From: a virus
IMG/VR virus record: IMGVR_UViG_3300034018_000246
Coordinates: 1 to 29,725 of that record
Reading direction: 5' to 3' (one strand)
DNA length: 29,725 nt
Shown: piece by piece, positions 1 through 29,725 of the stretch
Position numbering within the stretch: position 1 is the first letter of the stretch
How the letters are laid out: every line of letters begins with the position of its first letter
Made by a program: the position numbers and the translations under genes
The notes under the pieces: generated by a model
Told to the model about the DNA's origin: nothing
What the model saw: only the letters and a program-made list of their open reading frames with translations
The model's database searches: none

Positions 1-57
1 ATCATAGGTCAAGCGGCTCAAACAACAAATAATAATGACGATGGCTTCCCGTTCTAA
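1..57 (+). CDS. ssb: Single-stranded DNA-binding protein, C-terminal end only (partial)
   Basis: Reading from base 1 in frame 1 gives 18 residues and a TAA stop. The peptide ends Q-T-T-N-N-N-D-D-G-F-P-F. A flexible Q/N-rich linker followed by an acidic tip ending in Pro-Phe is the hallmark of bacterial and phage SSB; this tip docks partner replication and repair proteins. The OB-fold lies outside the window. The right end of the window carries an ERF annealing protein and an exonuclease, the usual companions of a phage SSB, so the two ends may be close together on the full genome. Only the tail is visible, so the call rests on this signature alone. Confidence 0.7.
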   Translation: MIGQAAQTTNNNDDGFPF

Positions 58-256
58 AACTGTGTACATCAAAGATGGTGAAACACTCACTGACTCAATT
101 AGAGCAGAGTTGTTTGATAAGCTATCAAGGAGATATAAAGTTGTTCACCTTGCAGAGGACGTTGGAGTGGATAAGTTTCAAATGTACCGCTTCATGCATG
201 GCAATGAGGTAACAGGTAAGTTTTATGATAAGGTGTTTAAATACTTGATGAAATGA
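35..256 (+). CDS. Small helix-turn-helix protein
   Basis: 73 residues. The segment from about residue 32 to 70 (RYKVVHLAEDVGVDKFQMYRF and on) has the spacing of a Cro/phage-type helix-turn-helix: helix, the turn at D-V-G-V-D, then a recognition helix F-Q-M-Y-R-F. It probably binds DNA as a small phage regulator; the target is unknown. The start overlaps the last 23 bases of ssb. ATG codons at 35 and 41 are both possible. Its stop overlaps the next start (ATGA), so it is translationally coupled to the gene at 253. The fold assignment is from sequence pattern only. Confidence 0.6.
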   Translation: MTMASRSKTVYIKDGETLTDSIRAELFDKLSRRYKVVHLAEDVGVDKFQMYRFMHGNEVTGKFYDKVFKYLMK

Positions 257-432
257 AAATAATAGGAGTACAAAGACCAGACGGCACTTATTTTACAATC
301 GATGTCCCTGATGATACCAGAATTGAAGTAGATAACACAATTATGATATGGTCATTAAAACAAGGATACAACAGACCTATTGCTGTATTTCCTATCACTT
401 ATGAAGTGAGATGTGATTTAATAGAGAACTGA
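253..432 (+). CDS. Small hypothetical protein (59 aa)
   Basis: Starts with ATG at 253 in an ATGA overlap with the stop of the HTH gene and ends with TGA at 430-432. The protein (MKIIGVQRPDGTYFTIDVP...CDLIEN) alternates short beta-prone stretches with a DDTRIEVDN turn, has no membrane segment and no motif I recognise. The tight coupling and the hairpin starting 15 bases after its stop suggest it is the last gene of the ssb-HTH transcription unit. No function is proposed. Confidence 0.6.
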   Translation: MKIIGVQRPDGTYFTIDVPDDTRIEVDNTIMIWSLKQGYNRPIAVFPITYEVRCDLIEN

Positions 433-446
433 GGCTCGGCAAAGCC

Positions 447-489
447 AACCCCCTATCACTCGCACCTGAGAGCGTTGTCATAGGGGGTT
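447..489 (+). terminator. Strong hairpin, possible terminator
   Basis: A perfect 10-bp inverted repeat (AACCCCCTAT at 447-456 and ATAGGGGGTT at 480-489) encloses a 23-base loop. Only a short T stretch (TTTATAT) follows, so it is a weak intrinsic terminator or a structured RNA domain. A smaller hairpin (GGCT/AGCC, 433-436 and 443-446) lies just upstream. Loop bases 462-469 are exactly complementary to 529-536 in the adjacent tRNA-like RNA. Confidence 0.55.
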
Positions 490-494
490 TATAT

Positions 495-589
495 GGTCAG
501 GATGCGAAGTAGGGTAACGCAGCCATTATCAGGTGCTCCACTGTAAAGATATGAACAGGGCGCTGGGGGTTCGAGTCCTCCCCTGACCA
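495..589 (+). ncRNA. tRNA-like RNA with no normal anticodon arm
   Basis: Bases 495-501 (GGTCAGG) pair perfectly with 582-588 (CCTGACC) as a 7-bp acceptor stem. A textbook T arm sits directly before the 3' strand: stem 565-569/577-581 around the loop TTCGAGT. A D-arm-like hairpin is at 503-506/518-521 with GGG in its loop. A589 would be the discriminator; CCA is not encoded. The 43 bases between the D and T arms form no standard 5-bp/7-base anticodon arm. Possible alternatives are 524-530 with 548-553 (one bulge, 17-base loop), 541-544 with 555-558, or a bulged stem 519-536 with loop ATTATCA. At 95 nt it is longer than most tRNAs. It could be a tRNA with an insertion, a decayed tRNA, or a tRNA mimic. 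It ends two bases before an ATG. Confidence 0.5.
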
Positions 590-648
590 CAATGGAGAGT
601 CTAACAGCTCTCCTTTGTCATGTTAATAACTTTTATTATCTTAGCACC

Positions 649-879
649 ATGATAGGATATTTAACTCCATTAGTAATCTCCTGGTGGTTCACTCACTTTG
701 AACCATTACAGAACTATATAGATAACAAGCTCAACCTCCCAGATTGGCTACATACTTCACTTGGCTGCTGGAAGTGTCTCAGCTTCTGGGGGACTTGGGC
801 CTACTCACAATCATTCACTGTGGCTTGTGCCACATCACTCACAGCTGTATGCTTGAACAAACTGATATACAACTCATAG
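649..879 (+). CDS. Small membrane protein with CxxC-SFW motif
   Basis: From ATG 649 the protein has 76 residues: a hydrophobic N-terminal helix (MIGYLTPLVISWWF), a polar middle, then GCWKCLSFWGTW leading into a second hydrophobic stretch. The C-x-x-C-x-S-F-W pattern next to a membrane helix resembles DUF1360-type small membrane proteins. An in-frame ATG at 592, directly behind the tRNA-like RNA, would add 19 residues; I prefer 649 because it places the membrane helix at the N-terminus. The end overlaps the start of the next gene by 31 bases. The role is unknown; the Cys pair could bind a metal or form a disulfide. Confidence 0.6.
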   Translation: MIGYLTPLVISWWFTHFEPLQNYIDNKLNLPDWLHTSLGCWKCLSFWGTWAYSQSFTVACATSLTAVCLNKLIYNS

Positions 880-1055
880 ACACCATCCTCAATCAACCTG
901 AGGAGAAGGTGCTCACTAAGAGAAGCCTTATACAACTACAACAAGTCAAGAACAGAGTTACAGGACAAAGAGATAAGGAGTGTTTCTGTGCCTCAGTACG
1001 CAGGAAGGTATGGCTCAAAGACTTCACTCAATGGTATGAAGGAGCACTTGGATAG
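849..1055 (+). CDS. Small conserved-looking CxC protein (68 aa)
   Basis: Starts at ATG 849 inside the end of the preceding membrane gene. A longer reading would need a TTG start at 744 and would mostly shadow that gene. The protein begins MLEQTDIQLIDTILN, continues with a basic helix (RSLIQLQQVKNRVTG), and ends in C-F-C-x3-R-R-x-V-W-L-K-D-F-x-x-W-Y-E. The CxC plus basic/aromatic tail may form a small metal- or nucleic-acid-binding unit. Genes of this appearance often precede sigma-like genes in Bacteroidota phages, from my general knowledge. It overlaps the following gene by 20 bases. Confidence 0.6.
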   Translation: MLEQTDIQLIDTILNQPEEKVLTKRSLIQLQQVKNRVTGQRDKECFCASVRRKVWLKDFTQWYEGALG

Positions 1056-1578
1056 ATATCTCTCTCACAACTACCTTGAGGTGCTCAAGTACACTCGACA
1101 TTTCTTAGATGTGCTCAATATACCAACCTCAATAGATGCAGATGCAGTTATTAACAATGCTTACCTACACTGTGCAGGACTCAATGCTCAAGATATGACA
1201 GAGGATAAGGCTAAGAGCTATCTACTCAACACCATTAAATGTGATCTTATCTGGACTCAAGGATCTAAGACTAAGAAACAAGATTTGTACAGGTCTCAAG
1301 AGTACACAATGGATGTCATTGATGACCCTACAGACCTTGAGCACAAGATTGAGATAGAGGATAGGTACAACTTTAAAAAGGCTCTTGTTGAGATATATAG
1401 AACAGAACAAAAAGACAGGATAAAAAAGATAGTATTTGAAGCATATTATGACAAAGGGCACTCAACTCAGACTGCACTCGCTAAGTATTTTAACATCAAC
1501 AGTACATCTGCCTACTTCCTGATAAAAGAAATTAAAGAAAATATAAATCAAATACAATATAGGTATGAGGAATGCTGA
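1036..1578 (+). CDS. Putative phage sigma factor (sigma-70/ECF-like)
   Basis: 180 residues from ATG 1036; a GTG at 988 would only extend it into the upstream gene. The layout matches a two-domain ECF-type sigma factor. Residues 1-75 are a helical region-2-like segment with the characteristic ...AVINNAYLHC... and ...KAKSYLLNTIKCDLIW helices. An acidic linker (MDVIDDPTDLEHKIEIEDRY) follows, then a region-4-like helix-turn-helix at about 127-171 (KIVFEAYYDKGHSTQTALAK, then Y-F-N-I-N-S-T-S-A-Y-F-L-I-K-E-I). Such a protein would direct host RNA polymerase to phage promoters. It sits immediately before the structural genes, and its 3' end contains the first copy of the putative late promoter motif. 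Alternatively it is a DNA-binding protein with only region-4 likeness. Confidence 0.55.
   Translation: MKEHLDRYLSHNYLEVLKYTRHFLDVLNIPTSIDADAVINNAYLHCAGLNAQDMTEDKAKSYLLNTIKCDLIWTQGSKTKKQDLYRSQEYTMDVIDDPTDLEHKIEIEDRYNFKKALVEIYRTEQKDRIKKIVFEAYYDKGHSTQTALAKYFNINSTSAYFLIKEIKENINQIQYRYEEC
1551..1567 (+). promoter_or_regulatory. Late-promoter-like motif, copy 1
   Basis: AATACAATATAGGTATG, ending on the start codon of the small membrane gene at 1565. TACAAT resembles a -10 box and lies 6 bases before the ATG, so transcription would begin at or next to the start codon. The 15-base core recurs four more times, each time on a start codon. This copy lies inside the 3' end of the sigma-like gene. Confidence 0.6.
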
Positions 1579-1726
1579 TTTTTTAGGCTTAATGACTTAC
1601 ATAATGGCCTTTGGAGTAGTAATGGCACTGTGGAATGAAAACACATATTTGCTATTTAAGTTATCAAGCATTACCTTAGCACTATATTTAGTATTTATAA
1701 TAGTTAAAGAATATGAGCAATTTTAA
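1565..1726 (+). CDS. Small two-helix membrane protein (53 aa)
   Basis: The ATG is the last three bases of a late-type motif. The protein starts MRNADFLGLMTYIMAFGVVM and has a first membrane helix at residues 8-24 and a second at 35-47 (SITLALYLVFIIV), ending in the polar tail KEYEQF. It overlaps the sigma-like gene by 14 bases and the next gene (ATG 1713) by 14. The position at the head of the terminase block and the dedicated motif argue that it is real. A holin- or anchor-like role is possible but unproven. Confidence 0.6.
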   Translation: MRNADFLGLMTYIMAFGVVMALWNENTYLLFKLSSITLALYLVFIIVKEYEQF

Positions 1727-1979
1727 AATTAAAACAGAATACATTGACAAAACTGTCAGAGTATATGATCGCATCTTAGGACAACGTTCTATCGTAGTGG
1801 CTAAGATTGACATGAGCAAGGTGAAGTACTACCAATCTATTGGACTATCTTACCTATTCGAGGAAGTGCCTACAGTTATCAAATATGAGGCAGTTGAGCC
1901 ACCTATTCCAGCTGAGTCAGTAGAGGTAGCACCTAAAAAGAAACGTAAGAAAAAACCTGCTCAAGATGGGCAAGCCTAA
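1713..1979 (+). CDS. Hypothetical protein with basic tail, next to small terminase
   Basis: 88 residues. A compact N-terminal part (YIDKTVRVYDRILGQRSIVV, then KVKYYQSIGLSYLFEE) is followed by a proline/glutamate stretch (VEPPIPAESVEVAP) and the strongly basic KKKRKKK near the C-terminus. The tail suggests contact with nucleic acid. It overlaps the small terminase start by 14 bases, so a role in packaging or capsid assembly is an inference from position. I recognise no named family. Confidence 0.65.
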   Translation: MSNFKIKTEYIDKTVRVYDRILGQRSIVVAKIDMSKVKYYQSIGLSYLFEEVPTVIKYEAVEPPIPAESVEVAPKKKRKKKPAQDGQA

Positions 1980-2385
1980 ATACATAGAGACCCCTGAAAA
2001 GATGTGGGAGTTGTTTGAAGCCTACAGGGATTGGTGCAAGTCAAACCCAAGGTATCAATACTCACTGTCAAACAAAACAGGGGAAGCTACTCCAGTGCCA
2101 TTAGAGAGACCCCTTGTATTTGAAGGATTCTATAATTACTGCTATGACAATGTGGGATGTATAGACCAATACTTTGAAAATAGAGATGGGAGATATTCAG
2201 ACTATGTTGCTATCTGTTCACGTATAAAGAGAGTCATCAGAGAGGATCAGATTACAGGCGGCATGGCAGGGCAGTACAACCCTTCCATCACTCAGCGACT
2301 AAACAACCTAACTGAAAGGGTAGATACAACCACTCAAGGTCAAGCTATCAATGAGGTTAAGGTTAATATTATAAAGCCTACTTAA
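1966..2385 (+). CDS. terS: Terminase small subunit
   Basis: 139 residues. It would recognise phage DNA and recruit the large subunit during packaging. The order of features resembles phage DNA-packaging gp3-type small terminases: an N-terminal helix (TPEKMWELFEAYRDWCKSN), a loop with PLERPLVFEGFYNYCYDN, a YSDYVAICSRIKRVIREDQ helix, then GGMAGQYNPSITQRLNNL and a polar tail. It lies 72 bases upstream of the large terminase, and 1966 overlaps the previous gene by 14 bases. Family assignment is from pattern and neighbourhood. Confidence 0.75.
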   Translation: MGKPKYIETPEKMWELFEAYRDWCKSNPRYQYSLSNKTGEATPVPLERPLVFEGFYNYCYDNVGCIDQYFENRDGRYSDYVAICSRIKRVIREDQITGGMAGQYNPSITQRLNNLTERVDTTTQGQAINEVKVNIIKPT

Positions 2386-2401
2386 TATATATATAGTAAG
2401 A

Positions 2402-2446
2402 TAGGTTAATTGTCATAATACTAAATATAGTGTTATAGCTTAACTA
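2402..2446 (+). other. Nested hairpin between terS and terL
   Basis: The gap between the terminase genes can fold as an inner stem ATAATACT/AGTGTTAT (2415-2422 and 2429-2436, one G-U pair, 6-base loop). An outer stem of 2402-2409 with 2440-2446 has one bulged G. The region is very AT-rich, with a TATATATATA run at 2388-2397. It may be an RNA structure, a translation control site, or part of a packaging signal; nothing decides between these. Confidence 0.35.
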
Positions 2447-2457
2447 TTGCCTAAAAA

Positions 2458-3606
2458 ATGGAGATTAATAGCACAGTCATATTTGAAAAGAACTTCAATG
2501 CTCTCAACTCAGAGCAAAGGTTTATAATCAATGAGGGCGGCTCAAGGAGTTCTAAGACCTACTCACTATGTCAGTTGGTCATAGTTTACTGCCTACAGAA
2601 CAGAAACAAGGTAGTAAGTATCATACGAAAGACCTTCCCTGCACTCAGAGCCACAGTGATGAGAGACTTCCTTGAGATCATGAAGAGCCTTGAGATATAC
2701 GATGTTAACAAGCATAACAAGAGTGAGCACATCTACACCTTTGATAATGGATCCATTGTTGAGTTCTTCTCAGTGGATGACGAACAAAAGATAAGAGGTA
2801 GGAAGAGAGACCTTGCATGGTGCAATGAGGCTAATGAGCTATACTATGATGACTTCACTCAGTTGAACATGAGAACAGAGGGTAAGCTAATCTTTGACTA
2901 CAACCCATCTGAGTCTAACTCATGGCTGTATGAGTTACCACAGGATGAGTCAATACTAATCAAGTCAACCTACAAGGACAACCCATTCCTGCCTGAGTCT
3001 ATTAAGAAACAGATTGAGGACTTAAAGAGAACTGATGAGGCACAGTATCAGATTTACGCATTAGGGGAGAAAGCTATCTCCAAGAGTAACATCTACTCCA
3101 ATTGGACATTTGTCAAGCACCGCCCTGCTAAGTTCACTGAGTATGTCTATGGCCTTGACTTTGGATACAATCACCCCACTGCATTAGTGAGAGTCTATTG
3201 GAGGGATAAGGATCTATACATTGAGCCTGTAATCTATGAGAGTTACTTGACTACCACTGACCTCATAGCACGTATGGAACAGTTAGGCATTGAAAAGAGT
3301 ATCAACATCCTTGCTGACTATTCAAGGCCAGAAATCATTGCTGAGATAGACAGAGCAGGTTACTATATTGAGAATGCAAACAAGGTAGTCAAGCAAGGTA
3401 TTAACAACATCAAGTCCTTTGGTATATTCTGTGAGGACCATCCTCAACTTAAGAAAGAGTATGAGAATTACAAGTGGAAAAAGATAGGTGATACCATTAC
3501 AGATGAGCCGGTCAAGTTATGGGATGATGCAATGGATGCCATCCGATATGCTGCCACTCATATCAAGGAGGAATACTTTACAGATGATTCATATATATCC
3601 TTCTAA
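2458..3606 (+). CDS. terL: Terminase large subunit (packaging ATPase and nuclease)
   Basis: 382 residues, usual for compact PBSX/Terminase_3-type large subunits. ATPase domain: Walker A-like G-G-S-R-S-S-K-T at residues 27-34, then the Walker B/catalytic Glu region D-L-A-W-C-N-E-A-N-E-L at about 119-129. Nuclease domain (RNase H-like): first acidic motif G-L-D-F-G-Y-N-H-P-T-A at about 234, second in I-L-A-D-Y-S-R-P-E, third in W-D-D-A-M-D-A-I-R-Y near the C-terminus. It cuts concatemers and pumps DNA through the portal. The portal gene is 14 kb downstream instead of adjacent, which is unusual. Confidence 0.92.
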   Translation: MEINSTVIFEKNFNALNSEQRFIINEGGSRSSKTYSLCQLVIVYCLQNRNKVVSIIRKTFPALRATVMRDFLEIMKSLEIYDVNKHNKSEHIYTFDNGSIVEFFSVDDEQKIRGRKRDLAWCNEANELYYDDFTQLNMRTEGKLIFDYNPSESNSWLYELPQDESILIKSTYKDNPFLPESIKKQIEDLKRTDEAQYQIYALGEKAISKSNIYSNWTFVKHRPAKFTEYVYGLDFGYNHPTALVRVYWRDKDLYIEPVIYESYLTTTDLIARMEQLGIEKSINILADYSRPEIIAEIDRAGYYIENANKVVKQGINNIKSFGIFCEDHPQLKKEYENYKWKKIGDTITDEPVKLWDDAMDAIRYAATHIKEEYFTDDSYISF

Positions 3607-3621
3607 CAGGATGCCAACTGA

Positions 3622-3638
3622 AATACAATATAGGTATG
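3622..3638 (+). promoter_or_regulatory. Late-promoter-like motif, copy 2
   Basis: AATACAATATAGGTATG, identical over 17 bases to copy 1, ending on the ATG (3636) of the first tail gene and starting 15 bases after the large terminase stop. It probably begins the tail transcription unit. Confidence 0.6.
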
Positions 3639-5129
3639 GCAATGACAATCATAGCAGAACCTCAAGATTTCACTCCTGCTTACAATGAGTGCAAGTTCAT
3701 AGTTAACTCAACTAATGTCAACAATGATGGCTTCCGATATATCTTTGAGATATTTGAGTCAGGCACAGCCAATAGGATAGGATACTATAAAGCATTACCA
3801 ACCTATGGCACAGGATATGGGGAGCAGGACTTGAGCAAGCTCTTGAGCAACATGGTAAGCTATGACTTCAATCCCACAATCACAACCTTTTATGATGCGG
3901 CTAACTCATACTATAAGTATGACATTAAGATTGGAGAGGAGTATATCTACACATTATCTTACACATCCTCATTAGTAAATAACAGTGGTAATGTTCGTAT
4001 CACAGCAACGCATGCTTTTCAAGTTGGTGATCAGATAAACATAACACAGGCAGATGGAGGTGTGGCCAACCCGGGAGTGGAAGGATTGCACACAGTGATT
4101 TCAATCACAGGTACAACCAACTTCACTATCAATGCGCTATGGTCAGAGGCAACAGATGCAACCATCAATGGGAGTATCAAGTATGCTGACAACAGGAAGG
4201 ATATTAACCTCAATGAAATTAGCACCTTAGATAAGTATGTATTTAATGGAGCTATTTCTTGGATAGATATGCCATTCTATGATCAGACTGACTACACACT
4301 TAATAACACATCTGGACTGTGGCTCACTGATCAACCTTTGAACTTTACATGTACACCGGGGCAGGACTTATGGCTCAATCTAAAAGACCCGGGTGTTGCT
4401 GCTCAAAAAAGAGTTTACTTTGCCAACAGTAATGGTGATGTATTCAGCAAGTCATTGGCAGGCAGTGACTATGTCAAGGGTGTGGCAGTTGGTCCTAATA
4501 ACTTTGGCACATTAGTATTGATAAGTGGAACTGCAGGATTGATTAAAGCAACCACTACATATTACGATATATGGTATGGTGATACTATTGTTGGTAATCA
4601 AAGCTCTATTAAGTATAGGATTGTATTAGATAAGAGAGTTCAAATCTCTGAGAGTCATATTTTATTCTTAGATAGGATGGGTTCATGGGGTAGCTTTGCC
4701 TTCCAACTTAAGAGCTATGAGAAGGGCACTATCAAGAGGGATACATACAACAAGGATGTCCCGGGATATGTTACCTCATCTCAATGGAAGTACAAAACTT
4801 ATGAACAAGGTCAAGTTAATTTCAACACTCAAGTAGTTAAGACATACGACCTCAACACTAACTGGATGAGTGAGGCAGAGGGTACATACTTTCAGCAGTT
4901 GTTAACTTCTCCACAAACCTATGTTAAAAACGTAGTCTATCGTATTACAGAGGACTTGGATAATCTTTATGATGAGAGTGGATGTATCATACATATCCCT
5001 GAGTCAACTGAGTATGTAAGCTGTAATGTGCTTAACACAAACTTTGAGGTATATAAGCAACGCAACAACAACCTAATCAAGCAGTCAATCCAAGTAAGGT
5101 TATCTAATAACGACATAATCAATGGTTAA
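3636..5129 (+). CDS. Putative minor tail / tail-tip protein
   Basis: 497 residues, beta-rich, no membrane segment. It opens with AEPQDFTPAYNECKFIVNST followed by FRYIFEIFESG, then long stretches of alternating polar/hydrophobic strands with many G/N/T turns. An inserted module at about 105-180 (VRITATHAFQVGDQINITQ...VEGLHTVISITG) has the look of a small beta-barrel. It is the first gene of the tail block, carries its own late-type motif, and overlaps the next tail gene by 8 bases. Position next to a large tail gene and the tape measure suggests a distal-tail or baseplate component. No catalytic motif is visible. Confidence 0.6.
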   Translation: MAMTIIAEPQDFTPAYNECKFIVNSTNVNNDGFRYIFEIFESGTANRIGYYKALPTYGTGYGEQDLSKLLSNMVSYDFNPTITTFYDAANSYYKYDIKIGEEYIYTLSYTSSLVNNSGNVRITATHAFQVGDQINITQADGGVANPGVEGLHTVISITGTTNFTINALWSEATDATINGSIKYADNRKDINLNEISTLDKYVFNGAISWIDMPFYDQTDYTLNNTSGLWLTDQPLNFTCTPGQDLWLNLKDPGVAAQKRVYFANSNGDVFSKSLAGSDYVKGVAVGPNNFGTLVLISGTAGLIKATTTYYDIWYGDTIVGNQSSIKYRIVLDKRVQISESHILFLDRMGSWGSFAFQLKSYEKGTIKRDTYNKDVPGYVTSSQWKYKTYEQGQVNFNTQVVKTYDLNTNWMSEAEGTYFQQLLTSPQTYVKNVVYRITEDLDNLYDESGCIIHIPESTEYVSCNVLNTNFEVYKQRNNNLIKQSIQVRLSNNDIING

Positions 5130-7911
5130 GATAGTACTCGAGACAGGAGTCTTAGATGTATCTGAAAAGACTAATTTTCCGATAACATTTAACATTGGTG
5201 ACATTAGAGATTTAACATCTCGCAAAGGAACTTTCTCCAAAACCATTGTCCTTGAGGGAACTAAGAACAATCATGAATTGCTTGGGAATTACTATGATGT
5301 AAATATTCAAGCTGGAACATTTAACATCAACACGTTGACTCGATGTCAAGTGATACAGAATGGAGTGCCTATCTTAGATGATGCACTGCTACAGTTGGTA
5401 AGTGTTAATAAGTCTCAGTACACTAATGCTTATGAGGAGGAGGTTAACTATACTGTATTGATTAAGGATAGCAGAGCTGAGTTTTTTAGTGCTATCACTA
5501 ATGCTAATCTTGATGACTTAGATTTCTCAGACTTAGATCATACATTCTCATCAACTGATATAGCAGCTACATTCAGCAACACTGTAACAGATGGATATAA
5601 GTACATAATGCCATATTGCACAGGCACTAATGTCTATCAAGCTAATGAGTTCAAACCTGCTATCTATGCTCAGACTTACTTTGATAGGGTATTCAGTAAC
5701 GCTGGATTCACTTACACATGGGCAGGATTAATAGATGCTCACTTTGATAAATTGTTAATACCTTACAATGGGGATGTTAATAACTTTGATTACAATGACT
5801 ATAGAGTTGAGGTAACAAACACTTGGATAACAAGTTATGTACAGCCCACAGGATTTAATAATACATTTCAAGAGGATATTGACTCAGGATGGACAGAGGT
5901 AATTGATACACAATCTTTATTCAATCCTACTAATGGAGAGTACAGCTCACCATTTAGTATCAATCCTTTGGCAGGTGAACATTACACTTATCAATTACAG
6001 ATTGGAGGTAGTATTATCCTTGACAATAATAGTGCAGGTAATGCAGTCCTTGAGTATATCGTAGGTGGATACATAGTTAAAAATAAATATAGAGTTTTTG
6101 CTGAGATATTTGTGCAAGGATATGGTAACTTAAAAGTTTATGGCACAACAAGTGGAGTAGCTTACTATCCTGCTGCCTCACCATTACCAACGGGTAACAC
6201 TACTATATTGACCTTTGTTGAGTCTCTTAGTATTCCATCCTTAGTCAGTGCAGTTGGTGTGCCTATAGATGTAACCGATATACAGATCCTATCAATAGGT
6301 GTAGATGTGATTCAGACCTATGGTAGTGCTAACAGTAATGGAGCAAATATCTGGATTGCAGCAGGTGGCGGTTTCACTCCTGTTGATGTTAATGTTGTTT
6401 TGAACTTAGCATCTATCAACATGGTGATATTGCCAAGTCAAAATGTGCAGACTACAGGAGGTACTCTAATCATGAACTCTTATGTGCCTGTTGAGATTAA
6501 GCAGTCTGATTTTGTTAAGTCAATATTTCAGATGTACAACTTATATGTTGAGCAAGATATTGACAATCCATACAACCTTATCCTAAGACATCGAGATGAG
6601 TATTACGACTCAGGAGCTGAGAAGGACTGGAGTCAGAAGTTAGCTAAGGATAAGGCTCAGGACTTGATGTTCCTTCCAGATGTGACTAAGAAAAAATTAA
6701 AACTCACCTATGCACCTGATGAGGATACACCTAATGTGTTATACACTCAGGCAACAGGAGAGATTTATGGTCAGATAGAATACACCTTTGACAATGAATA
6801 TGTTAAGGATGTAGATACTAAGGAGTTATTATTCTCACCTACTCCTGTGGAAAAAACATTATTTGGAGCTTATGTTCCTTCGATAAATGGAGCTGCACCT
6901 AACACTAACATCCGCATATTGTATGATGGAGGATTAGGTACATGCCAACCGTTTGACATCATAGATTTTGGCACAACAGGTGAGATAGGCTTGACTGACT
7001 ATCCTATGATTGGTCATTTCAATAATCCATTGTATCCTACATTTGATATTAACTTTGGCACGAATGATTACTACTTTTATGAGGTAGCAACTCTGACGGC
7101 TAACAATCTGTATAACTTATATTGGAGGAGGACTGTTAATCAGATAAACGTAGGTAAGATGTTGATAGCATTCTTTGACTTGAGTGAGGTTGATATCCAA
7201 GCTCTCAAGCTCAATGATAAGATTTACATTGACAATTCATGGTGGAATATAAACAAGATTCAAGATTACAATGCTAACAACAACAGCCTCACAAAGGTAG
7301 AGTTGATAAGTATTGATACTGAGATTGACTTAGCACCTTATAAGACTGCAGGCGGCAAGCCTATTGGAGATACTATTGTGGCAATTGGTAATGCGGAGGT
7401 ATTCAAGCAGAGTGCTCAAGTTAATAATGTAGTAGTACCCGGCTCAGATGTTCTAATCTTTGGTAAGGGAAATGCTGTGAGTCCGGGTGTTAAGGGAGTA
7501 GTGATTGGAGATGGACAGATACTTGAGAAGGATGGAATGGTAGTACCTAACTTGACTGTGACTGAGAGTATCAATGGAGCTCCTGTTGTAGGGTATAAGA
7601 GATACATAGCTTTGATTAGTCAGACAGGTGTATCCGCACCTACAGCAACTGTATTTGAGAATACCATAGGAGATATTACCTTTAACTATATTGGAGTAGG
7701 CACATATGAGATATTATTAACGGGTGCCTTCTTAGCTGATAAGACTTGGGTAGTAGGAGGGTCAGCAGATATTAATGCTGGAGGTGGTGACTTTGCTACA
7801 TTAGACATAAGAAGGTATAATGATGACTCCATTAGATTATACACATACGATAATTATACAATATCAAATAACATGCTTGTTAATACAGCAATAGAAATAA
7901 GAGTTTACTAA
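5122..7911 (+). CDS. Large tail-tip protein with fibre-like C-terminal domain
   Basis: 929 residues. The N-terminus (IGDIRDLTSRKGTFSKTIVL, followed by E-G-T-K-N-N) is characteristic of a tail-tip/hub family common in Bacteroidota siphoviruses, from my general knowledge. Then come beta-rich modules and a region V-L-I-F-G-K-G-N-A-V-S-P-G-V-K-G-V-V-I-G-D at about 775-795, resembling short repeat-like turns of a trimeric shaft. A compact C-terminal beta domain starts at about residue 828 (YKRYIALISQTGVSAPTATV). The shaft plus head domain may contact the host. It is followed after 1 base by the tape measure gene. Hub or receptor-binding roles cannot be separated here. Confidence 0.65.
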   Translation: MVKIVLETGVLDVSEKTNFPITFNIGDIRDLTSRKGTFSKTIVLEGTKNNHELLGNYYDVNIQAGTFNINTLTRCQVIQNGVPILDDALLQLVSVNKSQYTNAYEEEVNYTVLIKDSRAEFFSAITNANLDDLDFSDLDHTFSSTDIAATFSNTVTDGYKYIMPYCTGTNVYQANEFKPAIYAQTYFDRVFSNAGFTYTWAGLIDAHFDKLLIPYNGDVNNFDYNDYRVEVTNTWITSYVQPTGFNNTFQEDIDSGWTEVIDTQSLFNPTNGEYSSPFSINPLAGEHYTYQLQIGGSIILDNNSAGNAVLEYIVGGYIVKNKYRVFAEIFVQGYGNLKVYGTTSGVAYYPAASPLPTGNTTILTFVESLSIPSLVSAVGVPIDVTDIQILSIGVDVIQTYGSANSNGANIWIAAGGGFTPVDVNVVLNLASINMVILPSQNVQTTGGTLIMNSYVPVEIKQSDFVKSIFQMYNLYVEQDIDNPYNLILRHRDEYYDSGAEKDWSQKLAKDKAQDLMFLPDVTKKKLKLTYAPDEDTPNVLYTQATGEIYGQIEYTFDNEYVKDVDTKELLFSPTPVEKTLFGAYVPSINGAAPNTNIRILYDGGLGTCQPFDIIDFGTTGEIGLTDYPMIGHFNNPLYPTFDINFGTNDYYFYEVATLTANNLYNLYWRRTVNQINVGKMLIAFFDLSEVDIQALKLNDKIYIDNSWWNINKIQDYNANNNSLTKVELISIDTEIDLAPYKTAGGKPIGDTIVAIGNAEVFKQSAQVNNVVVPGSDVLIFGKGNAVSPGVKGVVIGDGQILEKDGMVVPNLTVTESINGAPVVGYKRYIALISQTGVSAPTATVFENTIGDITFNYIGVGTYEILLTGAFLADKTWVVGGSADINAGGGDFATLDIRRYNDDSIRLYTYDNYTISNNMLVNTAIEIRVY

Positions 7912-7912
7912 T

Positions 7913-10483
7913 ATGAATGAAGTTGAAATACCATTAAAGATAACCGGCATTGGTGCAATCAAGGCTGAGCTTAGAGAACTCAAAGGACAGATAGCTGATG
8001 CCACAGACCCAGCGGTCATGACTGCCTTGGCTCAAAGGGCAGGGGAGCTAAAGGATAGGCTTAAGGATGCCAATGAACAGATTGCAGTCTTTACCACTGG
8101 CTCAAAGTTTGAAGCGGTAAGTACATCATTTGGTCAGATAGGAAGTGACCTTGCATCTTTGGACTTTGAGGGAGCGAGTGAGAAGGCATCAGTATTCGCT
8201 AAGAATTTAGGCAACCTGAATCCTGCTGATTTGACAAAGGGCTTCAAGTCATTTACAAGCATGATCACAACTGTTGGCGGAGCATTCGTAAAACTTGGAG
8301 CAACCATCTTAATGAATCCTATTTTTTTATTAGTGGCAGTGATTACTGCTATTGTTGTGGCCATTGGTTTTTTCTTAAAAAAGATTGGTGTACTTGATGC
8401 TATCTTAGAGGCAATCATGATCCCTATCAATGCAGTGATACAAGGCTTTAAGGACTTGACTGATTGGATGGGTTTAACTGATAATGCAGCAGAGGAAAAT
8501 GCTGAGGCAGTTAAAGAGGCAAGTGAGAAAAATAGAGAAAGCCTCAAGGCAGAAAGTCAAGCAAGGCAGGAACTATATAACCTTACTAAGGACTTAAGTG
8601 ATGAGGAGATAGCTGCTATTGAGGAGAAGTTAGGAATCCAGATAGATACAAGTCAAAGTATATTTGACCTTAAGAGGGAACAGATAGAGGGGGACATGGC
8701 TATTAATCAAGCTGAGATTGACTCATTAAACTTAAAGAAGGAACTTACAGAAGAGGATAAGAAGAGATTAGCTGACTTGACTAAAACTCAAGCAGACCTC
8801 GCTAATCAACAAGTTCAGAATGAGATAAACAAGATTAACGCTATAAGGAATCTCAATGTCAGCTTAGATAAGCAGATTGAGTTACTACAGGCCAAGCAAA
8901 TCAAAGGAGAGTCTGAGCGTGCTAAGGCAATGCTTGACATCCAACAAAAGGAGGCACTTGCTAAGGTAGAGCAGCAGATTAAAGAGGCTCAACAGTTAGG
9001 TGATAGCACTGCACTTGCTAAGGCTCAGCAGTTAAAGAACTTGATTATTCAGGACTTTAAAAGACAGGAGTTAGAGATAACTAACAAAGGAAATGCAGCA
9101 GCAGCTAAGGCTACCACAACAAGTGTAAGTACTACTAATAAAGAGGTAAAGAATAAATATTCTGAGGCACTTGCTGACCTACGCAAAAAAAATGAGGTAG
9201 CTTTGCAAGAGGCAGAGAATGCAGGTAAGTCAGAGCAAGAACTTAGAGAATTACGCATAACACAACTTGAAGCTGAGAGAAAATATTTGTTTGATAATCT
9301 TGCTAAAATCTATAAAAAGGAAGTTGATCAAAAAGCAGCTCTTGCAAAAATTGATAATGACCTTAAGAAAGCAAGAGATAAAAATGCTGCGGATATAGAG
9401 AAAGCAGAAAATGAAGAATTGATTGCAAGGCTAAAAAGAAAAGAACTCAATGCTCAGGATGACATTGCTAAATTTGAGGCACAAAAGGAACTACTTGAAG
9501 CAGAGGCAAAGATAAAGATGGACTCACTTGAGGTAGGCTCAGAGGAGAGAGGATTGCTTGAGGATGAGACTGCTAAAAAGTTAAAAGAAATTGATGATCA
9601 AATCACAGCTAAAAAGATTGAGAATCAACAAAAGATTTTAGCAGCTGCACAACTTACAGCAGAGACTAAACTATCTAAGGAAGCCTTTGAACTTGAAAGA
9701 TTTAAAGGTACTAAGGAGGAAGAGATTGCAGCAAATGAGGCATTTCTTAAAACTACATTAGATACACTTGATGCTCAAAGAACTGCTGAGCTTGCAGCAA
9801 AAGACTTATCAGAGTCAGAGATAGCAGCCATAAAAGAAAAATATCGTCAAGCTGAAATAGTAGCAGAAGAGACTAAGGCCGCTAAGTTAGTTGAGATAGA
9901 TCAGAAAGCAAGAGAGAAACTTAATGCAAATATTGAGGCTGGATTTCAACTTGCTACAACAGCAGCAGGAGCCATTGCATCAATACAAGATATCAACACA
10001 AAAAAGAAACTTAAAGGAGTACAGCAAGGAAGTAAGGAAGAGGAGAAAATACTTAAGCAACAATTTGAGCAACAGAAAAAAATGCAGTTGGCAATGGCTG
10101 TTATTAATGGAGCTCAAGCCATTGTATCAATCCTTGCTCAGTATCCTAAGTTTGATGGAGGTTTTGCTATGGCAGCTGCAATAGCTGGCTCAGTGATATC
10201 AACAGCTACAAGTTTAGCAACAATAGCAAGTACATCCTTTGAGGGTGGAGGTAATGCTCCAACTGCAGACACTAATAGCTTTACATCTGCTACTGGTTCA
10301 TCAACTACAATGGCTACTCCATCAGTTAGTCTATTTGGTCAAGGCAACCAACTCAATAATGTAGGCAACCCGAACCAAGAGGGAGGAGGTCAGACTATCA
10401 CAGTCAATGCTATAGTGAGTGAGACTGAGATGACTGATACACAGAACAAAATTAATAAGATACAAAAGAACGCAGAACTATGA
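7913..10483 (+). CDS. Tail tape measure protein
   Basis: 856 residues. A hydrophobic segment is at about 132-155 (LMNPIFLLVAVITAIVVAIG). A very long, charged, heptad-rich helical region with many K/E/A repeats follows (about 195-700), then a second hydrophobic region at about 725-770 and a glycine/serine/asparagine-rich end. This is the classic tape-measure layout: the protein sets tail length and enters the host with the DNA. At about 0.15 nm per residue the tail would be roughly 125-130 nm. It overlaps the next gene by 4 bases (ATGA). Tail-tip genes lie upstream of it, the reverse of the usual order. Confidence 0.88.
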   Translation: MNEVEIPLKITGIGAIKAELRELKGQIADATDPAVMTALAQRAGELKDRLKDANEQIAVFTTGSKFEAVSTSFGQIGSDLASLDFEGASEKASVFAKNLGNLNPADLTKGFKSFTSMITTVGGAFVKLGATILMNPIFLLVAVITAIVVAIGFFLKKIGVLDAILEAIMIPINAVIQGFKDLTDWMGLTDNAAEENAEAVKEASEKNRESLKAESQARQELYNLTKDLSDEEIAAIEEKLGIQIDTSQSIFDLKREQIEGDMAINQAEIDSLNLKKELTEEDKKRLADLTKTQADLANQQVQNEINKINAIRNLNVSLDKQIELLQAKQIKGESERAKAMLDIQQKEALAKVEQQIKEAQQLGDSTALAKAQQLKNLIIQDFKRQELEITNKGNAAAAKATTTSVSTTNKEVKNKYSEALADLRKKNEVALQEAENAGKSEQELRELRITQLEAERKYLFDNLAKIYKKEVDQKAALAKIDNDLKKARDKNAADIEKAENEELIARLKRKELNAQDDIAKFEAQKELLEAEAKIKMDSLEVGSEERGLLEDETAKKLKEIDDQITAKKIENQQKILAAAQLTAETKLSKEAFELERFKGTKEEEIAANEAFLKTTLDTLDAQRTAELAAKDLSESEIAAIKEKYRQAEIVAEETKAAKLVEIDQKAREKLNANIEAGFQLATTAAGAIASIQDINTKKKLKGVQQGSKEEEKILKQQFEQQKKMQLAMAVINGAQAIVSILAQYPKFDGGFAMAAAIAGSVISTATSLATIASTSFEGGGNAPTADTNSFTSATGSSTTMATPSVSLFGQGNQLNNVGNPNQEGGGQTITVNAIVSETEMTDTQNKINKIQKNAEL

Positions 10484-10932
10484 CAAGTTATCAAGCATTA
10501 ATCAACAAGATAGAGGCATTCTATAACGCACATCTACAAGTAAAAAAAGTAGGCAGCGATTTTGTGGAGCAGTTACCTAACTTTGCGACAAAGGATGAGA
10601 AATATCCTCTTGTGTTTATAGCACCTATCACAGCCATAGCAACTGAGAACACTAACACAGTGAGCTTAGAGATCACATGCTTGGACATCATACAAAAGGA
10701 TAGAGCTAATATCACTGTAATACTCTCAGACTGCCATCAGATATTGGTTGACTTAGTAAACTATTTTACTTTTAGTGATGATTATAGCTTTGATGTATTA
10801 GGACAACCTGCCATAGTGCCATTGAATAATCAAGTGTTAGACTATGCAGCAGGGTGGGTCATGACCTTAGATGTTGACATGAGTAATTGGACAGATTGTC
10901 AAGTCCCTATTATAACAAATTTACCTGAGTAA
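10480..10932 (+). CDS. Putative tail completion/terminator-type protein
   Basis: 150 residues, translationally coupled to the tape measure (ATGA). It begins TSYQALINKIEAFYNAHLQV and has KVGSDFVEQLPNFATKDEKY, then a beta strand pair, then C-L-D-I-I-Q-K-D-R-A-N-I and a C-terminal AGWVMTLDVDMSN strand. The length and the alpha-then-beta layout fit a tail terminator or head-tail joining protein, which caps the tail tube. I know this pattern from Bacteroidota phages, where it sits beside the tape measure. Exact function is inferred. Confidence 0.55.
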   Translation: MTSYQALINKIEAFYNAHLQVKKVGSDFVEQLPNFATKDEKYPLVFIAPITAIATENTNTVSLEITCLDIIQKDRANITVILSDCHQILVDLVNYFTFSDDYSFDVLGQPAIVPLNNQVLDYAAGWVMTLDVDMSNWTDCQVPIITNLPE

Positions 10933-10947
10933 TACAATATAGGTATG
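10931..10947 (+). promoter_or_regulatory. Late-promoter-like motif, copy 3
   Basis: AATACAATATAGGTATG, identical to copies 1 and 2, ending on the ATG at 10945. It starts at the stop of the preceding gene and heads the fibre/receptor block. Confidence 0.6.
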
Positions 10948-11604
10948 GCTATCAATAGACAGAAAATATCTCAGATGACTCCCAAGGGGTCAGACCTTGA
11001 TCCTACAGATTTACTTGAGGTAAGTGTTTTGAGTGGCTTTGGATACAACACATACTCTATCACAGGCCTTGAGTTGATGAGAGCTGCTGCATCATTGAAT
11101 AACTTGTACACTCAGACAGCATCAAGCACACCTGTTAGTAACACAACTACTGAGACCTCCCTCCTTGATGGCGGCTTAGGTAGTTTAAGTATCCCTGCTG
11201 ATGGTTTCAATGTAGGTGATAGCTTTCATGCTATACTCACAGGATATATCTCATCAGTAAACAACCATAACTTGACTATAAGGATAAAGGCTGGAAGTGT
11301 TGTATTGGCAACAACAGGATCAATCACAATGGCAGGAGCTACAGGCAGACATTGGAAGTTAGAAGTGTACTTTACTGTAAGAACATTGGGTGCATCAGGT
11401 GTTGCATCAATAGCAACTGGAGGTACTTTCATGTACACAAAGAATGCCTCTACTAACTTTGAGGGCACTAACTTTAGTAATGAGATAACAACAGGTTTTG
11501 ATACAACCATAAGCAACACATTATCAATCACAGCTCAGTGGGGTCAGACCAACACTGGCGACTCTATATACTCGGAAATATTCACTTTAAATAAAACATA
11601 TTAA
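10945..11604 (+). CDS. Putative fibre-associated structural protein
   Basis: 219 residues with a short N-terminal segment (MAINRQKISQMTPKGSDLDP, then TDLLEV) and G-Y-N-T-Y-S-I-T-G-L-E-L-M. This opening is typical of phage tail-fibre subunits that attach to the tail. The rest is a serine/threonine/glycine-rich beta domain (IRIKAGSVVLATTGSITMAG). There are no membrane or catalytic motifs. It starts on a late-type motif and is followed 2 bases later by a small structural gene. Likely a virion fibre or decoration component; receptor binding is a possibility only. Confidence 0.55.
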   Translation: MAINRQKISQMTPKGSDLDPTDLLEVSVLSGFGYNTYSITGLELMRAAASLNNLYTQTASSTPVSNTTTETSLLDGGLGSLSIPADGFNVGDSFHAILTGYISSVNNHNLTIRIKAGSVVLATTGSITMAGATGRHWKLEVYFTVRTLGASGVASIATGGTFMYTKNASTNFEGTNFSNEITTGFDTTISNTLSITAQWGQTNTGDSIYSEIFTLNKTY

Positions 11605-11606
11605 AA

Positions 11607-11876
11607 ATGGCAACAGATAATGAAATCTTAATAGCTAAGAAAGGAACTTTTGTACTTAACAATACAACAGAGAAAACTGTAAATGTCAATGCTATTGTAG
11701 TACTTGAGGATACTGTATTCAATCTTATCAAGATAGCAGGTGTAGATGTTAAGTCAACTTATATTGCTGCACCGGCAACAGCTGTGAAAGCAGGTACTAT
11801 CATCAGAGCTACAGCGGCTCAACAATTCAGTGGAGTTAAGTTAACATCTGGAAGTGCATTGCTAATACTTGCATAA
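11607..11876 (+). CDS. Small virion-type beta protein (89 aa)
   Basis: 89 residues, mostly valine/isoleucine/threonine strands (KGTFVLNNTTEKTVNVNAIV, later KAGTIIRATAAQQFSGVKLT). It looks like a small beta-sandwich such as a head or tail decoration protein, but no family is recognised. The leader is A-rich (TTAAAAATG), and the stop overlaps the next start (TAATG at 11874-11878). The context between two fibre-type genes suggests it is part of the same adhesion module. Confidence 0.55.
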   Translation: MATDNEILIAKKGTFVLNNTTEKTVNVNAIVVLEDTVFNLIKIAGVDVKSTYIAAPATAVKAGTIIRATAAQQFSGVKLTSGSALLILA

Positions 11877-12943
11877 TGATTGGCTATGGTAACAGCGTTT
11901 TTTTACGCACAGCTTGGGAAGTAAGTGGAGGAGTTCCTCCTGTCAACACTGTTGCTCCTGCTATAACAGGAACAGCACAGGAAGGTCAGACAGTAAGCTG
12001 CTCAACAGGTACATGGACAGGAACACCTACTATAACCTTTGCATATCAGTGGAAGCGTAATGGCTCAAACATTGTTAGTGCTACAAATTCAACTTATACG
12101 CTTGTCACTGCTGATGTGAGCCAATCAATAACTTGTCAAGTAACAGCAACCAACGGCTCAGGTAGTGCAAGTGCAACATCAAACACTATTACACCGATAG
12201 CAGCTGTTGACCCCGACGCACAAGCATTTATCACAGCGGCTGCAATTACAAACCCGACACAACAAAGTGCTATTAATACTTTGGTAGTTGACTTGAAAGG
12301 TTATTCTATTTGGACTAAGATGCGTGCTTTATATCCATTTGTAGGTGGTACAGCTTCAACGCACAAGTTTAATTTAAAAAATCCTTTAGATACAAACGCC
12401 GCTTATAGATTAACTTTTTTTGGTGGTGTAACGCATTCGTCTAATGGAATAATAGGAAACGGAACTAACGGATATGCAGATACATTTTTAGCTAATAATG
12501 TAATGGCTCAAAGTAACGCACATATATCCGTTTATTCAAGAACTAATTATCAAGGTACTGTTTCTGATATAGCGTCTTATAGCAATCAATTTGGTTCTTT
12601 TATGTATATAAGGAGCGCGGGGAATAACTTTGAAGGTCAAGTTAATGCGGGAACGAGAGTTAATGTATCAAATACAGATTCAAGGGGCTTATTCTTAACA
12701 ACAAGAACAAGTGCAATTTCGCAAACGGGGCAGAAAAATACAACTCAATATGTTACTGCTTCAGTACCTACTAATCATATTGCTTCAACTTTTAAATTAT
12801 TAAGGACGGGAGATGCAAGTGCGGAATATTCACCAAGAAATTTAGCCTTTGCATCAATAGGGGACGGCTTAACAGACGCCGAAGCACTTAACTTTTACAC
12901 AGCAGTACAAAATTTCAACACAGCCTTGGCACGCCAAGTTTAA
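11876..12943 (+). CDS. Tail fibre / receptor-binding protein: Ig-like domain plus lectin-like domain
   Basis: 355 residues. Residues about 20-110 are an Ig-like domain: V-N-T-V-A-P-A-I-T-G-T opening, W-T-G-T-P-T, the Y-Q-W-K-R-N-G strand, Y-T-L-V-T-A-D, and I-T-C-Q-V-T-A-T-N-G closing, with a Cys pair (about 42 and 91). Residues about 115-355 form a second domain starting D-A-Q-A-F-I-T-A-A-A-I-T-N-P-T, with a concanavalin/LamG-like run of strands. Such domains bind surface sugars on virions. From about base 12200 the CpG content rises sharply (about 27 by hand count in 12211-12943, against 3 in the 660-base gene at 10945), so the C-terminal domain looks imported. Confidence 0.7.
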   Translation: MIGYGNSVFLRTAWEVSGGVPPVNTVAPAITGTAQEGQTVSCSTGTWTGTPTITFAYQWKRNGSNIVSATNSTYTLVTADVSQSITCQVTATNGSGSASATSNTITPIAAVDPDAQAFITAAAITNPTQQSAINTLVVDLKGYSIWTKMRALYPFVGGTASTHKFNLKNPLDTNAAYRLTFFGGVTHSSNGIIGNGTNGYADTFLANNVMAQSNAHISVYSRTNYQGTVSDIASYSNQFGSFMYIRSAGNNFEGQVNAGTRVNVSNTDSRGLFLTTRTSAISQTGQKNTTQYVTASVPTNHIASTFKLLRTGDASAEYSPRNLAFASIGDGLTDAEALNFYTAVQNFNTALARQV

Positions 12944-12952
12944 TTATAAGAT

Positions 12953-13204
12953 ATGAAACTAACAGATTTAACAACAGAACAAAAGTTAACCTATGTCGGA
13001 CTATTGACAGAGGTACAAAAAGACGAATTAGTCGGTCAATTATATGCACCTGATTCTTATTTTAACCCTATTCAAGACCTAAATGATAATTGGGTTATTT
13101 CAGTAGAGGAAATGGAGCAATGCGTTAATCCTGATTATCTTTGGGTAAAAGACCTTGACTTAATTCCGTATGAGCCAAAACCAACCCCACCACCTTTTGA
13201 ATAA
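12953..13204 (+). CDS. Small acidic protein after the receptor-binding gene
   Basis: 83 residues: a helical opening (LTDLTTEQKLTYVGLLTEVQ), an aromatic/acidic middle (DSYFNPIQDLNDNWVISVEE) and a proline-rich end (YEPKPTPPPFE). Its length and position just after a fibre gene would fit a fibre-assembly chaperone or small fibre cap, but that is inference. It shares the codon flavour of the preceding imported domain, so the two may have moved together. Stop and next start overlap (TAATG). Confidence 0.55.
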   Translation: MKLTDLTTEQKLTYVGLLTEVQKDELVGQLYAPDSYFNPIQDLNDNWVISVEEMEQCVNPDYLWVKDLDLIPYEPKPTPPPFE

Positions 13205-13650
13205 TGGCACGCTACGCAAATAATGGTATATTCAATGTCAAGTATCCTACAAGGAGGAAGATACAAGTGATATTACAAAGGTTAATATCAGAGTCAGGTG
13301 CTATTGATACGGGTGCATTATATGACTCAGTGCGTATCAATGCAAAAATACCTGCACTTGGTGAACTTGAGATACAGATTATTGCAATGTATTACTTTGG
13401 ATTTTTGAATAATGGTGCAAATCTTTGGAATGGTGGAGTAATACCTCCTTATGAGTTTTGTGCTCAGTTAACTGAAAGGATGGATAGTTCTGGAATAACA
13501 GCAGAAATCTATTCTCAATATACTGAGTGGATGACACAGCGTTATCCTATTTTGCAAGTGGCTCAGATACTTGGTGAAAAGAAATCTATTATCTACACAT
13601 TTGAGCCTATTGGAGGTAACTTTACAGGAAAATTAGATTTTACAGATTAA
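13204..13650 (+). CDS. HK97-gp10-like tail/neck component
   Basis: 148 residues. A basic N-terminal helix is followed by S-G-A-I-D-T-G-A-L-Y-D-S-V-R-I-N, which matches the D-T-G-x-L-x-x-S hallmark of HK97 gp10-type neck/tail-joining proteins. Then come strands (GELEIQIIAMYYFGFLNNGA) and a C-terminal helix region. Such proteins help join the tail to the head or close the tail tube. It is the last plus-strand gene of this block and converges with the minus-strand gene, overlapping it by 11 bases at the 3' ends with no terminator visible. Confidence 0.55.
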   Translation: MARYANNGIFNVKYPTRRKIQVILQRLISESGAIDTGALYDSVRINAKIPALGELEIQIIAMYYFGFLNNGANLWNGGVIPPYEFCAQLTERMDSSGITAEIYSQYTEWMTQRYPILQVAQILGEKKSIIYTFEPIGGNFTGKLDFTD

Positions 13651-14371
13651 GCTCTTTTTTCATTGACAGCATATTAAAAGTAAGTACAAGAGGTAGGTCA
13701 GTTACTTGCTTAAACTTAGTCAAATCCTCATTACAAAGAGAGTAAAGTAGTCTCTCCCATCCCCATTTCACAGCAGACTTTTGTTCAGCTTGTGCCTTAG
13801 ACTCATCGGATGTCATTGGTTTATTTTCATCCTCCTCATCTCCATCCTCTTCATTAAAAAGTAAGTGATACTTATCCATGAAATCCTGTCTAAATGATAG
13901 GTACTCAGGTATGATACCATAGATATCATTGATACAGTACTCATCAAATAGTTCATGCCGGTCAAATGGATTGAACTCATAAGGCTCAAAGCTCAACTGT
14001 CCCCACTCATTAGTGGTATGTTGCCTGTACATGATAGATGCTATATGACAAAGATGCTTAATATAGTCATTGGCAAAGAAATACTCTAAGTCAATGAACT
14101 CACCACATGTCAGCTTAGATAGTGGCTTGACCTTCCACTGATCAATATCTCTCTTGTAGTTTTTAGATGGCTCAGAGTTAATGAATGTAATATCATTGAG
14201 CATATTACTAACCTCACTTACATCTAAGTCCTCAAGTTCATCTGAGCTCACTCCTGCAAGAGCTGAGAGTATCTCTATCTCTCTGGCAAATACCTCCTCA
14301 ATAGAATATAACTCTCTTATCTCTTTAAACTGCAGGACATCAATCTCACTCCACGATTTCGGGAGCTTCAT
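13640..14371 (-). CDS. Probable tail-assembly chaperone, second of a paralogous pair
   Basis: 243 residues from the ATG complementary to 14369-14371. A longer reading would need TTG at 14404 and would remove the alignment with its paralogue. It begins M-K-L-P-K-S-W-S-E-I-D-V-L-Q-F-K-E-I, then a helical domain (EILSALAGVSSDELEDLDVS), an aromatic middle, an acidic low-complexity stretch (EEDGDEEDEN) and a conserved-looking end VTDLPLVLTFNMLSMKKELN. The N-terminal 150 residues follow the same pattern as the upstream gene. Tail chaperones often come as overlapping pairs near the tape measure. The minus strand is unusual in this structural block. Confidence 0.55.
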   Translation of the reverse strand: MKLPKSWSEIDVLQFKEIRELYSIEEVFAREIEILSALAGVSSDELEDLDVSEVSNMLNDITFINSEPSKNYKRDIDQWKVKPLSKLTCGEFIDLEYFFANDYIKHLCHIASIMYRQHTTNEWGQLSFEPYEFNPFDRHELFDEYCINDIYGIIPEYLSFRQDFMDKYHLLFNEEDGDEEDENKPMTSDESKAQAEQKSAVKWGWERLLYSLCNEDLTKFKQVTDLPLVLTFNMLSMKKELNL

Positions 14372-14894
14372 TTCTCTTGATTTCTTTGGACAGTTTTTGT
14401 CCAATTTCTACTAAGTAAGGAACTGCTAACTCTGACTTGAGCTCTCTTATCATTTTTGCCTTATGCTTGATGTGAGTAGTATCATAGTGTTCTGCCTTGC
14501 TTAGATCATCTCTCTTGAATAAGATAGCTAACATCTCAGAGATGTATCCTTTATGCCTTGAGTTCATGACCTTCTCAATATGCTTAGTGTCTCTCACTGA
14601 TAACTTGAACTCCTCACCTTCAAAGGCTGTGTACTTGTATCCATCAAGCTCAATAGTTGACTGTAGTTCTGGCTTACCTTTGATGTTGTTAAAATCCTTG
14701 ACATAAGTTTTGAACTGTTCAATGGTGGTATGCTCAAAGTCATTCTCAGTAATACCAAACAACTCAAATACTTTAAGATGTTTCTCAATAGCATCTAAGT
14801 CCTGTTGTGCATGGATAGATGTGATATCCTCAAACTGTTGCACTGTTAACTCCTTCAATTGATTAGGAATTTCTTTGTCTAAAATTTTTACCAT
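14346..14894 (-). CDS. Probable tail-assembly chaperone, first of a paralogous pair
   Basis: 182 residues, transcribed first. It begins M-V-K-I-L-D-K-E-I-P-N-Q-L-K-E-L-T-V-Q-Q-F-E-D-I, which aligns by eye with the start of its downstream partner. Shared pattern: (I/L)P, V-x-Q-F, a helix, L-x-G-(I/V)-(T/S), D-x-x-x-I-x-x-x-P, then (E/C)-G-E-(E/F) and a second helical region. It is helical and soluble with no membrane segment. It overlaps its partner by 26 bases, and no -1 slippery heptamer clearly fits a fusion. A TAnnTTTG element lies 17-24 bases upstream. The chaperone call rests on arrangement, size and position. Confidence 0.5.
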   Translation of the reverse strand: MVKILDKEIPNQLKELTVQQFEDITSIHAQQDLDAIEKHLKVFELFGITENDFEHTTIEQFKTYVKDFNNIKGKPELQSTIELDGYKYTAFEGEEFKLSVRDTKHIEKVMNSRHKGYISEMLAILFKRDDLSKAEHYDTTHIKHKAKMIRELKSELAVPYLVEIGQKLSKEIKRNEAPEIVE

Positions 14895-14910
14895 AGATTT
14901 TAATTTTTAA

Positions 14911-14918
14911 CAAATATA
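14911..14918 (-). promoter_or_regulatory. Host-type -7 element for the minus-strand pair
   Basis: Read on the minus strand the bases are TATATTTG, matching the Bacteroidota -7 consensus TAnnTTTG, 16 bases before the start codon at 14894. The only upstream TTG is about 10 bases away, shorter than the usual 19-23, so the -33 element is weak or absent. Confidence 0.4.
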
Positions 14919-14924
14919 ACACTA

Positions 14925-14941
14925 TTTACAATATAGGCATG
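14925..14941 (+). promoter_or_regulatory. Late-promoter-like motif, copy 4 (variant)
   Basis: TTTACAATATAGGCATG: the core TACAATATAGG is kept and the T before ATG is C. It ends on the start codon of the protease gene, the first plus-strand gene after the minus-strand pair. No upstream plus-strand gene could supply a transcript directly, which supports a promoter role. Confidence 0.6.
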
Positions 14942-15922
14942 GATAGACCTGTCTATAAGATAACTATTGACCCTGAGTACTCTGATGGAGAGGACTTAGG
15001 TATTGAGATGATTGCCTTCACTGCCAAGCCTGCTATTAAGGTGAAGGGTATGGCATTCAATCAAGCTACTCCAATGACATTCAGTGATGATATTAAGATG
15101 AGAATTGTGGCACCTGCTATGATACCAATGTCAATATATCGTAGAGATGAGGATGGCACTGAGTATGACGTGCTATTCACAGAGGAGGTCATTGAGTCTA
15201 TTCATGCTAAGTTCATGCAGAACCTACAGAACAAAGATATCTTTAACTTAGAGCATGAGGCAGAGGAGAAAGTTCCTGCTTACATCCTTGAGGCTTGGAT
15301 AGTTGAGAACCCTAAAAAGGACAAAGCATTCACTACCTATGGTATTGAAGTACCTAAGGGCACATTGATGCTAACAAGTCAAGTAACTGATAAGGAGTAC
15401 TATGATAGCCTTGTTGAGTCAGGTCAAGTAGGTTACTCTATTGAGGGATTCTTAGGACTTAAACTATCGGAATTATTAAAACTAAATACAATGAAGTTAC
15501 CTGATGGAGAACACTTGATTGAGGATAAAATCTATGTTGTAAAAGACGGAGAGGTTATCGAGATCAAAGACAAAGAAGAACTGGCAGCAGAAGAACCTGC
15601 CACAGAAGAGGCTGAGCAAGAGGCTGAGACTACAGTTGATGAAGCTGCTGAGGATGTGCAAGAGGAGGAGGCAGATGCTGCCGCTGAGGATGTTGAGATG
15701 GCAGTTGACCCAACTACTGATGCTGAGGCTGTACTTGCAATAGTATCACCTGTGATTGAGGAGCAAGTTAATCAACTACTTGCTATCATAGCTGACCTTA
15801 AGAACCAAATGGAGGAGTACTTAGCTCCAAGAGATGAGGAGATTGAGGTTGAGGCTAAGAACCAAAAGATGAGCTCAAGAGAGCTATTTAAAGAATTTGT
15901 AAAATTTTCAAAAACCAAATAA
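14939..15922 (+). CDS. Prohead protease (XkdF-type, S78_2-like) fused to a scaffold-like domain
   Basis: 327 residues. The N-terminal half resembles XkdF-like phage serine proteases: Y-K-I-T-I-D opening, N-L-E-H-E with candidate catalytic His106, a P-K-G-T turn at about 139-142, and V-G-Y-S-I-E-G-F-L with candidate nucleophile Ser167. From about residue 205 to 300 the chain is A/E/D-rich and coiled-coil prone (AAEEPATEEAEQEAETTVDE is typical), ending in a basic helix SSRELFKEFVKFSKTK. Such acidic helical tails act as internal scaffolds that the protease later clears. It is followed after 1 base by the major capsid gene, the expected order for capsid maturation. Confidence 0.75.
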   Translation: MDRPVYKITIDPEYSDGEDLGIEMIAFTAKPAIKVKGMAFNQATPMTFSDDIKMRIVAPAMIPMSIYRRDEDGTEYDVLFTEEVIESIHAKFMQNLQNKDIFNLEHEAEEKVPAYILEAWIVENPKKDKAFTTYGIEVPKGTLMLTSQVTDKEYYDSLVESGQVGYSIEGFLGLKLSELLKLNTMKLPDGEHLIEDKIYVVKDGEVIEIKDKEELAAEEPATEEAEQEAETTVDEAAEDVQEEEADAAAEDVEMAVDPTTDAEAVLAIVSPVIEEQVNQLLAIIADLKNQMEEYLAPRDEEIEVEAKNQKMSSRELFKEFVKFSKTK

Positions 15923-15923
15923 A

Positions 15924-16856
15924 ATGAACCGTAATTTAAAATTTAATTTAGAGGTTGAGACTAACGCATTATTGTGTGCCAACCCTGAGGAGTTCTACTC
16001 CAAAGCATATCTTCAATCTGAGGATATTGCATCTAACTTTCGCTCTTTGCCGGGCATCAAGTCAAAGACAAAACTTGCTAATGTAACTTTTGGTAACATC
16101 TTACAAGCATCAACTTGTAATTTCACTGCTCCTAATGATTCATTAGATGCAGTTGATATTGATGTATGTCCTTTGTCAGCTATGGCTCAATTATGTCAGT
16201 TTGACTTAGAGCAATCATTCTTAGCATTGCAAATGGCAAAAGGATCTAATGGTGATTTCACTGTTGCATCTTTTATGTCATACTATTGGAATGAGATGGC
16301 AATGACTATCGGTCAAGATATCGAGTTGTTGAGATGGCAAGGTAACAGTGAGTCTGAGGATCCATTGTTGTCTTTATGTACTGGATACTTATTTCCAATG
16401 TTCTATGATACAGATGTAGTTGGTTTATATGATGGTGCTATTGATACAACAAATGTACTTGACCAATTGAGTGCTGTACTTGCTGCTGCTCCTTCAACTA
16501 TTAGCAGAAGAAAATCAGAGTTAAGATTTTATGTATCTACTAATGTAGCTAACGCTTATGAGCTTGCTGCTGCACAAGGTAACACTTTGACTTATGTTAC
16601 TACTCCATTAGGTTTAACATTCTTAGGGATCAATGTAGTTGTTTGTGAAGGTATGCCAGATAACACTATCTTGTTGACTTTGAGAAATAACCTTATCTAT
16701 GCATTTGATGCAGAGGGTGATGACAAAGCATTGAAAGCTGTTAACTTATCTGACACTGTAGCTGAGCCTTATTTGAGAACTCGTGCTAACATGAAAGTAG
16801 GATTCCATTATGTTAACCCTGCAGAGATAGTATTGTATAACGCATTCTATATCTAA
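15924..16856 (+). CDS. Major capsid protein (HK97-fold, probable)
   Basis: 310 residues, directly after the protease/scaffold gene and followed by a strong hairpin, typical for the most abundant virion protein. The leader is A-rich (AAATAAAATG). The chain has an N-terminal arm (NRNLKFNLEVETNALLCANP), a helix near 95-130 that could be the spine helix (MAQLCQFDLEQSFLALQMAK), and a beta-rich C-terminal part ending MKVGFHYVNPAEIVLYNAFYI minus one residue of tail. There are many GCT/GGT/GTA codons, consistent with high expression. Sequence alone does not prove the HK97 fold; the call uses size, neighbours and layout. Confidence 0.8.
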   Translation: MNRNLKFNLEVETNALLCANPEEFYSKAYLQSEDIASNFRSLPGIKSKTKLANVTFGNILQASTCNFTAPNDSLDAVDIDVCPLSAMAQLCQFDLEQSFLALQMAKGSNGDFTVASFMSYYWNEMAMTIGQDIELLRWQGNSESEDPLLSLCTGYLFPMFYDTDVVGLYDGAIDTTNVLDQLSAVLAAAPSTISRRKSELRFYVSTNVANAYELAAAQGNTLTYVTTPLGLTFLGINVVVCEGMPDNTILLTLRNNLIYAFDAEGDDKALKAVNLSDTVAEPYLRTRANMKVGFHYVNPAEIVLYNAFYI

Positions 16857-16864
16857 AATATAAC

Positions 16865-16888
16865 GGGGGTAGAAATACCCCCTATTTT
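16865..16888 (+). terminator. Hairpin after the major capsid gene
   Basis: GGGGGTA (16865-16871), loop GAAA, TACCCCC (16876-16882), then TATTTT. A perfect 7-bp stem with a stable GNRA loop. The U tract is imperfect, so it may be a partial terminator or an mRNA-stabilising end that keeps the capsid message abundant. Confidence 0.65.
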
Positions 16889-16910
16889 AAAACATTAAAA
16901 AACAACTAAA

Positions 16911-17432
16911 ATGAGCTGTGCAACTTTAGAAACAATTTTAAAAAGCTGTGACAATAACTCAGGAGGTATCTATAAGTTCTATGTAAACCAACAAGATAAC
17001 ATCCAATCTATCTCTACAGATGAGACAGGAACTAATTGGATTGTTGATGGTATTACATTTATACCTACAGCTGACCCCTTCATTGAGTTAGAGTTCAGAA
17101 GAAACGTATCCTCATTTACAGAGGACTCTGCTATTGATTTAATTAATGGCTCAAGCTATGTAACTGCAACTATTAATTTGATGTTCCATAGAAGAGATCA
17201 AGAGAAATCAAAAGCTATTAAAGTATTAGGAGCAGGACAACAGTACTTAGCAGGTATTGTTGAGGATGCTAATGGTAAATATTGGTACTTCCCATTTTTG
17301 CAATTATCTGCAACAGGTGAAGGATCAGGAACTACAAGAGCAGATGGCTCTAAGTACAGTGTAACACTTGTAGCTGAGAATGAGTTTTTGGCTTATGAGG
17401 TTGATGCTACTATCATACCAAGTCTCCTTTAA
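16911..17432 (+). CDS. Probable major tail tube protein
   Basis: 173 residues. It opens M-S-C-A-T-L-E-T-I-L-K-S-C-D-N-N-S-G-G-I, followed by strands (IYKFYVNQQDNIQSISTDE), a helix-loop of T-A-T-I-N-L-M-F-H-R-R-D-Q-E-K, and more strands (YWYFPFLQLSATGEGSGTTR). Size and beta-barrel-like strand alternation fit siphovirus tail tube subunits. It lies between two terminators, so it may be transcribed as a high-copy unit with read-through from the capsid gene. Leader A-rich (AACTAAAATG). A capsid-decoration role is the main alternative. Confidence 0.6.
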   Translation: MSCATLETILKSCDNNSGGIYKFYVNQQDNIQSISTDETGTNWIVDGITFIPTADPFIELEFRRNVSSFTEDSAIDLINGSSYVTATINLMFHRRDQEKSKAIKVLGAGQQYLAGIVEDANGKYWYFPFLQLSATGEGSGTTRADGSKYSVTLVAENEFLAYEVDATIIPSLL

Positions 17433-17456
17433 TCTTGCCATAGATTATAAACTAAG

Positions 17457-17481
17457 AGCCTCACTTCGGTGGGGCTTTTTT
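17457..17481 (+). terminator. Intrinsic terminator
   Basis: AGCCTCAC (17457-17464), TTCG tetraloop, GTGGGGCT (17469-17476), then a run of T. Eight base pairs with one G-U and a very stable UUCG loop. It ends the capsid/tail-tube unit 25 bases after the 17432 stop. Confidence 0.9.
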
Positions 17482-17498
17482 AATAATTATTTCTTTGA

Positions 17499-17515
17499 GA
17501 TACAATATAGGTATG
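17499..17515 (+). promoter_or_regulatory. Late-promoter-like motif, copy 5
   Basis: GATACAATATAGGTATG begins 18 bases after the intrinsic terminator and ends on ATG 17513. A motif placed between a terminator and a gene start is the strongest evidence in the window that it is a promoter. Confidence 0.65.
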
Positions 17516-17848
17516 ATATATCTTGAGAAGGATACAGTTAACACCTTTGTGTTGACACTTACAGAGGTTACAACAATCTCTAATCCTTATTATTTATTTG
17601 AATTTGAGGATGAGTTTGACACTACAGCTAACCCTATCTATTGGCAGGGAGTTGATACATCCTCATGGCCTTCAAGATATAACCTATTTACTATCGAAGA
17701 CCCTATTGATGTTGACTTTATTAAGGGACAATACAGATATAAAGTATATCAGAGTCCTACTCCAACAGTTGATCCTACAGGATTGACTATGATAGAGGAA
17801 GGTCGCATGGTAGTGGCAGGGATACAAACTAATTCAATCTATGACTAA
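17513..17848 (+). CDS. Conserved-type structural protein before the portal (111 aa)
   Basis: Starts at ATG 17513, the end of the late-type motif; an upstream in-frame ATG at 17495 would overlap the motif and add six unlikely residues. 111 residues, beta-sandwich-like: IYLEKDTVNTFVLTLTEVTT, then N-P-Y-Y-L-F-E-F-E-D-E-F, S-R-Y-N-L-F-T-I-E-D-P, and Y-R-Y-K-V-Y-Q-S. The pattern is familiar from Bacteroidota phages, where it lies beside head genes. It may be a minor capsid or decoration subunit. The stop overlaps the portal start (TAATG). Confidence 0.6.
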   Translation: MIYLEKDTVNTFVLTLTEVTTISNPYYLFEFEDEFDTTANPIYWQGVDTSSWPSRYNLFTIEDPIDVDFIKGQYRYKVYQSPTPTVDPTGLTMIEEGRMVVAGIQTNSIYD

Positions 17849-19161
17849 TGGCATGGTATAACAGATTTATAGGCAGTAAGCCACAAACAGCAGAGATAGT
17901 TGAGGGATATCAATCCTTCTCTACTCCATTTCAAAAGGTAGGAGGAGCTAACCTATCACTCCCTTATGTTAATGGCCGCTATCAGATAGCAGGATACATT
18001 CCATTTGGGCAGGATAATCTCTATCCAGAGTTACTTAATCAACTATATTACTCATCACCTTTGCATGGTGCAATAGTTGACTTTAAGACTAACTCAGCAA
18101 CAGGTGGAGGATACACTATTGAAACTGAAAAAATGTCTCAAGAGGATAAGCTTAAGCTATATACCTTTGAGAGAAAGCTAAAGTTAGGTAAAACAATCAG
18201 AGCCATAGCTCAACAGTTGATAGTTCACCATAGAGTGTACTTCAAACTATGTTACAATAAGAAAGGAGAGATATATAAAGTTGAAAACATTTCACCTGAG
18301 AGAGTTAGAGTGTCAAGAGATAAAGAAACATACTTCCTTTGTGATGATTGGACAGCTCGCATTGATGTGAGAGAGATAAAAAAGTATCATCCTACTAATA
18401 CTGACCTTGAGCAACTATATTGCTATGAGTTAATGACATTAGGACAGGAGTGGTATCCATTACCTCAGTACACATCTGCTTTGAACTTTGCATTTTTGAG
18501 TGGCGAGCTATCATACTTCGCTAAGAGTAACATACAAAACTCAATATTCCCATCCTTTGCTATGATGTTCCCTAAGAGACCACAGTCAGAGGAGGAGAAA
18601 CACATGATTAAGCAGACCATTGATAGGTTGAAAGGTGCAGCTAATGCCGGGAAGGCTGTTGCATTCTTTGCTAATAATCAAGATCAGTTACCTAAGATTG
18701 AAAGCCTACCAACTAACAGCAATGATAAGTTGTTTCAAGAGGCATCAAGCCTTAACACTGAGCAGATATGCTTTGCTCACACAATAGATCCCATCCTTAT
18801 GGGAGTAAGAACTCAAGGATCTCTTGGATCAGGCAGTGATATCAAGCAGGCTTATGTTGTATTTGAGAAGAATGTAGTCATGCCATTAAGGAGACAAGTT
18901 GAGGAGATAGTTAATGAGATAATGACCATTGCTAAGATACCGGGCAAGTTCTCAATTAACAACTTTCAGATCATTAATGAGACAATCATTGAGCTTGAAG
19001 GTGATACCTCTAAGACATCAGATGCTTTGAACTCATTGAGTCCATTGGTAGCTACTAAGGTACTTGAGAAAATGACACCTAATGAGATAAGAGCTCTTGC
19101 TTCACTACCTCCAATTGAGGGTGGAGATGTAATACAAACAGAAACACCTGCAGCACCATGA
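17848..19161 (+). CDS. Portal protein
   Basis: 437 residues, a normal size for siphovirus portals. It would form the dodecameric channel at the capsid vertex. Features: an N-terminal segment with Y-I-P-F-G-Q-D-N-L-Y-P-E-L-L-N and L-Y-Y-S-S-P-L-H-G-A-I-V-D-F-K, a wing region (QLIVHHRVYFKLCYNKKGEI), a region like a stem/clip (GELSYFAKSNIQNSIFPSFA), and D-P-I-L-M-G-V-R-T-Q-G-S-L-G-S-G-S-D near the end of the wing. That last motif is typical of phage portals. It overlaps the connector gene by 4 bases. It is far from the terminase, unlike the common order. Confidence 0.85.
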   Translation: MAWYNRFIGSKPQTAEIVEGYQSFSTPFQKVGGANLSLPYVNGRYQIAGYIPFGQDNLYPELLNQLYYSSPLHGAIVDFKTNSATGGGYTIETEKMSQEDKLKLYTFERKLKLGKTIRAIAQQLIVHHRVYFKLCYNKKGEIYKVENISPERVRVSRDKETYFLCDDWTARIDVREIKKYHPTNTDLEQLYCYELMTLGQEWYPLPQYTSALNFAFLSGELSYFAKSNIQNSIFPSFAMMFPKRPQSEEEKHMIKQTIDRLKGAANAGKAVAFFANNQDQLPKIESLPTNSNDKLFQEASSLNTEQICFAHTIDPILMGVRTQGSLGSGSDIKQAYVVFEKNVVMPLRRQVEEIVNEIMTIAKIPGKFSINNFQIINETIIELEGDTSKTSDALNSLSPLVATKVLEKMTPNEIRALASLPPIEGGDVIQTETPAAP

Positions 19162-19724
19162 TATACTTTATTACAGAGACATACTTAAAGACTAACACAC
19201 CTATCACAGCTAATGTTGATGTAACAGATGTTACTCCTTATATAGCAACACAGGCACAGCTCAGAGTTATGCCTATCTTAGGTACTACATTCTACAACTA
19301 TCTACTAACTAAGTACAATGCTCAGACATTGACTAATGATGAGCAGGCACTTGTGGCATATATTCAACCTGTCATAGCTTGGAGAAGTGCAGAGGATGCT
19401 GTATTTGGCTTGACATATCAACTTAAAAACAAAGGACTGCAGACTCAGTTTGGGGATTTTTCAAGTTCAGTAACTCGATCAGAGGTGGCCTTTGGGATGG
19501 AGCACTACGCACAAAAGGCTTCATTCTTTGAGACCAGGTTAACAAGATACTTGATAGCTAATAAGGATTTATATCCTGAGTTCACAGCAGAGGCGAACAG
19601 AGATACTGACCTAAGACCTATGATTGATCATTGTGGCTGTAACTGTGGGGAAGTGTGTAGATTTGACTGTCCTTGTGGAGGATTTAGAGAGAATGGATAT
19701 AATAACAGCATATTGATTTTGTGA
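19158..19724 (+). CDS. Head-tail connector (DUF6712-like) with a cysteine cluster
   Basis: 188 residues, overlapping the portal gene by 4 bases, as head-tail connectors do. A helical body (ATQAQLRVMPILGTTFYNYL and TYQLKNKGLQTQFGDFSSSV) is similar in layout to DUF6712 connectors of Bacteroidota phages. The C-terminus is unusual: H-C-G-C-N-C-G-E-V-C-R-F-D-C-P-C-G-G-F places six cysteines and one histidine within 17 residues, likely a metal site or a disulfide cluster. The next gene starts in a TGATG overlap. Confidence 0.65.
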   Translation: MIYFITETYLKTNTPITANVDVTDVTPYIATQAQLRVMPILGTTFYNYLLTKYNAQTLTNDEQALVAYIQPVIAWRSAEDAVFGLTYQLKNKGLQTQFGDFSSSVTRSEVAFGMEHYAQKASFFETRLTRYLIANKDLYPEFTAEANRDTDLRPMIDHCGCNCGEVCRFDCPCGGFRENGYNNSILIL

Positions 19725-20011
19725 TGGGATTTAATGAAGTAGCATTTACAGTGATTACAATACTCATATCAGGGATAGGGTATTTTTTAAAAAGTTTACA
19801 TAGTGATTTGAGAAATGTCATGGAGGAACAAAAGACTATTATTGAGAATCAAGGTAGATTGAAAGGTAAGATTGAGCTTGTTGACAATGAGGCACGCTTT
19901 AAATATGAGGCCATTGAAAAGATGACTCAGTTAGAAATCAAGCACCTGGCAGAACAGATAAGTGAGCTCACTCAATCAGTTAAGAAACTAATAGAAATAA
20001 ATTTAAAATGA
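19724..20011 (+). CDS. Membrane-anchored coiled-coil protein (holin-associated type)
   Basis: 95 residues from ATG 19724 (a GTG three bases earlier is possible). One N-terminal membrane helix (FTVITILISGIGYFLKSL) is followed by a charged coiled coil (RNVMEEQKTIIENQGRLKGK onward). This resembles XhlA-type or holin-accessory proteins that lie beside holin and endolysin genes. It overlaps the following gene by 4 bases (ATGA). The lysis role is from layout and context. Confidence 0.6.
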   Translation: MGFNEVAFTVITILISGIGYFLKSLHSDLRNVMEEQKTIIENQGRLKGKIELVDNEARFKYEAIEKMTQLEIKHLAEQISELTQSVKKLIEINLK

Positions 20012-20226
20012 GCATAGCACAAAGATGGAACGCTCCCACTCCAAAATTCTGGAAGAGAGTACAACAGGCAGCCATTACAGTGGGTGCAATAGCAGGAGTT
20101 ATCCTTGCTGCACCTATTACACTACCTGCAGCGGTCATAACTGTAGCAGGATATGTAGCAACAGCAGGAACAGTAGCAGCAACAATATCACAATTAACAA
20201 TAGAAACCAATGAAACTAACAACTAA
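20008..20226 (+). CDS. Holin-like membrane protein
   Basis: 72 residues: a short basic N-terminus (RWNAPTPKFWKRVQQ), then two alanine/valine-rich membrane stretches at about 20-40 and 40-62 (AAITVGAIAGVILAAPITLP and AVITVAGYVATAGTVAA), and a polar tail. Small two-span membrane proteins upstream of an endolysin are typical holins, which open the inner membrane at lysis time. It overlaps the endolysin by 17 bases. Confidence 0.6.
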   Translation: MSIAQRWNAPTPKFWKRVQQAAITVGAIAGVILAAPITLPAAVITVAGYVATAGTVAATISQLTIETNETNN

Positions 20227-20584
20227 TTTTAACCTGTCTGAGTTTAACAAGCATGGATTTGTGATCTCAGATACAGTATTTCAAAACATCTTTGCACTTG
20301 CTAAGAATTTACAAGTGTTGAGGGATGAGGTAGGGAAGCCTATCAAAATCACAAGTGGATATAGATCACCTGAGCACAATGCTAAGGTAGGTGGAGTGAA
20401 ATCATCTAAGCATATCACAGGTGAGGCAGCAGATTTTAAGATTGCCGGCATGACACCAAAACAGGTGGCCGCTGTGATTGAAAAACTTATTGCAGCAGGT
20501 AAGATGGAAGAGGGTGGCATTGGTATCTATAGCACTTGGGTACATTATGACCACAGAAATGTTAAAGCACGTTGGAGTAAATAA
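20210..20584 (+). CDS. Endolysin, peptidase M15 family
   Basis: 124 residues. An M15_3-type zinc peptidase that would cut peptide bonds in peptidoglycan stems. Zinc site: S-K-H-I-T-G-E-A-A-D-F gives His68 and Asp75, and V-H-Y-D-H-R gives His112 with catalytic Asp114/His115. I-T-S-G-Y-R-S-P-E-H-N at 47-57 is the usual substrate-loop motif. No signal peptide, so it needs a holin, and the gene directly upstream is holin-like. Start 20210 overlaps that gene. Confidence 0.88.
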   Translation: MKLTTNFNLSEFNKHGFVISDTVFQNIFALAKNLQVLRDEVGKPIKITSGYRSPEHNAKVGGVKSSKHITGEAADFKIAGMTPKQVAAVIEKLIAAGKMEEGGIGIYSTWVHYDHRNVKARWSK

Positions 20585-20591
20585 AATAGTT

Positions 20592-20858
20592 ATGGCAAAA
20601 AAAGTAGGCAGACCTAAGAAAGTACAGGTTAACATTGAAGGTGATAAGACAGATGTTATCATCCAAACAAATAAGGCAGAGATAGAATACCACAAAGATG
20701 GCACTAATCATGAGCTTGACTATGATGGTAAGAAAGTAGATGTCAACATCAAAAGAGATGAAACAGGAACTAAGGTAACTGTGGAGTCAGAAAATAAATT
20801 CCTTAAAGCTATTGCGACATTAGCATCTAAGTTTGTTGTAAAGCGATTTAAAAAATAG
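20592..20858 (+). CDS. Small AT-hook-like protein with beta-rich tail (88 aa)
   Basis: 88 residues from ATG 20592; any upstream start (TTG 20478) would overlap the endolysin. The opening M-A-K-K-V-G-R-P-K-K-V has the G-R-P core of an AT-hook between basic residues. The middle has repeating strands (VIIQTNKAEIEYHKDGTNHE, DGKKVDVNIKRDETGTKVTV), and the end is basic (LASKFVVKRFKK). It probably binds AT-rich DNA or sits in the virion; the GRP motif alone is weak evidence. It is the last gene before the 20927 terminator. Confidence 0.6.
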   Translation: MAKKVGRPKKVQVNIEGDKTDVIIQTNKAEIEYHKDGTNHELDYDGKKVDVNIKRDETGTKVTVESENKFLKAIATLASKFVVKRFKK

Positions 20859-20902
20859 TATCTGGATACTTACCATTAGAACAGTTACCGGATCAACTCC
20901 CC

Positions 20903-20923
20903 CATGTGATATGGTGTCACATG
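20903..20923. repeat. Inverted repeat CATGTGA-N7-TCACATG
   Basis: Perfect 7-base arms (20903-20909 and 20917-20923) around TATGGTG. It lies 44 bases after the 20858 stop and directly before the terminator hairpin. It could be an operator for a dimeric regulator or an RNA hairpin. Confidence 0.45.
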
Positions 20924-20926
20924 TCT

Positions 20927-20954
20927 AAGCTCACTAAATAGGTGAGCTTTTCTT
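20927..20954 (+). terminator. Intrinsic terminator ending the structural/lysis block
   Basis: AAGCTCAC (20927-20934), 7-base loop, GTGAGCTT (20942-20949), then TTCTTATTT. A perfect 8-bp stem with a T-rich tail. It separates the lysis block from the promoter at 20985. Confidence 0.85.
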
Positions 20955-20984
20955 ATTTAGAATCATTATAAATTACGCTAATTA

Positions 20985-21015
20985 TTTGCATATATAAAAA
21001 AACTTACTAACTTTG
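20985..21015 (+). promoter_or_regulatory. Bacteroidota-type promoter (TTTG-N19-TAACTTTG)
   Basis: TTTG at 20985-20988, 19 bases, TAACTTTG at 21008-21015. This matches the host sigma consensus (-33 TTTG, -7 TAnnTTTG) with ideal spacing. It is about 25 bases before ATG 21041 and behind a terminator, so it starts the small-gene block. Confidence 0.85.
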
Positions 21016-21040
21016 TTCTATAAATAATAAACAAAACAAT

Positions 21041-21304
21041 ATGAAAAGCAATAAGTGGAATACAGCAAACGAAATCTACAAACCAAATGTAAGGATAAAT
21101 GATTTTAATAAAATGATTTACCGAGATAATAAAGGTTTTGAGGCTTTTGTAGTAGGTGAATCAACTTGTGAATCTAAAAATGATTGTTGGTTAATAGAAG
21201 GTAATGGAGTAAAAACAAGAGTTTGGAAACATACAACAAAAAATAAAATTGTAAAAGTTTCTGCGGATTATCAATTAAAGAAATTTATTTATTCAATATT
21301 TTAA
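21041..21304 (+). CDS. Hypothetical protein (87 aa), first gene of an early-type unit
   Basis: 87 residues driven by a clear host-type promoter with an A-rich leader (AAACAAAACAATATG). Soluble, basic C-terminal half (VKTRVWKHTTKNKIVKVSAD), with two cysteines in ESTCESKNDCWLIEG. No family recognised. Being first after a host promoter hints at early expression and possibly host takeover, which is inference. A 51-base gap with an ATGCG/CGCAT inverted repeat follows. Confidence 0.65.
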   Translation: MKSNKWNTANEIYKPNVRINDFNKMIYRDNKGFEAFVVGESTCESKNDCWLIEGNGVKTRVWKHTTKNKIVKVSADYQLKKFIYSIF

Positions 21305-21355
21305 TCAATAGAGGGATGCGGCTCTGTTAACGCATAATAAATAAATCATAACAGT

Positions 21356-21700
21356 ATGAAAACAAAATTTATCAAAGAATGCGACACTTGTTGGGGGTCA
21401 GGTTCAGTATTAATTAGCAGTGCTTATGAGCATCCATCTCACAGTGAGTCTGATATTTGCAATGAGTGTAGAGGTGAGGGTAAATACCTTGACTATGAAC
21501 TATTAACTGAGCGTGTTGAGGATGTTGAGTGGATGATTGAGGGCATGTTGACTCGAATTAGAGTAACATCTGATACTTTAAAAGATTTGAGCAGAGGTAT
21601 GTTATATGAGTTACTTCCTAAGTATAAGCATAGACTTAATATTCAGTCAAGAGCTCTTGCAAGATTAGAACTTTATTTGTCAAACCTTAAAATTAAATAA
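21356..21700 (+). CDS. DnaJ-type zinc-finger protein
   Basis: 114 residues. Two C-x-x-C-x-G-x-G units form one DnaJ-like zinc site: C-D-T-C-W-G-S-G at residues 9-16 and C-N-E-C-R-G-E-G at 35-42, with a His-containing loop between. A helical C-terminal part (VEDVEWMIEGMLTRIRVTSD onward) follows and is predicted soluble. No J-domain, so it is not a co-chaperone by itself; a nucleic-acid or protein adaptor is likely. The A-rich leader ends AACAGTATG, as at the ERF gene. Confidence 0.65.
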   Translation: MKTKFIKECDTCWGSGSVLISSAYEHPSHSESDICNECRGEGKYLDYELLTERVEDVEWMIEGMLTRIRVTSDTLKDLSRGMLYELLPKYKHRLNIQSRALARLELYLSNLKIK

Positions 21701-21701
21701 C

Positions 21702-21800
21702 ATGACAGAAGATCAAAAGGCTGTGAGAGACGTTTTAGTGTTCTCTGCTGCATTATTAGCTATCACTTTTGTGTTGATGTATATCGGAGTAGTAGGATAG
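21702..21800 (+). CDS. Tiny single-span membrane protein (32 aa)
   Basis: ATG at 21702, one base after the zinc-finger gene's stop; TAG at 21798-21800. Sequence MTEDQKAVRD then VLVFSAALLAITFVLMYIGV: a charged N-terminus and one membrane helix filling the rest. Tight spacing to both neighbours supports a real gene. Function unknown. Confidence 0.5.
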   Translation: MTEDQKAVRDVLVFSAALLAITFVLMYIGVVG

Positions 21801-21801
21801 C

Positions 21802-22017
21802 ATGAGAGAGCCTAAAATACATTTAGCATCTATAAGTTGGTGGACTAACTTTGATGAGGTAAGATATAGTAATTATTTAAAAGCAATACAAAATGTGGAA
21901 AATACGTTATCGGGGTTACATTGGAGGAGCTTGGAGGATATTAGAAAAGACAATCAAAGCAGACTCAGAATGGGAGGCTCGCAGAATGAGCAACCTTTGG
22001 GAGAAACTAATCATTAA
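21802..22017 (+). CDS. Hypothetical protein (71 aa), reading frame doubtful at the end
   Basis: ATG one base after the tiny membrane gene. The first half (MREPKIHLASISWWTNFDEV, then RYSNYLKAIQNVENTL) looks like normal protein. The second half (SRLRMGGSQNEQPLGETNH) is low in hydrophobic core. From 21893 a second frame looks at least as protein-like. Either two overlapping genes exist or a frameshift joins them. Confidence 0.45.
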   Translation: MREPKIHLASISWWTNFDEVRYSNYLKAIQNVENTLSGLHWRSLEDIRKDNQSRLRMGGSQNEQPLGETNH

Positions 22018-22033
22018 AATTGAGAGAGTATGA
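21893..22033 (+). CDS. Possible overlapping small basic protein (46 aa)
   Basis: ATG 21893 to TGA 22031-22033, in a different frame from the gene at 21802. Sequence MWKIRYRGYIGGAWRILEKT, then I-K-A-D-S-E-W-E-A-R-R-M-S-N-L-W-E-K-L: an amphipathic, helix-forming protein. Its stop overlaps the HNH start in ATGA, the same coupling used by many neighbouring genes, which supports it being translated. Confidence 0.45.
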   Translation: MWKIRYRGYIGGAWRILEKTIKADSEWEARRMSNLWEKLIIKIERV

Positions 22034-22647
22034 ACTTAGATGATATCATAAGACAACGGTTCCCTCACATGAGAACCATTGACCTTGCTAATGAGCTTGG
22101 ACTTAAGTACTGCACTGTGGCAAATAAAGCTCATAGAATGGGATTGCATAAGTCAAAAGAATATCTTGCATCTGAAACATCTGGCAGACATAATCTAATT
22201 GAGGCTGGAAAAAAGCATAGATTTACAAAAGGTAATAAACCTCACAACAAAGGAGCCAAGATGCCGGAACATATCTATGATAGAGTCAAGCCTACTATGT
22301 TCAAAAAAGGCAGCAAGCCTCACAATACACAGCCTATTGGAACAATCAATTTTAGAACTGACAAAGAGGGCAGGACTTATGCATACATCAAGATTAAAGA
22401 TAGTGATTGGAGGTTGATGCATCGAGTAGTATGGGAGCAACATAATGGGTCAATCCCTCCTGGTCATGTTGTGAGGTTCAAAGATGGCAACACAATGCAT
22501 TGGGATATTAATAACCTTGAAATGATTGACATGCGTAATAACATGGATAGGAATACCATACAAAGGTTCCCTGTTGAGATACAGGAAGTAATTAAATTAA
22601 ATAGTAAACTTAAAAAGAAAATCAATGGCACGAAACAAAATCAATGA
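22030..22647 (+). CDS. HNH endonuclease (homing-type)
   Basis: 205 residues. The N-terminal helix-turn-helix is at about 14-40 (RTIDLANELGLKYCTVANKA). The middle carries K-G-N-K-P-H-N-K-G and K-G-S-K-P-H-N, the repeated GxxPxN pattern seen in phage homing-type HNH proteins. HNH core at 131-165: H-R-V-V-W-E-Q-H-N-G (His131), P-P-G-H-V-V-R-F-K-D-G-N, and D-I-N-N-L-E-M-I. It would nick DNA site-specifically. It stands alone, not inside an intron, so it may be a selfish gene inserted among small early genes. Its 3' end overlaps the next gene by 23 bases. Confidence 0.8.
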   Translation: MNLDDIIRQRFPHMRTIDLANELGLKYCTVANKAHRMGLHKSKEYLASETSGRHNLIEAGKKHRFTKGNKPHNKGAKMPEHIYDRVKPTMFKKGSKPHNTQPIGTINFRTDKEGRTYAYIKIKDSDWRLMHRVVWEQHNGSIPPGHVVRFKDGNTMHWDINNLEMIDMRNNMDRNTIQRFPVEIQEVIKLNSKLKKKINGTKQNQ

Positions 22648-22870
22648 TCTTAGAGATCACTTATTCTCAGCATTAGAGAGATTGGATAATGATGAGCTCA
22701 CAATGGAGGAGCTTAATAAAGAAATTGAAAAGGCACAGGCAGTGGCAACAATTGGATCTGTTATCATCCAGAGTGCAAAGATTGAGGTTGATTACATCAA
22801 GGCAACAGGCATGATTGAGTCAAGCTCTGAACTATTCAAAGGTATTAACGAACAAAAGAGATTATCATGA
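22625..22870 (+). CDS. Small helical protein (81 aa)
   Basis: Soluble helices throughout: MARNKINDLRDHLFSALERL, then E-L-T-M-E-E-L-N-K-E-I-E-K-A-Q-A, then a V/I/A-rich helix and a polar end. This pattern is common in early regions of Bacteroidota phages, from general knowledge, but no function is known to me. It overlaps the HNH gene by 23 bases and the next gene by 4 (ATGA). Confidence 0.65.
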   Translation: MARNKINDLRDHLFSALERLDNDELTMEELNKEIEKAQAVATIGSVIIQSAKIEVDYIKATGMIESSSELFKGINEQKRLS

Positions 22871-23064
22871 AAACAGCAGTAGAATGGTTAGGATATGAAA
22901 TAAATAAAATATACACAGAATTTCCCGATCAATTATTTTATGATGTAGCATTGTTATTACAAAAAGCCAAAGAAATGGAGAAAGAGCAAATTAATAATGC
23001 ACATTATGAAGGTAGTGAAAATTATAGAAGACAATACTACAACGAAACCTTTAAATCAGAATAG
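22867..23064 (+). CDS. Small conserved-type early protein (65 aa)
   Basis: The opening M-K-T-A-V-E-W-L-G-Y-E-I-N and the later A-K-E-M-E-K-E-Q-I-N-N-A-H are a familiar pattern in flavobacterial and other Bacteroidota phages. Helical, acidic, no membrane part. ATGA coupling with the preceding gene. Function unknown. Confidence 0.65.
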   Translation: MKTAVEWLGYEINKIYTEFPDQLFYDVALLLQKAKEMEKEQINNAHYEGSENYRRQYYNETFKSE

Positions 23065-23065
23065 A

Positions 23066-23137
23066 ATGAAAATAACAAACCCAACCCGTTTAGTCTTAGC
23101 ATGGAAAGCTATGGCTTACACATTAAAATTTAATTGA
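23066..23137 (+). CDS. Possible micro-protein (23 aa)
   Basis: ATG at 23066, one base after the previous stop; TGA at 23135-23137; the next gene's ATG follows one base later. Sequence MKITNPTRLVLAWKAMAYTL then K-F-N. The exact packing between neighbours is the only support. It may simply be leader sequence. Confidence 0.3.
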   Translation: MKITNPTRLVLAWKAMAYTLKFN

Positions 23138-23138
23138 T

Positions 23139-23351
23139 ATGAAAAAACAAAACTTAGAAATGCTACAGCTACTTGAAAGTATAGAGGTAATGCTGCAAAA
23201 TGGTAACTCAATACACCCAGACTCAGTCATTAGAGGAGCTATTCGCATAGCAATAGGAATGGATCAGTATGGAATGCCAGATGGATTAGACACTCCAGAG
23301 AAACATGAGCAGTATTTGAAGCATATTGGGTTAATTAATAAATCAGAATAA
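23139..23351 (+). CDS. Small hypothetical protein (70 aa)
   Basis: Helical start (KKQNLEMLQLLESIEVMLQN), then D-S-V-I-R-G-A-I-R-I-A-I-G-M-D-Q-Y-G and a polar tail. Soluble. No family recognised. It sits in the tightly packed small-gene run; the next ATG is one base after its stop. Confidence 0.6.
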   Translation: MKKQNLEMLQLLESIEVMLQNGNSIHPDSVIRGAIRIAIGMDQYGMPDGLDTPEKHEQYLKHIGLINKSE

Positions 23352-23352
23352 C

Positions 23353-23445
23353 ATGGCAGAAGAGGCAAAAATGGCACTGCTACTATTTAGCACAGGGATA
23401 ATTATGATTATAATAGGACTGATTAATAAACATAAAAATGACTGA
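23353..23445 (+). CDS. Tiny single-span membrane protein (30 aa)
   Basis: ATG at 23353, TGA at 23443-23445. Sequence M-A-E-E-A-K then MALLLFSTGIIMIIIGLI and a basic tail N-K-H-K-N-D. One membrane helix with the basic end on the inside by the positive-inside rule. It overlaps the DnaA-like gene start by 8 bases. Function unknown. Confidence 0.5.
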   Translation: MAEEAKMALLLFSTGIIMIIIGLINKHKND

Positions 23446-23806
23446 CATAATACAATACATTGAGGATAACAACCTCAAAGCGCGCCACAGATATAGACAC
23501 TACACTTACAAACGTTTCTATCTTTACAACCTACTCAGAGAGGAGGGACTTACACTGTATGAGATAGCAGCAATGTTTAACAGAGATCATGCAAGTGTGA
23601 TACATGGACTTAAAACTCACCATGATCTAATCTCAATTAAGGATAAAATATACCTTGACTATATTGAGGAGCTCATGTTGATATTTGAGAATTACAATGA
23701 AGATCATAACCTTGTTGATGATGTCATGAACTGTTTTTGTTTAAAACAATTACGAAAAATTAAATTCAGAATTAAGAATAATCTCTACAAAGAATTAAAT
23801 TTGTAG
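23438..23806 (+). CDS. DnaA domain-IV-like DNA-binding protein
   Basis: 122 residues with no ATPase domain. Residues about 22-64 match the DnaA C-terminal DNA-binding domain: Y-L-L-x-E-E-G-L-T-L-Y-E-I-A-A-M-F-N style helices followed by the signature N-R-D-H-A-S-V-I-H-G at 48-57, equivalent to the R-D-H-T-T-V-x-H motif that reads DnaA boxes. Residues 65-122 are helical and charged. It would bind specific double-stranded sites as a replication initiator or as a DnaA competitor. It lies next to the repeat cluster at 23875-24066 and the primase-helicase, which fits an origin-binding role. Confidence 0.7.
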   Translation: MTDIIQYIEDNNLKARHRYRHYTYKRFYLYNLLREEGLTLYEIAAMFNRDHASVIHGLKTHHDLISIKDKIYLDYIEELMLIFENYNEDHNLVDDVMNCFCLKQLRKIKFRIKNNLYKELNL

Positions 23807-23836
23807 TCCATACTGTTTTGATTAATTATTTGTTTG

Positions 23837-23867
23837 ACCCTCTTTGCTCTGCATGGAGGGTTTTTTT
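23837..23867 (+). terminator. Intrinsic terminator after the DnaA-like gene
   Basis: ACCCTC (23837-23842), 13-base loop, GAGGGT (23856-23861), then a run of seven T including the last stem base. It ends the small-gene unit 31 bases after the 23806 stop. Confidence 0.8.
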
Positions 23868-23874
23868 GTGCTCA

Positions 23875-24066
23875 GGTACTTAGGTACTTTATAACTGCTC
23901 TCTATACTATATATATTTATTTTTTTTACTCTTTTTATAAATTTCACTTTTTTAAAAAAACGGGTTTCAATGTGTACTTATGTACCTAATGTCATTCAAA
24001 CCCTTATAAATACTATGTTTTTTTAGGTACTTATCAAGGTACTTATAAAAATTACTATGTACTTGT
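23875..24066. repeat. Cluster of seven GTAC-centred repeats upstream of the primase
   Basis: The 380-base gap 23807-24187 holds a terminator, this cluster and a promoter. Copies of KGTACYTD: 23875 GGTACTTA, 23883 GGTACTTT, 23973 TGTACTTA, 23981 TGTACCTA, 24026 GGTACTTA, 24038 GGTACTTA, 24059 TGTACTTG. All face the same way, with two head-to-tail pairs 8 bases apart. An AT-only stretch (about 23907-23937) lies within. Repeats plus an AT-rich patch beside replication genes resemble iterons of an origin, or operators. The last copy overlaps the -33 element at 24063. Confidence 0.6.
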
Positions 24067-24095
24067 ATCATATATGAAAATTATTATTAACTTTG
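24063..24095 (+). promoter_or_regulatory. Bacteroidota-type promoter for the primase-helicase unit
   Basis: TTG at 24063-24065, 22 bases, TAACTTTG at 24088-24095. The -33 element overlaps the seventh GTAC repeat, so a protein bound there could block the promoter. An ATG at 24074 lies upstream of the -7 box and cannot be the start of an mRNA made here. Confidence 0.7.
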
Positions 24096-24187
24096 CTCAG
24101 GGGTTTGTGGTTAGCTGCCCAGTAAAAGGTTTACACTGTTCCTTTTCCCCTTATTTTATTATAACAGTGTATAAAAACAGTTCTAAT

Positions 24188-26578
24188 ATGATTGTATCTA
24201 TTTTTAAAAAGGTTACTGAGACCACCAACCCATTTAACAGAGATGTTTTATTCTGTTTAGATAGGATAAAATCAGGAAAATCAAAGGAGTTAGTTGAAAC
24301 AATAAGATCACTGCCTATAAAAAATGAGCAGAATCCTTATAAGATGCAACTTCCCGGGGTATGTTTCAATGGAACATTCACCAAGAGGAGTATTAATGGC
24401 ATAGATAAAAGGTCAGGATTAATAATTTTGGACTTTGATAATATGAGTTGCATGGCTGAGGCTGTTCAATTCAAAGCTGAAATCATAAAAGATCAGTACA
24501 TTTTTTCAGCTTGGATAAGTCCATCAGGTAAAGGAGTCAAAGCTCTTGTTAAGATACCAACGGAAGGAGATCACAAAGGATATTTCAATTCATTATCTAA
24601 TTATTTTGACTCAGAGTATTGGGATAATAGCGGCAGCAATATAGATAGATTTTGTTATGAATCTTATGATCCAGATTTGTATGTAAATATTGACTCAATT
24701 CAATGGGATAAAATTGAGGAGCCAGAACTTGAGGATATTGGTTCTATTGATGTTGTGGTTCCGATTAAGTCTGATAATCGTATCATTGAAAATCTTGTTA
24801 AGTGGTGGGATAAAAAGTATGGAATGATTGAAGGTCAAAAGAATAATAACCTTTTCAAGTTAGCCATTGCATTCAATGACTTTGGCATCAACAAAAGTGA
24901 GTGTCAAAACATGCTACTTAGATATGATGAGGGAGGCAAAGAGAATGAAATAAATAAAATAATAAATTCAGCTTATAAAAGAGTTGCTCAATTTGGAACT
25001 AAATTCTTTGAGGATAATGATACCAGGCATAAAATTGAAAAGCAAGTAAGATCCGGTAAAAAAACAAAAGACATAGCAAAGAGCTTCCCTGACTTCAATG
25101 AGTCTGAGATTGAATCTGTTGTCGATGCAATCAAAGAGACAGGTAACATTGAGGACTTTTGGACATATACAAAGCAAAATAAGATACAACTTAGCATCCA
25201 TCAATTTAAGTTTTGGTTACAACAGAACAACTTTTATAAGTACTTTCCTTCCAATAGTAATACCTATTCATTTATAAAAAAAGAACAGAATCTTGTTGAG
25301 GAGACAAATGAAAAAAGAATCAAAGATTTTGTTCTTAATAGTCTATTGCAAAGAACTGAGATAGGTTATCAACCTTATGATCTAATGGCCGGGAGCACAA
25401 AATATTTTTCTCCTGAGTTCTTATCAATGCTTGACACAACAGATATTAACATGCTTGAGGATACCTCTGATAAGTGTTATTTGTATTATAATAACTGTAC
25501 TGTTGAGGTAACTAAGAACACTATTGTTGAACATGAATATATTGATGTTGATGGATATGTATGGAAAAAACAAATTATTGATAGAAAATTTACTAAACAC
25601 GATCACCATGACTCTGAGTTTAGAAAATTTCTTTGGCTCATAGCAGGTCAAGATGACAATAAATACAGATCCTTTAAGTCAGTAATAGGGTATTTAATGC
25701 ATTCATTTAAGACCTCAGCAAATAACAAAGCTATCATATTCAATGATCAAACTATCTCTGAGAATCCAAATGGGGGAAGTGGTAAGGGATTGTTTTGGAA
25801 TGCTCTTGCTAAACTAAAAAAGGTAGCCTCTATTGATGGTAAAACATTTGAGTTTACTAAGTCATTTCCTTATCAAACTGTATCAACAGATACTCAGTTA
25901 CTTGTATTTGATGACGTTAAAAAGAACTTTGTCTTTGAGAATCTATTTAGTTTGATTACAGAAGGAATAACACTTGAATATAAGGGCCAGGATGCTGTTA
26001 AATTACCTGTACAGAAATCACCTAAGATTATAATTACAACTAATTACACACTTGGTGGAGTTGGTGGCTCCCATGATCGTAGAAAGTTTGAAGTTGAAAT
26101 GTCCGATTATTTCGGACACCATAAGTCTCCTCTTGATGAGTTTGGGCACATGCTATTTGATGATTGGGATGAGGTTGAATGGATGAGGTTTGATAACTTC
26201 ATGATTAATTGTTGCCAATTCTATCTTAAGAATGGACTTGTATCTCATGACTTTAATAACCTTGAGTCAAGGAAGTTCATTAAAGAGACATCTTATGAGT
26301 TCTATGAGTGGTCAAATGATGATAATCTACCTATAAATACAAGGCTGTACAAAGATGAGTTGTTCAATAATTTTATCAATGAGTACACTGATTGGCAAAA
26401 AATGTCAAAGAGACGTTTCACATCATGGCTTACTATCTATGGAGCTAACTATGGATTAAAAGTATTTGAAGGTAAGACAAACAACTTAAGATGGATTGAA
26501 TTTGAAAAGGAGGGCATACCTAAAACCCCACAGGATGTGTGGGATAATATTGAAGTAAAAACAGAAACACCATTTTAA
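24188..26578 (+). CDS. Primase-helicase (VirE-N / primase C-terminal / SF3-like AAA+ helicase)
   Basis: 796 residues from ATG 24188, chosen because the longer start lies before the -7 box and because M-I-V-S-I-F-K-K-V-T-E-T is the usual VirE-N opening. Residues 1-125: VirE N-terminal/BT4734-like domain with L-P-G-V-C-F-N-G-T-F and G-L-I-I-L-D-F-D-N. About 190-260: a helical segment like primase C-terminal regions. Helicase: Walker A N-G-G-S-G-K-G at 528-534, Walker B L-V-F-D-D at 572-576, sensor 1 I-I-I-T-T-N ending at 619, then D-R-R-K-F-E as arginine-finger region. It would prime and unwind phage DNA. Preceded by a candidate origin. Confidence 0.85.
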   Translation: MIVSIFKKVTETTNPFNRDVLFCLDRIKSGKSKELVETIRSLPIKNEQNPYKMQLPGVCFNGTFTKRSINGIDKRSGLIILDFDNMSCMAEAVQFKAEIIKDQYIFSAWISPSGKGVKALVKIPTEGDHKGYFNSLSNYFDSEYWDNSGSNIDRFCYESYDPDLYVNIDSIQWDKIEEPELEDIGSIDVVVPIKSDNRIIENLVKWWDKKYGMIEGQKNNNLFKLAIAFNDFGINKSECQNMLLRYDEGGKENEINKIINSAYKRVAQFGTKFFEDNDTRHKIEKQVRSGKKTKDIAKSFPDFNESEIESVVDAIKETGNIEDFWTYTKQNKIQLSIHQFKFWLQQNNFYKYFPSNSNTYSFIKKEQNLVEETNEKRIKDFVLNSLLQRTEIGYQPYDLMAGSTKYFSPEFLSMLDTTDINMLEDTSDKCYLYYNNCTVEVTKNTIVEHEYIDVDGYVWKKQIIDRKFTKHDHHDSEFRKFLWLIAGQDDNKYRSFKSVIGYLMHSFKTSANNKAIIFNDQTISENPNGGSGKGLFWNALAKLKKVASIDGKTFEFTKSFPYQTVSTDTQLLVFDDVKKNFVFENLFSLITEGITLEYKGQDAVKLPVQKSPKIIITTNYTLGGVGGSHDRRKFEVEMSDYFGHHKSPLDEFGHMLFDDWDEVEWMRFDNFMINCCQFYLKNGLVSHDFNNLESRKFIKETSYEFYEWSNDDNLPINTRLYKDELFNNFINEYTDWQKMSKRRFTSWLTIYGANYGLKVFEGKTNNLRWIEFEKEGIPKTPQDVWDNIEVKTETPF

Positions 26579-26579
26579 T

Positions 26580-26798
26580 ATGAATAAAACATCAAAACAA
26601 ATTGCAGAAAATTTAGGAATAAATCATTCTGAACTAATGAAATTTTATTGGAAAATTGAAAACAAATTGATTGAAAATAGATTTTTAATTGAATGTACTT
26701 TGGTAATTGGCAAAGAAAATTTTTTATCAAATGTATGTCCATCACTTGAGTTATTATTTTATTCTCATTTTAATATTAATAATTATCAGGAATCATGA
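26580..26798 (+). CDS. Small HTH-like protein (72 aa)
   Basis: Starts 1 base after the primase stop. The N-terminal segment T-S-K-Q-I-A-E-N-L-G-I-N-H-S-E-L-M-K-F has helix-turn-helix spacing; the remainder is mixed (NRFLIECTLVIGKENFLSNV). Rich in A/T codons, more so than its neighbours. It overlaps the nuclease gene by 4 bases (ATGA). A small regulator or primase partner is possible, with no direct evidence. Confidence 0.55.
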   Translation: MNKTSKQIAENLGINHSELMKFYWKIENKLIENRFLIECTLVIGKENFLSNVCPSLELLFYSHFNINNYQES

Positions 26799-27274
26799 AA
26801 CGAATTAACAAAGACAAACTCAATGCTCTAATGATGGAGCAGTTGAAAGAGAAATATCCAAACATGCCAGAGGCATACATACCAAAGACAGATTGGACAG
26901 ATAACTCTGCTAATGCCTTGACAAAGTGTGTCATTGCATGGATACAGTTCATGGGCGGTCAAGCTGAGCGAATAAGCTCACAGGGTCAGTACAGGGAAGG
27001 AGCAAAGATACAAGTTGGTTCCGGCATCATGGCACACACAAAACAGTTACCGGGCAAATGGACACCTGGACAGTCAACCAAAGGAACTGCAGATATATCT
27101 GCTACGATCAGAGGGCGTTCAGTTAAGATTGAGATTAAATATGGTAAGGATAGACAGTCAGATGTGCAAAAGGAATATCAAGCCTCCATTGAAAGGGCAG
27201 GCGGTGTGTATATCATTGTAAGAACATTTGATGAGTTTGTTGAGTGGTATGAACAATTTACATTAGGATTATGA
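26795..27274 (+). CDS. VRR-NUC-type PD-(D/E)XK nuclease
   Basis: 159 residues. The C-terminal half has the VRR-NUC pattern: G-T-A-D with Asp100, then the catalytic K-I-E-I-K (Glu113, Lys115), then D-V-Q-K-E-Y-Q (Gln125) and G-G-V-Y-I-I-V. The N-terminal half includes ANALTKCVIAWIQFMGGQAE. Stand-alone VRR-NUC proteins cut branched DNA such as replication and recombination intermediates, which fits a position in the replication block. It overlaps the methyltransferase by 4 bases (ATGA). Confidence 0.8.
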   Translation: MKRINKDKLNALMMEQLKEKYPNMPEAYIPKTDWTDNSANALTKCVIAWIQFMGGQAERISSQGQYREGAKIQVGSGIMAHTKQLPGKWTPGQSTKGTADISATIRGRSVKIEIKYGKDRQSDVQKEYQASIERAGGVYIIVRTFDEFVEWYEQFTLGL

Positions 27275-28479
27275 TAAAAGTAGGTAGCGACTTCTCTGGA
27301 GTAGGTGCATTCAATCAAGCCTTGATAAGATTAGGAATAGAATATAAAGAAATATTTGCGTGTGACATGGATAAGTATGCAAGGCAAACTTTTATTCATA
27401 ATTATGGTGAACCAGAATATTATCCAACAAATGTATATGATAGACAAATCCCATCTGAATCATTGGATATTTACATGACATCTCCACCATGTCAAGCCTT
27501 CTCATTAGCAGGGAAGAGATTAGGTAAGGATGATAAAAGAGGTATATTATTTTTTAATTCACATGAATTTATACAAGTAAACAAGCCACGTTATTTTATA
27601 TTTGAGAATGTAAAAGGATTGCTTTCAGACGATGGTGGCAAAACTTTTCAAGAGTGGGTTAATATGTTAGGTGGAAAATCTGTTAATGGAGTGCCTGTTT
27701 TATTTCCTTATGATGAGTCAGTTCCTTATCATTTGTATTGGAAAGTATTAAACGCAAAACACCATGGAGTGCCACAAAATAGAGAGAGAGTTTTTTTGAT
27801 TGGTATTCGAGATGATATTGATAATGATTTTCAGTTCCCAAAGGAAGAGTATTTGAGTAAAAGATTAAAGGATGTACTTGAGGATGGTGTTGATGATAAG
27901 TATTTTCTGAGTGAGGCAGCAATTAATAAATGTTTAAAAAGTCAAGCAAATGAGAATATGTTGAATGAAGATATTCCAGACAAAAGCAGATGCATTGTTG
28001 CTGGATACTATAAACAACCATTTGATGGTCAATATCTAAAAATAAAATCAGGCACAGCAAAAGGATATGAACAAGCAAAGGAAGGAGATAGTATTAATTT
28101 TTCAGTTCCTAATTCAGAAACACGAAGAGGAAGAGTAGGTAAGCAAGTTGCACAAACATTAGATACTGCATGTAATCAAGGTGTGATGATTGGTGACTAT
28201 CGAACAGATGAAGGATTTAGATGGAGGCAAGATGGTAACTCACCTGCTATTATGGCAATGATGCGAGATACTTGGAAAGAAAATTTCACAGGTCAAAATC
28301 CTCCGATAATAAATAAGGATTACAAAATCCGAAGATTAACTCCTCGTGAATGCTTCAGATTAATGGACTTTCCAGATACATTCACTTGGCCTGTGAGTGA
28401 TAGTCAAGCATACAAACAAGCTGGTAATTCAATAGTTGTTAATGTACTTTATAAGATAATTAAAAACTTGAGTATATGA
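27271..28479 (+). CDS. DNA (cytosine-5) methyltransferase
   Basis: 402 residues, the normal length. All main C5 motifs are in order: I (F-S-G-V-G-A-F at 8-14, SAM binding), IV (S-P-P-C-Q with catalytic Cys74), VI (E-N-V at 112-114), VIII (Q-N-R-E-R-V-F-L-I-G), a target-recognition region of about 130 residues, IX (R-L-T-P-R-E-C-F-R-L-M) and X (Q-A-G-N-S-I-V-V). It methylates cytosine in phage DNA. No restriction endonuclease gene is next to it, so it is an orphan, probably protecting phage DNA from host restriction. The target sequence cannot be read from this. Confidence 0.93.
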   Translation: MIKVGSDFSGVGAFNQALIRLGIEYKEIFACDMDKYARQTFIHNYGEPEYYPTNVYDRQIPSESLDIYMTSPPCQAFSLAGKRLGKDDKRGILFFNSHEFIQVNKPRYFIFENVKGLLSDDGGKTFQEWVNMLGGKSVNGVPVLFPYDESVPYHLYWKVLNAKHHGVPQNRERVFLIGIRDDIDNDFQFPKEEYLSKRLKDVLEDGVDDKYFLSEAAINKCLKSQANENMLNEDIPDKSRCIVAGYYKQPFDGQYLKIKSGTAKGYEQAKEGDSINFSVPNSETRRGRVGKQVAQTLDTACNQGVMIGDYRTDEGFRWRQDGNSPAIMAMMRDTWKENFTGQNPPIINKDYKIRRLTPRECFRLMDFPDTFTWPVSDSQAYKQAGNSIVVNVLYKIIKNLSI

Positions 28480-28586
28480 GAATCAAACTAAAAATGCCAA
28501 AGTTCAAAGTAAAATTGAAACATCTTAGAAAGAAATATAAACACCCTGTGAAGGGGATTAATAATGAATCAACAGATAATTGTTAA
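28476..28586 (+). CDS. Small very basic protein (36 aa)
   Basis: ATGA overlap with the methyltransferase stop. Sequence MRIKLKMPKFKVKLKHLRKK, then Y-K-H-P-V-K-G and a neutral tail ending C. Fourteen of 36 residues are Lys or Arg, so binding to nucleic acid or membranes is likely. The coupling supports translation; its 3' end lies just before the next promoter. Confidence 0.45.
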   Translation: MRIKLKMPKFKVKLKHLRKKYKHPVKGINNESTDNC

Positions 28587-28595
28587 TAACTTTAT

Positions 28596-28626
28596 TTTGT
28601 ACTTATGCAATCTTTTATTAACTTTG
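28596..28626 (+). promoter_or_regulatory. Bacteroidota-type promoter for the recombination genes
   Basis: TTTG at 28596-28599, 19 bases, TAACTTTG at 28619-28626: the same geometry and -7 sequence as 20985-21015. It is 20 bases before ATG 28647. The ATG at 28605 lies between the promoter boxes and is therefore not used from this promoter. Confidence 0.85.
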
Positions 28627-28646
28627 ATGCAATAAATAAAAACAGT

Positions 28647-29204
28647 ATGGAAAAAGAAATCAAAACAGCTACTGAGAAAATCAAGGAGCTGAATGAGTTG
28701 AGTAACACACTCACTCTACATCAAAAACTACACAGGGCAAAGTTAGCCATTGGTAAGGTAACTAAGAACGCACAAAGTCATCACTCAAAATATGCTGACC
28801 TCAATGCTATCCTTAGCACTGTTGAGCCTGTGCTATTAGAGAATGGCTTGCTACTTATCCAACCTATCCAAGGTAATAGTGTGTGCACTCAGATAGTAGA
28901 TATTAACTACTCAGGTGCAATGATTGAGTCATGTATGGAATTACCTCAAGGTATCACACCTCAGCAAATGGGTAGTGCCATAACCTACTATCGTAGGTAC
29001 ACCCTTCAAAGTGCTCTCTCATTGCAGGCAGTGGATGATGATGGTCAACAGGCATCTAAGGAGCAACCAACTGAGACTAAAAAAGAATCATTGTCAGATG
29101 CACGTTTCAAGGCTGCTCTTGCTAAGATAGCATCTAATGAGTACACAGTTGAGGAGCTCAAAGATAAGTTCTATCTAACCAAAGAACAGGAGGCACAGTT
29201 ATGA
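28647..29204 (+). CDS. erf: ERF-family single-strand annealing protein
   Basis: 185 residues from ATG 28647 (the ATG at 28605 is inside the promoter). ERF superfamily marks: a helical start (EKIKELNELSNTLTLHQKLH), K-Y-A-D-L-N-A-I-L, the L-L-I-Q-P-I strand, Q-M-G-S-A-I-T-Y-Y-R-R-Y-T-L and D-D-D-G. The C-terminal tail is polar and linker-like, with a small helical end. It anneals complementary single strands during phage recombination and works with an exonuclease, here encoded just downstream, and SSB. The stop overlaps the next ATG. Confidence 0.9.
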   Translation: MEKEIKTATEKIKELNELSNTLTLHQKLHRAKLAIGKVTKNAQSHHSKYADLNAILSTVEPVLLENGLLLIQPIQGNSVCTQIVDINYSGAMIESCMELPQGITPQQMGSAITYYRRYTLQSALSLQAVDDDGQQASKEQPTETKKESLSDARFKAALAKIASNEYTVEELKDKFYLTKEQEAQL

Positions 29205-29308
29205 ATTTAAGAGAATGGATAGGCTGCTTAGTTCCTGCATTGATAGGCTTAGCAGTTAACATAGCTATAATATATGTAGTATCTCATTTTATAATTAAAT
29301 ATTGGTAG
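29201..29308 (+). CDS. Tiny single-span membrane protein (35 aa)
   Basis: ATG in the stop of the ERF gene (ATGA), TAG at 29306-29308, one base before the exonuclease ATG. Sequence M-N-L-R-E-W then IGCLVPALIGLAVNIAIIYV and V-S-H-F-I-I-K-Y-W. One or two membrane passes. The exact fit between two recombination genes supports it. Function unknown. Confidence 0.5.
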   Translation: MNLREWIGCLVPALIGLAVNIAIIYVVSHFIIKYW

Positions 29309-29309
29309 T

Positions 29310-29725
29310 ATGAAATGGCGCCCATCACAATTAGGTAAGCTCATGACTAACTCAAGGAGTAAGTCTGAGCTATTGTCTGAGACTGCTAAGTCTGAGATAC
29401 GCAAGATAGCTAAGCAGGACTTCTTTGGATATGAGCTCAACATCAAAACTAAGCCAATGATCAAGGGCACTGATTGGGAGCATGAAGGCATCAAGTTACT
29501 CAATGATGTGAGATTTACAAATAAGTACGTTAAAAACAATCTAAGAGTAGAGAATGACTACATGAGTGGATGCTGTGATATCATAACAGATGACCTCATC
29601 ATTGACATCAAGAGCTCATGGTCATTAGATACCTTCCCTGCAACACCATCCGAAGGTGAAAACTCAGATTATGAGTGGCAAGGTAGAGCATACATGTGGC
29701 TCTATGATAGGCCATCATTTGAGTT
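29310..29725 (+). CDS. PD-(D/E)XK recombination exonuclease (YqaJ/lambda-exo-like), partial at 3' end
   Basis: 138 codons are visible before the window ends. It begins M-K-W-R-P-S-Q-L-G-K-L-M-T, the usual opening of phage exonucleases in this superfamily, then G-T-D-W-E-H-E-G, and the core M-S-G-C-C-D-I-I-T-D-D-L-I-I-D-I-K-S-S-W with the D...D-x-K catalytic set, then Y-E-W-Q-G-R-A-Y-M-W-L-Y. Such enzymes resect 5' ends to feed the annealing protein; the ERF gene lies just upstream. The C-terminal part is outside the window. Confidence 0.8.
   Translation, partial: MKWRPSQLGKLMTNSRSKSELLSETAKSEIRKIAKQDFFGYELNIKTKPMIKGTDWEHEGIKLLNDVRFTNKYVKNNLRVENDYMSGCCDIITDDLIIDIKSSWSLDTFPATPSEGENSDYEWQGRAYMWLYDRPSFE

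Follow-up and report, generated by a model that had tools for sequence, protein, structure and literature searches.

A conserved tRNA-shaped RNA gene with a rebuilt centre in Bacteroidota phages

Positions 495-589 of a 29,725-nt stretch of viral DNA (positions 1-29,725 of IMG/VR record IMGVR_UViG_3300034018_000246; we refer to the whole stretch as the window) hold a real RNA gene, tRNA-shaped and conserved in Bacteroidota phages, that is neither a canonical tRNA, nor an allo-tRNA, nor a tmRNA. Since the element is tRNA-like with a rebuilt middle and no normal anticodon arm, it is probably a mimic rather than a reader of codons. The explanation that we favour, tentatively and with a probability of roughly 0.4, is that it would be a real phage-borne, non-canonical class II tRNA-like RNA that is processed and serves as a non-decoding tRNA mimic directed against a host tRNA-directed factor. 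The element, its parts and its surroundings are laid out as follows:

433-489, plus strand: two terminator-like hairpins (433-446, GGCU..AGCC; 447-489, with a 10-bp outer stem), from the fold (z -3.5) and relatives
495-589, plus strand: the whole tRNA-like RNA, acceptor to discriminator, from sequence, fold and shuffles (123 bits to CM R1)
495-501, plus strand: acceptor 5' strand GGUCAGG, pairing with 582-588; two of its pairs differ on both strands between variants
503-521, plus strand: D arm, (U)GCG-AAGUAGGGUAA-CGC(A), from sequence and fold
522-534, plus strand: anticodon-like hairpin with a 3-bp stem GCC/GGU and a 7-nt loop AUUAUCA, from the MFE fold and pair-keeping changes in L176
535-563, plus strand: long variable arm GC.CC.CUGU / ACAG.GG.GC with a 10-nt loop AAAGAUAUGA, from the MFE fold and variants
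565-581, plus strand: T arm GGGGG-UUCGAGU-CCUCC, from sequence; pairing probability ~0.95 in all variants
582-589, plus strand: acceptor 3' strand CCUGACC and discriminator A589, from sequence
594-644, plus strand: hairpin GGAGAG/CUCUCC (594-613) and promoter-like TTTG (614-617), 19-nt spacer and TATCTTAG (637-644), from relatives
649-879, plus strand: conserved downstream gene starting at ATG 649, from relatives

A first-pass annotation had proposed that an acceptor stem and a consensus T arm stand here in the right order and spacing, and that their joint occurrence by chance is very unlikely. Both points hold: as in a canonical tRNA, the acceptor is a perfect 7 bp, the T stem has 5 bp closing a UUCRANY loop, and the T arm (565-581) lies directly against the 3' acceptor strand (582-588). 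A pattern scan that required both a perfect 7-bp acceptor and, joined to it, a 5-bp T arm with a consensus loop hit the window at 495-589 alone; when the whole window was shuffled 400 times with dinucleotides preserved, no shuffle contained the combination. The D loop (AAGUAGGGUAA) has A14, G15, G18G19 and A21; position 8 is A rather than U in all four sequence variants that we describe below, and CCA is not encoded at the 3' end of the window copy. ARAGORN reported no tRNA and no tmRNA in the window, Rfam gave no match there at gathering level, and a permissive Rfam search of the window returned only a meaningless 10-bit match.

Exact-pattern scans of IMG/VR and of phage relatives revealed the same RNA in 14 other IMG/VR records, i.e. 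15 with the window (L016 and L154 are one contig and were counted once). The copies fall into four sequence variants, the W, L155, L159 and L176 types. Type W (the window, L113, L154, L095, L105, L109, L136 and L145) is identical at 95/95 positions; type L155 (L155-L158) carries A1-U72 and a D loop longer by one U; L159 and L160, which make up type L159, have two further changes in the variable arm; and the L176 variant has the acceptor AGUCGGG/CCCGACU together with changes in the centre. These variants occupy three phage contexts, namely the window lineage, a distant Flavobacterium-phage-like lineage and an apparently crAss-like contig on which the element adjoins tRNA-Lys(UUU). The TerL of the L155- and L159-type phages is ~33% identical to that of the window, and the L155 terminase shares 54.6% identity with its counterpart in Flavobacterium psychrophilum phages, while the large set of portal, terminase and tail genes gives L176 a crAss-like appearance. 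Conservation of the whole RNA far exceeds that of the flanking genes: the W and L155 types are identical at 93 of 95 shared positions, whereas the neighbouring proteins that they share are 29-39% identical. Relaxed patterns (loops, flanks of the centre, D and T arms) yielded no new family member beyond L176 among the matches listed, INPHARED phages and PLSDB gave no relevant blastn match, and the CM had no match in four Bacteroidota phage isolates; the 73 matches to GGTCAGGATGCGAAG were set aside as mostly chance. Separately, the matches listed include viral tRNAs whose anticodon region carries a long insert (L371, L362 and L365); the L371 tRNA, CGGTGAT...ATCACCG, has ~27 nt inserted after the loop CTTATAA.

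Where the first-pass annotation allowed that homologous phages might show no conservation of the stems, the homologues keep them, and the covariation that it proposed looking for is seen in two compensated acceptor pairs (G1-C72 to A1-U72 and A5-U68 to G5-C68), with every helix substitution keeping its pair. In the class II fold described below, all 108 cells pair across the four variants, and 8/8 substituted helix columns keep pairing, the two acceptor pairs by changes on both sides and four other columns by changes on one side; sliding the partners lowers pairing to 36-57%. The anticodon-like stem of L176, for example, changes from G-U to G-C and from C-G to U-G with pairing kept. The covariation shuffle control is moderately exceeded (25/500, with four sequences), and outside the acceptor all substitution support is one-sided. 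Because there are only four variants, covariation in the centre is weak.

The 43-nt centre (522-564) contains no 5-bp stem with a 7-nt loop, and to this extent the earlier description of a centre that cannot form a standard anticodon arm stands. A structureless centre, on the other hand, does not fit the MFE fold of W, a class II cloverleaf with a 3-bp anticodon-like stem and a long variable arm, which is also the best predicted fold common to the variants. The variable arm (535-563) exceeds 10 nt and has its own stem, as in the Leu/Ser/Tyr class II scaffold, and its 8 pairs are kept in all variants. An alternative centre, a pseudoknot formed by 527-530/548-551 (UAUC/GAUA) and 532-538/558-564 (GGUGCUC/GGGCGCU), likewise pairs in all variants; the class II fold accounts for more of the substitutions, and both fit all variants. 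Compared with shuffles, the centre alone folds better only in L176 (p 0.034), with p ~0.2 for W, L155 and L159.

In L002-L081 the element is present in one slot-covering relative and missing from 16, and 20 near-complete relatives gave no match. A CM search of three draws of ~395 Bacteroidota genomes (~1,190 draws), for which viral records served as positive controls, gave no strong match, with ordinary tRNAs in one draw and nothing at E<=1e-10 in the others. Since the element is absent from slot-covering and near-complete relatives and has no strong match in these genomes, we regard it as an accessory phage gene. An identical 3' part in a host tRNA had been put forward as a finding that would reduce the element to an att remnant; no cellular copy was found in the Bacteroidota genomes searched. 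A scan of genome contigs with GCGAAGTAGGGTAACGC for a host copy or att remnant retrieved only a different Flavobacteriaceae repeat and chance matches.

Could the element be a working tRNA of odd shape? It would be a class II tRNA with a short anticodon stem and the loop AUUAUCA, reading AUA through the anticodon UAU, or GAU through AUC, as ARAGORN has it on L176. We consider this unlikely, even though the L176 copy, which lies beside a tRNA-Lys(UUU), is accepted by ARAGORN (as tRNA-Asp), the D and T arms are standard, and U33 is present in the predicted fold of the anticodon-like loop. A canonical anticodon arm combines U33 with a 5-bp stem, a 7-nt loop and a purine at 37, whereas the element has 3 bp at best, C at 37 and A at 8. 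ARAGORN finds no triplet anticodon in the other three variants, which at reduced thresholds yield only a 4-base one; the Rfam tRNA score of the L176 copy, 18.8 bits, is below the cut-off of 29 bits, and the window copy has none. Because U8 is lost, the stem has 3 bp, position 37 is C and a triplet is called only in L176, ordinary decoding appears unlikely from the sequence. The allo-tRNA architecture does not fit either: acceptor and T stems of 8/4 or 9/3 bp are expected and the element has 7/5, the next pair, A502/C581, being unable to form. At 95 nt, with none called by ARAGORN or Rfam, it is no tmRNA.

When CM R1 was run against Bacteroidota, ordinary tRNA-Tyr(GUA) and tRNA-Leu matched end to end at 36-40 bits, with the family itself at ~116-123; these matches would be consistent with class II descent, which is likely, while a Tyr origin is a lead rather than a result. 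The D-arm motif GCGAAGY is frequent in phage tRNA-Tyr, tRNA-Leu and tRNA-Cys, mostly Tyr, among the matches listed in a search biased to this motif. G1-C72 is the identity pair of bacterial tRNA-Tyr (PMC9976931), and position 1-72 is G-C in W only and A-U in L155, L159 and L176. The heptamer CUGUAAA at 541-547 is the sequence of a tRNA-Tyr anticodon loop and has no closing stem in the best fold.

A tRNA-Tyr(GUA) with an insert would present this heptamer as its anticodon loop on the stem UAUC/GAUA and carry ~10 surplus nt (AGGUGCUCCA), either tolerated or removed. Its loop is identical to that of the host tRNA-Tyr, the likeness to this tRNA extends to the D arm, T arm and 3' end, and L159 alters position 32 only (C to U). 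We nevertheless find this reading doubtful: the fold presenting CUGUAAA as a loop closed by UAUC/GAUA was rejected as ~11 kcal/mol worse than the MFE, in every variant CUGU is also a paired part of the variable arm, and the heptamer match may be chance. Moreover, no bacterial splicing of such inserts is known to us.

The first-pass annotation also offered, side by side, a degenerate phage tRNA and a tRNA mimic. The homologues and the compensatory acceptor changes speak for a tRNA-derived or tRNA-mimicking phage RNA, while the retention of every arm makes degeneration the less favoured reading. A functionless degenerate tRNA or drifting remnant could explain the non-standard centre and the patchy presence in relatives; with stems intact in all variants, two acceptor pairs compensated, and an RNA that differs at so few positions between the W and L155 types while their proteins diverge, it is quite improbable.

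The surroundings bear on how the element is expressed. The upstream terminator-like hairpins, of which that at 447-489 is strong and which recur 3' of accessory genes in relatives, end 5 nt before the element in the window, and because of this its expression in the window lineage is uncertain. The stem sequence of the 433-489 hairpin, which follows the accessory genes of the slot, varies among relatives around a near-constant inner CACTCGCACCTGAGAGCGTTGTCA. In L155 the element directly follows a small ORF, and in L176 it may be read as following a TAACTTTG box. Downstream, the 594-613 hairpin and TTTG-19-TATCTTAG, which we take to be a Bacteroidota-type promoter-like sequence, are kept in relatives whether or not they carry the element. 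The ATG that lies 2 bases after the element, to which the first-pass annotation drew attention, is a coincidence: judged by the relatives, ATG 592 is a chance in-frame extension rather than a gene start, because the promoter-like sequence persists without the element and an extra C in L014, L019 and L026 puts the region before 649 out of frame (CACCCATG). The proposal that processing sets the 5' end of the downstream mRNA falls as well, since relatives without the element keep the gene, the promoter-like sequence and the start at 649; with a promoter-like sequence and a start of its own, the gene does not need the RNA to define its mRNA. Note that the -7 box ends 4 nt before ATG 649 (window 637-649), so the late operon may start as a leaderless mRNA.

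These surroundings also leave little room for a cis-acting element at which RNase P/Z cuts part the upstream accessory transcript from the late operon and the freed RNA has no role. Such a role would suit the window lineage, where the element always lies between the HTH regulator (with a variable small gene) and the late operon promoter, as well as its place after a small ORF in L155. It is nonetheless highly unlikely, as most relatives are without the element at the same site, the gene downstream comes with a promoter-like sequence of its own, and the conserved loop AAAGAUAUGA is not needed for a cut site. Least probable of all is that a host tRNA gave rise to the element as a recombination or att site: extra genes do start directly after the element in L136 and L145, with an attC-like inverted repeat, but no identical cellular tRNA was found, there is no integrase among the window proteins scanned, and the whole RNA is present rather than a 3' fragment.

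Several neighbouring features were observed in the other records. The attC-like inverted repeat (CTAACG...GTTA) lies directly after the tRNA-like RNA at L136:4094-4175 and L145:4664-4725, followed by an extra gene, which in L145 is DNA methyltransferase-like; L136 has an Rfam DUF805b match at 4189-4221. A second structured RNA adjoins the tRNA-like RNA upstream in L176 (4465-4599) and downstream in L155 (minus strand, ~10376-10240), and is also present in L157. Its pattern is CCCKAAGUACAMGGGAWCGUA ... CAAAGUURGYAACUCUUU ... AAAAGUURCA, with GYAACU/AGUURC and CCCGAA/UUCGGG versus CCCUAA/UUAGG as compensatory changes by eye; it had no Rfam match. At L155:4866-7773, genes like FolE, QueE, QueD and QueC and one for a DpdA-like protein follow one another, which by our reading suggests 7-deazaguanine DNA modification.

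As a non-decoding tRNA mimic, the element would be transcribed as part of a longer phage RNA, released by host RNase P and 3'-processing, and supplied with CCA; the freed RNA would then work without decoding. Its elbow and acceptor would let tRNA-handling proteins bind, and the rebuilt centre would alter the outcome. The likeliest use would be to occupy or resist a host tRNA-directed factor in infection, e.g. a defence nuclease that cleaves tRNAs or a class II tRNA synthetase; the element is linked to no gene for defence or for a synthetase. The variable loop of tRNA-Tyr is the site at which PtuAB of retron-Eco7 and a Septu system cut, a defence that phage tRNA-Tyr overcomes (PMC11555353, PMC13096335). 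Because rescue by the phage tRNA-Tyr required its anticodon as well as intact stems, i.e. decoding and not a decoy (PMC11555353), it is a precedent for the setting and not for a non-decoding decoy. More speculatively, and with clearly less confidence, the copies may belong to a phage sRNA family that joins a tRNA elbow and acceptor to a pseudoknotted or kissing anticodon domain (UAUC/GAUA and GGUGCUC/GGGCGCU), acts as anti-defence mimics without decoding, and is exchanged between unrelated Bacteroidota phages.

Surveys of phage tRNA genes usually tally them by anticodon; most copies of this element escape the standard finders, although unrelated phages conserve it. Should it be a non-decoding mimic, it would be a concrete case of a phage keeping the tRNA body for a use other than codons, and would bear on the tRNA-centred arms race exemplified by retron-Eco7 and Septu. 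We found no existing description of such an RNA in the open literature searched, and a 95-nt RNA is open to direct testing.

Among known systems, the phage tRNA-Tyr of T5, SP15 and T6 share with the element a class II scaffold and phage carriage, and many phage tRNA-Tyr among the matches listed share its GCGAAGY D arm; that of T5 resists cleavage through a distinctive variable loop (PMC13096335). However, those of T5, SP15 and T6 possess a normal anticodon arm and presumably act through decoding (PMC11555353), whereas the element is longer and has no readable anticodon arm. Allo-tRNAs, especially allo-tRNA(UAU) and the irregular tRNA-like genes of soil metagenomes, likewise have an odd cloverleaf, a long variable arm and UAU in the loop, and some copies are unused in translation and thought to be tied to mobile elements (PMC7609411); they differ in their 8/4 or 9/3 acceptor/T stems, against 7/5 here, and in their bacteria. 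The tRNA-like domain of tmRNA also has an acceptor and a T arm without an ordinary anticodon arm, but the element has a D stem and, at 95 nt in total, no space for a pseudoknot ring and tag. Finally, the tRNA-like structures of the plant viruses TYMV and BMV, the latter without a Tyr anticodon, are likewise viral mimics of the acceptor with a rebuilt, possibly pseudoknotted remainder (PMC9976931); those structures end genomic RNAs and have no ordinary cloverleaf, whereas the element is a separate small RNA gene of a DNA phage with real D and T arms.
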